Shown here in pieces: positions 1-64,000 of a stretch of 64,000 nt of DNA. The stretch is from assembly GCF_021654455.1 (NCBI RefSeq), contig NZ_AP024276.1:1674001-1738000 (forward strand), read 5' to 3'. How positions within the stretch are numbered: the first letter of the stretch is position 1; every line of letters begins with the position of its first letter. Under the pieces are notes generated by a model that was given only the letters and a program-made list of their open reading frames with translations, did no database searches and was not told where the DNA came from. Position numbers and translations under genes: made by a program. The DNA comes from Streptococcus parasuis. GTDB lineage: Bacteria > Bacillota > Bacilli > Lactobacillales > Streptococcaceae.

Positions 1-446
1 GGTTGACCAAGTTCGAAATCTCCCAACTCAGCATAGCGGAAATTGTACTGTTCCATACTAATCACGCGCTCATCCTGACGCAATTTCCAAGCGAGTTGAT
101 TGGTACCAACATCTACTGCATAGACCTGCTTAGCACCAGCCTGCAACATAACATCCGTAAATCCACCTGTTGATGCCCCAATATCAATTGTTGTTTGCCC
201 CTCAACCGATAATTGGAAAACCTGCAAGGCTTTCTCCAATTTGAGACCACCGCGGCTGACATACTTGAGTTTTTCCCCCTTTAGCTTGAGTTCGATTCCC
301 TCATCAATCTTCTCACCGGGTTTATCGTAACGTTCACCATTGATGACCGATACGACCAGTCCAGCCATAACACCACGTTTGGCCTGCTCTCTCGTCTCGA
401 AAAGCCCCTGTTTATAAGCTAATACATCTACTCTTTCCTTAGCCAT
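1..446 (-). CDS. tlyA: TlyA-family rRNA 2'-O-methyltransferase / hemolysin A, partial (3' end outside window)
   Basis: The minus-strand frame reads from an ATG at 446 and runs off the left edge, so only about 148 N-terminal residues are present. They open with MAKERVDVLAYKQGLF, the S4 RNA-binding start typical of TlyA, followed by the linker and the first methyltransferase motif (DIGASTGGFTDVML, the SAM-binding loop). TlyA proteins methylate ribose in rRNA; hemolysin is a historical name. The start overlaps the end of ispA by 8 nt, and in Gram-positives tlyA usually follows xseA-xseB-ispA, so it is the fourth gene of that operon. The family is clear; activity is inferred. Confidence 0.9.
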   Translation of the reverse strand, partial: MAKERVDVLAYKQGLFETREQAKRGVMAGLVVSVINGERYDKPGEKIDEGIELKLKGEKLKYVSRGGLKLEKALQVFQLSVEGQTTIDIGASTGGFTDVMLQAGAKQVYAVDVGTNQLAWKLRQDERVISMEQYNFRYAELGDFELGQ

Positions 447-1308
447 TAATTCGTAAACTTTCTATGATTTCTTTAATTTCTTTTGTTGAAAATGGGACTA
501 GTTTAGTCACTTGATCTAGCTCGCTGATTGCTTGATTCAGGGTGTCCTCTAGAAAAACTTTTGAGGCTTCCAAGCCCATTAGGGCAGGGTAGGTAGATTT
601 CTCAGCTAATAAATCTTTTTGGGGTGTTTTTCCGATTTCCTCAAAAGTGGCTGTCACATCCAAAATATCATCCCTGACTTGAAAGGCTAGACCGACAAGC
701 TGACCAGCATTTTGCAAATGGTGGATAACTGTGTCTGTCTGACCAGCAATCAAACCAGCTGCTACAAAAGGAAAGGTCAATAATTTCCCAGTTTTATTGG
801 CATGAATGGTTTGTAATTGCTCCAAGGACAGAGACTGGCCTTCACCAGCCATATCCAAGACTTGGCCAGCAACCATTCCAAAGGTCCCAGATGCCTTAGA
901 AAGCTCTCTCACGAGAGCAACGATTGTCTCAGCAGGTAAATGAACTTGAGCCAAAAATCCAAAAGGATCTAAAAAGAGACTATCACCAGCTAAAATTGCA
1001 GTTGCTTCATCATAAGCCTTGTGATTGGTCAAACGTCCACGACGGAAATCATCATCGTCCATAGAAGGCAAGTCGTCATGAATTAAACTCCCAGTATGAA
1101 TCAACTCTACACATGCTGCCACTTGATAATGAGCAGGCTGCAACTCTATCCCAAAAGACTCCAACATAGTCAACAAGAGCAGGGGGCGAATCCGTTTGCC
1201 ACCAGCTTGTAGTGAGTAAAGAACCGATTTGTTGAGTCGTTCAGCCACTTGAGGCTGGTAAAAGTCAGCCATGGTTTTCTCTAGGATATTCAATTTGTTA
1301 GCTACCAT
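439..1308 (-). CDS. ispA: Polyprenyl (farnesyl/geranylgeranyl) diphosphate synthase
   Basis: A 289-residue trans-prenyltransferase that condenses IPP with allylic diphosphates, supplying precursors for undecaprenyl phosphate. The first aspartate-rich motif is at residues 78-84 (DDLPSMD) and the second (DDILD) near residue 215; GGKRIRP near 36-42 is the IPP-binding region. I chose the ATG at 1308, whose TGATG overlap with the xseB stop implies translational coupling; a TTG one codon upstream is also possible. It lies between xseB and tlyA in one operon, the conserved Firmicute order. Chain length of the product cannot be read from sequence alone. Confidence 0.93.
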   Translation of the reverse strand: MVANKLNILEKTMADFYQPQVAERLNKSVLYSLQAGGKRIRPLLLLTMLESFGIELQPAHYQVAACVELIHTGSLIHDDLPSMDDDDFRRGRLTNHKAYDEATAILAGDSLFLDPFGFLAQVHLPAETIVALVRELSKASGTFGMVAGQVLDMAGEGQSLSLEQLQTIHANKTGKLLTFPFVAAGLIAGQTDTVIHHLQNAGQLVGLAFQVRDDILDVTATFEEIGKTPQKDLLAEKSTYPALMGLEASKVFLEDTLNQAISELDQVTKLVPFSTKEIKEIIESLRING

Positions 1309-1523
1309 CAACCAAGCTCCGCTTCACTACCATCCGCCTGCATGACCTTAACCAAGGTCTTTTCCGCTTCTGCTAACGTCTTTTGTAGGTCTTTCGATAG
1401 GACCATCCCTTTTTGAAATTCAGCAAGTGCTTCTTCCAAAGCCACATCTCCTCGTTCCAATTTGGTTACGATTCCTTCTAGTTCAGCTAAATTTTCTTCA
1501 AATGTTTTCGTCTGTTTGGACAT
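1308..1523 (-). CDS. xseB: Exodeoxyribonuclease VII small subunit
   Basis: A 71-residue acidic helical protein with the family core [20 protein letters not shown] near residues 8-27, close to the usual length. XseB subunits bind XseA to form exonuclease VII, which degrades single-stranded DNA from both ends. The gene overlaps the xseA 3' end by 26 nt and couples into ispA through TGATG, so the three are translated from one message. Nothing is unusual. Confidence 0.95.
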
Positions 1524-2841
1524 GCTTTACCTCCACATCAAGTTGACCATTCTTCATTTGAATGGTTAGATTCTCACCCATTTGTACATTTTCTACACTA
1601 TCTATGACTCGCCCATCTTGTAAAACCATCGCATAGCCTCGAGCCACAATACGGCTAGTATCTAGCATGGTCAAGGCCTCAATCAATTTATCTGCCTTAG
1701 CCTGTTTATGGTTATAGATGTTCGTCATATTGTTTTTCAAGAGTCGCTCCTGCTGGATAATTCTCTCTTTGAAGCTCTCTACTTTACGACCAAGCTGCAT
1801 CCCTAATAGTCGCTGATCTAGCAAGAGACTTGCCTGCTTCTGCTGGCTATATACTTCTTTCATACGCGTTTGCAATTGATTGGTCAAGCGGTCTAATTTT
1901 TGTAAATAACCATCATACAGGCGTTCAGGCTGGCGGAACATGACTGACTGACTAATTTTTTCAAGCTGACCTCTCAGGAATTTCAAACGATTTGTCATGG
2001 CCTGATAGGCTCTATTTTCCTGCTGATTGAGGTAGCCCAGTAAGTCTGCCTTGGTCACAGGTGTTGCTAATTCTGCGGCAGCTGTTGGGGTAGCAGCTCG
2101 TTTATCTGCTACAAAATCAGCCAAGGTTGTATCGGTTTCATGACCGACACTAGAAATAATAGGAATACGGGATTCAAAAATTGCCCGAACCACAATTTCT
2201 TCATTGAAAGCCCAAAGGTCTTCGATAGAACCACCGCCACGACCAACAATCAGAACATCCAAATCATCCCGTTCATTGGCTCTTTGTATATTGGCAACAA
2301 CCTCCTGAGCAGCTCCTTCTCCTTGAACCTTTGTAGGATAGAGAAGTATTTCCACTCCAGGAAATCGCCTGCTGACTGTCGTAATAATATCCTGAATAAC
2401 AGCTCCGCTCGGACTAGTAATGACCCCAATTTTCTTGGTAAACCGAGGCAACTCCTGCTTAAACTCTTGCTTGAACAATCCTTCCTGTGTCAGAGCTTGT
2501 TTGAGTTGTTCAAACTTTATTGCTAGAGCACCAATACCATCTGGCTCAGCTTTCTCAATGACAATGGAATAAGAACCACTCGGTTCATAAAGCTGGACAC
2601 GTCCGACAGCGTTGATTTTCATTCCCTCTTCAAGTTCAAAGCCCAACTGTTTATAAACACCAGCCCACATGGTCGCTTGAATGACCGCCTTATCATCCTT
2701 GAGCGAAAAATATTGATGGGAAGGTCGTTTGCGGAAGTTAGACACCTGACCTGTCAAATAGACCCTCTCCAAGTACGGATCTCGGTCAAATTTTAATTTC
2801 AAATACTTCGTTAGATGACTAACCGATAAATATTCAACCAT
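1498..2841 (-). CDS. xseA: Exodeoxyribonuclease VII large subunit
   Basis: A 447-residue XseA: an N-terminal OB fold ([20 protein letters not shown]), a catalytic core with [16 protein letters not shown] and [17 protein letters not shown], and a long helical C-terminal region that holds the small subunits. The start is the ATG at 2841 because AGAAGGAG lies just upstream; an ATG eight codons earlier has no comparable ribosome site. It is the first gene of the xseA-xseB-ispA-tlyA operon, with promoter elements within 80 nt upstream. Confidence 0.95.
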
Positions 2842-2868
2842 GCCCACTCCTTCTGTCAGTATCATACT

Positions 2869-2918
2869 ATTATACCAAATTTTGCACTATTATACAGAAC
2901 CTAACCCATAAATTCCAA
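2869..2918 (-). promoter_or_regulatory. Predicted promoter(s) of the xseA operon
   Basis: On the minus strand there are two perfect TATAAT hexamers, at 2869-2874 and 2889-2894. The distal one has TTGGAA at 2913-2918 as a -35 with an 18-bp spacer. The proximal one lacks a clear -35. Inference from consensus only. Confidence 0.5.
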
Positions 2919-2951
2919 ACGCTTTCACGTGTTATTTTCGGTATTTTACTA

Positions 2952-2957
2952 TATAAT
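2952..2957 (+). promoter_or_regulatory. -10 element before the metallopeptidase gene
   Basis: A perfect TATAAT lies about 50 nt before the ATG at 3009 in an AT-rich stretch. No good -35 is visible at the normal distance. Confidence 0.4.
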
Positions 2958-3008
2958 AGTTTATGAAAGATTAGAAGAAACGATGTGGAGAGTTTCTAGG
3001 GAGAATAT

Positions 3009-3917
3009 ATGAAATTAGATAATTTACGAAAAAGTTCCAATGTTGAGGACCGACGAGGCCAATCTAGTTCTGGCTCGTCCTATTCGTCAGGTTCATCGGG
3101 AGGTAACGTCTTATTGGGCTTATTGTTTTCACGTCTCGGGTGGAAAGGAAAATTGCTGGTCCTCATCCTACTATTAGCATTCGGTGGAATGTCTAATTTA
3201 GGTGGATTGCTCTCTACTTCTACTGGAACGAATTCATATCAGTCCAGTCAAGTCACCACCACAGGTACAAATGTGTCTGATGCCGATGCTGAATTTATGA
3301 GTAAGGTGTTAGGCTCAACAGAAGATTTTTGGACCCAAGAATTTGAAGCCAATGATTTAACCTACTCAGCACCTACCATGGTTTTCTATACCGATCAGAC
3401 CCAAACGGGCTGCGGTATCGGATCTGCTCAAGCTGGGCCATTTTACTGCTCAGCTGACCGCAAAATTTATATCGATACATCATTTTACCAAGAATTATCT
3501 AGCAAATACAAGGCGTCTGGGGACTTTGCAATGGCCTATGTCATTGCCCACGAAGTTGGACACCATGTCCAAAATGAATTGGAAGTTCTTGGGGCATACC
3601 ATCAAAAACGAGCACAATTATCAGATAAAGAAGGCAATGCCCTGAACGTTCGTCTCGAACTGCAGGCTGATTACTATGCTGGGGCATGGGCTAAATATGT
3701 AGATGGTCAAGGTATACTAGATGCAGGGGACATCGACGAAGCCATGAATGCAGCTCATGCTGTCGGCGATGATACCCTACAGCAAGAAGCCTATGGCCGC
3801 ACCGTTCCAGATAGTTTCACCCATGGAACCTCTGAACAACGAAAAAAATGGTTTAACCTTGGGTACACCTATGGTGATCTTGCCCATGCAGATACATTTT
3901 CAGTAGAAAATCCGTAG
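3009..3917 (+). CDS. YpfJ-type neutral zinc metallopeptidase, membrane-anchored
   Basis: A 302-residue member of the YpfJ/COG2321 predicted metalloprotease family. Residues 1-35 are serine/glycine-rich, followed by one hydrophobic segment near residues 45-65 that should anchor it, with the rest outside. The zinc motif is HEVGHHVQ (HExxH) near residues 181-188, followed by the LELQADYYAGAWA helix carrying the third ligand region. It is a monocistronic plus-strand gene among minus-strand neighbours and ends at a strong terminator. Substrates of this family are poorly known, so I give no pathway. Confidence 0.88.
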   Translation: MKLDNLRKSSNVEDRRGQSSSGSSYSSGSSGGNVLLGLLFSRLGWKGKLLVLILLLAFGGMSNLGGLLSTSTGTNSYQSSQVTTTGTNVSDADAEFMSKVLGSTEDFWTQEFEANDLTYSAPTMVFYTDQTQTGCGIGSAQAGPFYCSADRKIYIDTSFYQELSSKYKASGDFAMAYVIAHEVGHHVQNELEVLGAYHQKRAQLSDKEGNALNVRLELQADYYAGAWAKYVDGQGILDAGDIDEAMNAAHAVGDDTLQQEAYGRTVPDSFTHGTSEQRKKWFNLGYTYGDLAHADTFSVENP

Positions 3918-3920
3918 AAA

Positions 3921-3956
3921 AAATCCCCAATCATCCGTGTATGATTGGGGATTTTT
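3921..3956 (+). terminator. Intrinsic terminator after the metallopeptidase
   Basis: Arms TCCCCAATCAT (3924-3934) and ATGATTGGGGA (3941-3951) with a 6-nt loop, flanked by A-run and T-run, so it can act in both directions and could also stop folD transcripts arriving from the right. Confidence 0.9.
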
Positions 3957-3997
3957 GATCTATTCGTGTATCTCTATCTCATCTATAAAAGTTGAAA

Positions 3998-4849
3998 CTA
4001 GTTCTTTTCACTTCTGACGCAAGCTTCATATGTCTGTTCCATCAGCATGGTAATGGTCATTGGTCCAACTCCTCCTGGGACTGGTGTGATGTAGCTTGCA
4101 ACTTCTGCTACTTCATCATACTGAACATCACCAATCAGTTTACCATTTGCATCTCGGTTCATACCAACGTCAATCACCACTGCACCTGGTTTGACAAAGT
4201 CTTTGGTGACAAAATGACCACGCCCAATGGCAACGACAAGAATATCAGCTTGTCTAGCTAATTCTGGCAGATTTTTTGTCCGAGAATGAGCAATCGTTAC
4301 AGTCGCATTTGCATCTAAAAGTAACTGCGCCATCGGCTTCCCAACAATGTTTGAACGACCGATAACCACAGCCGTTTTTCCTTCTAGCTCGATCTGATAT
4401 TCTTTGAACATCTCCATAATCCCTGCTGGTGTTGAAGGAATCATAACTGGATGTCCTGACCAGAATTTACCCATATTAGTCGGATGGAAACCATCTACAT
4501 CCTTATCTGGATCAATTGCCAATAAAACCTTTTCCTCACTGATATGGGCAGGTAACGGCAACTGGACTAAAATACCATGCCATTCGGAATCTTGATTATA
4601 GCGTTCGATTAATGCCAAGAGCTCCTTTTCAGAAATCGTATCTGGTACTCGTACAACTTCGCTCTTAAACCCTGCTGCTAAGGCTGAACGTTCTTTATTC
4701 CGCACATAAACCTGACTAGCTGGATTTTCACCCACTAAAATCACCACAAGTCCTGGTGTCAATCCTTTTTCTACCTTCAATTGAGCTGTTTTCTCTGCTA
4801 AAGCTGCTTGCATTTTTGCTGCTAATGCCTTACCATCAATGACTGTCAT
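3998..4849 (-). CDS. folD: Methylenetetrahydrofolate dehydrogenase / cyclohydrolase
   Basis: A 283-residue bifunctional FolD interconverting 5,10-methylene-THF and 10-formyl-THF with NADP in one-carbon metabolism. Visible motifs are the N-terminal YVRNKE stretch with the catalytic lysine, [22 protein letters not shown], the Rossmann region [11 protein letters not shown], and the C-terminal [11 protein letters not shown] signature. Length and start are standard (GGAG upstream of ATG 4849). It appears monocistronic, with a TATAAT at 4876-4881 upstream. Confidence 0.97.
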
Positions 4850-4875
4850 TTCACTATCTCCTCTAGTTTTTTTCT

Positions 4876-4881
4876 ATTATA
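4876..4881 (-). promoter_or_regulatory. -10 element of folD
   Basis: Minus-strand TATAAT 27 nt upstream of the folD start codon; the -35 is weak. Confidence 0.45.
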
Positions 4882-4933
4882 TCGTAAAACCATTCGTGTG
4901 ACTACGGACGATTCCTTGAAAATCCAACATATA

Positions 4934-4959
4934 GAAAAACTCCGAACGTTTTCGGAGTT
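4934..4959 (-). terminator. Terminator of the amino-acid ABC transporter operon
   Basis: Read on the minus strand: AACTCCGAA, 4-nt loop, TTCGGAGTT, then TTTC. The 9-bp stem is perfect (4938-4946 with 4951-4959) and lies about 20 nt after the ATPase stop codon. Confidence 0.85.
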
Positions 4960-4977
4960 ATCCTGTTGTATCTATCG

Positions 4978-5712
4978 TTATAGGACTTTCGATAAGAAAT
5001 CTTTCGTCCGTTCTTCTCTCGTGTGTTCGAACACATCTTCAGGAGTTCCATCTTCAACGATTACTCCTCCATCCATAAAGATGACTCTATCAGCAACTTC
5101 TCTTGCAAAACCCATTTCGTGGGTTACGATCACCATGGTCATTCCCGATTTTGCCAAATCCTGCATAACCGATAAGACCTCACCGACCATCTCAGGGTCC
5201 AAGGCAGACGTAGGCTCATCAAAAAGCAAGACATCTGGATCCATTGCCAATCCGCGAGCAATTGCAATACGTTGCTGTTGCCCACCTGATAAACTCTGTG
5301 GATAAGCAGTCGCTTTATCTGGTAGCCCAACCTTAGCCAGTAGGTCCATTGCTTTCTTCTCAGCATCAGCCTTCGTCATTCCCTTTGTCTTAATTGGTGA
5401 TAAGGTAATATTTTCCAAGACTGTCATATTAGGGAAGAGATTAAATTGTTGAAATACCATCCCCATTTTTTCACGCATCTTAAAGATATCATTTGACTTA
5501 TCAGTGATATCGACACCTTCAAATGTAACATTTCCCTTAGTAGGCACCTCTAAAAGGTTCATTGTCCGTAGAAATGTTGATTTCCCAGAACCTGATGGAC
5601 CGATAATTACAACAACTTCTCCCTGTTGGATATCCAAATCAATACCCTTTAACACTTCATTATCTCCGAAGTATTTGTGCAAATCCTTAATAGAAATAAT
5701 AACCTCTGCCAT
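4978..5712 (-). CDS. Polar amino-acid ABC transporter ATP-binding protein (GlnQ type)
   Basis: A 244-residue ABC ATPase with Walker A GPSGSGKS (about 38-45), Q-loop [16 protein letters not shown], signature [16 protein letters not shown], Walker [14 protein letters not shown], and the switch histidine in VTHEMGF. This is the PAAT family that energises glutamine, arginine or cystine import. It follows the permease gene with a 1-nt gap, so the two form an operon ending at the hairpin near 4945. The substrate cannot be assigned because no solute-binding protein is nearby. Confidence 0.93.
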
Positions 5713-5713
5713 A

Positions 5714-6394
5714 TCAATGTCCCCCCTTATTCAATTTTTTCTCAAAGTATTGGATGCCCAACGTTAACACACTTGTCACAATCAAATAATAGAAGGCCGC
5801 AAATAACAAAGGCTCCGTTGTAATGTAAGTTGACGCAGAGACCGTAGTCGCTCCATTCCACAATTCAACAACGCCGATTGTTGATAAAAGGGAACTATCT
5901 TTTACGATTGTTACAAATTCATTCCCCAAGGCAGGTAGGATATTCTTGATAGCTTGAGGCATGATGACATAGCGCATCGCTTGACGAGGACGGATACCGA
6001 GTGAGTAGGCTGCCTCCAATTGTCCCTTCGGAACTGCATTAATCCCCGCACGTACTGTTTCAGATACATAAGCCCCTGAGTTCATTGATAGAATAACCAT
6101 CCCCGGAATCAGACGAGACAAATCAACAGATAAAATACCTAACTGAAAAGTTGGAGCAACTAAATGAGTCATGGTAAAACCAATCATAATCTGTACAACC
6201 ATTGGAGTCCCACGGAAAATCCACACATAAATATTGGCAAACCAGACAAGTAATTTATATTTACTCCGTTGTGCAAAAGCCAATAAAACACCCAAAATAC
6301 TACCAAAAGCAACAACAAATACAGCGATAATAAGAGTAACTAATACACCATAATTAAAATAAGCCCAATAATCAGGCAAAAAAGAAAAATTCAT
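5714..6394 (-). CDS. Polar amino-acid ABC transporter permease
   Basis: A 226-residue membrane protein of the His/Glu/Gln/Arg permease family: hydrophobic segments at the N terminus, in the middle and at the C terminus, with the inner-loop EAA motif reading [20 protein letters not shown], which docks on the ATPase. The ATG at 6394 was chosen because GAGGAG precedes it; an upstream TTG in frame lacks a site. A well-formed promoter lies upstream. The operon has no binding-protein gene, and this permease has no fused binding domain. Confidence 0.92.
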
Positions 6395-6423
6395 ATCTCC
6401 ACTCCTCAAAAGACGTATACTAC

Positions 6424-6451
6424 ATTATAACATTTTCGAATAAATATGCAA
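6424..6451 (-). promoter_or_regulatory. Promoter of the amino-acid transporter operon
   Basis: Minus strand: -35 TTGCAT (6446-6451), 16-bp spacer, extended -10 TGTTATAAT (TATAAT at 6424-6429), about 30 nt before the permease start. Confidence 0.75.
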
Positions 6452-6472
6452 CTACCTAGACTAATTATTCAC

Positions 6473-6497
6473 AAAAGAAAAAGCACCCTTGGCGCTT
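6473..6497 (-). terminator. Terminator of the YkuJ-like gene
   Basis: Arms at 6481-6487 and 6491-6497 (AAGCGCC / GGTGCTT on the minus strand, one G-U pair) followed by a T-rich run on that strand. Confidence 0.75.
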
Positions 6498-6512
6498 TTA
6501 ACTATCCTGTGT

Positions 6513-6743
6513 TTAGTACAACAGTTCGTAAATTTCCATTGCAATCAAGTCAATGCTGTCAAACGTATACGTCTCACGAGCAGCAACATCACGTAGGGTA
6601 AATACTGAACCATTTTCTTCGTCATAGCTGTAGGCAACTTCTGCAACGACAACACCATCACGTTCAAAATTACGTTTCAAGGTACCACCATCACTGGCCA
6701 TGGCTTCAAGACGATTGATAATTCTCACCAAATGTGATTCCAT
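6513..6743 (-). CDS. DUF1797 / YkuJ-family small protein
   Basis: A 76-residue protein beginning MESHLVRIINRLEAM and ending SIDLIAMEIYELLY, matching the YkuJ/DUF1797 pattern (N-terminal helix, beta strands, C-terminal helix). A longer frame continues upstream to 6881, but AAGAGGAG sits 7 nt before the ATG at 6743, so the short form is the likely product; an ATG at 6749 is too close to that site. Function of the family is unknown to me. It lies divergently from clpE. Confidence 0.85.
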   Translation of the reverse strand: MESHLVRIINRLEAMASDGGTLKRNFERDGVVVAEVAYSYDEENGSVFTLRDVAARETYTFDSIDLIAMEIYELLY

Positions 6744-6866
6744 ATTCATTCTCCTCTTCTTAATATAGGAATATTCTACCATAATTTTGTGAAAAAGTCT
6801 TATTTTTACGTAATTTTCTTCCCCCAATTTTTCGTAAAAAGAAATACTAGAATGCATATCAGTTTC

Positions 6867-6894
6867 TTGCATTTTCTCCAAAACTTGATATAAT
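6867..6894 (+). promoter_or_regulatory. Promoter of clpE
   Basis: -35 TTGCAT (6867-6872), 16-bp spacer, perfect -10 TATAAT (6889-6894). The start would fall near 6901, leaving a leader of about 170 nt before clpE. Confidence 0.75.
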
Positions 6895-6903
6895 TAAAAC
6901 AGA

Positions 6904-6920
6904 ACTGACCTTTATTGACT
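6904..6920 (+). promoter_or_regulatory. CtsR operator of clpE
   Basis: On the opposite strand this reads AGTCAAT-AAA-GGTCAGT, two directly repeated heptads with a 3-nt spacer, close to the CtsR consensus RGTCAAA-NAN-RGTCAAA. It begins a few nt after the -10, where a bound repressor would block initiation. A further half-site-like AAAGACC is at 6928-6934. CtsR control of clpE is established in streptococci and other Firmicutes; occupancy here is inferred. Confidence 0.8.
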
Positions 6921-7072
6921 ATTCGATAAAGACCTTACTTCGTGGAAATTCATCTGAATGCGCAATTGTATGTGATTTAATTTATACACAATATTCTAGC
7001 ATTCGAGTAGGAAAAAATGAGATTAATTTTCACAGAGTTTTGTAATGTTACTATTAGAAAAGAGGTAATTGA

Positions 7073-9316
7073 ATGCTCTGTACAAACTGTAAAATAAATG
7101 ATGCTACCATTCATCTCTATACAAATATGAATGGCAAACAACAGCAAGTTGACCTTTGCCATAATTGTTATCAAATTATGAAAACAGATCCAAATAATGC
7201 TATTTTACGTGGCTTAGGGGACTTAACGAATCCAAACAATATGGATCCATTTAGTGAATTTTTCAATCATTTAGGTGGTTACCCTGGAAATACCCCAGCT
7301 GGTAAGAATCGTGATCAAACACCTCCTACTCAAGCAGGCGGTGGCAACGGTGGTGGTCGATTCAATCAACCCAATACTGGTCGAACCCAAACAGTCCCGC
7401 AACCAAATGGATTGCTGGAAGAATTTGGGATTAATGTTACTGAGATTGCACGACGTGGAGATATTGACCCCGTTATCGGACGCGATCAAGAAATCACTCG
7501 GGTGATTGAAATTTTGAACCGCCGCACTAAAAACAACCCCGTTCTTATCGGTGAGCCCGGTGTTGGTAAAACTGCAGTCGTTGAAGGACTAGCACAAAAA
7601 ATTGTAGACGGGGACGTTCCACATAAACTTCAAAACAAAGAAGTCATTCGATTAGATGTTGTCAGCCTTGTTCAAGGAACAGGAATCCGAGGTCAATTTG
7701 AAGAACGCATGCAAAAACTCATGGAAGAAATTCGAAACCGACGTGAAGTTATTCTCTTCATTGATGAAATTCATGAGATTGTCGGAGCTGGTTCTGCAGG
7801 AGATGGAAACATGGATGCGGGCAATATTCTAAAACCCGCCCTCGCTCGTGGTGAAATGCAACTGGTCGGTGCTACTACTTTAAATGAATACCGCATTATT
7901 GAAAAAGATGCAGCTCTTGAACGTCGGATGCAACCTGTAAAAGTTGACGAACCTAGTGTTGAAGAAACAATCACTATCTTAAAAGGTATTCAGAATAAAT
8001 ACCAAGACTACCACCATGTAAAATATTCCCCTGAGGCCATTGAAGCTGCGGCCGTATTATCCAACCGCTATATTCAAGACCGATTCTTACCTGACAAAGC
8101 GATTGATTTGCTAGACGAAGCTGGGTCAAAAATGAACTTAACCTTGAACTTCGTGGATCCTAAAGAAATTGACCAACGGTTAATTGATGCCGAAAATCGT
8201 AAAGAACAAGCAACTCGTGATGAAGATTACGAAAAAGCTGCCTATTATCGTGACCAAATTGCTAAATATAAAGAAATGCAAAAGGCAACGATTAGTGAAG
8301 AGGATATTCCTCTCATTACCGAAAAAGAAATCGAAGCCATCATTGAACAAAAAACAAATATCCCCGTTGGCGAACTGAAAGAAAAAGAACAGTCTCAATT
8401 GATACATTTGGCAAGTGATCTCAAAGCGCATGTCATTGGACAAGACGACGCTGTTGATAAGATTGCAAAAGCAATCCGTCGCAATCGTGTAGGACTTGGA
8501 GCACCAAATCGTCCAATTGGTTCCTTCTTATTCGTAGGACCTACTGGCGTCGGTAAAACAGAATTATCAAAACAATTAGCCATTGAGCTCTTCGGTTCAG
8601 CGGACAGCATGATTCGATTTGATATGTCTGAATATATGGAAAAACACGCAGTTGCAAAACTAGTCGGTGCCCCTCCTGGATATGTGGGGTATGAAGAAGC
8701 TGGCCAACTAACAGAAAAAGTCCGTCGCAATCCATATTCACTCATTCTCCTTGATGAAGTTGAAAAGGCGCATCCAGATGTGATGCACATGTTCCTACAA
8801 GTTCTTGATGACGGTCGACTGACAGATGGACAAGGGCGAACAGTTAGCTTCAAAGATACCATTATCATTATGACTTCAAATGCTGGTACAGGAAAGGTAG
8901 AAGCCAGTGTGGGATTTGGAGCCGCTATGGAAGGCCGTACACAATCTGTTCTTGGTCAACTCGGTAATTTCTTCACTCCTGAATTTATGAACCGCTTCGA
9001 TGGAATTATTGAATTCCAACCACTCACAAAAGAAAATCTGCTCCAAATTGTCAGTCTCATGCTGGAAGACGTCAACCGTCGCTTATCTACAAACGGTATT
9101 CGACTACATGTGACCGATAAAGTAAAGGAAAAATTAGTTGATCTTGGTTACGATCCTAAAATGGGTGCACGTCCCCTTCGCAGGACCATTCAAGACCAAA
9201 TTGAAGATGCCATTACCGATTTCTATTTAGAGAATCCTAATGAGAAAGATTTACGAGCTGTCATGACCAATAAAGGCACCATCCAAATCAAAGCTCAAAC
9301 GCCAAAAGAAAAATAA
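7073..9316 (+). CDS. clpE: Clp ATPase ClpE, HSP100 unfoldase
   Basis: A 747-residue ClpE. The N-terminal zinc finger has cysteines 3, 6, 29 and 32 (CTNC and CHNC), the mark that separates ClpE from ClpC. A glycine/asparagine-rich linker follows (about 65-110), then AAA+ domain 1 (Walker A GEPGVGKT at 160-167), a UVR-like coiled region ([14 protein letters not shown]), and AAA+ domain 2 (Walker A GPTGVGKT). It unfolds damaged proteins and feeds them to ClpP. Heat- and stress-induced expression is expected from the CtsR box. The start follows AGAGGT. Confidence 0.97.
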
Positions 9317-9324
9317 AACATGTT

Positions 9325-9360
9325 AGCGGAGGCATCCGGCTAGGTTGCCCCGCTCTTTTT
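9325..9360 (+). terminator. Terminator after clpE
   Basis: AGCGG (9325-9329) and GGCA (9331-9334) pair with TGCC and CCGCT (9346-9354), followed by CTTTTT. Confidence 0.75.
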
Positions 9361-9419
9361 CACTCATACATAAAATTCAAAAAATTCCAACTATTATATA
9401 AGAAAAATTTAGGCTAAAA

Positions 9420-9428
9420 TGGTATAAT
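9420..9428 (+). promoter_or_regulatory. Extended -10 promoter of the NUDIX gene
   Basis: TGGTATAAT, a perfect extended -10, about 35 nt before the ATG; -35 weak. Confidence 0.6.
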
Positions 9429-9459
9429 ACTAAAAAGCCCCTATTAAAAGGAGAATACC

Positions 9460-9927
9460 ATGTCAAATGCAATTTTCGGTGAAAAAAAGAATGGTGTACA
9501 CTACACCAATCGTTATGGAGTCTATGCTGTTATTCCTGATGAGAAATTAGAGAAAATTGTATTGGTTCAAGCTCCTAATGGAGCCTGGTTCCTCCCAGGT
9601 GGTGAGATTGAGGAAGGGGAAAATCACCTATCAGCCCTAGAAAGAGAATTAATTGAAGAATTAGGCTTTACCGCTGAAATTGGACAATATTTTGGTCAAG
9701 CCGATGAGTATTTTTATTCCAGCCATCGTGATACTCATTTTTACAACCCAGCTTATATCTATCAAGTTACGAGTTACAAACAAGTTGGGGCACCATTAGA
9801 AGACTTTAATCATATTGCTTGGTTTCCTATTGAAGAGGCTATTAACAAACTGAAACGTGGTAGCCACAAATGGGGAATTGAACAATGGCAAAAGCTAGAA
9901 TTTGCTCAAAAAAGACTAGATAAATAA
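9460..9927 (+). CDS. NUDIX (MutT-like) hydrolase
   Basis: A 155-residue NUDIX protein with the signature at residues 48-70, reading GEIEEGENHLSALERELIEE and then LGF, which fits Gx5Ex7REUxEExGU with all catalytic glutamates present. The family cleaves nucleoside diphosphate-linked compounds; the substrate cannot be inferred. It lies 143 nt after clpE, is separated from it by a terminator, and has its own extended -10. Confidence 0.9.
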   Translation: MSNAIFGEKKNGVHYTNRYGVYAVIPDEKLEKIVLVQAPNGAWFLPGGEIEEGENHLSALERELIEELGFTAEIGQYFGQADEYFYSSHRDTHFYNPAYIYQVTSYKQVGAPLEDFNHIAWFPIEEAINKLKRGSHKWGIEQWQKLEFAQKRLDK

Positions 9928-9936
9928 ACCCAAGAG

Positions 9937-9945
9937 TGCTATAAT
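9937..9945 (+). promoter_or_regulatory. Extended -10 promoter of the DUF1827 gene
   Basis: TGCTATAAT at 9937-9945, 28 nt before the ATG, followed by GGAGGAAG as ribosome site. Confidence 0.55.
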
Positions 9946-9973
9946 GTAGCCAAAGAGACGGAGGAAGTTTCGC

Positions 9974-10282
9974 ATGAAGATTATCAATACGACGAATAGT
10001 CATTCTCAATTAGTGCAAAATCAACTAGCCAATACCGATGCCTTCCTAGTAGAAACCTATTCTGCAGGAAACACCGATGTCCTTTTTACACAAGCTCCAC
10101 GACATTACGAGCTCCTTATTAGAAATAAATATCGTGCCATTCAACCAGCAGAAGTCAATAAAATTCGCGATTATTTTCTACGTCGGAAAGTTGATGAACG
10201 GATAATAAATAAGGCAGCCATTCAAACGATTCATACTGACCGCCTAATTGAAATGTCAATCCCTATTATTACTGAAGATTAG
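9974..10282 (+). CDS. DUF1827 family protein
   Basis: A 102-residue soluble protein starting MKIINTTNSHSQLVQNQL and ending in EMSIPIITED. I recognise it as the streptococcal/lactococcal DUF1827 family, which commonly sits beside this NUDIX gene. No catalytic motif, signal peptide or membrane segment is visible and no function is known to me. GGAGGAAG lies 8 nt upstream of the ATG. Confidence 0.8.
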   Translation: MKIINTTNSHSQLVQNQLANTDAFLVETYSAGNTDVLFTQAPRHYELLIRNKYRAIQPAEVNKIRDYFLRRKVDERIINKAAIQTIHTDRLIEMSIPIITED

Positions 10283-10283
10283 G

Positions 10284-10460
10284 GAGTGGGAAAGAACTCG
10301 ACTGGTCTAAAAAAGAGTTCGTCTTCCCACCCCCGCACAGTTGATTAGGTCAGATTTGGAGTGTAAAACACGAACGAATCTGCCAATCAACCACTGCGCT
10401 GAGATGTTGACACGAACTCTGAGTAGTGGAGCTGGGCTTTTTGCCCAGCTTCTTTTTTTT
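10284..10460 (+). repeat. Highly folded intergenic element ending in a terminator
   Basis: Four consecutive inverted repeats fill the region after DUF1827. Hairpin 1: GTGGGAA/TTCCCAC (10286-10292 with 10324-10330) enclosing GAACTC/GAGTTC. Hairpin 2: GTTGATT/AATCAAC (10340-10346 with 10385-10391) enclosing CAGATT/AATCTG. Hairpin 3: CCACT/AGTGG (10391-10395 with 10425-10429). Hairpin 4 is the terminator. The layout resembles dispersed intergenic repeats of streptococci, and I believe similar copies occur in S. suis, but only one copy is in this window. Confidence 0.6.
10430..10460 (+). terminator. Strong intrinsic terminator
   Basis: AGCTGGGC (10430-10437), 5-nt loop, GCCCAGCT (10443-10450), then a run of ten nearly pure T. 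It closes the NUDIX/DUF1827 transcripts. Confidence 0.93.
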
Positions 10461-10461
10461 G

Positions 10462-10495
10462 AAAAAAAAGCCTATCCAGAAATAGATAGACTTTT
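10462..10495 (-). terminator. Terminator of ileS
   Basis: Stem AAAAG/CTTTT (10466-10470 with 10491-10495) plus CTATC/GATAG (10472-10476 with 10485-10489), with an eight-T tract when read on the minus strand, about 110 nt after the ileS stop. Confidence 0.7.
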
Positions 10496-10603
10496 ATACT
10501 TATATAGTCATTTGAATTAGATTTGATACATCGTCACTTTCGCCTTTCCGTACTCTAGTACAGCCTGCGCCTCAGTTCCTTGTCTGAAAGCTAATTCATT
10601 CGA

Positions 10604-13393
10604 CTATGCTTCAAAACCTTGAGCTACTGCTTCCGCAAAGTTTTCTTCTACTACGCTTGCACAGTGGTCACAGATTGTTGCACCATAGCTACGCTCTACA
10701 ACACTAGTATCAATGCGACGGCAACGATCACAAACTTCACCAGTTGCACGAGCAACAGTAAAGGAAAGTTCATCAACTTCTACCGCTGATGCAGGAGCAG
10801 CTTCGGTGGTAACTGTCAAATCAGATACAATCAAAAGTTGAGCAAGGTCAGCATTTAAGCCTTCCAAGAATGACTTGGTTTCAGCTGAGACATAGGCTGT
10901 CAAATGCGCTTCAAGTGACTTACCAATCACTTTTACATTACGCGCTTCTTCCAAGGCTTTTTGTGCCTGAGTACGGAAGACCATAACCTTCTCCCAGTCA
11001 GCCAACAACTGCGCATCATTCGCAAAGGTTTCCACCTCTGGCATTTCCGCCAATTGTACAAACTCTTCTGGTTCGTGTTCCAAATATGACCAGATTTCTT
11101 CTGCGGTATGTGGCAAGATTGGAGTCAAGAGCTTGGTAATTTTCACCAAGATGTCATAGAAAACAGTTTGCATCTGACGGCGAGACAAGGATTTGGCACC
11201 ATCAATGTAGACCACGTCCTTGGCAAAATCCAAGTAGAAGGCTGACAAATCAAGCGTGACAAAGTTTACCACAGACTTGTAGATGGCCATGAAATCAAAG
11301 CTATCGTAGGCATCACGAATTTGTGCTACCAGTTTGTTGAATTTCACCAAGAGGTATTGGTCAACTGAACGAAGCTCGTCATAAGCTACCGCATCGCTTG
11401 CTGGATTGAAATCAGAGGTATTAGCAATCAAGAAACGGAGGGTGTTGCGAATTTTCCTGTAAGTTTCAGAAACTTGTCCAAGAATTTCCATTGATACACG
11501 GACATCGTTTGACGTATCAACTGAAGTCACCCACAAACGCAAAATTTCTGCACCAAATTGTTTTTCAACATCACTAGGTAAAATCGTATTACCAAGAGAT
11601 TTAGACATCTTCAAGCCTTTACCATCTAGGACAAATCCTTGTGATAATACTGCTTTATATGGTGCATGACCATTGACTGCTACAGAGGTGATTAAGGAAG
11701 AGTTAAACCAGCCACGGTATTGGTCAGATCCTTCAAGATAAAGGTCTGCTGGATAGGCAAGGTTTTCACGAGCGTTCATGACACCATTCCAAGATGAACC
11801 AGAATCAAACCATACGTCCATGATATCTGTTTCTTTGGTAAATTCGCCATTTGGTGAACCTGAATGAGTAAATCCAGCTGGAAGAAGGTCTTTAGCTTCT
11901 GATTTCCACCAGATGATTGAACCATGCTCTTCAAAGAGAGCTGCAACGTGGTCCGTCACTTCCTTAGACATAATTGCTGTACCATCTTCTGCATAGAAGA
12001 TAGGAAGTGGCACACCCCAAGCCCGCTGACGTGAGATGACCCAGTCACCACGGTCACGGATCATATTGTAGAGACGTGTTTTACCCCAACCTGGAATGAA
12101 GTTTGTTGCTTCGATTTGATCTAAAATTTCTTGACGGAATTTAGAAACAGAAGCAAACCATTGTGGCACTGCACGCCAGATAATTGGTTTCTTGGTCCGC
12201 CAGTCAAATGGATAAGAGTGACTAATCACTTCACTAGCAAGAAGCAAGTCTCCTAGTTTTTCTTTTACAGTTGGAACAACCTTGTCATAGAATTGCCCTT
12301 CAAAATCAGGACCAGCATTTTCCATCATCAAGCCACGTTCGTTGACAGTTACAGCCACCTCTAAATTGTATTTGATTCCGACATTATAGTCATCTTCACC
12401 AAAACCAGGAGCCGTATGGACAATACCAGTACCTGAATCTGTCGTTACATGATCACCCAAGATGACCAATTCATCCACTTCAGTATCCCATGGGTGTTCT
12501 GTGACAATATATTCAAACTCAGCACCCTTGTGTTTTGAAATCACTTCGAAAGATGCCCAACCAAATTTGGCTGCCAAACTGTCAACCAAGGCTTCTGCCA
12601 ATACATACTTACGGTCAGAACCTTCTGGCTGAACAAGTACATAATCAATATCTGCACCCATTGTCAATCCACGTGAAGCTGTAACAGTAAATGGTGTAGT
12701 TGTCCAAACAACGATATAGCTATCTGAATCCAGCACCCCCTTGCCATCTTTGACCTTGTTAGCATAGTAAAGGGATGTTGAATCAATGTCATGGTATTCG
12801 ATTTCAGCTTCTGCAAGGGCAGATTCAGATGACCATGACCAGTAGACAGGCTTAGCACCGCGGTAGATATAGCCCTTGTCTGCCATAGCACCGAAGACAC
12901 GGATTTGAGCTGCTTCGTAGTCTTTCGTCAAGGTGATGTATGGATTTTCCCAATCAGCAGAGACACCAAGACGCTTGAAGTCATCACGTTGCTTATCTAC
13001 CTGACTTAAGGCATAATCACGACACATTTCAAGGTATTCAACCAAGTCCATCTCTTTCCGTTTAACACCTTGTTTTGCCAAGACTTGCTCAATCGGAAGA
13101 CCATGAGTATCCCAACCTGGTACGTAAGGAGCTCGGAAACCAGACATCGATTTAGAACGAACAATGATATCTTTAGAAATTTTATTTAAGGCATGCCCAA
13201 CGTGGATATTTCCGTTTGCGTATGGAGGCCCATCGTGGAGGTGGAAGGACGGTTTTCCTTCGTTCAGTTCTTGACGTCGCGCATACAAGTTTGCTTCATC
13301 CCAAGCTTTTTGCCATTCAGGTTCGCGTGTTGGCAAACCTGCACGCATTGGGAAGGCTGTCTTACCTAAATTGAGGGTTTCTTTTAGTTTCAT
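10604..13393 (-). CDS. ileS: Isoleucyl-tRNA synthetase
   Basis: A 929-residue class I synthetase charging tRNA-Ile. The HIGH motif is HVGHAL near residue 65, the CP1 editing domain includes [13 protein letters not shown], and KMSKSLGN is the second catalytic signature. The C-terminal zinc-binding region has CDRCRRID and CDHC. The ATG at 13393 has AAAGGAG at proper distance; upstream in-frame codons lie in the gap after the GNAT gene. It is the second gene behind an isoleucine-type T-box, so transcription should rise when uncharged tRNA-Ile accumulates. Confidence 0.97.
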
Positions 13394-13403
13394 CATAACT
13401 CCT

Positions 13404-13847
13404 TTATTTAACAATTAATTCCATTTTCATTTCTTGACCATCTAAACCGACTGGCTGAAAGCCAAATTTTTCTAAGATGTACCGCATTTTATGATTACCG
13501 ATCACATAATTTACGGTAAGCTTATGGCACTGCTGATCATCCCTAGCTCGTCGTAACACTTGCCGAATGACCTCCTTACCAAAGCCCTGATTTTGATACT
13601 TCTGATCAATGAGCAAGCGCCAGATATAATAACTGTTTTCCATGGGTTGATAGGACAACAAGAGAAATCCCACTGTTAGCTGTCCAGATTTAACAGCATA
13701 TGGAAATAGGACTTCACTATCTCGATACAGCCATGCCTGAGCTAATGAATATTCAACTGACGCCACTCGGCGCTGATCTTTAGGTGCCACTTCAAGATCT
13801 AGCACCTGATCAAAATTATCTTTGTTTACCAGTTCTAATCGTATCAT
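13404..13847 (-). CDS. GNAT-family N-acetyltransferase
   Basis: A 147-residue GNAT protein: [20 protein letters not shown] at the start, a central strand [19 protein letters not shown] carrying the acetyl-CoA motif Q-x-x-G-x-G, and a C-terminal FGFQPVG strand-helix. The acceptor substrate is unknown. It is the first gene after the T-box leader, 10 nt before ileS. The ATG at 13847 directly follows the terminator T-tract; the only purine-rich ribosome-site candidate, GGGAG, lies in the 3' arm of the terminator stem, so translation may also depend on leader folding. Confidence 0.85.
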
Positions 13848-14065
13848 AAAAAATAAAAAAACTCCCGCCAAATAAGGACGAAAGTTCGTGGTACCACCTT
13901 AGTTCAGATAGAGTTTCCCCTATCCCTCAAGCGTTCGTAACGTGAACCGACGTCTTTCCCTACTTCTTTCAGGAAAAATCATGCAAAGGGATTATCGCAA
14001 GAAAGGGATTGTAGGGCTTCCACCGTCTCCTACTCGCTAAAAATATTTCTATTGATAGTGTCTTT
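13848..14065 (-). promoter_or_regulatory. T-box riboswitch, isoleucine type, controlling GNAT-ileS
   Basis: Minus-strand leader with the T-box core AAGGTGGTACCACG (13887-13900), which pairs with the NCCA end of uncharged tRNA. Stem I is closed by GCAAAG/CTTTGC and contains GGAGACGGTGG. An AUC codon at 13990-13992, in the 3' strand of stem I, is the likely specifier. The terminator is a 10-bp stem (AACTTTCGTC / GGCGGGAGTT with G-U pairs) followed by TTTTTTTATTTTTT. The core and terminator are unambiguous; specifier placement is an inference. Confidence 0.93.
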
Positions 14066-14069
14066 GCTC

Positions 14070-14765
14070 TCAGTTATTTTCATCAATTGACAAGGCAATT
14101 GTTTCATTTTCTTCAAATGCTGTTGCTTGACGTGTCAACTCTGCAATTTCTTCTTCAGAAAGTTGTAAGGTATAATCCAAGTGGTTCTCTTCCACAGGTG
14201 CTTCTTCATCAAGCACTTTTACCAATACTTCTCTAAAGGCTTCATCGCTTGTTTGGATGTAAGATGCAGTTGGTCGTAAAATATCCTCCCACTCAGGTGA
14301 GTTTACCAATGACAACTGACTTTCGATAGTCGATTTCAAGCGCTGATGGAACACACGTGTTTTATTTTTCAACTCTTCTGTTTCAACCGCTACTTTTTTA
14401 GCATTATCAGTCGAAATACGAAGAATTTCATTTGCCTTATCTTTCGCTTCATGCAATAAGGTTGCCACATCATAATCTGCTTGTTTAATGATATTTGCTG
14501 CTTGCTCATCCGCAGCTTTTTTCACTTTTTCAGCAGTATCTTGAGCCAATAGAACGGATTTGCTTAGCGATTCTTTCATTTCATCAAAATAAGCCAATCG
14601 CTCACGCAAACTCTTCAATTCCAGCTCTTGTTCGTGATTTTTACGAATTAACTCTTCATAATCACGCGTTACAATATCTAAAAAGTCATCAACTTCATCT
14701 GCATCATAACCTCGGAATTTTGTTCCGAAGGTTTTATCTTTTAATTCTAGTGCTGTTAGTACCAT
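14070..14765 (-). CDS. divIVA: Cell-division initiation protein DivIVA
   Basis: A 231-residue DivIVA. The N-terminal domain (LELKDKTFGTKFRGYDADEV) binds membrane at negative curvature; a long coiled coil follows, with ERLAYFDEMKESL and repeated charged heptads to about residue 165, then an acidic tail. It localises to septum and poles and organises division and peripheral wall synthesis in streptococci. It is the last gene of the ylm/division cluster, 8 nt after ylmH, and the ileS T-box leader begins immediately after its stop. Confidence 0.96.
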   Translation of the reverse strand: MVLTALELKDKTFGTKFRGYDADEVDDFLDIVTRDYEELIRKNHEQELELKSLRERLAYFDEMKESLSKSVLLAQDTAEKVKKAADEQAANIIKQADYDVATLLHEAKDKANEILRISTDNAKKVAVETEELKNKTRVFHQRLKSTIESQLSLVNSPEWEDILRPTASYIQTSDEAFREVLVKVLDEEAPVEENHLDYTLQLSEEEIAELTRQATAFEENETIALSIDENN

Positions 14766-14773
14766 AGTTCCTC

Positions 14774-15565
14774 CTAAGTTTTTACTATGTCTATCTTTAA
14801 TTTTATCTTTCCTTGCTTAGAAAAACCTAAAAACTCGTTTAAACGAATTCTACCGTATTTCCTCACACTAATCAATTGCCCAATTTCAACTGTCCGACTT
14901 GGTTGATCGGATTGGAGATAATCCAACTTTACATGCCCTGCTTCTATCAACTTATTCGCAGTAGAGCGTGAAAGATTAAAAGCAACCGCAACCAACTTAT
15001 CCAGTCTCAAACTGGAAACAAGAACATCTTTTGAACGCCAGTCCTGTTGGTTCAATAATTGAACTGACAGCCACGAAATTTCTCGTACCTTGACAGGAAC
15101 ACGAGCAATTTTGGTGATAGACTGTTGAGCAATCTGTCCAAACTTTTCATCTAAAAACACCAAAAGCTGTTCTTCATTGACGATGATATCACCCAAGTAT
15201 TCTCTTTTAATCCCCAATTGATTTAGAAAAGTTCCTAATACTTGAGAATGAGAAAGAGTATGAAATTTTCTTGAAAAAGATAAATCAAGAGCTGTTAGCC
15301 TAAAATCCTGAGTATCTAATTCATAGTAACTTGGAGCAATAATGACTCTCGAATGTTCAGTTGGCAAGAAGTCACGACTTGAAAAAGTTTGTAATTGATA
15401 GTAATGCGCAATTTTAGATACAATATCATCTTGTCGGGGATGTAGAAAGTGCGTTAATCTATAGGAATATGTATCTTCAACTTGCTGACACATATCCATT
15501 ATTTTCTCAACGAATTCCCTTTCTTCCTTGGCAAAATGTTGCATTATTTGTTTATCATTTTTCAT
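14774..15565 (-). CDS. ylmH: YlmH-type S4-domain RNA-binding protein
   Basis: A 263-residue protein with a C-terminal S4 RNA-binding domain (SSLRLDKLVAVAFNLSRSTA, GHVKLDY). The N-terminal two-thirds match the YlmH fold. Members bind ribosomal RNA or ribosome-associated tRNA. The ATG at 15565 is 2 nt after the yggT stop, so translation is probably coupled; a longer frame upstream overlaps yggT entirely and is rejected. Confidence 0.92.
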   Translation of the reverse strand: MKNDKQIMQHFAKEEREFVEKIMDMCQQVEDTYSYRLTHFLHPRQDDIVSKIAHYYQLQTFSSRDFLPTEHSRVIIAPSYYELDTQDFRLTALDLSFSRKFHTLSHSQVLGTFLNQLGIKREYLGDIIVNEEQLLVFLDEKFGQIAQQSITKIARVPVKVREISWLSVQLLNQQDWRSKDVLVSSLRLDKLVAVAFNLSRSTANKLIEAGHVKLDYLQSDQPSRTVEIGQLISVRKYGRIRLNEFLGFSKQGKIKLKIDIVKT

Positions 15566-15567
15566 GA

Positions 15568-15831
15568 TTAAGCTAGCAAAAGCAGGATGCGAATCAGTAT
15601 CCGTGTCCCAATGTTGAGTGCAATCATTGCAACCATAACTGTCCAATCCAAGCCCAGGAACTGTAGATTGAGCCGTCTAAAGGGCTTTAACATAGGTGCC
15701 ACAGCCCACTGAATCAAACGCCCCAATGGAGTTGCATAGAGATTGGGAAACCAGCTCAATAATGCATATGCCAACAAAAGATACGAATAAATTTCTACAA
15801 TTTTTAAAATAAGAAAAATCAAAAATTGCAT
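15568..15831 (-). CDS. YggT/YlmG family membrane protein
   Basis: An 87-residue protein with two hydrophobic segments (residues about 4-27 and 62-86) separated by the motif SWFPN...PLGRLIQWAVAPMLKPFRRL. This is the YggT family found between sepF and ylmH in Firmicutes; plastid and cyanobacterial homologues affect nucleoid or thylakoid organisation. No enzyme motif is present. Confidence 0.93.
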   Translation of the reverse strand: MQFLIFLILKIVEIYSYLLLAYALLSWFPNLYATPLGRLIQWAVAPMLKPFRRLNLQFLGLDWTVMVAMIALNIGTRILIRILLLLA

Positions 15832-15836
15832 AAAAT

Positions 15837-16403
15837 TTACCGCTTCATATCAAAATCAAATTGAGAATCTTGATTCGCACCGACATTCGTGTTACGGAGT
15901 TCCTCAATATGCACCGTTACATTTACAGGGGTTAACAGCCACATTGTATTTGAAACTTTCTTTAAATTTCCAGAAAGAACTGATCGTGCCCCATCCAAAT
16001 AATCCAAACAACGGCGTGCCTGTTGTTCAGACATGTATTGAAAATCAATTAAAATACTTGCATTATCTAACAAGAGATTAACCATTTCTGGTGCATCTTC
16101 ATAACGTTTTGGAAACTTAATATCAATTGTTGATTTCAAATTACCTTGTTCGCTATGAGACATTAATTCTTGCTGACGATCATGTAAGCGTTGCAACCGC
16201 GACTCCGATCCACTGTTTGCATCCCCTCGTGATTCGACACGACTTGGTCTTTCAACAGGTCTGCTGACCGGTTTTGTTGTAGCAACATGCATTGCTGGTC
16301 GTTCGTTACCAGTAGAATTTGCTTGGTACTGTTCATCAACCTCGTTTGCATCTTCTACTTCAAAATAGTTAACTAAATTTTTAAATGTATCTTTAATTCC
16401 CAT
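15837..16403 (-). CDS. sepF: Cell-division protein SepF
   Basis: A 188-residue SepF: an N-terminal membrane-targeting helix (MGIKDTFKNLVNYFEVED), a low-complexity linker (about 20-95), and the conserved C-terminal domain with FPKRYEDAPEMVNLLLDN and RRCLDYLDGARSVLSGNL. It polymerises into rings that bind the FtsZ tail and tether it to membrane alongside FtsA. It lies in the ftsA-ftsZ-yggS-sepF-yggT-ylmH-divIVA order. Confidence 0.95.
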   Translation of the reverse strand: MGIKDTFKNLVNYFEVEDANEVDEQYQANSTGNERPAMHVATTKPVSRPVERPSRVESRGDANSGSESRLQRLHDRQQELMSHSEQGNLKSTIDIKFPKRYEDAPEMVNLLLDNASILIDFQYMSEQQARRCLDYLDGARSVLSGNLKKVSNTMWLLTPVNVTVHIEELRNTNVGANQDSQFDFDMKR

Positions 16404-16417
16404 ACCTACTTCATCCC

Positions 16418-17092
16418 CTATTCAGTAAAAAATGCAGAGCCTACACGGACAAAGGTTGCCCCATTTTGTATTGCCTGTACATAGTCACCGCTCATTCCCA
16501 TACTTAATTCAGTAAATGGCATATGCGGTATGTTTCTCGCTGATAGTGTTTTATGTATCTCATTCATTTTTGAGAAAATTTCGTTTAATTCTTCTGAATC
16601 AGCATCAAAAGGTGCCATTGTCATCAAACCAACAACTTCCACTTTCTCAAAAGGGATCAATTGAGGAATAATCTCCTCTAATTCATCAACAGAGAAGCCA
16701 TGCTTACTTTGCTCACCTGAAATATTCAATTGTAAGAAGCATTTAATCGGTTTCTCTGCACGTTTATTGATTTCCTCAGCTAATTTGACTGAATCCAAAG
16801 CATGAAAGTAATCGACATAATTGATCACATCTTTCACTTTTCTTCTTTGAAGTGTACCAATCAGATGCCAAGTCAATTCTTGATCAGATAAGGCATGATA
16901 CTTGTCTAAAAATTTATCAACACGATTTTCACCAATATGATGAATCCCTGTTTTAATCAATTCTCTAACAATAGAGCTGTCAACATATTTTGTGACAGCT
17001 ATGACATTCACTGATTGACTAGGCCGATGTGCATTTTTCTCTGCTTGTTCAACAGTAGCAAACACATCATCTCTATTTTTTTGTAAATTCAT
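16418..17092 (-). CDS. YggS/PROSC-family PLP-binding protein
   Basis: A 224-residue alanine-racemase-fold protein with the PLP lysine in VIAVTKYVDSS, the HHIGENRVDKFLDKY strand, HLIGTLQRRKV, and the phosphate-binding end LSMGMSGDYVQAIQNGATFV. It is a PLP homeostasis factor rather than a racemase, since the second racemase domain is absent. One nt separates it from ftsZ. Confidence 0.93.
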   Translation of the reverse strand: MNLQKNRDDVFATVEQAEKNAHRPSQSVNVIAVTKYVDSSIVRELIKTGIHHIGENRVDKFLDKYHALSDQELTWHLIGTLQRRKVKDVINYVDYFHALDSVKLAEEINKRAEKPIKCFLQLNISGEQSKHGFSVDELEEIIPQLIPFEKVEVVGLMTMAPFDADSEELNEIFSKMNEIHKTLSARNIPHMPFTELSMGMSGDYVQAIQNGATFVRVGSAFFTE

Positions 17093-17093
17093 T

Positions 17094-19729
<2,636 letters not shown>

Positions 19730-19807
19730 TCTATCCGTCCTCTCTTACTTTCAACTTTAACAAACATAATTCCAATTTTTAAAAAATAGTGCAATTAGTC
19801 ATCTTTT

Positions 19808-19816
19808 ATTATATCA
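19808..19816 (-). promoter_or_regulatory. Extended -10 promoter of ftsA
   Basis: Minus-strand TGATATAAT (TATAAT at 19808-19813) in the only sizeable gap between divIB and ftsA, about 80 nt before the start codon. The -35 is poor, as usual for extended -10 sites. Confidence 0.6.
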
Positions 19817-19872
19817 TATCTTCTAGAAAAAAAGTGTCTCGAATGGCTTTTTCTAAGAAAATTTCTAGATTT

Positions 19873-20895
19873 TTATTGACTAGTTTTGACATATCGATAG
19901 ATTCCTACTTCCATATCTATGACAGACGGTTCAACAATATCCAACGCAATTTTTGAATAGTATGGTAACTTGGTATCGATTTCACTTAAAGGAACCAAAA
20001 TCGTATTGCCATCTGTCATGGTCAAAGTCAATAAATCCGCTGTAACTTTGCTTGGTGTTAAAGTGATTTCTTGAATCTTGGAAGTGATAGTTTCATCCAC
20101 CTTGGCCAGTTGCTCCGCAAGCGATTTGATTGATGCCTTATCTGTCAATTTTACTAAAAGATAGGTTTCAGGAAGTTGATCTGCTGGGATTGCTTCGCTA
20201 GCTATTTCTCCACTGGAAAGAATCCGATAATATTGGCTATTTTCTTCCAGATAACCTATCAACTTATACTCTTTAACGTGAATAGTAAAGGCATTTGGAA
20301 AACGATAGGCTATGGTTGCTTCAGAAATCTCAGGACTTGCTTTTTTGATGTTCTCAGCATAATTTTTTGCATTCAATGCTATCGTAACTATATAATCCTG
20401 ATTCGAAATCAAACTGAGCTGTTCCACTTCTTGGGCAGTTAACCGCTCATTTCCTTGTACGGAGATGATCTTGTCCTTACTAAATGGTGTGATAAAATAC
20501 AGCGAGAGCAAGAACAGAACCAAACTACCCAGCAAAACTGGGATTGCTTTTAAAAGGGCCCTTCTAGGAAGCGGTTCCTTTTTCTTTAAAGCAACTGGTT
20601 CTTGTTCTAATGCATCATCCGTTATTTCAGTTGGTGTTTCATTCGTTTTCTTGTTTTTTTCCCAGCGTTTTAGGAAGCCGTTTTTTTTCTTTTCCGGTTC
20701 ATCTACAGGAACAAAAACTTCTTCATCTTGCTGATTTTGTTGTTCCAAATAAGCTTGATGCCGTGCTTTCCATTGTTCAAAGAAGGCACTTTTCTCATCG
20801 TCTGAGGCATCCATGGTTGGAACAGAGGATTCTAAATCAGGAGATGGCTCTGAATTCTTATTTTCTACCAACTCTTTCGGGTCTTTTTCATCCAT
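19873..20895 (-). CDS. divIB: Cell-division protein DivIB/FtsQ
   Basis: A 340-residue bitopic protein. Residues 1-130 are a charged cytoplasmic tail rich in Glu, Lys and Gln; one membrane helix (ALLKAIPVLLGSLVLFLLSL) follows, then an extracellular POTRA domain (KIISVQGNERLTAQEVEQL) and the beta domain. It forms the DivIB-DivIC-FtsL complex that controls septal wall synthesis. The long acidic N-terminal tail is typical of streptococci. It lies 7 nt after murG. Confidence 0.94.
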   Translation of the reverse strand: MDEKDPKELVENKNSEPSPDLESSVPTMDASDDEKSAFFEQWKARHQAYLEQQNQQDEEVFVPVDEPEKKKNGFLKRWEKNKKTNETPTEITDDALEQEPVALKKKEPLPRRALLKAIPVLLGSLVLFLLSLYFITPFSKDKIISVQGNERLTAQEVEQLSLISNQDYIVTIALNAKNYAENIKKASPEISEATIAYRFPNAFTIHVKEYKLIGYLEENSQYYRILSSGEIASEAIPADQLPETYLLVKLTDKASIKSLAEQLAKVDETITSKIQEITLTPSKVTADLLTLTMTDGNTILVPLSEIDTKLPYYSKIALDIVEPSVIDMEVGIYRYVKTSQ

Positions 20896-20902
20896 ACCTC
20901 AT

Positions 20903-21967
20903 CTACCTTCCTATATCTTCCATCAACAAGTGATAAAAACTATCAACTGATTGTATTTCAGTAGATTGTTCCATATTTTGGATATAAAAGTCTTTGTTTT
21001 CTAGCAAAGCTTCCACCTCAGACAACAAGGTATCAACTGTAAAATGCTCCTCACTAATTTGTCGAGAGTAACCTTTTTTCTCCGCATACAGAGCATTTTC
21101 AATCTGATCTCCACGACTTGCTTGACGGCCGAGTGGAACGATGAGATGCAATTTTTTCATTGCAATCAATTCAAATAAGGTATTAGAACCACCACGTGTC
21201 ACCACGACATCCGCAAAATCCATCAAGGGTTGATAAAGCTCCGTAATATAATCTACACGATAGATATGTTTATCCAGTTGGTTGAGTCGTGCATCGCCAG
21301 TCAGGTTAATAATATTGAAACCTTCTGTCAATGTCTTAGCATGCTGGCTGATTAAATTATTAAATACCTTAGCTCCACCAGAACCACCAACAAATAATAA
21401 AGTCGGCAATTGTTTGTCAAAATGGCTTAGGATTTCAGGTAATTGGATTGGAGTAACCTTGTCTGTATGCTGTCCGACCTTGGTCACTGCCCCAACGTGT
21501 TTTACTTTTGCCAGTTCTGTTGGTTGCTCAAAGGTACTATACATTGTCGTCGCAAACTTATAGGCAATTTTATTGGCTAGTCCCGTCGACAAATCAGATT
21601 CGTGGATAAAGACCGGTACTCTTAACAAGTTTGCAGCGATGACAGGTGGTACAGAAACAAAACCACCTTTTGAAAATAGGGCTTGAGGACGAATTTTGGC
21701 AATAATCGCAATGGATTGAAGAATGCCAAACCCAACCTTGAATACATCCAACATATTTTGGAAAGAGAAATAGCGACGCAGTTTCCCAGTAGCGATGGAA
21801 TGAAATTGGACATCTAAGCCAGAATTTTTAATTTGCTCATACTCAATCCCATTTCGATCCCCAATATAATGCACTTCCCAACCATCTTTGATGAAACGAG
21901 GCATTAAAAGGAGATTGAGCGTCACGTGTCCGACTGTTCCTCCACCTGTAAAAACAATTTTTTTCAT
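20903..21967 (-). CDS. murG: UDP-GlcNAc:lipid I transferase MurG
   Basis: A 354-residue GT-B glycosyltransferase converting lipid I to lipid II on the inner face of the membrane. The N-terminal loop is [14 protein letters not shown], and the donor-binding region [19 protein letters not shown] carries the UDP-GlcNAc contacts. It is 3 nt after murD and shares its promoter. Confidence 0.97.
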
Positions 21968-21970
21968 ATT

Positions 21971-23323
21971 TTATTTACTTAACTCCTCATAGGTTTGTAG
22001 GAATACATCGCCACGAACCTCAAAATTAGGATACATATCCCAACTTGCATTTGCGGGGCTCAAAAGGACAACATCCCCTGGTTCAGCAATTTCAAAGGCC
22101 TTACGAGTAGCATCCGCAATCTCATCAGCCGAAATATAGTCAACACCAGCTTTTTCAGCAGCCCGTTGCACACGTGGTGCTGACTGACCTAAGATAACCA
22201 TCTTCTTCAAGCCTACAAGATCTGATACTAAATCATCAAATTCATTGCCACGATCCAAACCGCCCGCAATCAATACTACCTTTTGATTATCAAAGCCTGA
22301 AAGAGCTTTTTGAGTTGCTAATATATTGGTAGACTTGCTATCGTTATAGAATGACACATCGTTTATTTTACCAACAAACTGTAGGCGGTGTTTCACACCA
22401 CCAAATGCAGACAAACTCTCTTGAATCGCCTGATTGGTTACTCCCAAAATCTTGGCAACTGCAATGGTAGCCAAGGCATTTTCGATATTATGAGCTCCTG
22501 GGACACCCAGCTGATCTGCATCCATGACATATTCACCCTTGAAGTACAATTTTCCATCAGCTAAATAGGCACCATCCACCTCTTCCAAGGTTGAAAATGG
22601 CACAACATTAGCTTTTGTATGTAGAGCCAATTCTTTGATTTCAGCTTGATTGACGTTCAAGACAATGAAATCCTCTTCTGTCATTTGACGTTGAATCATC
22701 CATTTCGCAGCCACGTAGTCTTCAAAAGTCCCATGATAATCAATATGGCTTGCAATCAAATTTGTCAGTACTGCAATATGAGGTCTGAACGATTCTGTTC
22801 CCATTAGTTGGAAAGAAGACAACTCCATAACCAAAGTATCGTCCTTTGTTGCTGTCTGTGCCACAGATGAAGCGGGATAGCCAATATTCCCACATAATTT
22901 AGCAGGTTTGTGTCCAGCATTTAAGACTTCAGCAATCATAGTGGTTGTAGTTGTTTTACCATTAGAGCCAGTAATGCCGACAATTGGAGCCTCTGAAATC
23001 AAATAAGCCAATTCAACCTCAGTCCACACAGGAATTTCTTTTTGCAAAGCCTTTTCAACCATCGGATTATCATAGCGAATACCTGGATTTTTCACAACAA
23101 GCGCAAAATCTTCATCCAGTAAATCCAAGGGATGACTTCCACAAATGACACGAATCCCTTCTTCCAACAATGATTGTGCCGTCGGATTTTCATCAAATGG
23201 TTTTCCATCATTCACTGTCACAATCGCCCCCAATTTATCCAATAAACGAGCAGCTGATTCCCCAGATTTTGCCAATCCCAAAACTAATACTTTTTTATTT
23301 TTAAACTGTTCAATCATTTTCAT
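21971..23323 (-). CDS. murD: UDP-N-acetylmuramoylalanine-D-glutamate ligase MurD
   Basis: A 450-residue Mur ligase adding D-glutamate to UDP-MurNAc-L-Ala. The N-terminal Rossmann region has [15 protein letters not shown], the ATP loop is [12 protein letters not shown], and the central [16 protein letters not shown] and C-terminal [10 protein letters not shown] motifs are intact. First gene of murD-murG-divIB; AAAGGT lies 7 nt before the ATG at 23323. The IS66 element is inserted about 120 nt upstream, beyond the promoter, so murD expression should be spared. Confidence 0.97.
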
Positions 23324-23352
23324 ATACTTTACCTTTGACTTTCTAACACTTT

Positions 23353-23381
23353 ATTTTACCTTGAAATAGCACCATTTTCAA
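23353..23381 (-). promoter_or_regulatory. Promoter of murD-murG-divIB
   Basis: Minus strand: -35 TTGAAA (23376-23381), 17-bp spacer, -10 TAAAAT (23353-23358), about 30 nt from the murD ATG. Confidence 0.75.
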
Positions 23382-23434
23382 GACATAGGGGTAGAAAGTC
23401 TATGTCAATTAGGTAACAACCCGTCATCAAATAG

Positions 23435-23442
23435 TAACCTTT
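23435..23442 (+). repeat. Target-site duplication, left copy
   Basis: TAACCTTT, identical to 25671-25678 on the far side of the IS66 element. Confidence 0.95.
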
Positions 23443-23522
23443 GTAAGCGCCCCATAACAAGGTACCTATCCAATCATTCACTCCTCCAGTATACTGTAAT
23501 TAAAAAACTGGAGGATTTTTTT

Positions 23523-23708
23523 ATGTCACAACCCATCGTCCCATTGACTGTTCCCAAATCGCGACGCTCTGAAAAGAAAAGCAGAAATGAGATCCTGATG
23601 AAGATTCGTCTCGAAAAAGTAGAACTCACTTTCTTTCACTCTATCAACCAAGAGATATTGGAAACAATCTTGGATAAGGTACTGTTCTATGACCATCCGA
23701 CTCAGTGA
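23523..23708 (+). CDS. IS66 accessory protein TnpA
   Basis: A 61-residue protein, the short first frame of the element, rich in Lys/Arg at its start (VPKSRRSEKKSRNEIL) and followed by a helix. Its end overlaps tnpB by 20 nt, as is normal in IS66. Its role in transposition is not defined; it is assigned by position and composition. Confidence 0.75.
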   Translation: MSQPIVPLTVPKSRRSEKKSRNEILMKIRLEKVELTFFHSINQEILETILDKVLFYDHPTQ

Positions 23709-24039
23709 TTTAGGTCAAGTCTACTTGGTTTGCGGGAAAACGGATATGCGTCAAGGGATTGATTCTCTCGCCTACCTTGTCAAAAGTCATTTCAATCTGG
23801 ATCCCTTCTCCGGTCAGGTCTATCTCTTCTGCGGAGGTCGAAAAGATCGATTCAAAGCTCTTTATTGGGATGGACAGGGATTTTGGTTATTGTATAAACG
23901 TTTTGAAAATGGGAAATTGACCTGGCCAAACAATGAAGAGGAGGTTAAGGCGCTAACTTCCGAGCAGGTGGACTGGCTCATGAAAGGATTTTCTATCAGT
24001 CCAAAAATAAATGTTTCAAAAAGTCGTGATTTCTATTGA
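23689..24039 (+). CDS. IS66 accessory protein TnpB (Orf2-like)
   Basis: A 116-residue IS66 Orf2 protein with the family motifs VYLVCGKTDMRQGIDSLA and VYLFCGGRKDRFKALYWDG plus GFWLLYKRFENG. Normal length and intact. TnpB is needed for efficient IS66 transposition, but its biochemical role is unclear. It overlaps tnpA and is followed 51 nt later by tnpC. Confidence 0.93.
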   Translation: MTIRLSDLGQVYLVCGKTDMRQGIDSLAYLVKSHFNLDPFSGQVYLFCGGRKDRFKALYWDGQGFWLLYKRFENGKLTWPNNEEEVKALTSEQVDWLMKGFSISPKINVSKSRDFY

Positions 24040-24090
24040 AATCATGGCTTTTCTTTGTGTATAATGAGATAAAAAGAAGGAGGTAAGTGC

Positions 24091-25603
24091 ATGGAGTCAC
24101 AAGATAAAGTGATTGAAAGTCTAACAAAAACCATTGAAATCATGACCAACGAATTGACCCTCCTTCGTGAACAGGTTGAGTATCTGAGACAGAAACTCTA
24201 CGGAAAATCATCAGAGAAGGTTGTGTATCAACCCGGTCAGCTGAGCTTGTTTGGGGAGGAAAGCCTCCCTGAAGAAGAAGCTGACTTACCCAGTTGAAAC
24301 AGAAACAATTACCTATAAACGTAAGAAAGCTAAGGGAGTTCGTCAGGCTATTTTTAGTCAGTTCACTCCAGAGATTATTCATCATGAATTGCAGGGCGAA
24401 GACTGCACTTGTCCAGACTGTCATGGACAGTTGAAAGAGATTGGTTCTACTGTTCAACGGCAAGAGTTGGTCTTCATTCCCGCACAATTAAAGCGGATTG
24501 ACCATGTTCAACACGCATACAAGTGTCAGGCTTGTAGTCAGAAGAATCTGAGCGATAAGATTATCAAGGCTCCAGTTCCTAAGGCACCTTTGGCACACAG
24601 CTTGGGTTCAGCTTCTATCATCGCCCATACTATTCATCAGAAGTTCAATCTTAAGGTGCCCAATTACCGCCAGGAAGAGGACTGGCATAAGCTTGGTCTG
24701 CCAATCAGTCGGAAGGAAATAGCCAACTGGCACATCAAGTCTAGTCAGTATTATTTCGAACCGATTTATGACCTGTTGCACGAGAAATTGTTGGAGCAGC
24801 CTATTCTCCATGCGGATGAGACCTCCTACAAGGTCTTAGAAAATGATAGCCAGTTAACCTTCTACTGGACCTTCTTGTCTGGGAAACATGAGAAAAAGGG
24901 CATCACCCTCTATCATCATGACAAACGACGGAGCAGCTTAGTTGTGGAGAAATTTCTTGGAAATTATGCGGGCTACGTTCATTGTGACATGTGGAGTGCT
25001 TATCGTCAGTTAGACAAGGCACAGCTGGTTGGCTGTTGGGCTCATGTTAGACGAAAGTTCTTTGAAGCGACTCCTAAGAAGACAAACAAGACTTCTTTAG
25101 GAGCCAAGGGTTTAGCCTACTGCGACCGCCTGTTTGCCTTAGAGAATGACTGGGCAGACTTGTCTACTGAGGAACGGCTACATAAACGTCAGACAGAGTT
25201 GGCTCCTTTGATGGACGAATTCTTTGACTGGTGTCGCAATCAGGCCGTTTTGCCAGGCTCCAAATTGGGCACTGCAATAGAATATAGCCTCAACTACGAA
25301 ACCACTTTCCGAACCGTTCTCTCGGACGGTGACTTAGTCCTGTCTAACAATATGGCTGAGAGAGCAATGAAGACCTTAGTGATGGGCAGAAAAAATTGGC
25401 TTTTTTCTCAGAGCTTTGAGGGAGCCAAGTCGACAGCTGTCATTCTGAGTCTTTTGGAAACTGCTAAACGACACGGCCTTGATGCAGAAAAATATATGAC
25501 CTATCTTCTAGAACACTTACCTAACGAGGAGACGCTCGCAAAAAAAGAGGTGCTAGAGGCTTATTTGCCATGGAAGGAAAAAATTAAAAGAGCTTGTAAA
25601 TAG
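24091..25603 (+). pseudogene. IS66 transposase TnpC, frameshifted
   Basis: The DDE transposase is split into two overlapping frames, 24091-24297 and 24251-25603. The first gives the coiled-coil start (MESQDKVIESLTKTIEIM, LREQVEYLRQKLYGKSSEKV); the second continues with the zinc finger (CTCPDCHGQL, CQAC), and DDE elements ILHADETSY, HCDMWSAYRQ and NNMAERAMKTLVMGRKNW. One extra C in the CCC run at 24289-24291 explains the break: with two C the frame reads EEADLPVETETI through the junction. It is either a real mutation, a sequencing error, or slippage; I expect inactivation. Confidence 0.88.
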
Positions 25604-25643
25604 AAAAAAGGCTCCAGGGTCGACATGACTTTGGAGCTTTTTT
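25604..25643 (+). terminator. Terminator at the end of the IS66 genes
   Basis: AAAGGCTCCA and TTGGAGCTTTTTT form an A/T-flanked stem just after the tnpC stop, inside the right end of the element; it can act in both directions. Confidence 0.75.
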
Positions 25644-25670
25644 CAATATACTTTATTATTGGGCGCTTAC

Positions 25671-25678
25671 TAACCTTT
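25671..25678 (+). repeat. Target-site duplication, right copy
   Basis: TAACCTTT, identical to 23435-23442. Confidence 0.95.
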
Positions 25679-25739
25679 ACGAAATTTGATGAAATCAAAA
25701 AAGAGGGAGTGACCTTCCCCCTCTTTACATAGATGATCT

Positions 25740-28700
25740 TTATTTCAATCCATCCTTCGTATATTGAGCATCCAATTTGAAATCAAAACCAACTGCAGAT
25801 GGAAATTGTACATTGCTATTTGGTTTATTGAAAAGAATTTTCACATTCTTTTCTGCATATTCTTCTGGTAAGTCAATAAAGAAATGACCATCATTTCCTT
25901 TTATCATTGGTTTTCCAGGCCATGCTCCAAGGGGACTTTGAATCGGATTTCCATAATATGCATAGACATTGGCAGCATCCCAGCCACCAGGATTTTCAAA
26001 CTGAATCCGGGTATATCCGTCCTCTGGTAGGACAGGATAATGGTTCCCAGTCTGATCATACAAATGTCCTAACTCAATCGTAAAGCCAGCTTGATTTTGC
26101 GCAGGATATTGTACCTTAGTCTCAGGATTATTGAAAATAATTCTTCCCCCCACCAAATCAGCAGACAATTCAATATAGTAGCCATGCTCATCTTTGGTCA
26201 TCTCTTTCCCTGGCCAAGTGCCAACAACAGGTTGACCTTTTTGGTCATAAACATAGGCATAGACCTTGTTCCATTTCTGAGGATTGCTGAAATACACACG
26301 AGTAGCGATTTTTTCCTCATCTGCACTCACTTTGGTTCCAACTTCGACAACTTTTGGAGTTGGTTCCGTTACAACCACTTCCTTCACTTTTTCACGACTA
26401 GCTTCAACCCCATTTTTATAGGTCACTTTATAGGTAATCTCTTTGCTACCAGCTTTTCCTTCAGAAAGGGTATTGGTCACACCCTTGTCCACTTCAGGGT
26501 TTTCCACCGTTTTCGTTTCAAATGGAATGGATTCTGTAACAACCTCCTCTTTAACCGTAACTTCTTCTGCCACTTTCAAACCAGTCTTAGAATAGGTTCC
26601 TTTTGCAACAAAATCAAAACCAACAGACTGAGGGTATTGGGCTCCCTTGTTATTGCTGAATAAAACTTTCACACCCAATGTGCTGTATGTTGAAGGTACA
26701 TTTAGAGCATATGCACCTGATGCCTCTTTCGTCATCTTAGTGCCCGGCCATGCTCCAAGAAGGTGGTTGCCTTTAGCATCATACATATAGGCATAGACAT
26801 CTGTCCAATTGTCTGGATTATCGAAATAGATTGTCGTTTGAGTAATTGGCTCCTCTTTCGGCTCTTCTGGAAGCTCCACCGCTTTTTTCGTGATGGTATA
26901 GGTTTTTGTAACGGACTGGTTATCCAATGATGTCGCAGTCAATGTCAATGTTACACTACTACCTGCTGCCAAATTTTGACCAACTGTAATGGTTTGTCCG
27001 TTGCTGAATGTGACAGCAGAACCATTTCCTAGCTTGTAAGAAGCCGTCTTCGCATTGGCTACTTCCAATGTCAATGTTGTAGTATCAGAGATGTCAATTG
27101 TATCCGTAGATTGATCTTTCACTCCAAGAACAACAGGTTTCACCGGCACTTCCTTCACCGTCACTTGACAAGTCGCCACATGTGAACCATCAACTGTTGT
27201 AACAGTTATTTCCGTTTTTCCAGCCTTGATTGCTTTTACAAGACCATCCGGTGACACAGTCGCAATATCTGACTGACTAGAAGTCCATGTCAATCGTTTA
27301 TTGGTCGCATCACTTGGTGTAACTGTTGCTGTTAGTTGTTCCGATTGATCAATATCAAGCTCTAAACTTGCTTGATTCAAGGTCACACCCTCTACCGCCT
27401 TCACGTCAGCAGACTCATAGTTTGACCATGAAGATGAACCAAAATTATAGAGAGTTTTTGCCACATCAATTGTCAAATCTTTGGTTTGTTGGCTACCGTT
27501 ATTAAAGATAATCTTGTCGTAATTAGTCTCAGGAGACAATTCAATACTATAGATTCCATCTCCTAAAGCAACCATGGATTCACCTGGCCAAGCAGCATTT
27601 TTCTGAATTGGATTGCTGGTTGAATCCCATGCATAGGCATTTACTGTCGACCAATTAGCCGTATTTTTGAAGTAAATGGTTGTTGCATTCGTATTCTTCT
27701 CAACGGTTACTTCACATTGAGCCTTATGATTGCCATACCGACTTGTCACCGTAATCGTTGCTGTACCAGGTTTCAGAGCAGTCACTTTTCCAGACTCATC
27801 CACCTTAGCCACTGTTGGATCCGAGCTTTCCCAAACCACCTCAGGATAAGTGGTATTTTCTGGTTCAACCCTAGCCTGTAATTGTTCCGATTCCTTGGTC
27901 AATAGAGTCAGACTCTTCTTATTTAATGTGATAGAGGTTGGCTTGATAATGTCTGGATTTTCTTCAACCGTCACTTGAATCGTTTTCTCAATGCCATTTG
28001 TGGTTTTTACAGTTACTGTCGTTTTCCCTACAGATACACCGGTAATTTCACCATTTGAAACCGTCGCAATATCTGGATTTTTTGAAGTCCATTTTACAAT
28101 AGGAGAGGCACCCACAGGACTTACTTTAGCCGTTACTTTTGCAGAAGTTGCTTCCTTGATGGTAACGGATGACGTGCTCACTTCCAAGTTTGTAGGTTCT
28201 ACAACTGAAATTTGGCCATTATCAATCGGTGCAACTGCGCCACCATCAGTCAAATATTGACCATTCGGAATGACACGGCCTGGGGCAGGTGTCTTGCTTG
28301 TATTCAACACATAGACCTTCATGTTTCCTTTACCAGAAACTTGAGCTGTCAAAGTGCCATTTGACACTACTTTTGTATCGCCTGTCACAGCATCTACATA
28401 GGTACCATTTGGGATTCCTGAGAAGGTTGCATTGCCTGAAATAGCCACCAAGGCAAAACTATCTGTCTTATCGTCTGTATACCGTCTCTTGAAAGCCATA
28501 TTTCCTGAGATACCATCAGTAGAATATTGCCCTTTTCTAAGAGCAGGAATGGCTTGGCGGAGACGATTGAGACGAATGATATGTTGAGAAAGAGGAGCCT
28601 GTAAAGTCTCAGCAACTTTTCCACTCAGATTTCCAAATTCTGTAAAGTCTGTCGTATCGACAGTCCCTTCAAGGTAATCCCCGTAATAAGCACGACCTGT

Positions 28701-30197
28701 TGCACTTAAAGGTGCATTTGGCCCAACATCTATTGGTTTTCCAGCTTGAAACTCTACTTCACTACCATAGTAAAGCGTCGGAATCCCACGGAATGTAAAC
28801 ATCAATGAGAGATTTTCTGCCCAAGCATCTGTACCACCATTGTAACGAACTGTTTGAGAATTATCTGGTCCATAATCGTGTGAATCAACGTAAACCACAT
28901 TCCAGGTCGCATCGTTGAAATAACGATCCTGCGATTTTGCCGTATTGAAGGCTTGGTTGGCATTGTTAAAGGACCAGTGCATTTGGAAATCAATCGCACC
29001 AAGATCTGATTTTTGAGAATAATCTGTTGCATGGTAATCATTGCCATTCAAAAACGCATTGGAAGAAGTCGGTTGATTCCCTGTATTCATATGGTCAAGA
29101 TAGTGAGATTCGACAAGCTTTTCATTGGTCGCCAAATCGGTATCGCTCCATCTTGCCTTATAACTTGCATCCGTATCCCAAGTGTAGAAAGAGGTTGAAA
29201 TCGGCGGAGCATCACGGTACCAGACATCGTGACCTTTTGTACAAATCTCCCCGAACATATAAAAATCATTGTTCCCATTCGCTTCAGCTGCCCCTTGTAA
29301 CTGAGGAAGGAAAGTCGTATTTAAGGTCAAACGAGATAAATGCTTCACCGTATCTACACGGAAGCCATCCACACCCATATTGATGTATTTCTTATAAGCA
29401 TCAATGAGGTAATTGTAAACCAGCGGATTTTCCGTTTCCAAATCAAAACAGTCATCCGCAATCGTTTTCCGCTGGGCTTCATAGTTATCCCAGTCACCGC
29501 CTCCCGCAAACCCATTATGGTGGTAAATATTGAGCGGATCTCCTGTACCATTCATAACTACCTTGTTGCGAGTTGGATAATCATTGCTAGAAATTTGGGT
29601 TTTCAGACTTTCTCCACCCAGTTCGTTCAGGCCTTCTTCACCAAAATTGGAAGTATGGTTGAAAACTACGTCCTGTATAATTTTCATCCCCTTGGCATGC
29701 ACGGCATCAATCAGAGTTTGATAATCAACCCCATTGGATTCGTACCGATAGTCCACCGCATTAAAATTAGAAGCATGGTAACCATGATAGTCATAGCCAG
29801 AATTGTTTTGGACAACAGGGGTAATCCAAATAGCCGTGAATCCCAATGCTTTAATGTAGTCTAACTGTTCAATTAAGCCAGCAAAGTCACCACGCCAGGA
29901 TGGATCACTTTCAGGATTACTGGCCTTCTTGTCTTCAGACGTGCGGGCATTATTGCTTGAGTCACCATCATAAAAACGAGTTGTAATCAAAAAATAAATG
30001 GTTTCATCCCGAAAATCCGTCCGTGAATTGGCATAGAGAATCCCCCGATCTTTCGCTGACAAAATACCTGTATTTTGAGTATTTGCAGAGACGGTCTGTG
30101 AATACAGGGGAAGCATGTTTAGAACGATAGTACTCGCCCCAAGCACCATTGACATGGTTAGCCTTGTTACTTTACTAGCAAACTGTTTCTTTTTCAT
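25740..30197 (-). CDS. Secreted GH13 alpha-amylase with Ig-like and four CBM26 starch-binding modules
   Basis: A 1485-residue secreted glucan hydrolase. The signal peptide ends at VSA (residue 38). The GH13 barrel has region I DVVFNH (176-181), nucleophile D282 in GFRVDTVKHL, acid/base E317 in FGEI, and H440-D441 in VYVDSHD. After the barrel come BIG2-type Ig domains (patterns like VTLNQASLELDIDQSEQL) and CBM26 modules recognised by YFxNxxxW..VYAY...WPG: one between Ig domains and three near the C terminus. There is no LPxTG signal, so attachment must be by binding or it is released. A cre-like box lies upstream and AAGGTGA precedes the ATG. It is much longer than simple amylases because of the binding modules. 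Confidence 0.92.
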   Translation of the reverse strand: MKKKQFASKVTRLTMSMVLGASTIVLNMLPLYSQTVSANTQNTGILSAKDRGILYANSRTDFRDETIYFLITTRFYDGDSSNNARTSEDKKASNPESDPSWRGDFAGLIEQLDYIKALGFTAIWITPVVQNNSGYDYHGYHASNFNAVDYRYESNGVDYQTLIDAVHAKGMKIIQDVVFNHTSNFGEEGLNELGGESLKTQISSNDYPTRNKVVMNGTGDPLNIYHHNGFAGGGDWDNYEAQRKTIADDCFDLETENPLVYNYLIDAYKKYINMGVDGFRVDTVKHLSRLTLNTTFLPQLQGAAEANGNNDFYMFGEICTKGHDVWYRDAPPISTSFYTWDTDASYKARWSDTDLATNEKLVESHYLDHMNTGNQPTSSNAFLNGNDYHATDYSQKSDLGAIDFQMHWSFNNANQAFNTAKSQDRYFNDATWNVVYVDSHDYGPDNSQTVRYNGGTDAWAENLSLMFTFRGIPTLYYGSEVEFQAGKPIDVGPNAPLSATGRAYYGDYLEGTVDTTDFTEFGNLSGKVAETLQAPLSQHIIRLNRLRQAIPALRKGQYSTDGISGNMAFKRRYTDDKTDSFALVAISGNATFSGIPNGTYVDAVTGDTKVVSNGTLTAQVSGKGNMKVYVLNTSKTPAPGRVIPNGQYLTDGGAVAPIDNGQISVVEPTNLEVSTSSVTIKEATSAKVTAKVSPVGASPIVKWTSKNPDIATVSNGEITGVSVGKTTVTVKTTNGIEKTIQVTVEENPDIIKPTSITLNKKSLTLLTKESEQLQARVEPENTTYPEVVWESSDPTVAKVDESGKVTALKPGTATITVTSRYGNHKAQCEVTVEKNTNATTIYFKNTANWSTVNAYAWDSTSNPIQKNAAWPGESMVALGDGIYSIELSPETNYDKIIFNNGSQQTKDLTIDVAKTLYNFGSSSWSNYESADVKAVEGVTLNQASLELDIDQSEQLTATVTPSDATNKRLTWTSSQSDIATVSPDGLVKAIKAGKTEITVTTVDGSHVATCQVTVKEVPVKPVVLGVKDQSTDTIDISDTTTLTLEVANAKTASYKLGNGSAVTFSNGQTITVGQNLAAGSSVTLTLTATSLDNQSVTKTYTITKKAVELPEEPKEEPITQTTIYFDNPDNWTDVYAYMYDAKGNHLLGAWPGTKMTKEASGAYALNVPSTYSTLGVKVLFSNNKGAQYPQSVGFDFVAKGTYSKTGLKVAEEVTVKEEVVTESIPFETKTVENPEVDKGVTNTLSEGKAGSKEITYKVTYKNGVEASREKVKEVVVTEPTPKVVEVGTKVSADEEKIATRVYFSNPQKWNKVYAYVYDQKGQPVVGTWPGKEMTKDEHGYYIELSADLVGGRIIFNNPETKVQYPAQNQAGFTIELGHLYDQTGNHYPVLPEDGYTRIQFENPGGWDAANVYAYYGNPIQSPLGAWPGKPMIKGNDGHFFIDLPEEYAEKNVKILFNKPNSNVQFPSAVGFDFKLDAQYTKDGLK

Positions 30198-30275
30198 TCG
30201 TCACCTTTTTAAACATTCTTTTATCTCCAACAATTAGGAAGCACTTTACAGTCTTCCTAAAACCAAACAAAATCG

Positions 30276-30289
30276 TGCAACCGTTTTCA
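30276..30289 (-). promoter_or_regulatory. Candidate CcpA cre site upstream of the amylase
   Basis: Minus strand reads TGAAAACGGTTGCA, which fits the catabolite-response consensus TGWNANCGNTNWCA at 13 of 14 positions. It lies about 80 nt upstream of the ATG, in the promoter region. Repression of starch degradation by glucose is the expected role. I could not place the -10 with confidence. Confidence 0.65.
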
Positions 30290-30300
30290 TTTTAGCTCAA

Positions 30301-30348
30301 AAAATAAAGTGGACCGATTTATCATTATCGGAACAGCCACTTTATTTT
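30301..30348 (-). terminator. Terminator of the pilus operon (long perfect stem)
   Basis: AAAATAAAGTGG (30301-30312) and CCACTTTATTTT (30337-30348) pair over 12 bp with no mismatch, enclosing an inner CCGAT/ATCGG stem (30314-30318 with 30327-30331). On the minus strand it ends in ATTTTTT. It separates the sortase gene from the amylase. The sequence from 30349 to 30467 between it and the sortase stop holds nothing else that I recognise. Confidence 0.7.
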
Positions 30349-30467
30349 ATGGATTTTCTTAGAATAAATTAAGTTATACCGAGACAAGCAATCAAAATGA
30401 ATTCCTATCTCAAAGTGAAGTCATCATCCATTTTCGTCATTAAAAATTTTGAGTCCGCCGTCTTGGG

Positions 30468-31334
30468 CTATGAACGTGTAGGAGAAGATTTACGGCTTCT
30501 TCTAAATTTTCTAAATATGACTATCAGGATAAGGAACAATACTAATCCTATTATCACTATCGGCATAAAGGTGTAGTAGTCTACCTTGGCTTCTTTCTCT
30601 TCGCTTTCCATTAACTCAGCGACGTAAGGAACCCGGTGACCACGAACGAGCAGGCGATGACTGTTAATCATGTAAGGTGTACAGGTGACAAGGGTAATGT
30701 AATCTTGCCCTTGTTCAATCTGCAAACTACTAACATCTGTCGGCTCTACAACTTTGATATCGTCCACTTGGTAGGCATGTATCTCAGCTTCCCCAAGCTC
30801 AATATAAAAGTGATCCCCCTTTACCAAATCTGGTAAATCTGTAAAGAGTTTTGCCTCCGTCAGACCACGGTGACCAGAAATCACAGAGTGAGTAGACTCC
30901 CCTCCTATGGGAAATGAAGTCCCTTCCAGATAGCTAGCCCCTTTAGCCAGAAACGCTTCTGTTGTCTGATCAAAAATAGGCAAGCGCACCGCTATCTTAG
31001 GAATAGAAATTACTCCGATGATATGATCTTCGTAGATAACCTTTGTCTGCTCAATTTCTTTGGCTTCTTCCGAAAATGGATCAAAGCCTGGAGAGATATT
31101 TTGATAGGCAAACTGCCTATTCATCTCCTCCATTTTTTCAAGTTGTTGTTGGTACTCTTCTTTACTTTTTTGATTGGCTTCTGCCTGATAATGACGAATC
31201 AACTGTTGATTGATCAGGTCATTTAAAGAGTTCCGAACAAATGGGTAGGAGAGAACGCCTAGACCAGCAACCAAAATCAATACCATGATTGTATCAATTA
31301 TTTTTCGCTTGACGTTTTTTCTGGTGCGAGCCAT
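30468..31334 (-). CDS. Class C (pilin-polymerising) sortase
   Basis: A 288-residue sortase with an N-terminal membrane segment (IMVLILVAGLGVLSYPFV), the catalytic His in VISGHRGL, the TLVTCTPY cysteine motif, and the arginine in LLVRGHRV. A second hydrophobic segment near the C terminus (FMPIVIIGLVLFLILIVIF) with a basic tail marks class C. Class C enzymes join pilins through a lysine and the LPxTG threonine. It ends the pilin-pilin-sortase operon, with GGGAGGTGAG before its start. S. suis has several srt pilus clusters; I cannot say which letter this is. Confidence 0.95.
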   Translation of the reverse strand: MARTRKNVKRKIIDTIMVLILVAGLGVLSYPFVRNSLNDLINQQLIRHYQAEANQKSKEEYQQQLEKMEEMNRQFAYQNISPGFDPFSEEAKEIEQTKVIYEDHIIGVISIPKIAVRLPIFDQTTEAFLAKGASYLEGTSFPIGGESTHSVISGHRGLTEAKLFTDLPDLVKGDHFYIELGEAEIHAYQVDDIKVVEPTDVSSLQIEQGQDYITLVTCTPYMINSHRLLVRGHRVPYVAELMESEEKEAKVDYYTFMPIVIIGLVLFLILIVIFRKFRRSRKSSPTRS

Positions 31335-31364
31335 GTTCTCACCTCCCTTTTCATTTAATTATTA

Positions 31365-32927
31365 TTAGGCATCTTTACGACGAGATGTAAAGTAAACACC
31401 AGCAAGACCAACCATAGTAGCACCAAGAGCTACAAAGAGGATGATACCTGTACCACCAGTTGAAGGAAGGAATCCTTTAGGTGTGTTGACAATCTTCTCC
31501 AGTGCACCAGCAGTTGTTGTGTAAGAATTTGCTGTTACTTCAAACGGAGTATAAGCAACATCACCTGTTGGTAATGCATAGCCTTCTGGAGCTTTTGTTT
31601 CTTGAAGCTGATAAGTACCATATTCAAGACCTTTTACATCTACAATTCCATCTGTTTCAGTTGTGTATTTAGTTGCGTCTTCATAAGTATCAACCCATTG
31701 ACCACCTTCAGCAGTAGCTTTAAAGTATTTTGCAGTATCAGTAGTATCTTTACGAACAACGAACTCAGCACCTTTAAGTTTTTTGTTATTATTATTCACA
31801 TCAACTTTGACAAACTTGTAACCACCTGTTTTTACTGTTTCTTTATCTTTAGGTGTTTCTTTATCCCATTTGTTGACTCCAGTTTTTCCATCGTTACCAA
31901 AAATTGCATTCGCAGTATTGACGATACCAGTATCAATGTATTGCAAAGAGTTAATCTTCATTTGATAGTCAAATGAAATTTCTTTATTAGCAAGAGTTGC
32001 TAATTTTTCAATACCAGCTTCTGTCAAAGCTGTTGTTACAGTTGTTGTGCCTGCATCTGTCGCTACTGTGACCTTATAATCATCAACGTTAGTAAGAGTG
32101 TCACCACCAGCAACAGCTACTGAGAAATGTGCAGCGTCATTGATGAAGGTCAATTGGTCAGATTGGAAAGTATCCACAAATTGGAAAACATTATACAATT
32201 TTTTAGCTTGAACTTGACCCTCAACCTCAACCAATTTTGTTGCTGCGATATCCGCTGGAATTGTTGTTTTCAATTGATAGTTGATAGTTTGACCGATTGA
32301 GAAATCAGTTTGTTTCTTACTATTCTTTTGACTTGTAATTTCTTTGTCAAATGGAGTTTCTTTAGTAATATTTTTTGGATAAAGGTGGATATCTGTAAGA
32401 ACAGTATCATTTGTTCCTTGTTTGTAGATTGGAAGGCTTACTACCAAGTTATCTGCAATAGTTTTAACACCATCACTTGCTTGTTCTACAAAAAGGTATA
32501 CTGCATCGCGCGTACCAGATTTAGCATTTAAGCTAAAGGTTGCACTACCATCAGCGGCGGTAGTCTGAGTACCTACCACATCCTTACCTGATGGAGCAAC
32601 ACCTGCTTCACCTTTTACTGCAGCAACCGCATCACTAATAGCATCTGAAACAGTTTTCGTTGCGACAGATGCATCATAAGCTGCATAATATTCTTTTGTG
32701 ACATCATATGCTTTAAATGTGATGCCTGGTAGGAAATTAAAATTTTGTTTTAAAATTTCACCAGTGTTTGTAATTTCACCACCTGTATAGTCTTTTACTT
32801 TATGTAAGGTAATGTTCACTTTTGGAACAGTAGTCTCTCCTTCAGCCGATACGACTGGGGTAAATAAATTGCTAAAGATACCGACAAAAAGTGTCGCTAG
32901 TAAAGCAAAAACTTTAATCTTCTTCAT
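31365..32927 (-). CDS. Major (backbone) pilin with LPSTG anchor
   Basis: A 520-residue backbone pilin. The signal peptide ends at VVSA (about residue 28). A pilin motif LTDIHLYPKN supplies the linking lysine, CnaB-type isopeptide domains follow, the E-box is GTYQLQETKAPEGY, and the sorting signal is LPSTG at residues 487-491 with a hydrophobic helix and RRKDA tail. It lies between the fusion pilin and sortase C, with short gaps indicating one transcript. Confidence 0.93.
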   Translation of the reverse strand: MKKIKVFALLATLFVGIFSNLFTPVVSAEGETTVPKVNITLHKVKDYTGGEITNTGEILKQNFNFLPGITFKAYDVTKEYYAAYDASVATKTVSDAISDAVAAVKGEAGVAPSGKDVVGTQTTAADGSATFSLNAKSGTRDAVYLFVEQASDGVKTIADNLVVSLPIYKQGTNDTVLTDIHLYPKNITKETPFDKEITSQKNSKKQTDFSIGQTINYQLKTTIPADIAATKLVEVEGQVQAKKLYNVFQFVDTFQSDQLTFINDAAHFSVAVAGGDTLTNVDDYKVTVATDAGTTTVTTALTEAGIEKLATLANKEISFDYQMKINSLQYIDTGIVNTANAIFGNDGKTGVNKWDKETPKDKETVKTGGYKFVKVDVNNNNKKLKGAEFVVRKDTTDTAKYFKATAEGGQWVDTYEDATKYTTETDGIVDVKGLEYGTYQLQETKAPEGYALPTGDVAYTPFEVTANSYTTTAGALEKIVNTPKGFLPSTGGTGIILFVALGATMVGLAGVYFTSRRKDA

Positions 32928-32943
32928 TTTTATTCTCCTTGAA

Positions 32944-35900
32944 TTAGTTATCTTTTCTTCTCCTAATCATCACAAGTGATGAAGCCATTATCAACAATCC
33001 CACAAATGCGGTTGATGTTACAACGGTACCCGTTTCTGGCAATCGAATTTTCGGTTTTTTGACGTTAAATATCGATAAGACCGGACCTTGGGAATAAGTT
33101 GAAACCCCAACAGTAAATGTGGTTGGTTTGTCATTTAAGACATAACCAGAAGGTGCTCGTACCTCACTGACAAGATACTCGCCATATCTCAATCCTTTTA
33201 TCTCAAAGTAGCCATCATCATCCGAAGTTAAACGAACAACCCCAGATGCATTTGTAGCTACCTTTTCGAATTGATACTTTCCTTCCTTGTAGGTGAGGAC
33301 CGTATCGTCAGTAGGATTTTTGATAACAAAAGTTGCCATGGCTAAGGGATTTTGTTTCCCCTCAGCTGCACGTTTGATGAATCGAAAACCTCCTGTTCGG
33401 ACATTTTCTCTATCGACCAATGGGGTCAAATCTCCTGGATAAAGGGTTGCCGTATTGACCAAATCTTGGTCAATTGCAGCCTCATCCTTAATAACCATTT
33501 GATAGGTTACTTCAAGTTTTTTCCCACCAAAGTCTGCCAATTTGGCTACATCAAACACTACTCTAAATTGATTTTCTGACAGATTTACAGCTTTGATACT
33601 ATCTGACTGTTTTTCTCCGTCAATAAAAATCTCCAAACTATCAGAAATAAATCGCAAGCCCTGATCGTAGATATCTTCTATCTCATAGGACGATAAATTC
33701 GTCATGTCTTGCGGAATGATTGTTGATAAGCGATAGGATATCGGCTCACCAAAGCTATAACTAGACTGTTTCTCGTCAATTGTTTTATCAAAACTAAAGG
33801 TTCCGTGCGATTTTGGAAACAAAGATATGAGTGACTTTTCATTACCACTTTCATCCAATATAGGTAGAACAACCACCATATTTTCCATCTTCGTCACTGC
33901 TACAGGTGTAACCAATTCCCGTATGAGATAGACCGCGGGGCGCTGTTGACTGGTTTTCGAAACCGTGAAGCGAACCAAACCAGATTGATCCGTAGTTGCT
34001 ACAGCAAGCGATTGTCCATCAATCTTGTTGCTTTTACTAACTGCCTCCTGCGCCTCTTTCAGACTTAATTTCTGACGATCGACGAGTTCATAGAAGCTCT
34101 TGGTCACATCCACAACCTCAAGTTTAGCACCAGCAACTGGTACTCCAGACTTGTACTGCGTATCACTCGGCTGATAAACTAAACGATTTACTTCCAGTTG
34201 TACCTGCTCCTGTTCCTGAGCAGACACTACTTGCGTGCCCCCTGCCAAACCAGCCAGGCCAGAGGTCGCCACCAGAAGGATGACCAACCATTTGACGATA
34301 CGTTTTCTAGCTATGAAAAATAGCAGAGCTAAGATGGTCATCGTCAAGCCAATACCAACATAGCCTAAAATACCATTTCCACCAGTTATTGGTAGGATTG
34401 ATTTCCGCTTATTATAAACTTTTAAATTTCCTTTATAGATATTGCCATCCGCAGTTGAAAATTCAAATGGACTTGCATCGGTTTCAGTATCAGCCTTCGT
34501 ATAGGTGACTTTGAAACCTTTCAATTTATCGGTTGTGATGGTAAAGTAACCTTTTAATTGAATGAAACCATCTACTGTCTGACTTTCAACTAGATAATAG
34601 GTCTTATCTGCTTGAATCTGTTCCTTATTCAAAACAATTTTTCCGTCAGCATTTGTTGTTACGGTAGCTTCCGGGGTCAGAGTTGAAAAGTCAGTCCCAC
34701 CTGCACTATCATATAGCTTAAATTCCACACCTTGTAGCGGTTTTTGGAAGGTAGACGACAACTTTTCAAGCGTTAATTCAAAATCACGAGGGAGATTTGT
34801 CACACTTGTAGTATTAAAGATATAGTTATTTGTGTCTGAGTCTATTGCTAAAGTACTATTGTATGCCACCACAAATCCATTTTGGTTTGGATAATATGGT
34901 TGAGAAATTTGATACCCGTCAGGCGCGGTAACTTCCTTCCAACGATAGGTACCAGCCTTTAAATTTGAAATGGTGATTTTACCATCTACACCTGTGGTTT
35001 TGTAATCACCTACCGCCTTCCATTCTGAACCGTCTTGTTGTTCCAAGGAGAAGACTGCACCAGGCAATGCCGCCTTGGTATCGCTTGCTTTTTTCTCTAG
35101 ACTCACTTGATAGAGTCGTGAGTTGGTTTGAGTTGCTTGATACAGATACTTATTATCTGCTGACGTACTAAAGGATCCTTCCAACGTACCTGACGAATCA
35201 TATCCCTTAGGTACTTCCACTTCTTTCCATCTGAGATCTACACCACTTTCAATATAGCCGATACGAATATATCCATCTTCTTTAGCCTCTTCCACTATTT
35301 TGCCTTTTCTTACAAAATAGGATTTGCCCGTTTCAAATTGTTTTGCTTCGCTTTCAGTCGTTGTCCACTCAAAATCTGAATTATCTGATTTAGCTTTCAG
35401 GTATGACGTTACGCCATTCAGCACTTTAGAAATTGTGAACTTGACGCCATTCAACAATTCATCAGTGTCCTTATCTTTCTTGTGGAGTTCTATTTGACTG
35501 AGTTTTGTATTACTGACATTAAAATCAATTGATGATTCGTTGTCGCTTCCAATAATATATTTAAGTACAAATCCTTGTGAGGGCGTAATAGGGTAGTCAA
35601 TCTTATACCCCTCTGGAGCCTCAATTTCAACCCACCGATAGGTTCCTGCAAGTAACTGTGTAGCAGTTACCTTTCCATAAGTGGGTGATGTTTCCTCTAA
35701 ATCAGTAGTGACTCCTATTAGACCATTATCAACACCTGTTAAGACATAGTCCTGAGTTTCTGATCCAACTGCCTTTTGGAATACGACTGGTTGCCAAGTC
35801 TCTCCATTTTGAACTTGAAGTTGGAATTTAGCGTTTTTGACAAGATTACCGTCTTGATCCACTTTCCGAATCCCTGATTTATAATATGGAACAGGCAATT

Positions 35901-37188
35901 GAACCATCTGAACAGCTTGGTTATTCAATTGTCCTCCTGTCGAGCCAGAGAATCCCCAATAGACAGTGTTATTGAGATTTGAGATGCCAAATACTTTTTC
36001 AAGAGAATAATCACCTGTTCCTATTGGTACGTCATATGAGATTTTTCCTTTACCATCTTTTGATCTATCATCACTATACGCAATATTACGTGACCCCTCG
36101 TGTCCTTGTTTATAAATTGTATAGTTCAGATTACCTGTATTAGTATCAATATTAGGTGTCCATGTCACTTCCAACCGATGCCATAAACCATCTGCTAGGT
36201 TAGTATTTGGCCAGTTAGATATTTTCCAAGTATACGGATTAGTCTTTTCTGACACCTCCCCATTCCATCCTAGACTGAGTTTGATCTTGTGCTTATTTGT
36301 TGTTTTATCTGGCTCCACATTTCGGTTTGCTCGGTTATCTTTAAAATCATTTAAGATGTTAATTGCAATATGACCATACTGCGTATTATCATGATTTTCA
36401 TTGTAAATAATGGAGGTCAAGTCATTATCCGAGTGTTGTGAGGTATCGTTATCGTTATAAAAAGTATCAAACTCTAATGCAATACCATTCTCCACACCAC
36501 GCCAGAAGTCAACCATATTATTATCAGCACTAGTAACATTTGCACTGAAGTTTGAGCCATACACTCCTAGACCGTTCCCTAAGGCACCATAGGCATTAAT
36601 ACCTGTATTTCCTAAACTTCCCGACGCCAACTTATTACCAGCCAGCATATCAGCTGCAGTTTTCTTGTCATTATGCATCGTAAAGGTAATACCATCTGCG
36701 CCACCAAGTCCATTAAAGTTTTTGTTATATTGTGTTCTGTTTCCAAGATAAACATAAGCAACCATATGGAAGGGCTCATTGAGCTTAACTTTATTCTTTT
36801 CCAAGCTCCACATTACCCCAGATTGCCACCTAGCATCCCGTGTGATAACAGCTACAGATGTATCGTTTTTAGTAACGTAGGAACGATTTTTTGCTAACTT
36901 AGCAGTCTGTTCAGGAAACCAAGACTCTGAACCAGTATATATTAACTCTGGATAATGAAACATATCCGCCATATTTACCGTATTAGGAATCGCTGGAGGT
37001 TCTGGCAATGTCGTTGCTACATTATTGTAATCCTTAGTAGGCCACTCACGCAAGGTCTGATTAGGAAAATCATTAAACGGGTCGTATGCGAAAACCTCCA
37101 AAGGGCTACTCCCAAGAGCTACAAGAAGAATCATCAGCCCCGTCACTAATTTCTTTATTAATTTCAAAAGTCCATTTCTCCTTTTCAT
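32944..37188 (-). CDS. Fusion pilin: lectin-type tip adhesin joined in frame to a second complete pilin precursor
   Basis: A 1414-residue protein with two full precursor architectures. Half one: signal peptide (to about VFA, residue 34), an L-type lectin-like domain (DGITFTMHND, IALEFDTFYNDND, YWGFSGSTGG), CnaB/SpaA repeats with E-boxes such as YRWKEVTAPDGY, then an LPITG signal at 932-936 and a membrane helix ending ARKR (about 963). With no stop it runs into a second signal-peptide-like helix (WLVILLVATSGLAGLAGG) ending VVSA at 990, then a second pilin with LFPK motif, E-box EYLVSEVRAPSGY, and LPETG at 1383-1387. No in-frame ATG exists at the junction. The ATG at 37188 lacks a clear ribosome site. 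Confidence 0.9.
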   Translation of the reverse strand: MKRRNGLLKLIKKLVTGLMILLVALGSSPLEVFAYDPFNDFPNQTLREWPTKDYNNVATTLPEPPAIPNTVNMADMFHYPELIYTGSESWFPEQTAKLAKNRSYVTKNDTSVAVITRDARWQSGVMWSLEKNKVKLNEPFHMVAYVYLGNRTQYNKNFNGLGGADGITFTMHNDKKTAADMLAGNKLASGSLGNTGINAYGALGNGLGVYGSNFSANVTSADNNMVDFWRGVENGIALEFDTFYNDNDTSQHSDNDLTSIIYNENHDNTQYGHIAINILNDFKDNRANRNVEPDKTTNKHKIKLSLGWNGEVSEKTNPYTWKISNWPNTNLADGLWHRLEVTWTPNIDTNTGNLNYTIYKQGHEGSRNIAYSDDRSKDGKGKISYDVPIGTGDYSLEKVFGISNLNNTVYWGFSGSTGGQLNNQAVQMVQLPVPYYKSGIRKVDQDGNLVKNAKFQLQVQNGETWQPVVFQKAVGSETQDYVLTGVDNGLIGVTTDLEETSPTYGKVTATQLLAGTYRWVEIEAPEGYKIDYPITPSQGFVLKYIIGSDNESSIDFNVSNTKLSQIELHKKDKDTDELLNGVKFTISKVLNGVTSYLKAKSDNSDFEWTTTESEAKQFETGKSYFVRKGKIVEEAKEDGYIRIGYIESGVDLRWKEVEVPKGYDSSGTLEGSFSTSADNKYLYQATQTNSRLYQVSLEKKASDTKAALPGAVFSLEQQDGSEWKAVGDYKTTGVDGKITISNLKAGTYRWKEVTAPDGYQISQPYYPNQNGFVVAYNSTLAIDSDTNNYIFNTTSVTNLPRDFELTLEKLSSTFQKPLQGVEFKLYDSAGGTDFSTLTPEATVTTNADGKIVLNKEQIQADKTYYLVESQTVDGFIQLKGYFTITTDKLKGFKVTYTKADTETDASPFEFSTADGNIYKGNLKVYNKRKSILPITGGNGILGYVGIGLTMTILALLFFIARKRIVKWLVILLVATSGLAGLAGGTQVVSAQEQEQVQLEVNRLVYQPSDTQYKSGVPVAGAKLEVVDVTKSFYELVDRQKLSLKEAQEAVSKSNKIDGQSLAVATTDQSGLVRFTVSKTSQQRPAVYLIRELVTPVAVTKMENMVVVLPILDESGNEKSLISLFPKSHGTFSFDKTIDEKQSSYSFGEPISYRLSTIIPQDMTNLSSYEIEDIYDQGLRFISDSLEIFIDGEKQSDSIKAVNLSENQFRVVFDVAKLADFGGKKLEVTYQMVIKDEAAIDQDLVNTATLYPGDLTPLVDRENVRTGGFRFIKRAAEGKQNPLAMATFVIKNPTDDTVLTYKEGKYQFEKVATNASGVVRLTSDDDGYFEIKGLRYGEYLVSEVRAPSGYVLNDKPTTFTVGVSTYSQGPVLSIFNVKKPKIRLPETGTVVTSTAFVGLLIMASSLVMIRRRKDN

Positions 37189-37235
37189 GAATAAAGCAAG
37201 TTAGTATCCAATTGAAATCATTCTGCACACAATAT

Positions 37236-37247
37236 GCAAACGTTTGC
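37236..37247 (-). promoter_or_regulatory. Palindromic operator over the predicted pilus start site (cre-like)
   Basis: GCAAACGTTTGC is a perfect 12-bp palindrome covering the predicted +1 of the pilus promoter. It resembles LacI/CcpA-family sites (central CG). A related ACGTTTGC is at 37441-37448, within TGTATACGTTTGCA. The binding protein is unknown. Confidence 0.6.
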
Positions 37248-37250
37248 TTC

Positions 37251-37279
37251 ATTGTATCACGCCAAAAATAAAAAAGCAA
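37251..37279 (-). promoter_or_regulatory. Promoter of the pilus operon
   Basis: Minus strand: -35 TTGCTT (37274-37279), 17-bp spacer, -10 TACAAT (37251-37256) extended by TGA. It gives a leader of about 55 nt before the fusion pilin ATG. Confidence 0.75.
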
Positions 37280-37369
37280 ATCGCTAAAATATTATGGTTT
37301 TTCATAAATATGGTTTTTGCCTACATGTTTTCTTAGTGTTTTTCATTTATTTGCATTTATTTTCAAAAT

Positions 37370-37391
37370 AAATTGTTACCGGTAACAATTT
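37370..37391. promoter_or_regulatory. 22-bp perfect palindrome upstream of the pilus promoter
   Basis: The half-site AAATTGTTACC (37370-37380) is followed with no gap by its exact reverse complement. Its core TGTTACCGGTAACA resembles operators of LacI/GntR-type sugar regulators. It lies about 90 bp upstream of the -35 in the 363-nt gap between the DUF3165 and pilus genes; no regulator gene is adjacent. Confidence 0.55.
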
Positions 37392-37490
37392 TGCAAATTA
37401 CCCGTTTTCCGTGTCATTATTGACAAATAATATTATGTATACGTTTGCATAAAATTTGTAATAAGTAGTCTCATTAACTTTTTAAACATG

Positions 37491-37520
37491 CAAAAAACCA
37501 CCAGCAAATTAAGCTGGTGG
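37491..37520 (-). terminator. Terminator of the typA-DUF3165 transcript
   Basis: CCACCAGC (37498-37505) pairs with GCTGGTGG (37513-37520), 7-nt loop, TTTTTT tail on the minus strand. Confidence 0.9.
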
Positions 37521-37551
37521 CCGAAAGGAGGCATTCACGTTTTCATAAAAT

Positions 37552-37830
37552 TTAGTAGGTTTCTCTCTTCGTTCTTGATGAACGTTTGGTATTTGGTTTA
37601 TCTAAATGATGAATATCCCACATAGCCCAGAATGCAATCATGAGCATGATAATGGCAACCCAGACATGAGAAGAGAATTCTAAAACCTTTAAAAAAGCTA
37701 ATAAGAGGGCTATAAAAAGTGCTACCAAAACAAATACCGCAACCATGAGATTAATGGTTCCTCGAATATTGTTTGGTGCTGCAAAGATATAAAATAGCAC
37801 CAGCAACATGGCTAAGATTAGATAAAACAT
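37552..37830 (-). CDS. DUF3165 family small membrane protein
   Basis: A 92-residue protein with three hydrophobic segments (about 1-18, 26-50, 57-72) and a basic tail ending KRSSRTKRETY. I recognise it as the streptococcal DUF3165 protein that commonly follows typA. Function unknown. It lies 14 nt after typA and ends at a strong terminator, so the two share a transcript. Confidence 0.8.
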   Translation of the reverse strand: MFYLILAMLLVLFYIFAAPNNIRGTINLMVAVFVLVALFIALLLAFLKVLEFSSHVWVAIIMLMIAFWAMWDIHHLDKPNTKRSSRTKRETY

Positions 37831-37844
37831 GCCTCTCCTTTTTC

Positions 37845-39695
37845 TTATCCTTCTTCAGTCGCTAATTTTTTCTTTTTAGCAGCCTTATCACGCTCTGCCT
37901 TGTTCAAGACTTGCTTACGAAGACGAATGGATTCTGGTGTGACTTCCATGTACTCGTCATCATTCAAGAATTCAAGTGATTCTTCAAGAGTCAAGATACG
38001 TGGTGTCTTAATAACCGCTGTCTGGTCTTTCGTCGCTGAACGAACGTTGGTCATTTGTTTAGCAGTCGTGATATTCACAGTCAAATCATTTTCACGAGAG
38101 TTTTCACCGATGATCATTCCCTCGTATACTTCAGTACCTGGGTTGACAAAGATGGTACCACGTTCTTCGATACGCATGATAGAGTAAGTCGTTGCCTTAC
38201 CTTGGTCGATAGAGACAAGGGCGCCACGGTGACGACCACCAATTTCACCAGGAACAACTGGTAGATACTGATCGAAAGTATGGTTCATGATACCATAACC
38301 ACGAGTCATTGAAAGGAATTCTGTAGAATAACCAATCAAACCACGCGCAGGTACGAGGAAGACAAGACGAGTTTGGCCGTTACCAGTTGAAACCATATCC
38401 AACATATCACCCTTACGCTCAGAAAGGGATTGGATAACAGAACCTTGGTATTCTTCAGGAGTATCGATTTGCACGCGCTCAAATGGCTCCATTTTCACGC
38501 CGTCGATTTCTTTGATGATAACTTCTGGACGTGATACTTGAAGCTCATAGCCTTCACGACGCATGGTTTCAATCAAGATAGACAAGTGCAATTCACCACG
38601 ACCTGAAACAGTCCATTTATCTGGTGAATTTGTTGGGTCAACACGAAGAGATACGTCTGTCTGCAATTCAGCCAAGAGACGTTCTTCAATCTTACGTGAA
38701 GTTACCCATTTCCCTTCACGACCTGCAAATGGTGAGTTGTTCACCAAGAAAGTCATTTGAAGAGTAGGCTCATCGATACGAAGAACTGGAAGAGCTTCAA
38801 CAGCATCTGTCGGAGTCACAGTTTCACCAACGAAGATGTCTTCCATACCAGAAACGGCAATCAAGTCACCCGCTTTAGCTTCTTGGATTTCTTTACGCTC
38901 AAGCCCGAAGAAACCAAAGAGTTTTGTAACGCGGAAGTTTTTCGTTGTGCCATCTAGTTTAGAAAGTGTAACTTGGTCACCAACTTTAACAGTACCACGG
39001 AAGACACGACCGATACCGATACGACCTACGAATTCATTGTAGTCCAAAAGTGAAACTTGGAACTGCAATGGCTCATCTGAGTTGTCCACTGGAGCTGGGA
39101 TATGCTCAATGATTGTATCAAAGATCGGTGCCATTGTTTCTTCTTGGTCATCTGGATTGTCAGACAATGAAGAAGTACCATTAATCGCTGACGCATAGAC
39201 AACTGGGAATTCCAATTGATCGTCGTCTGCCCCAAGTTCGATGAAGAGTTCAAGCACTTCATCCACTACTTCTTCAGGTCGAGCAGATGGTTTGTCAATC
39301 TTATTCACAACCACGATAGGTGTCAAGTTTTGTTCCAATGCTTTTTTCAACACGAAACGAGTCTGTGGCATGGTTCCTTCATAAGCATCCACGACAAGGA
39401 CTACACCGTCAACCATTTTCATGATCCGCTCAACCTCACCACCAAAGTCCGCGTGTCCTGGTGTGTCCATGATGTTGATACGTGTACCGTTATATGCTAC
39501 GGCTGTATTTTTTGCAAGGATGGTGATACCACGCTCTTTCTCAATATCATTTGAGTCCATAGCACGCTCATCCAATTGCGTACGCTCATCCAATGTTTGG
39601 GATTGTTTTAATAGTTCATCAACGAGGGTTGTTTTTCCGTGGTCAACGTGGGCAATAATAGCAACGTTACGGATGTCTTCTCTAAGTTTTGTCAT
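37845..39695 (-). CDS. typA: Translational GTPase TypA/BipA
   Basis: A 616-residue elongation-factor-like GTPase. G1 is [10 protein letters not shown]2 lies in ERGITI, G3 is [15 protein letters not shown] and G4 is [15 protein letters not shown]-like domains and the BipA-specific C-terminal domain follow. It binds the ribosome at the A site and helps growth under stress or cold. Standard length; an extended -10 promoter lies upstream. Confidence 0.97.
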
Positions 39696-39728
39696 AATAT
39701 CCTCTGTATATTTTAATTTAACTAAAAA

Positions 39729-39737
39729 AGTATATCA
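39729..39737 (-). promoter_or_regulatory. Extended -10 promoter of typA
   Basis: Minus-strand TGATATACT (TATACT at 39729-39734), about 35 nt before the start codon. Confidence 0.55.
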
Positions 39738-39820
39738 TAGATTGGCGTAAAAATCACAGATAATCATGTTGTAAATGTTTTCAACAATGAATTGCAAGTA
39801 TTCAAAAAGAGAATGAAAAC

Positions 39821-39854
39821 AAAAAAGTTTGGAACTTCTAAAATAAGTCCAAAC
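39821..39854 (-). terminator. Terminator of asnA
   Basis: GTTTGGA (39827-39833) pairs with TCCAAAC (39848-39854) and the minus strand continues in TTTTTT, about 60 nt after the asnA stop. Confidence 0.75.
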
Positions 39855-39912
39855 ATTTTTATCATTTTCCTATCGCTGGCAAGGCCATTTTGCATGATTC
39901 TTTATCCTGTTA

Positions 39913-40905
39913 TTAAAGAATATTTTCAAAGGTGTCACGAACATCTTGTGGCCAAACGCTAGACTGCACTTCACCGATATGTTTCTTACGAAGCAAGAAC
40001 ATAGCCAGACGTGATTGACCGATCCCTCCACCAATTGTCAATGGGAACAAGCCATTCAAGAGTGCACGGTGCCAGTCATATTCTAAACGGTCCTCATCGC
40101 CTGTAATGGCAACTTGGCGTTTGAGTGCTTCTTCGTCAACACGAATCCCCATTGATGAGATTTCAAAAGCTGACCCAAGTACTTCGTTCCATACCAAAAT
40201 ATCTCCGTTAAGGCCTTTATAGCCTGCTTCAGATGGGCTTGTCCAGTCATCATAGTCAGGTGCACGGCCATCATGTGGTTTACCATCTGCCAATTCACCA
40301 CCGATACCGATTAGGAAGACCGCACCGTATTCCTTGGCAACCACATTTTCACGCTCTTTTGGTGTCAAGTCTGGGAAATTTTTCACCAAGTCTTCTGTGT
40401 GAATAAAGGTAATCTTCTTCGGTAAGACAGATTCGATATCGTAGCGTGCTTCAACTGCAAGCTCAGTCAATCGAATGGCCTTATAAATTTGTTCGACCGT
40501 TTCCTTCAAATAAGCCAAATTGCGACGGCCATCAGGGATGACCTTTTCCCAGTCCCACTGATCCACATACACCGAGTGAATCGGATCCAAGGAATCCTCA
40601 TCTGGACGCAAGGCTTTCATATGTACAAAAAGACCTTCTCCTTCGTGAAATCCAAAGCGAGCCAAGGTATGACGCTTCCATTTTGCAAGCGAATGAACCA
40701 CTTCATAAGTAGCATCTGGTATCAGCTTCACATTAACGGTAACGGCATTCTCCACACCGGACAAATTATCCTGCATACCATCCCCGACACGACTCAAGAT
40801 CGGTCCTTGCACTTCTACGATTTCTAACTTATCTTTTAAATACTGCGTAAATGTATTTTTGACAAAAGAAATCTCCTCTTGCTGATGAATGAAGCTTTTC
40901 TTCAT
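39913..40905 (-). CDS. asnA: Aspartate-ammonia ligase (asparagine synthetase A)
   Basis: A 330-residue ammonia-dependent AsnA of the class II synthetase fold: [16 protein letters not shown] start, [17 protein letters not shown], the [11 protein letters not shown] stretch and the C-terminal [23 protein letters not shown] motif. It makes asparagine from aspartate, ATP and ammonia. Standard length. Monocistronic, with promoter upstream and terminator downstream. Confidence 0.97.
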
Positions 40906-40935
40906 ACCTACTCCTCCTTAAATTTTAATAGTCTT

Positions 40936-40963
40936 ATTATACCGCTTTTTTTGCAGATGTAAA
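40936..40963 (-). promoter_or_regulatory. Promoter of asnA
   Basis: Minus strand: -35 TTTACA (40958-40963), 16-bp spacer, -10 TATAAT (40936-40941). Confidence 0.7.
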
Positions 40964-40988
40964 GATTTTTATTAAATATTCTGATAAT

Positions 40989-42047
40989 TTAATAAATATT
41001 TATCACTTCCGATGTCAGAACGTCTATCAACTCCTTTGTGAGACGTCTAGGACCACGTACCGCCTTGACACCTAAGTCCAACATACGCTCCCTCGGCAAG
41101 ACTGCATCAGATAGCTGGGCAATCAATTCCACTTGCATGACTTTCTTCTCTGTAGGAATGTCAGATTCCCCTCGATTTTCTAAGTTCGCCCCCAAGACAC
41201 GGCAGACATAGCGAATAGCCTGTACAGGCGCCGTCACATAGATAGCTACAATATCTCCAGCTTGAATGGTTGATTTTTGTGGCCAATAGACTATCTTATT
41301 TTCCGCAAACTCGGTATCAATATCATAGACCTTTGGATTGGCAGGAATGACCCAGTAATCAGGCCCTTGCTCCGCCTTGTAGGATTTGGGACCAACCTGA
41401 TAGCGACTTTTCTCAAGGAGGGCCAAAATCGCCTGGTCCTCCACAGTATCATTCAGCAAGACCGACACCCAAGACTTCTTAGACATGTGATAGGCTGGAA
41501 AAATGCCCGACTGACTTAGCAGCTCTGCTATTTCCCGACCATCGACCTTGAGATTGACAATCTCCACCAACTCTTGGTCAGCGCTCCCATCCAGCTGTCC
41601 CCGCTTGACCTGAGTCACCAAAGCGTACCACTTGCTATTGGCAGGATGGCGAAAAGCCCCCGTCTCTGGTGACTTGGCAAAGGGATAATCAGGAAGTTCC
41701 CCCCACTTCTCCTTGATGAGCTGGGCTATGCGGTTGCTTTGATTTTTGGAAAATGGCAGAGCAACACAACAAGCCTCCTCTACCCGAGCCAAAATGGACT
41801 GATAGCTTTCTCTCACCTGCCCCACAAAAGCCCCTGCTGGCGCAGTCACCAGATGGGCGGTATAGACCTCCTCCATCTCACAATCCCAGACAAAGGACGA
41901 CAGCTGACCAGCCTCATCAACCTCCACCACCGCCTCAAACTGCCCCTCCATGAACACCTCACGGTAGGTGTAACGATTGTCGGCGAAATAAAACCCGAAA
42001 GGGAGGAGGGAGGGGAGGTTGATTTGGTAAGAATTGGTTTTGTTCAT
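40989..42047 (-). CDS. MmcQ/YjbR-family protein with a C-terminal extension
   Basis: A 352-residue protein. The middle (about 110-250) looks like MmcQ/YjbR, a CyaY-like fold (RIAQLIKEKWG, HPANSKWYALVTQV, PAYHMSKKSWVSVLLNDT). The C-terminal 100 residues (YWVIPANPKVYDIDTEF, GDIVAIYVTAPVQAIRYVCRV) resemble an EVE/PUA-like domain, which in other proteins binds modified bases. The ATG at 42047 follows GGGGAG. It is downstream of the island genes in the same direction. If the EVE reading is right, it may itself belong to the defence cluster; that is inference. Confidence 0.7.
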   Translation of the reverse strand: MNKTNSYQINLPSLLPFGFYFADNRYTYREVFMEGQFEAVVEVDEAGQLSSFVWDCEMEEVYTAHLVTAPAGAFVGQVRESYQSILARVEEACCVALPFSKNQSNRIAQLIKEKWGELPDYPFAKSPETGAFRHPANSKWYALVTQVKRGQLDGSADQELVEIVNLKVDGREIAELLSQSGIFPAYHMSKKSWVSVLLNDTVEDQAILALLEKSRYQVGPKSYKAEQGPDYWVIPANPKVYDIDTEFAENKIVYWPQKSTIQAGDIVAIYVTAPVQAIRYVCRVLGANLENRGESDIPTEKKVMQVELIAQLSDAVLPRERMLDLGVKAVRGPRRLTKELIDVLTSEVINIY

Positions 42048-42061
42048 TACTCTACTCCCCA

Positions 42062-43216
42062 TCATTGTTTTCTAGAAAACAATGGAATTACATTATCAAA
42101 CGTATCTAATTGAAGCAAATACTTATCAAAAAATTTCACATCAAATGAAAATAATTGACTGATGAAATTCTTTGATACCCTCTGATTTCGTTCAATATCT
42201 GACAGAGTTAAAAGATTGTTTGAAAGGATGACATCTAAGATACTTCTGATTTTACTTGGTTTCTTTAAGGGAATTTCCAAATCTAGCGGCTCAACTGCTT
42301 TATATCCTTTTTTTGAAATCTGCCTATAGAAATAAGAATTTTGCTGTGGAGTCAGTAAGCCAAGCTTGTAGGCTCTATATTCAAGCGCTTGAATTGAGAC
42401 ACCAAAACGTTTTTTTAACAAGATATATTGATCAGGATTGCTGACACGCTTACCTACAATATTCACAAAATCCATTAAAAATTGTTTCCTAGGTAACAGG
42501 AAATAGGAGGCGAATTGATTGGCTTCTTTCTCTTTTTCCTCTAATTCTTCTTTTGACAGTTCCTCAAAATCTACTTGGTTGTGCAAGAGTAGATGCCCTA
42601 GTTCATGTGCTAAATCAAAATTACGTCGTACCGCTGATTTTCCCAGTCCCAAAACGATAAAAGGTCGACCATTACGTGACCAAGCACTATAGGCATCCGC
42701 ATTTCCATTGATTAATCTCTCTGAAATGTATATCCCAGATTTTTCCAAACTATAGAGGAGATTGGCATTATCAACTGATACTGCCAATACCTCTCTAGCA
42801 TAATCAGCAATAAACTCAAGTGATTCATGTTGATGAAGTTTTTGCTCAATACTATCAACTAACTGGTAAATTATTTGATTAGGAATGGATACAAAGTTCT
42901 CCAAATAATCTATCATCTGATTCATTTTTTCCAAATATACCATTTGGATATGGATGGTTTTTTTGGCCTCAAGGTCTGCATTCCGAAAGGCAATGCGACT
43001 TAGTGAGAATGAACCATTCTTATCAACAGCATCAAAATAGTCAACTTCAACCTGAAAAAAACGAGCCATTGTTATCTTATTTTTCATTTTTGGAAGTGTA
43101 ACTCCAGTTTCAAATTGCCATATAGCCTGTTCGGTCACTTCAAGCTCTCTTGCCAAATCTGCACGTGTAAGGCCATTCAGAAGTCGTAATTCTTCCAGTC
43201 TTGAACCATTGAACAT
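42062..43216 (-). CDS. XRE-family HTH fused to ImmA/IrrE metallopeptidase (spr1629-like antitoxin/repressor)
   Basis: A 384-residue protein. Residues 5-60 form an XRE helix-turn-helix (RLEELRLLNGLTRADLAREL, EVTEQAIWQFETG). Residues about 170-270 are an ImmA/IrrE zinc protease with the HELGH motif (NFDLAHELGHLLLHNQ) and the downstream glutamate in EKEANQFASYFLLPR. This architecture occurs in repressor-proteases controlling mobile elements and toxin-antitoxin-like pairs; I relate it to the pneumococcal spr1629 family. It follows the DUF5986-like gene with a 12-nt gap, so they are a pair. Confidence 0.87.
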   Translation of the reverse strand: MFNGSRLEELRLLNGLTRADLARELEVTEQAIWQFETGVTLPKMKNKITMARFFQVEVDYFDAVDKNGSFSLSRIAFRNADLEAKKTIHIQMVYLEKMNQMIDYLENFVSIPNQIIYQLVDSIEQKLHQHESLEFIADYAREVLAVSVDNANLLYSLEKSGIYISERLINGNADAYSAWSRNGRPFIVLGLGKSAVRRNFDLAHELGHLLLHNQVDFEELSKEELEEKEKEANQFASYFLLPRKQFLMDFVNIVGKRVSNPDQYILLKKRFGVSIQALEYRAYKLGLLTPQQNSYFYRQISKKGYKAVEPLDLEIPLKKPSKIRSILDVILSNNLLTLSDIERNQRVSKNFISQLFSFDVKFFDKYLLQLDTFDNVIPLFSRKQ

Positions 43217-43228
43217 TTTTTTGCCTTT

Positions 43229-43951
43229 CTAAGCTTCTTTTTCTGAAGCAAGACGTGGTATAATCTCAAAATCAGCTACATCATCAATCTCTGATAAGCC
43301 TTGTAACTCTTGATATTTTTCATCGTTAAAATCGACATTACTTGTAGAAATAAATGTTGATAAATTTTGAATTTCAATCAATTTCCCAGTTCTTGAATCA
43401 GGCATGATAACTTGAATATTGGTCAAGTGATGTAATTCATCAGCCTGATATGTGATAAAGAAAAAGTTATTGATAGATTGTTCAGACCGATTCAAAAGTT
43501 CAAATAAATTGTCATCAAACAATTCCATCTGAACAGGGAAAAGCGTACTTTCATCTGTATTCCTTGAAAGATTTTCTAGGTAACTTGTATTAATTTGAGC
43601 ATAGTCAAATAAATAGCCCTTTCCACTTTTTACTGCTGTTGGAAAAACCTGCCGCAAGCGAGTAAGACCTTTTAAAACAAAACATACACGTCCTAATAGT
43701 TGATTTTCTGAGTTAAATTCTAAAAATTCCCAAGATTGACCCGCATGTTTCAACTCAAATTTATCAATAAAATTTAGGTTTGCAGTCGCAAGAGCATCAT
43801 CTATATGATTAGCTTTAGTCCAAGCATAACCAGCAGAAACATGCATTGTTCTTCTCTTTTCAATTCGCTCATCAAGATAGGACTTGTATCCCTTCAATAT
43901 AGCATCTACAATAGATTGACTTTGATCGGGAGTAAACACTTCTTTTTCCAT
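43229..43951 (-). CDS. DUF5986-like protein paired with the XRE-ImmA gene
   Basis: A 240-residue soluble protein with no signal or membrane segment. It begins MEKEVFTPDQSQSIVDAILK and contains SAGYAWTKANHIDDALA and GRVCFVLKGLTRLRQ. I believe it matches DUF5986, a family found beside spr1629-type repressor-proteases, and may be the toxin-like partner; function is not established. The ATG at 43951 follows GGAGGTG; an ATG four codons earlier is part of that region and less likely. Confidence 0.65.
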   Translation of the reverse strand: MEKEVFTPDQSQSIVDAILKGYKSYLDERIEKRRTMHVSAGYAWTKANHIDDALATANLNFIDKFELKHAGQSWEFLEFNSENQLLGRVCFVLKGLTRLRQVFPTAVKSGKGYLFDYAQINTSYLENLSRNTDESTLFPVQMELFDDNLFELLNRSEQSINNFFFITYQADELHHLTNIQVIMPDSRTGKLIEIQNLSTFISTSNVDFNDEKYQELQGLSEIDDVADFEIIPRLASEKEA

Positions 43952-44038
43952 ATGCACCTCCATTTTTCATTATTTTATCATATTTTTATACAAAATATTA
44001 AATTTTAATACAAATATGGTTCTTTTTTTAAAGAAACG

Positions 44039-44068
44039 TCCGAACAGAACAGTATTCGGATTTTTTTT
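44039..44068 (+). terminator. Hairpin with plus-strand T-run at the end of the TOTE locus
   Basis: TCCGAA (44039-44044) pairs with TTCGGA (44055-44060) followed by eight T on the plus strand; on the minus strand, where the genes are, the tail is only moderately T-rich. It may stop opposing transcription. Confidence 0.45.
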
Positions 44069-44287
44069 ATTTAATATTTGAATTCTCAAATTTTTCAAGC
44101 AACTCAGTTGCAATAGATTGACTTTCCAATCTCAACAAACTAGCTTGGTCATCCGACTGATAAGTAAAGGGGGATAAATTGCCATACCAAACGAGATTAC
44201 TATCTATGATGACTGTGGCCGTATCTATCCTTTCTGATACAAGCTTCACTTTTACATTGTTACTATTTATCCCCGTTAGCCACTCAC
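44067..44287 (-). pseudogene. Displaced C-terminal PLD-nuclease piece of the TOTE primase-helicase
   Basis: Read in the next frame, this stretch and about 50 nt before it give GTASGKQVVIHISKSHKL, then EWLTGINSNNVKVKLVSERI and VIIDSNLVWYGNLSPF, ending LLRLESQSIATELLEKF. That is the second half of a PLD-like nuclease domain, as carried at the C terminus of intact TOTE helicases. It lacks its own start at a useful place (first ATG at 44249 has no ribosome site) and directly continues the upstream gene once one base is restored near 44340. Confidence 0.75.
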
Positions 44288-46774
44288 TTAACTTATGGCT
44301 TTTGGAAATATGAATAACGACTTGTTTTCCAGAAGCAGTCCCAATAATTCCTGAATCTTACTAGACGAAAACGAATGCAATTGTAAATGGACTGTTGAAC
44401 GTGTGTTCCGCAAATCCTCTCTAAATTTCTCCTCGTAGTCCCTACCACTGAATAATACTTGGGTTTGCTCCTTTTCACCAACTTGGTATGCCATTTTTCG
44501 ATAGGCTATCTGACGTTTCTGGTACATTTTTTCAAGATAAGGAACGTGTATATCTAGATAATCAACTATTCTCACCTCAGTTTTGCCTTGATAGGGACGG
44601 TGAAGTCGCCCTGCATACTGTATGAGGTTATTTTTCCAAGACAAAGGAGCTGCCAAAATTAGTGTATCCAACTTTGGCATATCGAAGCCCTCTCCAATAA
44701 ATTTTCCTGTTGAAATGAGGACAAATGGACTATTCTCATCTAGCTCACTGATTCTTTTCAGGAGTTCTTTCGTATCTCTTCTTTTACTCGCTCCACTCAG
44801 ACAAAAAATATTGGTCATTTCTTTTTCAATAAGTAGCTTTTCCAATAGTTCTATATGTTCTCGTCGATTGACTAAGACAAGGATATTTCGCTTTTCTTGA
44901 TATAGTTTGAAAATATCTTGCACAATCAAAGTATTGCGATGTAAATCTTTGGCAAGCCAATCATTAAGGGATGCAAAGTTCGTACTATTCGACTGTTCCA
45001 AGTCCAATTTCCCAAAAGATGTTAGACGAAGTAGTAACTTCTTTTTAAAATCGTATTGACCTGATTGAGCAGTATGTAAAATTGGACCAATACGTTGAAA
45101 GACAATCGGTTGGTGCCCGTTTTTGCGTTCTGGCGTTGCTGTTAAGCCATATAGATATTGACCAGCAAATTGAGCAACTACTTTTTCAAACTGCAAGGCT
45201 GTCACATGATGGCATTCATCTACAATCATCATATCGTAGTCCGACAAAAAGGCGGAAATAGCGTCCAATTGGAAGAGGGATTGAATCATAACCACATCCA
45301 CCAATTTACTCCTCCATTTTTTAGAAGCCCCATATTGCCCAATATGCCCTATTACTTTTACACGCCCTGAAGGAGTATAGCGAACTGCATCTTCCTCTTC
45401 AATCTCTAAAAATTCACCCAACCTTTCCAACCACTGCTCCAACAGTTGACGATTGTGAACTAAGATAATCGTTCTACATTTCCTCTTGGCAATCAAGGCT
45501 GCCCCTAAAACTGTCTTCCCGAAACCTGTTTCAGCACATAGCAAGCCATTCTCACTAGCTAATAAATCTGCCAAAGCAAGTTCCTGCTCAAAACGCAACC
45601 TCCCTTTGAAAGAAATCTGAATCGGAGACAAACTGTTGCGATTGTCCCTAATAGTTACCGTTTCAAAGATTTCCTGTAGCTTAGCAAGTATTCCTCTTGG
45701 AAGATGCAAGGCTTCGTTTGTTTCTTCAAATAAATAGATGCGTTTTGGAGTCTGATAGGTTGGTTGTCTGGTCGCTTGTTTTAGATAAAATTCAGGGTTA
45801 AGAAAAGATGCCAGCTTTCTCAATAAGTAATTTGTTTTTGAAGAAATAGCCCTCTTCTCAACTTGAATAACGTTTGATAAGCTACAATCTAATACTGTAT
45901 CATCTACAGAATCCGAAAACTCCTGTCCTAAGAAATCTAGAATTTTCTTCTGTCCAATCTTTTGAACCTGTTGAAGATAGGTCCATTGTTCAGAAAAGGG
46001 CTGAAAATGTTTATCAACAAAAACGGTTCTTCCCTTCTTGAAAGCTTCCCCTTGTAAGGGCAGTGCGATAAGATTGCCAAATCCTCCCTTGGGCAGAATA
46101 TCTTGATTTGGAAACATACGGTCAAATGAAGAAAAGCGAATATCTTTTGACTCCTGCATAGCCAATTCCAGCAATCGTTTCCCAACATTTCTTGCTTGCT
46201 GACAAGCAATTTCTTCCTCGAAGAAAAACCAGAGGTGGGCACCGTTGCCCGAACGAGAGATTTCAATATGCCCCTCAAAACCATATTGTTCTGCTGTATC
46301 TCTTAGAATGGAGACCTCTTCTCTCCAATTATTTTTATCAAAATCAATTGCCAAAAAGGAACACGTGTCTGATAGACTCATTGGAAAAATTCCAATACTG
46401 ATTTCGCCACGTAGGTGAGTCAACAATACCTGTTTGGTCAAGGGTTGACAAGTTCTCTTTTCAACAGGAAGTTTTTTCCAACCATAGTTGTAAGAAGGAA
46501 AATAGTTGATTTTTCCATTTTCATCAATATAAGATTTCGCATAAACATCTACACGTCCCTTAAATAGGCTGAACAGAATGGAGAGTTTTTCATCGCTACT
46601 TAGTTGATGTTTTTGTTCTTCAAAGTAATCATACAAATGCTTGTCACTAATCAGAAATTGCTGTTTGTCATCTTGAAATTGCATTAAATTCAGAATCTTA
46701 TCGGTAGTATAATAGGGAAAACGAGCAAGATGCTTTGCAACCTTACCCGTTGATTTTTCATAATAATAAGACAT
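44288..46774 (-). CDS. TOTE conflict-system primase (AEP) - SF2 helicase, truncated by frameshift
   Basis: An 828-residue protein. The N-terminal third is an archaeo-eukaryotic primase-like domain of the TOTE type: LAIDFDKNN (about 141) carries the metal aspartates and SRSGNGAHLWFFF (about 175) the nucleotide-binding motif. The middle is an SF2 helicase with Walker A AETGFGKTVLG (about 415), DECHH (about 518), GLTATPERK and QYAGRLHRPYQG. The C terminus starts a PLD-like nuclease (QLHSFSSSKIQELLG) but ends early, and the rest lies in another frame downstream. GGAGGA supports the ATG at 46774. TOTE systems are predicted nucleic-acid-targeting conflict systems; this copy may keep only primase-helicase activity. 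Confidence 0.85.
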   Translation of the reverse strand: MSYYYEKSTGKVAKHLARFPYYTTDKILNLMQFQDDKQQFLISDKHLYDYFEEQKHQLSSDEKLSILFSLFKGRVDVYAKSYIDENGKINYFPSYNYGWKKLPVEKRTCQPLTKQVLLTHLRGEISIGIFPMSLSDTCSFLAIDFDKNNWREEVSILRDTAEQYGFEGHIEISRSGNGAHLWFFFEEEIACQQARNVGKRLLELAMQESKDIRFSSFDRMFPNQDILPKGGFGNLIALPLQGEAFKKGRTVFVDKHFQPFSEQWTYLQQVQKIGQKKILDFLGQEFSDSVDDTVLDCSLSNVIQVEKRAISSKTNYLLRKLASFLNPEFYLKQATRQPTYQTPKRIYLFEETNEALHLPRGILAKLQEIFETVTIRDNRNSLSPIQISFKGRLRFEQELALADLLASENGLLCAETGFGKTVLGAALIAKRKCRTIILVHNRQLLEQWLERLGEFLEIEEEDAVRYTPSGRVKVIGHIGQYGASKKWRSKLVDVVMIQSLFQLDAISAFLSDYDMMIVDECHHVTALQFEKVVAQFAGQYLYGLTATPERKNGHQPIVFQRIGPILHTAQSGQYDFKKKLLLRLTSFGKLDLEQSNSTNFASLNDWLAKDLHRNTLIVQDIFKLYQEKRNILVLVNRREHIELLEKLLIEKEMTNIFCLSGASKRRDTKELLKRISELDENSPFVLISTGKFIGEGFDMPKLDTLILAAPLSWKNNLIQYAGRLHRPYQGKTEVRIVDYLDIHVPYLEKMYQKRQIAYRKMAYQVGEKEQTQVLFSGRDYEEKFREDLRNTRSTVHLQLHSFSSSKIQELLGLLLENKSLFIFPKAIS

Positions 46775-46843
46775 GTGAGTTCCTCCAAATTGCCTATCGA
46801 GACTATCAATCAAGATGATATTTTTACATCGTATACGCTAATA

Positions 46844-48418
46844 CTATTTCCTAGTTACCCAACCAATCGCATCTGCTGGTGGATTCTCAGTATCAATCCA
46901 GATAAACTCAATCCCAATTTCGCCATTTTTGAATTTGGATAATCGAATACCATTTATTTCGAGAGACTCCAATTTTTTCCCAGTCAGTACTTCACGCTCA
47001 GCCAATTGGAATACACCTCTTAACAACCACTCTCCAAGAATATCTTGTTTGTCAACCGACTGAATAGCCTTACCTGATTCTTGGTTGATATAGGCTTGGA
47101 TGGCATCTCCTGATGATAGAAAACGAAGTGTGAATGTTCGTTCTTCTTTTGTCAAGGCGAGCTTCTTCCCCGTTTCATCAAATGTTCCTACATTGTGACC
47201 GAAAAAGTCTGGTCGAGCATCATGAAACTTTTTAGAATCCGGAAGTGGAATATAAACTTCACTAACAGGACGGTAAACCAATTTCTCCAGTTTTTCAGAT
47301 AACTTTTCAACTCCCGATTCATTAACAAAATTCATCAAGTCCGAGCGAATTTTCTTCATCTCAGCTTTCTCTTCTTTAGTGGACCACTTTTTCAATAAAA
47401 TTTCTTCCAATGAATAAGTCACAAATGCCAGTTCTTCCGAAGTGAGCTGACCCGAAAATTCCTCTTGGATTCTCTGAATGCGTGATAGTCTATCTTTTTT
47501 AGCTAACTTAGCTCCACCATTAAAGGCGTTAAAGCCTGAATTTTCTTCAACATGGCCATGCTTGTCTGTAATGACCCATGAAACTGTATCAATAACTTGG
47601 TCTTCTTTCTCGCCTGTTGATAAAGTGTGTAGATTTTCAAAAATATAAAATGGATCTTCCACATAGTCCACATCCCAGGTATCTACCACTATTTCTTTGT
47701 TATGGAAGGTCATGTGAAGTTGGCTATCTGCTGCAGTATATTTGTAATCATGTTGACCATCTGTAAAGACAAAATTTGTAGGAGTTTTTAGACTGGTCGC
47801 TCCCTTAATCTGCAAATTTTCCACATCAATCGGAAGGTAACTGGTTTCCCCTACAAATATTTGTGGCTTGGTTCCTTTTGCTGTTGGCATTAAGACATGG
47901 TAAACAGACTCAACCGTTGAATCCGAAGCAAAACCACGAATTTGTGCTTTTGAAGATTCTATTCGTTGATTTCGAAGTCTTGAAATTTCCACGGCTAAAC
48001 TTTCATAAAGTGGATAATTATTTTTATCAGCAGTTGCTTTATCTAGCGCAATTGATGCATTAAACTTAATCTTTTGTAGCGTTTCTGTCCATCCTTGAGA
48101 ATCTTTTTTAAATTGGGCGACTTTTTGATCCCCTGATTGAATACCAAATGACTTTATTCCAACTAAATACTTATGGTGATTGTCAACTACAACAGATGCA
48201 TCAAAAGAAGTATTTGCAATATCCTCACCAACTGCATGAAATGCCCGTTGAAAAACCGTTTCTTGAAACTTTGAATTAATAATTGGTGCGACATATTGAA
48301 ATGTATCATCTTCCTCAGCTGTTTCTGATTTTTGAGAAAATGCCTCACTAAGACTTGCAAAATTCGTAATCAATGTTCGATACTTTTCTTTATGCTCTGA
48401 TTTTAACTTTTCCCACAT
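46844..48418 (-). CDS. Putative type II restriction endonuclease paired with the C5 methyltransferase
   Basis: A 524-residue protein I cannot assign to a REBASE family. Near residue 70-85 is a strand pair SFDASVVVDNHHKYLVGIKSF that could hold a PD-(D/E)XK-type aspartate and lysine. The C-terminal third (FLSSGDAIQAYINQESGKAI, GEWLLRGVFQLAEREVLTGK, EIGIEFIWID) is rich in aromatic and polar motifs resembling the target-binding half of known enzymes. It lies directly downstream of a C5 methyltransferase, the usual partner, but has its own -10 (48441-48446), which would let methylation precede cutting. Specificity unknown. Confidence 0.65.
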   Translation of the reverse strand: MWEKLKSEHKEKYRTLITNFASLSEAFSQKSETAEEDDTFQYVAPIINSKFQETVFQRAFHAVGEDIANTSFDASVVVDNHHKYLVGIKSFGIQSGDQKVAQFKKDSQGWTETLQKIKFNASIALDKATADKNNYPLYESLAVEISRLRNQRIESSKAQIRGFASDSTVESVYHVLMPTAKGTKPQIFVGETSYLPIDVENLQIKGATSLKTPTNFVFTDGQHDYKYTAADSQLHMTFHNKEIVVDTWDVDYVEDPFYIFENLHTLSTGEKEDQVIDTVSWVITDKHGHVEENSGFNAFNGGAKLAKKDRLSRIQRIQEEFSGQLTSEELAFVTYSLEEILLKKWSTKEEKAEMKKIRSDLMNFVNESGVEKLSEKLEKLVYRPVSEVYIPLPDSKKFHDARPDFFGHNVGTFDETGKKLALTKEERTFTLRFLSSGDAIQAYINQESGKAIQSVDKQDILGEWLLRGVFQLAEREVLTGKKLESLEINGIRLSKFKNGEIGIEFIWIDTENPPADAIGWVTRK

Positions 48419-48440
48419 AGACTGTACCTCTTTGTTCTTA

Positions 48441-48477
48441 ATTATAGTATAGCAAAAGAAGACTAGTTTCTACTAGC
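48441..48477 (-). promoter_or_regulatory. Hairpin and separate promoter between C5 methyltransferase and endonuclease
   Basis: On the minus strand GGCTAGT and ACTAGTC form a 7-bp stem with a 4-nt loop followed by TTCTTTT, then a perfect TATAAT at 48441-48446, 23 nt from the endonuclease ATG. The hairpin can attenuate read-through and the -10 can start a new transcript. Inference only. Confidence 0.5.
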
Positions 48478-48484
48478 CCTCTAT

Positions 48485-49717
48485 TTAATTATTCGTAACG
48501 GCAATGCTATAAAATTCCAAGTGACCGCCTTTTTTGACCAAGCGTAAATAGTCTTCATCTGACAAAATTCCTAAACCGTCATTGTACCCATCTAACTTAG
48601 CTATTGCTTCGTCATAGTTCTCAACAAAATCTTTCACATAGGACTGTCCTTCAAACTGACCATTCATCTTGGTATAGATAATCGCAACATTTCCTGTTCG
48701 CTCCAACTGTGATATACCTTTGGTAGTTTTCATTGCTTCAGCAATTTTATCTGCAATCCGCTTGATAACTGGTACAACAACGCTGTTTCCAGCCTGTTTA
48801 TAGAGCTGGCCGTTGGATACACCTTCTGGAATTTTAAAGGTCTTGGGATAACCTTGAACGTTAAAGGTTTCTTTTGGTGTCAGCTTGCGAATTTCCCCAG
48901 TATCTGTCAAAATGAGGGGAACATTGTGTCCACCTGTTCCCATATTTGCTGTTAAAGTTGGTACAACACCATTTTTGTTTTCCCTGACATATTGGCGTCG
49001 CCATTGGTAAACCGTATCTTGACTGGTCACAGCGTGCTTCAACTCTTCAAAGAAGGGCTGTTTCCCTTGACGATAATAGTAATTTTCCTCTGGTTTTGCC
49101 CCAAAATCAATAACATCTTGAAGCCCAGTGGTCAACTTAATCTCCTCTGGAAACTCGAATTTTTCGTAGGCTTCCTTATTATCAAAACCAACAATATAGA
49201 TCCTTTCGCGATTTTGCGGAATATTGCCATAATCCTTGCCGTTCAACACTTTCCACTTGATGAAATAATTGTTCTCGGTCAAGGCTTCACGGATAACCTT
49301 GAAGGTATTCCCGTGGTCATGTGAAACCATGTTCTTCACATTCTCGACAAAAATCGCCTTGGGTTTCTTGGCTTCAATCATACGAAGCAACTCAAAGAAA
49401 AGGTCGCCTCGGTCATCTTCAAACCCCTTGCGGTACCCTGCAATACTAAAGGCCTGACAAGGAAAACCTCCAACAATCACATCGACTGTTTCCGAAGGAA
49501 TTTCCTCTGGCAATACTGCGTGAATATCACGCCCATCCAGATAAGTATCTGGGTAATTCAACTGATAAGTCTGTCTGGCATACTTATCAAATTCGTTGGC
49601 ATACACCACTCTGAACTCGTTGGTCTGCTCAAAGCCCAACTCAATTCCACCAACACCAGAAAAGAATGCTGCAATAGCAAACTTCTCCTGCTGGCGTGAA
49701 CTTACAGAATTTGTCAT
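48485..49717 (-). CDS. DNA (cytosine-5) methyltransferase
   Basis: A 410-residue C5 methyltransferase with motifs in order: I AAFFSGVGGIELGFEQ, IV GGFPCQAFS (catalytic Cys about 86), VI ENVKNMVSH, VIII QNRERIYIVGFD, a short recognition region (about 210-270), IX LTPKETFNVQGYP, and X QAGNSVVVPVI. An extra C-terminal segment of about 65 residues follows. It is 15 nt downstream of the PD-(D/E)XK gene and upstream of a putative endonuclease, so it may serve the type II pair, the ATPase operon, or both. Target sequence unknown. Confidence 0.95.
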   Translation of the reverse strand: MTNSVSSRQQEKFAIAAFFSGVGGIELGFEQTNEFRVVYANEFDKYARQTYQLNYPDTYLDGRDIHAVLPEEIPSETVDVIVGGFPCQAFSIAGYRKGFEDDRGDLFFELLRMIEAKKPKAIFVENVKNMVSHDHGNTFKVIREALTENNYFIKWKVLNGKDYGNIPQNRERIYIVGFDNKEAYEKFEFPEEIKLTTGLQDVIDFGAKPEENYYYRQGKQPFFEELKHAVTSQDTVYQWRRQYVRENKNGVVPTLTANMGTGGHNVPLILTDTGEIRKLTPKETFNVQGYPKTFKIPEGVSNGQLYKQAGNSVVVPVIKRIADKIAEAMKTTKGISQLERTGNVAIIYTKMNGQFEGQSYVKDFVENYDEAIAKLDGYNDGLGILSDEDYLRLVKKGGHLEFYSIAVTNN

Positions 49718-49732
49718 GTAAGCACCTGCTTT

Positions 49733-50818
49733 CTAATTAGATCCATTAACAATTAGATAGTCAAACCTTTCTAAAAGATTATCTAAAAATGTCCCCCGAT
49801 AAGAGTTTCTGAAGCCATTACAAAAATTAGGAAATTTCTTATAAATCTGCTTGCTATCCTTATATTCTCCTTTACTAACTTTTTCGTAATATTCATTACA
49901 TTTCTCTTTAATTTTTTCTGGATTATCATGAGCATAAAACATGTAAAGATACGTTTGATAAATTTCTTGCTCGTCAGCTTCAAGATGATCGCAATATTTA
50001 TTTAATTGTAAATATCCGTCTCCAAATCGATAATGTGAATACCCATCTTTAGAATCAATATCAAAATATTTTCTTTGAATAATAAACTTTACCTCTATGA
50101 TGGTCATCTGGTTATCTTTATTTCTAATTGCCAAATCCACAGACTCTTCATCATCCTTAGAGTAAGTATTCTCTTCCTTTGTGACAACACCTTTCATATG
50201 TTCTCTAAGAAATTCCCATAAATCATTTCGAAAATCCTGCTCAGATAATGAACTATTAATTTTATCAGTACCTTCTTTCAAAAAAACATCCGGTTTCTCA
50301 ATTTTTCGTAAGGCTTGATATTTTTGGAACACCATCGGTAAGTTACATAGATCATATTTATTTAAATTTTCTTCATGGGATTTCTTTTTTTCTTCAAAGA
50401 AATATTGAAAATTTGGATCAGTATTCCCATTTATAAAATATTCTACTCCATTATTAGTTTGACAATAAACTCCTGCACAACCTTCATTACTCTTTTCTAG
50501 AGCTTGGTTCTTAAGATGAGAACTGTTACTATCAACAATCAACGGAGTTTTTTCGTTAGTTATCTTTTGACTCTTAAGAGAAAAGATATTTAAAGAATCA
50601 TTGGAAAAATTTGAAGATATTTCTTTATGTATTTGATTTTTTAATGATAGTAAGCCGTCTAATTTATCAATTACTAATATAAAAGACTTTTTCTGTAGTT
50701 GCTCATCAAAATATAGACTCGTAAGAATCGTAAACTCAGCTTCATTTGGTAAAATAGTTGACTTGCTATTTAAAAAACTATTATTGATGTCAATCAACAG
50801 TTTCACCTCGCTTATCAT
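49733..50818 (-). CDS. PD-(D/E)XK nuclease-like effector of the Rad50-type operon
   Basis: A 361-residue protein of two parts. Residues 1-185 match nothing I know. Residues 190-300 are a PD-(D/E)XK nuclease: a glutamate helix (SEQDFRNDLWEFLREHM), aspartate in ESVDLAI (about 226), the ExK strand MTIIEVKF (about 240) and a later Gln in GYLQLNKYCDH, the full catalytic set. It overlaps the middle gene by 29 nt. The ATG at 50818 has no ribosome site; a TTG at 50797 preceded by GAGGTG is a plausible alternative. Likely the DNA-cutting arm of the system. Confidence 0.75.
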   Translation of the reverse strand: MISEVKLLIDINNSFLNSKSTILPNEAEFTILTSLYFDEQLQKKSFILVIDKLDGLLSLKNQIHKEISSNFSNDSLNIFSLKSQKITNEKTPLIVDSNSSHLKNQALEKSNEGCAGVYCQTNNGVEYFINGNTDPNFQYFFEEKKKSHEENLNKYDLCNLPMVFQKYQALRKIEKPDVFLKEGTDKINSSLSEQDFRNDLWEFLREHMKGVVTKEENTYSKDDEESVDLAIRNKDNQMTIIEVKFIIQRKYFDIDSKDGYSHYRFGDGYLQLNKYCDHLEADEQEIYQTYLYMFYAHDNPEKIKEKCNEYYEKVSKGEYKDSKQIYKKFPNFCNGFRNSYRGTFLDNLLERFDYLIVNGSN

Positions 50819-51380
50819 TTTGGATATGCTGTATAATGAAATTTAACCAATGACTTAAAACATCATACTTTTCAATAGTCTGTTCTGTTATACTATCATA
50901 AAATGTATTTAATAGTTCTGATAATTCGCTATTGGAGACCGAAACTTCTATGTTTCTATTCTTAGCACTTTTAACACTTGGTTCTTCAAAAAGTAATGAA
51001 AAAACAGTATCATCGTCATACGAAGTCAATAAATTTACAAAGGATTGAATCTCTTTTAATTTTTCAGCAGATAAACCATCTGGCGACAATGAGTTTCCCC
51101 AGTTCACTAATTTAGCATTTGGGCATACAGTAGTAGTTTCTCTTGATAAAAAATCTGTAGCTACTAATCGATCGATTTCCTCTGAAAAGCCTGAAATTTT
51201 AATCCCAAAGTGTCTATCTGTATATACAGTAACTTCACTTTTCACCTCTTCCTGTAAAAATTGCCCTGTTATATAGTATAAATACAAATATCTTTGTAAG
51301 GTATTTATATTTATTTTCTTTCTAATTTGGCTAATAGAAAAAACGAATAATAAAATTGTTTCACGAAATGAATCACTCAC
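50790..51380 (-). CDS. Small middle component (LmuC / ABC-3C-like) of the Rad50-type operon
   Basis: A 196-residue protein of mostly helical composition, starting SDSFRETILLFVFSISQIRK. It has no catalytic motif that I can see. Position (between a Rad50-like ATPase and a nuclease) and size match the middle component of ABC-three-component systems, called LmuC in Lamassu, but the sequence itself is not recognised. The start is GTG at 51380, overlapping the ATPase stop as TAGTG, with AAGGAG 7 nt upstream. Confidence 0.65.
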   Translation of the reverse strand: MSDSFRETILLFVFSISQIRKKININTLQRYLYLYYITGQFLQEEVKSEVTVYTDRHFGIKISGFSEEIDRLVATDFLSRETTTVCPNAKLVNWGNSLSPDGLSAEKLKEIQSFVNLLTSYDDDTVFSLLFEEPSVKSAKNRNIEVSVSNSELSELLNTFYDSITEQTIEKYDVLSHWLNFIIQHIQNDKRGETVD

Positions 51381-53257
51381 TATACTGTCTCCTTAATTCT
51401 ATATCTTGAAAGTTTCGTTAAATCAATTATATTAACAACATCTCCATACTCATCCATCAGTCCATCAATAAGATAACTTGATCGCTCATTTGAAGTGATA
51501 AAAAGGGAATTACCTTTATTTATGTAATATTTAAGAGTGGCAACAGCATTTTTCTCATGATATAAATCAAGAGAACTATCGGGAGTCTCACATAAAAATA
51601 AAGAATTTTTATGGAAATGACATAATATAGAAAAACGATAAGATAAATCAACAAATATCCGCTGTGATTCCGATAGAGTCATCTTATCATCTCTTAGGAC
51701 ATCATCCAAAATAAGTTGGATCAATCCCTCTTCATAATCATCCATAGATTTTTTGGGTAGCCTCAATTCTATCTCACGATTAGAACCAAAAAAACCTTTT
51801 GCGAATTTTATAAACTGATCAGAAAAATCAACAAATTTCTCAGACAGAGACTGCTCAATAATTATTTTCAACTCCCGTTCTTTTTGTTGAGCACTCTTCA
51901 ACTCCATTAGCGCGTCTTCTTTTTGGTTTTCTAAAATAGCTAATCTATTTTTGTCTTCCCCCAAGTAATCTTTAGAGACTAAATTTATTTTATTAAATTT
52001 TTGTTGTGTTTCAATCAACTGGCTTTTTAAAATTCTTAGTCTCGTTTCGTCTGTCTCAATTTGGTTATTTAATTTTTCTATCTCTAATTTTATTTGCTTT
52101 ATGCTATCAGAAATTTTCTTCCGTTCAATATCTAAATCAGATAAATTTCCCTTTTCCAAGGATTTTAATTTCTCATCACACATAATACAATTTTGACTGT
52201 CCAACTCAAACTCATGTTTACTATTACAAAAAGGACATCTGTTGGATTTCATTGCATTAATATACTTACTGTATATTTTTTTATAATCAGGCTCAAATAA
52301 AATAGAATAGTATTTTTCTTCTACTCTCTTCTGCTCATCATAAAATTTCTCATACTTTTTTTTCAAACCAATCAGATTCGTCTGATTTTTGCTAATGCTT
52401 ATATTAATACTTCTCTGCTCGCTATCAAGTCGACTTAGTTTGTTTTCCAATTCATCCTTCGTTTCTTGAATGTTCTCGATTTCTGAATTACCTTGCTGCT
52501 CAGCATTTAAAAATTTATTAGCATAATTCAAAGCCTCACTACGTTGTTTATATTTACTTTGTCTGTACTGAGTTTCTGAAACCGCTTCTCTATATCGTAT
52601 ATAATCATCTGAACTCAATATATACGAACCGATTATTTTTTGTTGCTTATCCGAATTCCAAAACGAATAATGTCTATCTTCACTGAAGAAAATGGTGTCC
52701 GTAAACATATCAACTAACGTATTAAAACCATCAGGAACATTAGTTGCTTCTGCTATTTTTTGATTATAAACACCTATCAAATAGCTTTCAATCTCACTTA
52801 GTTCCTCATTATCTTCTTCAGAGTATTTCTTTTCATAACGTTGATAAGTAATTGTTTTATAGTCTTTTTTATCGTATACTTCATTATCTACCGAAAATTC
52901 TAGTAACTCAGTATTATAAAGGCTACGCTTAACTTTAAACAATTTTCCAGCAATATCAAACTCAACTATGACTTCTGCATCTTCTTGCTTTTGAATCATT
53001 CTATCTCTAAAAAAATTCTCCTTGAGCATTGGACGATTCGCTTTTTTACGATTTTTATAATTTTTAAATTTAATACCATAAGTATAGGGACCAATTATGG
53101 AATATAAAATTATATGTAACAATGTACTTTTTCCTGTCCCGTTAGTTCCTCTAATTAAATTTAATGTTTCTGAAAATTCGAGTTCTAACGGACAAGTATA
53201 CAAGTCATAATTATTAATTATCATTTTTTTTAGAACGGGTAAATTAAATGTTTCCAT
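51380..53257 (-). CDS. Rad50/SMC-like ABC ATPase with zinc hook (LmuB-like)
   Basis: A 625-residue ABC ATPase of the Rad50 type. Walker A is GTNGTGKST (37-45). A coiled coil (about 230-330 and 370-470) flanks a zinc-hook-like CPFC...CIMC pair (about 340-360). The C-terminal lobe has a signature-like TLSESQRIFVDLSYRF and Walker B SLFLCETPDSSLD (about 550). This is the organisation of ATPases in Lamassu and other defence operons. It lies between a DNA methyltransferase and a small gene with 1-nt stop/start overlap; AGGAGGT precedes its ATG. The locus is visibly AT-rich compared with core genes. Confidence 0.85.
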   Translation of the reverse strand: METFNLPVLKKMIINNYDLYTCPLELEFSETLNLIRGTNGTGKSTLLHIILYSIIGPYTYGIKFKNYKNRKKANRPMLKENFFRDRMIQKQEDAEVIVEFDIAGKLFKVKRSLYNTELLEFSVDNEVYDKKDYKTITYQRYEKKYSEEDNEELSEIESYLIGVYNQKIAEATNVPDGFNTLVDMFTDTIFFSEDRHYSFWNSDKQQKIIGSYILSSDDYIRYREAVSETQYRQSKYKQRSEALNYANKFLNAEQQGNSEIENIQETKDELENKLSRLDSEQRSINISISKNQTNLIGLKKKYEKFYDEQKRVEEKYYSILFEPDYKKIYSKYINAMKSNRCPFCNSKHEFELDSQNCIMCDEKLKSLEKGNLSDLDIERKKISDSIKQIKLEIEKLNNQIETDETRLRILKSQLIETQQKFNKINLVSKDYLGEDKNRLAILENQKEDALMELKSAQQKERELKIIIEQSLSEKFVDFSDQFIKFAKGFFGSNREIELRLPKKSMDDYEEGLIQLILDDVLRDDKMTLSESQRIFVDLSYRFSILCHFHKNSLFLCETPDSSLDLYHEKNAVATLKYYINKGNSLFITSNERSSYLIDGLMDEYGDVVNIIDLTKLSRYRIKETV

Positions 53258-53270
53258 CTGTAAGTACCTC

Positions 53271-54551
53271 CTATTTTTCTAGAACTAAAACTCCTTCAAG
53301 TAATTTCCCGATTTTTTCTTTTTGTTGTGGACTAGGGTTGATATACCTCGCCTTTCGGATTTCAATAACTTTAAATCCTATGTTTTCAGCTATTTCAGCA
53401 CAAATTTCCAATGTATTGATTAAAACTCCAAAATAGGCAGAATTAGAAACATTAAAATAAACCCTACGACTATTTTTCAATTTTTGATACATGCCTTCAA
53501 AAATAATCTGCATATCCTCAAAGTAAGCCAGAATCATATTTAAAATTTCTTCGTTCCAAGATGAAATAGTTTTACTCGCAACTTCAAGTTTATCAAGGGT
53601 GATTTTTAAAAGAGGACTATTTACATTGTCTAGATTACTTATCTTTAATTGTACATGCGAACGAATCGTCTGAGCCCTAAGCTCCTTAATATCATTATAG
53701 TTTTTAAAAAAATCAAGGGCTTTTAACTCCAGCATATAAGAATCTGTATAATCTCTTGAGTTCAAATATGGGGGAGAGGTTATAATAAGATCTACTGAAT
53801 TATTCGCAACTTTTTCAAAAATAAGTTTTCTAGAATCGCCCCTGTATAATAGTGGATTGTTTGAGAATGTATTACTTGGTTGCTCTTTTATATCGTCAAC
53901 GATAATCTCTTTGATAAATCTAAAAAAACTATTGATAACATCTTCTTGAGAATATCTCTTCTCTTGCCAATTTTTTTTATAAGATAGACATTTCCCATTT
54001 CTGTATAAATTACTATAATCCAGTAAGATTTTGGATAGACAAATTATATATAGTTCTTTATAAAGCTTTGTATTCAATGAGTCTATCGCCAATTTCAATT
54101 TTTCAAGGGCAATAAAAACCTCTTTATCAAGATTCCATTTTTTCTTATCTTGACTTTCAACTAAAGTAGGAAATTCACTTTTTAAATCAATTTCACTATC
54201 ATCTAAATTTGCTAAAAAATCTGTCATTACAGAGACATGATTTCTAATTGTTCTAATTTTATATTGATTCACTTTCAATTTAGCTTTAGATAGAACAAAC
54301 ATAAACGGATTGACTTCAAAAGATATACAACTAACGCTTCTTCTAGATAATTCTAGAGCAGTGGTTCCACTACCTGAAAAAGGCTCTAGGCATAACTTGA
54401 CATCGTATCCTTGTTCATCGACTACAGAATTGATAAATTCTTTTGAGTATCCCTCAACAAAAGGATACCATCGATGTACACTAACTTCTTTGTTTTTATT
54501 AAATTGCATTATTCTATCATATTGCTCTAAATAGTCTGTATATTTATACAT
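53271..54551 (-). CDS. Amino-methyltransferase (N4-cytosine/N6-adenine DNA methylase), TSPPY type
   Basis: A 426-residue beta-class arrangement: the SAM loop LEPFSGSGTTALEL comes first (about 54-66) and the catalytic ITSPPYLNSRDYTD later (about 256-268), with the recognition region between. The C terminus (GVLINTLEICAEIAENIGFK) completes the fold. It is the first gene of the ATPase-middle-nuclease operon, 13 nt before the ATPase, and starts behind AAAAGGAT. Its likely role is to mark self DNA. Target unknown. Confidence 0.87.
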   Translation of the reverse strand: MYKYTDYLEQYDRIMQFNKNKEVSVHRWYPFVEGYSKEFINSVVDEQGYDVKLCLEPFSGSGTTALELSRRSVSCISFEVNPFMFVLSKAKLKVNQYKIRTIRNHVSVMTDFLANLDDSEIDLKSEFPTLVESQDKKKWNLDKEVFIALEKLKLAIDSLNTKLYKELYIICLSKILLDYSNLYRNGKCLSYKKNWQEKRYSQEDVINSFFRFIKEIIVDDIKEQPSNTFSNNPLLYRGDSRKLIFEKVANNSVDLIITSPPYLNSRDYTDSYMLELKALDFFKNYNDIKELRAQTIRSHVQLKISNLDNVNSPLLKITLDKLEVASKTISSWNEEILNMILAYFEDMQIIFEGMYQKLKNSRRVYFNVSNSAYFGVLINTLEICAEIAENIGFKVIEIRKARYINPSPQQKEKIGKLLEGVLVLEK

Positions 54552-54609
54552 CTTTTATCCTTTTATTTAATTGACTAATCTATTCTAAGTATCAGCTATA
54601 GTGTATCAT

Positions 54610-54634
54610 AAAACACGGAAAATATCCGTGTTTT
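54610..54634 (-). terminator. Terminator after valS
   Basis: AAAACACGGA and TCCGTGTTTT form a perfect 10-bp stem with a 5-nt loop, 60 nt after the valS stop and before the defence operon start, so that operon needs its own promoter, which I could not identify clearly between 54552 and 54609. Confidence 0.85.
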
Positions 54635-54695
54635 AATCAAATTATCCAGCATTTCCCTAGCTGACAAAAATTCAAATGTCATCGTATTTTATCAG

Positions 54696-57347
54696 TTACC
54701 CCACCAACTTTTTCATCTCTTCAATCCGTCCTACTGTCGCATCATATTTTGCTTGGTAGTCGGCTTGTTTTTCTTTTTCTTTTTCAACGACTTCTGGTTT
54801 GGCGTTGGCGATGAAGCGTTCATTGCTGAGTTTTTTGCCGACCAAGTCTAGTTCTTTTTGCCATTTGGCAAGCTCTTTGTCCAGACGAGCCAACTCTTCT
54901 TCTACGTTGAGGAGGTCGGCGAGTGGCAAGAAGATTTCAGCACCAGTGATAACGGCTGACATGGCTAATTCTGGCGCAGCAATGCTTGAGCTGATTTCCA
55001 GATGCTCTGGATTTGTAAAGCGTCGGATGTAGTTTTCATTTGCCTTGAAGAAGGTTTCAAGCTCGCTATCTGCCGTCTTAATCAAGATAGTAATCGGTTT
55101 AGATGGCGCAACATTCACTTCTGCTCTGCTATTTCGCACCGAACGAATCAAGTCCTTAAGGCTCTCCACTCCTTTGTGGGCTTCCGTATTTTCAAAGGCT
55201 GGGTTGACCACAGGGTAAGCTGCCACCACGATAGAGCCCTCTGCGTACTGGGCGAAGATCTCTTCCGTCACAAACGGCATGATAGGGTGGAGGAGGCGAA
55301 GGATTTGGTCCAGCGTGTAGAGAAGGACAGAGCGAGTCATGACTTTCTCAGCCTCGTTATCGCTGTAGAGCACTTCCTTGGTCAGCTCCACATACCAGTT
55401 GGCGAACTCTTCCCAGATGAAGTTATAAAGAATATGACCAGCCACACCAAACTCGAACTTGTCGAAGTTTTCAGTGACCTTAGCAATGGTTTCGTTGAGG
55501 TTGTGGAGAATCCAGCGGTCCGTCACGTTACCAGCCTCACCAGCTGCGACTTTGACAACATTTTCACGCGCTGCATCCAAGGTCAAGCCTTCATTGTTCA
55601 TGAGGATATAGCGGGAAATGTTCCAAATCTTGTTGATGAAGTTCCAAGAAGCATCCATCTTCTCATAAGAGAAACGAACATCTTGACCAGGGGCAGAGCC
55701 GTTTGACAGGAACCAACGCAAAGCGTCCGCACCGTATTTCTCGATGACATCCATTGGGTCGATCCCGTTTCCAAGCGACTTGGACATCTTGCGACCTTCT
55801 TCGTCACGGATCAAACCGTGGATCAGCACATTCTTGAATGGCTGACGGCCTGTGAACTCAAGCGATTGGAAAATCATCCGTGACACCCAGAAGAAGATGA
55901 TGTCGTAGCCCGTTACCAGGGTTGAGGTTGGGAAGTAACGCTGGAAGTCAGCCGCGTTTTCGTCAGGCCAGCCCATAGTTGAGAATGGCCAAAGGGCAGA
56001 GCTGAACCAGGTGTCTAGGACATCCTCATCCTGTACCCAACCGTCACCTGTTGGAGCCTCTTCTCCGACGTACATTTCGCCAGATTCGTTATACCATGCT
56101 GGAATCTGATGCCCCCACCAAAGCTGACGCGAGATTACCCAGTCGTGTACATTTTCCATCCATTGCAGGAAGGTATCGTTGAAACGTGGTGGGTAAAATT
56201 CTACCTTGTCAGCTGTGTCTTGGTTGGCAATGGCATTCTTAGCTAGTTGGTCCATCTTAACAAACCACTGGGTTGACAAGCGTGGCTCAACTACCACACC
56301 TGTACGCTCCGAGTGACCAACGGAATGCACACGGTTTTCGATTTCAACAAGGGCACCCAGTTCTTGTAACTTAGCAACCGTTGCCTTACGAGCTTCAAAG
56401 CGGTCCATACCTGCAAATTCACCTGCCAACTCGTTCATCGTACCGTCGTCGTTCATGACATTGACTTGTGGCAAATTGTGGCGTTGACCTACGAGGAAGT
56501 CATTTGGATCGTGAGCAGGCGTGATTTTCACAACCCCTGTACCAAATTCAGGATCGGCGTGTTCATCCGCAACGATTGGGATTGGCTTGTTTACGATTGG
56601 CAGGATAACGTTTTTACCAATCAAGTCCTTGTAACGTGGATCTTCTGGATTAACCGCCACCGCAACGTCACCGAACATGGTTTCAGGACGGGTGGTCGCA
56701 ACTTGAAGGGCACGAGAACCATCTTCCAACATGTAATTCATGTGGTAGAAGGCACCTTCGACGTCCTTGTGAATAACCTCGATGTCAGAAAGGGCTGTGC
56801 GAGCCGCTGGATCCCAGTTGATGATAAATTCGCCACGGTAGATCCAGCCTTTTTTGTAGAGTTCTACAAAGACCTTGCGAACAGCTTTTGACAAACCTTC
56901 ATCAAGTGTGAAACGTTCACGTGAATAATCCACAGATAAACCTAGTTTACCCCATTGCTCCTTGATGGTTGTAGCATATTCATCTTTCCATTCCCAGACT
57001 TTGTCGAGGAATTTTTCACGACCAAGATCATAGCGTGTGATACCTTGCTCCCGCAAGCGTTCCTCAACTTTAGCCTGTGTGGCAATCCCCGCATGGTCCA
57101 TACCTGGAAGCCAGAGGGTATCAAAGCCCTGCATGCGTTTCTGGCGGATAATGATGTCTTGAAGGGTGGTATCCCAAGCGTGTCCCAAGTGCAATTTACC
57201 TGTTACATTTGGTGGCGGAATGACGATAGAATAAGGCTTCGCCTCCGCATCGCCTGACGGCTTAAAGACATCTTGGTCCAACCAAGTTTGGTAACGACCA
57301 GCCTCAACCTCGGCTGGATTGTATTTTGGTGATAATTCTTTTGACAT
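54696..57347 (-). CDS. valS: Valyl-tRNA synthetase
   Basis: An 883-residue class I synthetase. HIGH is HLGHAWD near residue 53, KMSKSLGNG is present, the editing domain includes [15 protein letters not shown], and a C-terminal coiled coil (about 815-880) clamps the tRNA. Its ATG overlaps the S-subunit stop as TAATG, with AGGAG upstream inside that gene. A valine-type T-box lies 5.8 kb upstream in the same direction, ahead of two small genes and the BcgI-like system; I infer that the restriction genes were inserted between leader and valS. Confidence 0.97.
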
Positions 57348-58951
57348 TAATTTTTCTCCTGATGTAAATAATTCAAAATCTTAAAAATTTGTTCTAGTTC
57401 TTGCTTTTGCATGTACGATTTCATATAGTCATAATCTGGTAGTCCAGCCTCAGTAACTGGTAACATAATCTTCTGGCGCTTCATCCGTTCACCATTAAAT
57501 TTATAACCATAGGCATATTTGATTTTTTGAGATAAAATCATCTGTTTTAAGAAAAGATAGGTATATTTATTGCCAATTGTCCCATCTTTCCAATTTAAGC
57601 GTTTGACATCGTCTGAAAAAATAGCTTGGTAAGGGTGATAGAAATTTTCGACAACACTGCCATTATAATTAACACCGAGTACATTTTCATCAAGACTTTT
57701 ATTCGTATTAGATACAAATGCCGTCACTCCGTTGTCGCTATCACTGGCACCAATGAAAGGGCGTTCCCCAGCCTCTTGATTACCTTTGGTCAGACGAACA
57801 CCAGATTTAACGTCACAAATATATTCAATCCAGAAATCTTTCCAAGAAATTTCACAAACTTTTTCTTCAAGTATCGTCTTCATTTTAATATATATATATA
57901 TATATTCAAGCACTTCTTGAACTTTATCAAGTTCTAATTTTTTCACAAAGTCCGACATATATTGGAAATCAGGATTGCCGTTTTTGTCAGCGGGTAGTGT
58001 TAGAGTCTCTCGTTTCAATCTTTCTTGATTTCGTTTATATCCAAAATTATATTTTCCCCTAACTTGATCAGCTACTGTGGTTATAAATTTAGCATTATAT
58101 TCATTCAGATTTTCATTATATCCAACTGTTATATCCTGTGATGCAACGAAGTCTTCTTTTTTATAGACGCTATATCCCATTGAACCTTCTCCGTTCCGAA
58201 TAAAGGCAATAGCATTTCCGGAGTATATCAGGCTTTCTTTTTGTTCAACAAAATCCAAAACGCCATTATTACGATTGGTTGCTCCTACATAACTGATTCC
58301 GTCGGATATCCCTTTTTCTAAATGATTAAGACCTTTACTACCTTTTGTAATTAAATCAAATACTTCTCCTAAGCAAAACGTTTTCCACTCAACCTTATCC
58401 AAGCCCACCACTTCGCCAGCTAAATCAACCAGTTTACGCTCATAATAGTCAATGACTTGCTGAGCTTGTTGCTGCTGCTCCTGTTTGATATAGTCTTCCA
58501 TAAATTGCCAGTTAGGTTGACCATGAGAATCAATAGGAAGCATGAGTTTATTTTTTATTACTCTATTCAGTCCAACGGGGTAACCATAACCAAATCCTTT
58601 TGAAGTCAAATAATTATCAATAATTGAAATTAAAAACTTGCTAATATCTTTATTCAAGAAGTCATTTCGTAAAACTAAAATATTTTGACTACAAGTAAAG
58701 TCATAAGGTTGATAAAACGATCTCGGCTCTCCAACCATACTTACTGTAATACAATTTTTCTTAACAATTTTATCTTTGGAAACATAATAAAGACCTTGGA
58801 ATCCATTATTAACTGAACTTCTTCCAATGAATGGCACTTCTCCTTCGCTGAGAGCATTTGAGTCAGATGATTTTGCTATAAAGATCTCTGGAAAAATATC
58901 TGGAAATAAAAACTCTTTCCACTCCACATCTGTCAACTTTAACTTACTCAT
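57347..58951 (-). CDS. Specificity (S) subunit with three target-recognition units and an internal (AT)9 repeat
   Basis: A 534-residue S protein of the BcgI-B/HsdS type. Three homologous units each begin with VEWKxF or ISWKDF (residues about 10, 190, 365) and end with the same motif: [54 protein letters not shown]. Known S subunits carry one or two. A dinucleotide run at 57888-57905 encodes YIYIYI at the joint of units two and three; change by one repeat unit would shift the frame and drop unit three. The ATG at 58951 follows AGGTGAG. Confidence 0.87.
57888..57905 (-). repeat. (AT)9 simple sequence repeat inside the S-subunit gene
   Basis: Nine uninterrupted AT units in coding sequence, translated YIYIYI. 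Dinucleotide tracts of this kind are prone to slipped-strand changes; gain or loss of one unit changes frame. An ATG follows at once (MKTILEEK), which could restart unit three as a separate protein. Confidence 0.9.
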
Positions 58952-59954
58952 CTTTCTCACCTGCCATCAGTTTCTGGATTTGCTTATCAAAATCTGACAC
59001 AATTTTCTGGATGCGATTGAATTTTTCATACTCTTGATTAGCTTTTTCATCTGCCTGTTTTTTAGAAATGGTACCTTTGCCTTCTAGAATTTGGTATTCA
59101 TTGAAAGATAGGAAGCGGTCAATACTTTCTGCCAAGGCCTGCATGGTAAAAGTATTTCGGCGTTCAACCAAGCCTTCAATATAGTCAAAATAAGCGGTTA
59201 CGGTCCGTTCAAGCTGACGAATTTCTGCTTCTTGTAGATAATTTTTAGCCACAATCACATCCGATTTCAGCACGCGACCATCTGGAGCATTCTTCCAAGT
59301 TGTCAGCCCCATCTGCTCCTTATCAGCATCTGCCTTATGATAAATAATTTCCGCAGCGGTATTGCCCGTAATAGCAAAATGAAATTTATTTTGCACCATA
59401 GCATAGAAATTCTTAGTGATTTCTGAATTTCTGTCATAATCAATCGCACATTCTGCAAAAATATCAGTCACCTGCTGATAAATGCGGCGCTCACTAGCAC
59501 GGATAGATCGGATACGCTCTAAGAGTTCACGGAAATAGTCCTGTCCAAAGACTGTCTGCCCTTGTTTCAAGCGTTCATCATCAAGCACAAAACCTTTGAT
59601 AATAAACTCTTTCAAAGTATCAGTCGCCCAAATCCGAAATTGTGTTGCCTTTGATGAGTTGACACGATAGCCAACTGAGATAATAGCGTCAAGACTGTAG
59701 TATTCTAGTTCACGTCGAACTGCTCTATTACCTTCTTGTTGAACTATTCGGAATTTCCGAACAGTTGCTAGTTTGACCAGTTCTCCATCATTATAAATGT
59801 TTTTTAAATGTTCACTTACTGTTGATTTTGCAACACCAAACAACTCTGCAATCCCTTTTTGCGTCAGCCAGAGATTCTCATCCTGTAAAAGAATATCCAG
59901 ATGTACCTCACCATTAGGTGTTGTGTAAAGGATAAAATTAGAAATTTCATTCAT
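58944..59954 (-). CDS. RhuM-family protein
   Basis: A 336-residue RhuM protein. The N-terminal helix-turn-helix-like part (LTQKGIAELFGVAKSTVSEH) is followed by the conserved YYSLDAIISVGYRVNS and ATQFRIWATDTLKEFIIKGF. RhuM was named as a Salmonella virulence gene but is frequent inside restriction loci, where its role is unknown. It overlaps the nuclease-methylase stop and the S-subunit start, so it is integral to this operon. The ATG at 59954 follows AAGGTGAT. Confidence 0.92.
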   Translation of the reverse strand: MNEISNFILYTTPNGEVHLDILLQDENLWLTQKGIAELFGVAKSTVSEHLKNIYNDGELVKLATVRKFRIVQQEGNRAVRRELEYYSLDAIISVGYRVNSSKATQFRIWATDTLKEFIIKGFVLDDERLKQGQTVFGQDYFRELLERIRSIRASERRIYQQVTDIFAECAIDYDRNSEITKNFYAMVQNKFHFAITGNTAAEIIYHKADADKEQMGLTTWKNAPDGRVLKSDVIVAKNYLQEAEIRQLERTVTAYFDYIEGLVERRNTFTMQALAESIDRFLSFNEYQILEGKGTISKKQADEKANQEYEKFNRIQKIVSDFDKQIQKLMAGEKDE

Positions 59955-61929
59955 ACTTATCACCTTCTTCCGCTACCATCTGAAATTCATCAGTGTCACT
60001 CATTTCTTGATAATTCTCTTTATCTTCTATCCCAAAAAGATATCCGCGTCCATGTGTAATCATATTTACTTCAAAAGTGAGGTAATCTGCAATGGTTTTT
60101 TGGAAATCTTCTTCAGTTGGGATCTCATCATTGAAATAGTAGAAAGAATGGAGCCACTCATCATCGGCTTCAATTGTCGTACTAACACAGAATTTCGTTT
60201 CCGCATCTGTACGATTAAACCAAACATCCAGCAAATGCTGTTTTTTATCTTTAGCAGTAGCCGTTTCAACGAGACCAATATGCTTAGAAACCTCAAACCC
60301 ATCATTTTCAAAATTGATAAACTTACATTCCTTTTCTGGACGATGGGGAATGCCAGCTGTAAACACTGCAATACAAGGGTTTGTCCCCACTCCGTAAAAG
60401 GTATTTTTATTGAGGGTAATAACACCTTCCAAAGTGTGATATTTTAAGATATTTTGTTTCGCTTCTTTTTCAAACTTTGTTTTTCCTGTAAAGGTTGACT
60501 GAGGTACAATAACAGCAGCCTTAGCCCCTTCAACTAAGGAATTTAACAAGTGTTCTGTAAAGTTAATTTCATATAATTCAGTATTTGTTTTTGAGCCCAT
60601 TGAATAGGGTGGGTTCATCATACCAACATTACATTGCTTTAATTGTAGTTTACTAGGATTTTGGCGCAGAAAGTCTTGATTTTCAAGATTACTCTTCCCA
60701 TCACCTCGTAGGATCATATTGGTGGTTGCAATGGTAAACATATAAGATTGCTCTTCAATACCAAAAAGCTGGTGCTTACGAATCTGCTCACGTTGGTAAT
60801 CACTCTCTGCTTTTGTCAGCATATCATGCATAGCAGCAATCAAGAAACCAGCCGTTCCGCAAGTTGGGTCAAAGACCTTATCCGTTGGCTTCAAATCAAC
60901 TAAATCACAAAACAGCTCAGTAATATGCTTTGGTGTCAAAACAATCCCTAAGTTCTGTCCATCTCCGCCAGAATAAGACATAAATTCGCCATAAAAGCGA
61001 CCAAGATAATCTTCCGCAGAGCTATTGTATCTTAGGCTTTGATATATACTTTTATAAAGAAATTCTGTAAAGTGCTTAATTGGTGTTTTCCCTAACGTGC
61101 TATTGTTCTCATTAATTTTAACATCATCTCTGATGATCGCAAACTGGCTAAGTAGTTTGTCTTTTTTCACCTCAGGCGAAACATTAGCACGCTGAAGATT
61201 AGCTTTAATAGCAGCATAAATCTTTGAACCATCCGTTTTTACAGTATCACCTGTTAAACTTTCCAGTGAAAAATTCCCGTGTTCTGTCTCTCTCAAAGCT
61301 AAGAGAATTCCTGAAACAATTAACGGTTTGTTCTTCTCTTCAATATTACCATAATTTCTAAGGTCATTATGCAAAGTCGCCGCATCTTTTAAAATTTCAG
61401 CAGTTTCTTTTTCAAAATTGGTTTTTTCTTGCAGAATTTCTTTAACATAATACTCATCAATATTATCAACTGAAAATGAGATTAAAGTTTCAATATCAGC
61501 TAATTCAAAGTACTCCCCGCGTTCATTTACAAAAACTGGTGTAATACGATGCTTTTTTTCATTACCACTAATTCCTAGTGCGATAATTTTTTTATAACTA
61601 ACTTGACCTGCCAAGTGCTTAGCATAAAAGACAGCACCATTTACTGCATAGTCTGTATTTGATTTGACATCATCTGCAATTAGGTCATTATCGGTATAGT
61701 TTATGTGTTTTGATAATTCTGGCTTGTCCTCAATAATTATCAAGAAATCTTTAACAACTCCTACATATTCTGGAAAGCCTGGTTTACCAGTTCCTTTTTT
61801 AGAAGCCGTTTTTAGGGAATCGTCTAATTCCTTGATATTACTTCCTTGAGCATCAAATTTATCCCGGATACCAGCTTCTTTTAAAAGTTCATGTACCCAT
61901 AGATCAGTATTTACTTCTTTTTTTGCCAT
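59947..61929 (-). CDS. BcgI-like restriction-modification subunit: N-terminal nuclease fused to N6-adenine methyltransferase
   Basis: A 660-residue fused enzyme. The N-terminal 160 residues hold a PD-(D/E)XK-like strand DFLIIIEDK (D61, E67, K69) and resemble nuclease domains of type I/IIB enzymes. A helical linker leads to an HsdM-type domain with SAM motif DPTCGTAGFL (about 352) and catalytic NPPY (about 437). Nuclease plus methylase in one chain with a separate S subunit matches BcgI-type IIB systems, and explains the absence of hsdR. Annotation as plain HsdM would miss the nuclease part. Confidence 0.82.
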   Translation of the reverse strand: MAKKEVNTDLWVHELLKEAGIRDKFDAQGSNIKELDDSLKTASKKGTGKPGFPEYVGVVKDFLIIIEDKPELSKHINYTDNDLIADDVKSNTDYAVNGAVFYAKHLAGQVSYKKIIALGISGNEKKHRITPVFVNERGEYFELADIETLISFSVDNIDEYYVKEILQEKTNFEKETAEILKDAATLHNDLRNYGNIEEKNKPLIVSGILLALRETEHGNFSLESLTGDTVKTDGSKIYAAIKANLQRANVSPEVKKDKLLSQFAIIRDDVKINENNSTLGKTPIKHFTEFLYKSIYQSLRYNSSAEDYLGRFYGEFMSYSGGDGQNLGIVLTPKHITELFCDLVDLKPTDKVFDPTCGTAGFLIAAMHDMLTKAESDYQREQIRKHQLFGIEEQSYMFTIATTNMILRGDGKSNLENQDFLRQNPSKLQLKQCNVGMMNPPYSMGSKTNTELYEINFTEHLLNSLVEGAKAAVIVPQSTFTGKTKFEKEAKQNILKYHTLEGVITLNKNTFYGVGTNPCIAVFTAGIPHRPEKECKFINFENDGFEVSKHIGLVETATAKDKKQHLLDVWFNRTDAETKFCVSTTIEADDEWLHSFYYFNDEIPTEEDFQKTIADYLTFEVNMITHGRGYLFGIEDKENYQEMSDTDEFQMVAEEGDKYE

Positions 61930-61965
61930 ATTCCTATTCCTTTAGTATTCTTTAAGAAAATTGTT

Positions 61966-62007
61966 TTATACTATCTTCAAGCTAGAAATAGCCCAATTCT
62001 TTTTCAT
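61966..62007 (-). other. Possible 13-residue leader peptide ORF
   Basis: An ATG at 62007 with AGGAG 6 nt upstream opens MKKNWAISSLKIV and stops at 61966, about 35 nt before the nuclease-methylase start. The good ribosome site makes it notable, but it is too short to assign. It could be a leader peptide or remnant. Confidence 0.3.
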
Positions 62008-62018
62008 ATAATCTCCTA

Positions 62019-62053
62019 GAAAACAGTCGATTTGGTTGGCTGTTTTCGTTTTT
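62019..62053 (+). terminator. Plus-oriented terminator-like hairpin A
   Basis: GAAAACAG (62019-62026) and CTGTTTTC (62040-62047) followed by GTTTTT on the plus strand, although no plus-strand gene is near. The tail on the minus strand is not T-rich. Confidence 0.5.
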
Positions 62054-62172
62054 AGATTCTCTCATTACGAATCGTATATTTCTCCACTTAGATGGATTAT
62101 GCTTTCAGATTCATTTAAGTTTGAAGAGATATACTAACTATATAGCTAAGAATAGCAAATAAATTCTCTTTG

Positions 62173-62209
62173 AAATAGTCAGTCCTCTGGGCTGGCTATT
62201 TCGTTTTTT
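62173..62209 (+). terminator. Plus-oriented terminator-like hairpin B
   Basis: AAATAGTCAG (62173-62182) and CTGGCTATTT (62192-62201) followed by CGTTTTTT on the plus strand, overlapping the stop of the kinase-like gene. The 119 nt between hairpins A and B hold nothing else that I recognise. Confidence 0.55.
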
Positions 62210-62768
62210 CTTGCTCAAGTTTTCTCATTATTTGGATAATCAATAGAGCAACCTCATTGGCAGTAAGTTGGGTATTATTAATTTTATGATAATGGTAGAG
62301 TTGCTTAGGAGCAAATTCTGGATTAAAGTTTGCAAACTTCATAGTATCTAGAATATCTTTTTCAGACCACTCAATATTTCTTTTCCAAGGTTTATGTTGC
62401 AAACGATTTTCGGTCACATTTCTTCTTAAACGTTCTTGCAGCTCTGTTTCCAATTCAATAAACAGAACAGCTTGATTCCTACTGTGATAAATCTCTTGAA
62501 TATTCTCTAAAAAAGAAATATCTGCTGGATCATTAAAGTCAATAACAACTGTAAAAATCAAACCCAAATCAGTTTTCGCAGAGGTTTCAAAAAACTTCAT
62601 ACGAATATCATTAATAAGTTCTCTCGCTTCGTCAGACATTGGAAAAAATTTTGTTACGAAATCGATTGATTCATGATTATGAAACAAAACCAAATCTGTT
62701 AATCTTTCAACCTCCTGCCCAATGGTCATCTTGCCAGAAGCTTGTGCTCCAATAATAATTAGATTCAT
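62196..62768 (-). CDS. P-loop kinase-like protein (AAA / shikimate-kinase-like)
   Basis: A 190-residue P-loop protein with Walker A GAQASGKMT at residues 7-15, a DxD-like strand FTVVIDFND, and a lid-like arginine-rich stretch LQERLRRNVTENRLQHK, as in small nucleotide or shikimate-type kinases. Substrate unknown. Its ATG overlaps the VOC stop (ATGA), so the two are translationally coupled behind the valine T-box. Confidence 0.75.
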   Translation of the reverse strand: MNLIIIGAQASGKMTIGQEVERLTDLVLFHNHESIDFVTKFFPMSDEARELINDIRMKFFETSAKTDLGLIFTVVIDFNDPADISFLENIQEIYHSRNQAVLFIELETELQERLRRNVTENRLQHKPWKRNIEWSEKDILDTMKFANFNPEFAPKQLYHYHKINNTQLTANEVALLIIQIMRKLEQEKTK

Positions 62769-63154
62769 CTTGCCTCCCCCACCAACTCTATCTTGATCCC
62801 ATCTGGGTCTTCCAAATAGAGAGCATAGTGATCTGGTCCTCCAGCGTGGGGATAGCGGTCATCGTAGAGCAGTTTGACTCGTCTGGTCAAAAATTTCTTC
62901 CGCCATTGGTCAACATCATCAGGTGTTCCTGCATGAAAGGCTAGATGATTGAGACCTATACGGCACCGGTGATAGCCTGCTCCTAGGAAGTCCTGTGGCG
63001 TTTGGACAAAGACCAGGTACTGCTCTGCTTTTTTATAAGATAGCCCGTCCTCCCACTCCTGATAGAGCGAGTAGCCCAGCTTGGTCAGGAGAAAGTCGTA
63101 GAATGCCCGTGAGGTTTCCAAGTCTGAAACATATATTTCAACATGATGTAACAT
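62765..63154 (-). CDS. VOC-family (glyoxalase/bleomycin-resistance fold) protein
   Basis: A 129-residue vicinal-oxygen-chelate protein: MLHHVEIYVSDLETSRAFYD with the first metal-side histidine, GLNHLAFHAG, and DHYALYLEDPDGIKIELV with the terminal Glu. The fold covers glyoxalases, dioxygenases and resistance proteins; substrate unknown. First gene behind the valine T-box, with AAGGAG before its ATG. Confidence 0.88.
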   Translation of the reverse strand: MLHHVEIYVSDLETSRAFYDFLLTKLGYSLYQEWEDGLSYKKAEQYLVFVQTPQDFLGAGYHRCRIGLNHLAFHAGTPDDVDQWRKKFLTRRVKLLYDDRYPHAGGPDHYALYLEDPDGIKIELVGEAR

Positions 63155-63177
63155 ACCTTCTCCTTTCCAAATAAAAA

Positions 63178-63385
63178 TCCCTGCCTAGACTTGCTAGACA
63201 GGGACGAAGTTATTCCGCGGTACCACCCTTGTTCAGATAATTTATCTGCACTTTGCTTATTCGATTCACATCATCAGCAACCAGTTTTGACATTTGTGCG
63301 GATTTCTCAGTACCACCGCTTCCTGTGACAAATGGGGCTCAAAACACCTCTGAATGGCTTTATTGTAACAAATTGCACCTTGAAA
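63178..63385 (-). promoter_or_regulatory. T-box riboswitch, valine type
   Basis: Minus-strand leader with T-box core AAGGGTGGTACCGCGG (63215-63230). The terminator arms CCCTGTCTAG / CTAGGCAGGG (63179-63188, 63194-63203, one G-U pair) are followed by ATTTTTAT. Stem I is seen as GTTTTGA/TCAAAAC plus CATTTGT/ACAAATG, and the triplet at their joint on the 3' side is GUC (63289-63291), a valine codon. Valine identity fits valS lying downstream in the same direction. Core and terminator are certain; the specifier is inferred. Confidence 0.9.
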
Positions 63386-63395
63386 AGCAAGGGAT

Positions 63396-63782
63396 TTAAG
63401 CTTTCAACTCAATCCCTTTTTCTTTCAACTGCTTGATAGTTGCAGGACCGATGCCTTTAAGAGCCAAGAGATCCTTTTCTGTATGGTTTGCAAAATCAGC
63501 TACAGATTGAATTCCTGCTTCGTAGAAGGTTTCCAAACGTGCTGCCGCAATGCCTTCCAACTCAGGAAGTGCCAAAAAGTCTTCCAATGAAGCCGCTGAA
63601 GAAGTCACCTCTGCTACAACTTCTTTCACTTGTTCCACAGCATGTTCTACGAAAGTTTCAGCCTGATGTGCGACTGTCTCAACAGCTCCGCGAGCAGTTT
63701 CAAGACCGACACGCCCTGCTCGTCTCAAGTCTGCTAGTTGTTTTTTCAATTGTTTTTTACGATTTGCTTTTTTCTTTGACAA
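63396..63782 (-). CDS. Helix-hairpin-helix domain protein
   Basis: A 128-residue protein. A basic N terminus (SKKKANRKKQLKKQLADLRR) leads to an alanine/valine-rich helix (about 25-65), then tandem HhH motifs (LPELEGIAAARLETFYEAGI and LLALKGIGPATIKQLKEKGI) that bind DNA non-specifically. No enzyme domain. The start is TTG at 63782 behind GGAGAGG; no ATG is available. Function unknown. Confidence 0.8.
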   Translation of the reverse strand: MSKKKANRKKQLKKQLADLRRAGRVGLETARGAVETVAHQAETFVEHAVEQVKEVVAEVTSSAASLEDFLALPELEGIAAARLETFYEAGIQSVADFANHTEKDLLALKGIGPATIKQLKEKGIELKA

Positions 63783-63797
63783 TGCTAAATCCTCTCC

Positions 63798-64000
63798 TTA
63801 ATAATTCCGTTGACCAAGCAATTCATCTGGTAAATCATGAAATCCTTTACCAGCATGGTAGTTGGCAAATTTTCCTTGAATAAAGCGATAAGCATCCAGC
63901 TTGCTCTCGTAACGAATATATGCATCCGCAGCACGCTCATCCTTATCTTCTTCCAAGACACGGCGACTTTCTTCAACAGCCATTTCATTGACCATGACTT
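63798..64000 (-). CDS. DUF1912 family protein, partial (5' end outside window)
   Basis: The frame runs off the right edge; about 67 C-terminal residues are present, including VNEMAVEESRRVLEEDKDER, YIRYESKLDAYRF and GKGFHDLPDELLG. I recognise it as the small streptococcal DUF1912 family (about 84 residues), so only the first 15-20 residues are missing. The ATG at 63995 is internal by this reading. Function unknown. Confidence 0.78.
   Translation of the reverse strand, partial: VMVNEMAVEESRRVLEEDKDERAADAYIRYESKLDAYRFIQGKFANYHAGKGFHDLPDELLGQRNY

Follow-up and report, generated by a model that had tools for sequence, protein, structure and literature searches.

The question raised by this locus is whether four adjoining genes of Streptococcus parasuis, encoding a methyltransferase, an SMC-like ATPase, a small protein and a nuclease, form a defence system of their own and, if so, what kind of system this is. 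The window, meaning the whole stretch of DNA analysed, comprises 64,000 nucleotides (contig NZ_AP024276.1, positions 1,674,001 to 1,738,000), and the four-gene module lies in it behind valS, with valS upstream. The four open reading frames were found at the predicted coordinates and strand (Table 1), and the 13-nt gap, the 1-nt overlap and the 29-nt overlap between successive genes were all confirmed. The GC content of the four genes was 28.5–29.8%; that of the neighbours was 48.5% (valS), 43.8% (typA), 41.6% (a C5 methyltransferase gene that starts 15 nt beyond the four-gene set), 37.1% (the endonuclease gene following it) and 38.2% (a primase-helicase gene). The module is one compositional unit, which ends before the C5 gene.

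Table 1. Features of the locus and its surroundings, in window coordinates.
Feature	Position	Strand	Matches, residues or remarks
DNA amino-methyltransferase (predicted), 426 aa	53271..54551	-	Pfam N6_N4_Mtase, PADLOC MTase_II
SMC/Rad50-like ABC ATPase, 625 aa	51380..53257	-	Pfam AAA_23, PADLOC LmuB, alignment A7
Small middle protein, 196 aa, GTG start	50790..51380	-	homologue at the same position in the other 16 full modules
PD-(D/E)XK nuclease, 361 aa	49733..50818	-	E193-D228-E242xK244-Q271
C5 methyltransferase and large endonuclease	46844-49717		NgoFVII-like C-terminus of the endonuclease (20.0 bits; Pfam cut-off 23.8)
TOTE primase-helicase	44288-46813		
660-aa gene, presumably RhuM-like gene, specificity subunit	57347-61929		other side of valS

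With the window ATPase as sole query, only the protein itself was recovered at 1e-10 from 295 genomes of its order, and a single plasmid record, from Burkholderia stagnalis, was obtained. Profiles matched 2 of 398 genomes of the window's phylum (its own genome included) and 3 of 398 genomes of its class (its own and one already known among them), and also found Diaphorobacter caeni, in whose phylum 5 of 398 genomes were matched, Diaphorobacter itself included. A single-sequence scan of IMG/VR and a search of plasmids with the nuclease yielded nothing of use, and the ATPase had no match at 0.001 in phage records. At least 17 ATPase loci were obtained from IMG/VR; among the matches listed, 5 were strong (>200 bits) and 12 weak (<36 bits). 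The weak ones (L029 and L031-L041) were put aside as other SMC-like proteins, and the other three profiles were unmatched there. The methyltransferase gave 13 IMG/VR loci, eight of which carried the module (four on contigs already found).

The four genes had been put forward as an operon, and when their order was sought in other genomes it was found at 16 further distinct loci, in two phyla and on IMG/VR contigs. Methyltransferase, small protein and nuclease adjoined the ATPase at all 13 loci with strong ATPase matches (L002, L009, L010, L014, L021-L028 and L030), the methyltransferase of L025 being broken off by the contig end. The window and the 16 others make 17 distinct full modules; L025, with scores and spacing equal to those of L046, was not counted. 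Four of the 17 were found through the methyltransferase itself, and the count of 13/13 refers to loci found through the ATPase. Methyltransferase and nuclease were paired at every one of the 17 loci, and the order ATPase, small protein, nuclease was invariant (17/17). The position of the methyltransferase varied among four arrangements and always adjoined this core: in front on the same strand in three loci (the window, L046 and L021), behind on the same strand in six (L010, L014, L044, L030, L027 and L026), convergent in six (L042, L045, L028, L022, L023 and L024) and divergent in two (L009 and L002, where it also stands in front of a second trio). The four genes are a conserved unit.

Two loci were of unusual build. 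In L002 (1683-11806) one methyltransferase lies between two complete ATPase-small protein-nuclease trios, together with an HTH-like gene. A partial module in Azospirillum (L003, 9197-14718) contains a methyltransferase, a KAP-like NTPase (by eye), an ATPase in two frames and a small protein; its third protein differs and was unmatched by the nuclease profile.

The genes of the module did not share one history. Over the 17 loci, distance correlations were 0.81–0.89 among ATPase, small protein and nuclease and 0.38–0.47 between methyltransferase and core, each value being reached in 0–2 of 2000 permutations; L002 was represented by its plus-strand trio only. Forcing the methyltransferase tree on the core genes cost 292–805 log units and forcing the core trees on the methyltransferase 666–692, as against 15–47 when the tree of one core gene was forced on another. 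Core against core, the AU test rejected at 5% (p 0.0005–0.019) and the SH test did not (0.21–0.47). Because its tree conflicts strongly with those of the core, the methyltransferase is taken to have been exchanged between modules, yet it is present in every full module; the trio is inherited together, and the methyltransferase is exchanged but retained. A reciprocal test used a sample of 398 genomes drawn likewise from the phylum of Diaphorobacter; at 1e-30 the methyltransferase profile matched 11 of them. The five highest scores (590–629 bits; the other six were at 126–166) belonged to the five ATPase genomes, all of them rows of that profile, four of which had scored 443–471 bits before entering it.

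The window methyltransferase has an FSGSGTT motif, with TSPPY about 200 residues further on, and is predicted to be a DNA amino-methyltransferase of the N4-cytosine or N6-adenine type. It matched Pfam N6_N4_Mtase (1.7e-9), PADLOC MTase_II (6.6e-48) and type II methyltransferase models, and is 37–45% identical to the methyltransferases of six modules (L010, L014, L042, L044, L045 and L030) and 27–31% identical to those of the other ten. The GxGT and SPPY motifs were conserved in 18/18 methyltransferases covering them. R-M controllers often stand divergently beside the methyltransferase; here a divergent HTH-like gene flanks it in 4 of the 17 full modules (L002, L021, L023 and L024). The HTH-like profile was built from three of these four, and L021 was found by profile (30.6 bits); a match in L003 was doubtful (13 bits). 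One of the four HTH-like genes matched HTH_37, below the Pfam cut-off. Five of the 13 IMG/VR methyltransferase loci carried the methyltransferase family without the core, one of them (L049) ending 345 nt past the gene at the contig end. In L050 (7938-11741) a related methyltransferase is convergent with an 849-residue protein in place of the ATPase trio, among neighbours that resemble phage tail and lysis genes (by eye).

The E-D-ExK-Q set predicted for the nuclease was confirmed and was conserved in 19/19 sequences, a count that includes L025 and both L002 copies; together with the methyltransferase motifs, this means that both enzymes keep their catalytic motifs. The PD-(D/E)XK residues are confined to the C-terminal half, and the N-terminal ~180 residues were poorly conserved according to the conservation profile. 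Residues 295–297 of the window nuclease read Y295-x-H297 in place of the D-x-R pair found in 18/18 others, and the L024 nuclease has Phe at the Tyr neighbouring this pair. PDDEXK_9 was matched by 5 of the 10 nuclease relatives scanned and was without a match in the window nuclease; none of the 10 matched any PADLOC model at 0.1, LmuA included. The first alignments of small proteins and nucleases included the Azospirillum proteins; the third of these lacks the nuclease residues and was omitted from later nuclease alignments.

For the window small protein, no Pfam, PADLOC or NCBIfam family came above threshold. It and the nuclease had no PADLOC and no NCBIfam model at 0.1, their only Pfam models were far under the cut-offs, and the best E-values of the PDB profile searches were 0.21 (nuclease) and 0.33 (small protein). 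Eleven small proteins were also compared at sequence-profile level, that of L014 being assigned by position and profile. LmuC was absent among their PADLOC matches (one stray WH_III-A at 0.036), and they matched no middle-component family of Pfam (strays RhgB_N at 0.0075 and Cullin_Nedd8 at 0.043), which includes at least one family named MC2 (PF20288), taken by us to be an ABC-3C middle component. As far as profiles can tell, neither the small protein nor the nuclease belongs to a described family.

The window ATPase contains Walker A, CxxC...CxxC, an SESQ signature and a Walker-B-like ETPDSSLD. The original prediction, of Walker A, Walker B and a CxxC hook, was borne out as to the presence of these motifs and needs amending in two respects: a single chain carries two CxxC pairs, separated by 12 residues, and the position of the Walker B catalytic glutamate is taken by Thr or Ala. 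Twenty-one ATPase ORFs were compared for residue conservation. Thr or Ala stood at that position in 20/20 ORFs covering the site (Thr in the window), an alignment with Rad50 placed it at the catalytic glutamate, and the cysteines were conserved in 20/20 ORFs covering them; the ATPase of L030 deviates in signature and D-loop. Since the ATPase and nuclease motif residues are conserved across relatives, the motif set is not due to chance. Judged from these alignments, the ATPase keeps its nucleotide-binding motifs without the Walker B catalytic glutamate. The Rad50 hook carries a single CxxC per chain. The available text of PMC10586767 likewise gives the Rad50 hook a single CxxC, and it describes a Glu-to-Gln change at the equivalent Walker B position of LmuB, which is thought to be a poor hydrolyser.

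Of the PADLOC models, LmuB also scored best on the window ATPase (2.5e-19), and its model PDLC03863 matched all ten ATPases of alignment A7; this match spans residues 24–464 of the window ATPase and is therefore distant. The PbeC and DndD models weakly matched up to 8/10 and 6/10 ATPases, respectively. Among solved structures, the ATPase family profile was nearest to SMC and Rad50.

On balance the module is probably a mobile four-gene R-M system, built on a Lamassu-type SMC-like core and equipped with an exchangeable methyltransferase. An R-M reading is suggested by the methyltransferase adjoining at all loci found by strong ATPase matches, by the coincidence of the ATPase and best methyltransferase matches in the same 5 of 398 genomes, by a methyltransferase orientation that is free beside a fixed core order, by the conserved nuclease and methyltransferase motifs, by core trees that nearly agree and a methyltransferase tree that conflicts with them, and by the controller-like HTH genes. 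The PDLC03863 matches, and the lack of the catalytic glutamate in LmuB as well (PMC10586767, available text), point to a Lamassu-type core. Self-recognition would take place via methylation, the methyltransferase marking the host genome. A dimer of the ATPase, with the small protein as adaptor, may close on DNA as an ATP clamp, slow or poor in hydrolysis, and thereby keep the nuclease off, and unmarked incoming DNA, or exposed ends, would release or activate the nuclease and lead to DNA cutting. Since core and methyltransferase follow different histories, sequence specificity probably resides in the methyltransferase and not in the nuclease. A more far-reaching proposal, which we put forward only tentatively, is that an SMC-like, hydrolysis-poor clamp with its own nuclease may be a universal cutter, for which the exchangeable methyltransferase sets the target specificity and also supplies the self mark; modules would then change specificity by the exchange of one gene. 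Lamassu and the SMC-like systems related to it are believed to respond to the structure of DNA, restriction enzymes to its marks. A system that joined both would open two questions to experiment: by what means an SMC-like clamp distinguishes self DNA from foreign DNA, and for what reason a single gene of the module is swapped when its other three remain a set.

Several observations weigh against an R-M system. That the methyltransferase has been exchanged repeatedly may also reflect a loose coupling, and the family occurs without the core in the five IMG/VR loci mentioned. The window nuclease departs from the D-x-R pair of the others, the core trees formally differ by the AU test, though not by SH, and the five genomes of the reciprocal test were rows of the profile used. 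Lamassu, moreover, is described in the available text of PMC10586767 as killing the cell and not as restricting.

The nearest described systems are Lamassu and the CxC systems with methylases. The systems of the ABC-three-component type are said to originate from Krishnan 2020. No four-gene system like this one was found in the available text of the literature searched; Krishnan 2020 (10.1093/nar/gkaa726) may mention one. With Lamassu, ABC-three-component and DdmABC systems the module shares an SMC-like ATPase of ~650 residues, a small middle protein and a nuclease effector, the plan that the original prediction had named. In support of that prediction, a defence-type module of four genes does recur, with the amino-methyltransferase as a constant member, and LmuB is the closest PADLOC model of the window ATPase. 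These likenesses allow for abortive infection of the Lamassu type, in which an SMC-like sensor, blind to methylation, would recognise structures of invader DNA and let the nuclease cut all DNA and the methyltransferase would only shield the host chromosome from accidental cuts. The shared plan of three parts, in which the small gene takes the middle place, would agree with this, as would the replaced hydrolysis residue (Thr/Ala here, Gln in LmuB) and the presence of PD-(D/E)XK domains among Lamassu effectors in the available text of PMC10586767. We consider it unlikely, given that the small proteins and nucleases were unmatched by any Lmu model and lie outside the described Lmu families, that the nuclease domain is C-terminal here and N-terminal in LmuA, which has a C-terminal docking domain (available text), and that the word methyl is absent from the available text of a Lamassu review, just as that of a second paper names no methyltransferase. 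A constant adjoining methyltransferase and two CxxC pairs further distinguish the module from Lamassu.

In ordinary type II R-M systems, as here, methyltransferase and nuclease genes are adjacent, whatever their orientation, and an HTH-like gene sometimes joins them; the module differs in that its nuclease is accompanied by an SMC-like ATPase and a small protein and that its methyltransferase is swapped separately. R and M genes can adjoin without a shared transcript, as do the methyltransferase and core of the module.

CxC ABC-ATPase systems and PbeABCD combine an ABC ATPase with a cysteine hook, a small protein, a nuclease and sometimes cytosine methylases (PMC10853773, available text). By analogy with proposals for DndD/CxC, ATPase and small protein might scan DNA and direct methylation, leaving the nuclease as a secondary cutter, and the weak PbeC and DndD matches would be in keeping with this. 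Such a role is improbable: the ATPase tracks the nuclease and the small protein and not the methyltransferase, no DndE match was obtained in Pfam or PADLOC for the window proteins or the 11 small proteins, and no HKD nuclease-helicase or phosphorothioation family was matched by the four window proteins (for the methyltransferase, these statements cover the best 25 of 39 PADLOC matches). Membership in CxC/Pbe was rejected, with a PD-(D/E)XK nuclease in place of an HKD nuclease fused to an SF2 helicase, no DndE, and LmuB as the better match of the window ATPase. MADS was rejected likewise: mad2 (3.9e-8) matched the methyltransferase and mad3 (4e-6) and mad8 (0.0047) the ATPase, all weakly and far below other PADLOC models, namely MTase_II and LmuB; small protein and nuclease had no mad match, and the mad set was incomplete, with no other mad model among the matches listed for the four proteins.

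That the R-M module would be mobile is suggested by the variable cargo at the valS site, which includes methyltransferase-like genes, and by transposition and phage-type genes near the module elsewhere. valS was present in 40/40 genomes of the genus searched (its own included). The stretch behind it was examined in 7 of the other 39 and held different cargo in all seven, with a C5-methyltransferase-like gene in three of them; no module gene was recognised in these stretches, two of which (L078 and L084) are cut short by a contig border. Transposition genes lie near the module in L014 (TnsA, TnsC and TnsD), L002 (TniB and TniQ) and L009 (Mu-type transposase), and similarity to these served to look for such genes in 18 loci; the contig of L042 also has a PHROG 824 protein and a helicase of phage type. 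A selfish role, in which the genes serve mobile elements as an addiction or exclusion module, retained by killing the cell upon methyltransferase loss and cutting rivals, would suit these neighbours and the variable valS site and is very improbable as the whole account, being compatible with the main R-M reading and not exclusive of it. Second copies of the valS 3' end were noted several kb behind valS in L079 (9227-9273), L080 (4459-4534) and L081 (7812-8007), and resemble the far end of integrated elements; a search for a duplicated valS end in the window gave chance-level matches only.

The C5 methyltransferase had been counted as part of the system, and this portion of the earlier interpretation did not hold, in contrast to the four-gene defence-type module with its constant methyltransferase. 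It was ruled out as a fifth component by its different GC content, by a homologous pair in Lactobacillus johnsonii and by its absence from the other loci: over 405 residues it shares 66% identity with a L. johnsonii plasmid methyltransferase, which adjoins a PLD-domain endonuclease that in turn shares 26% identity, over 313 residues, with the next gene of the window, and the window C5 and endonuclease proteins had no match at 1e-5 in the other 18 loci. The two are a separate type II R-M pair. The TOTE primase-helicase was also rejected as a component; it occurs near valS in three module-free relatives (L079, L080 and L081), and near other modules it matched only one helicase, a distant one of L010 (23% over 366 residues). 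On the other side of valS, the 660-aa gene has weak similarity to a gene in L082. The gene of the specificity subunit (Specificity_II, 2.7e-87) overlaps valS by one base, its last and the first of valS, and also matches mad5 at 2e-13.
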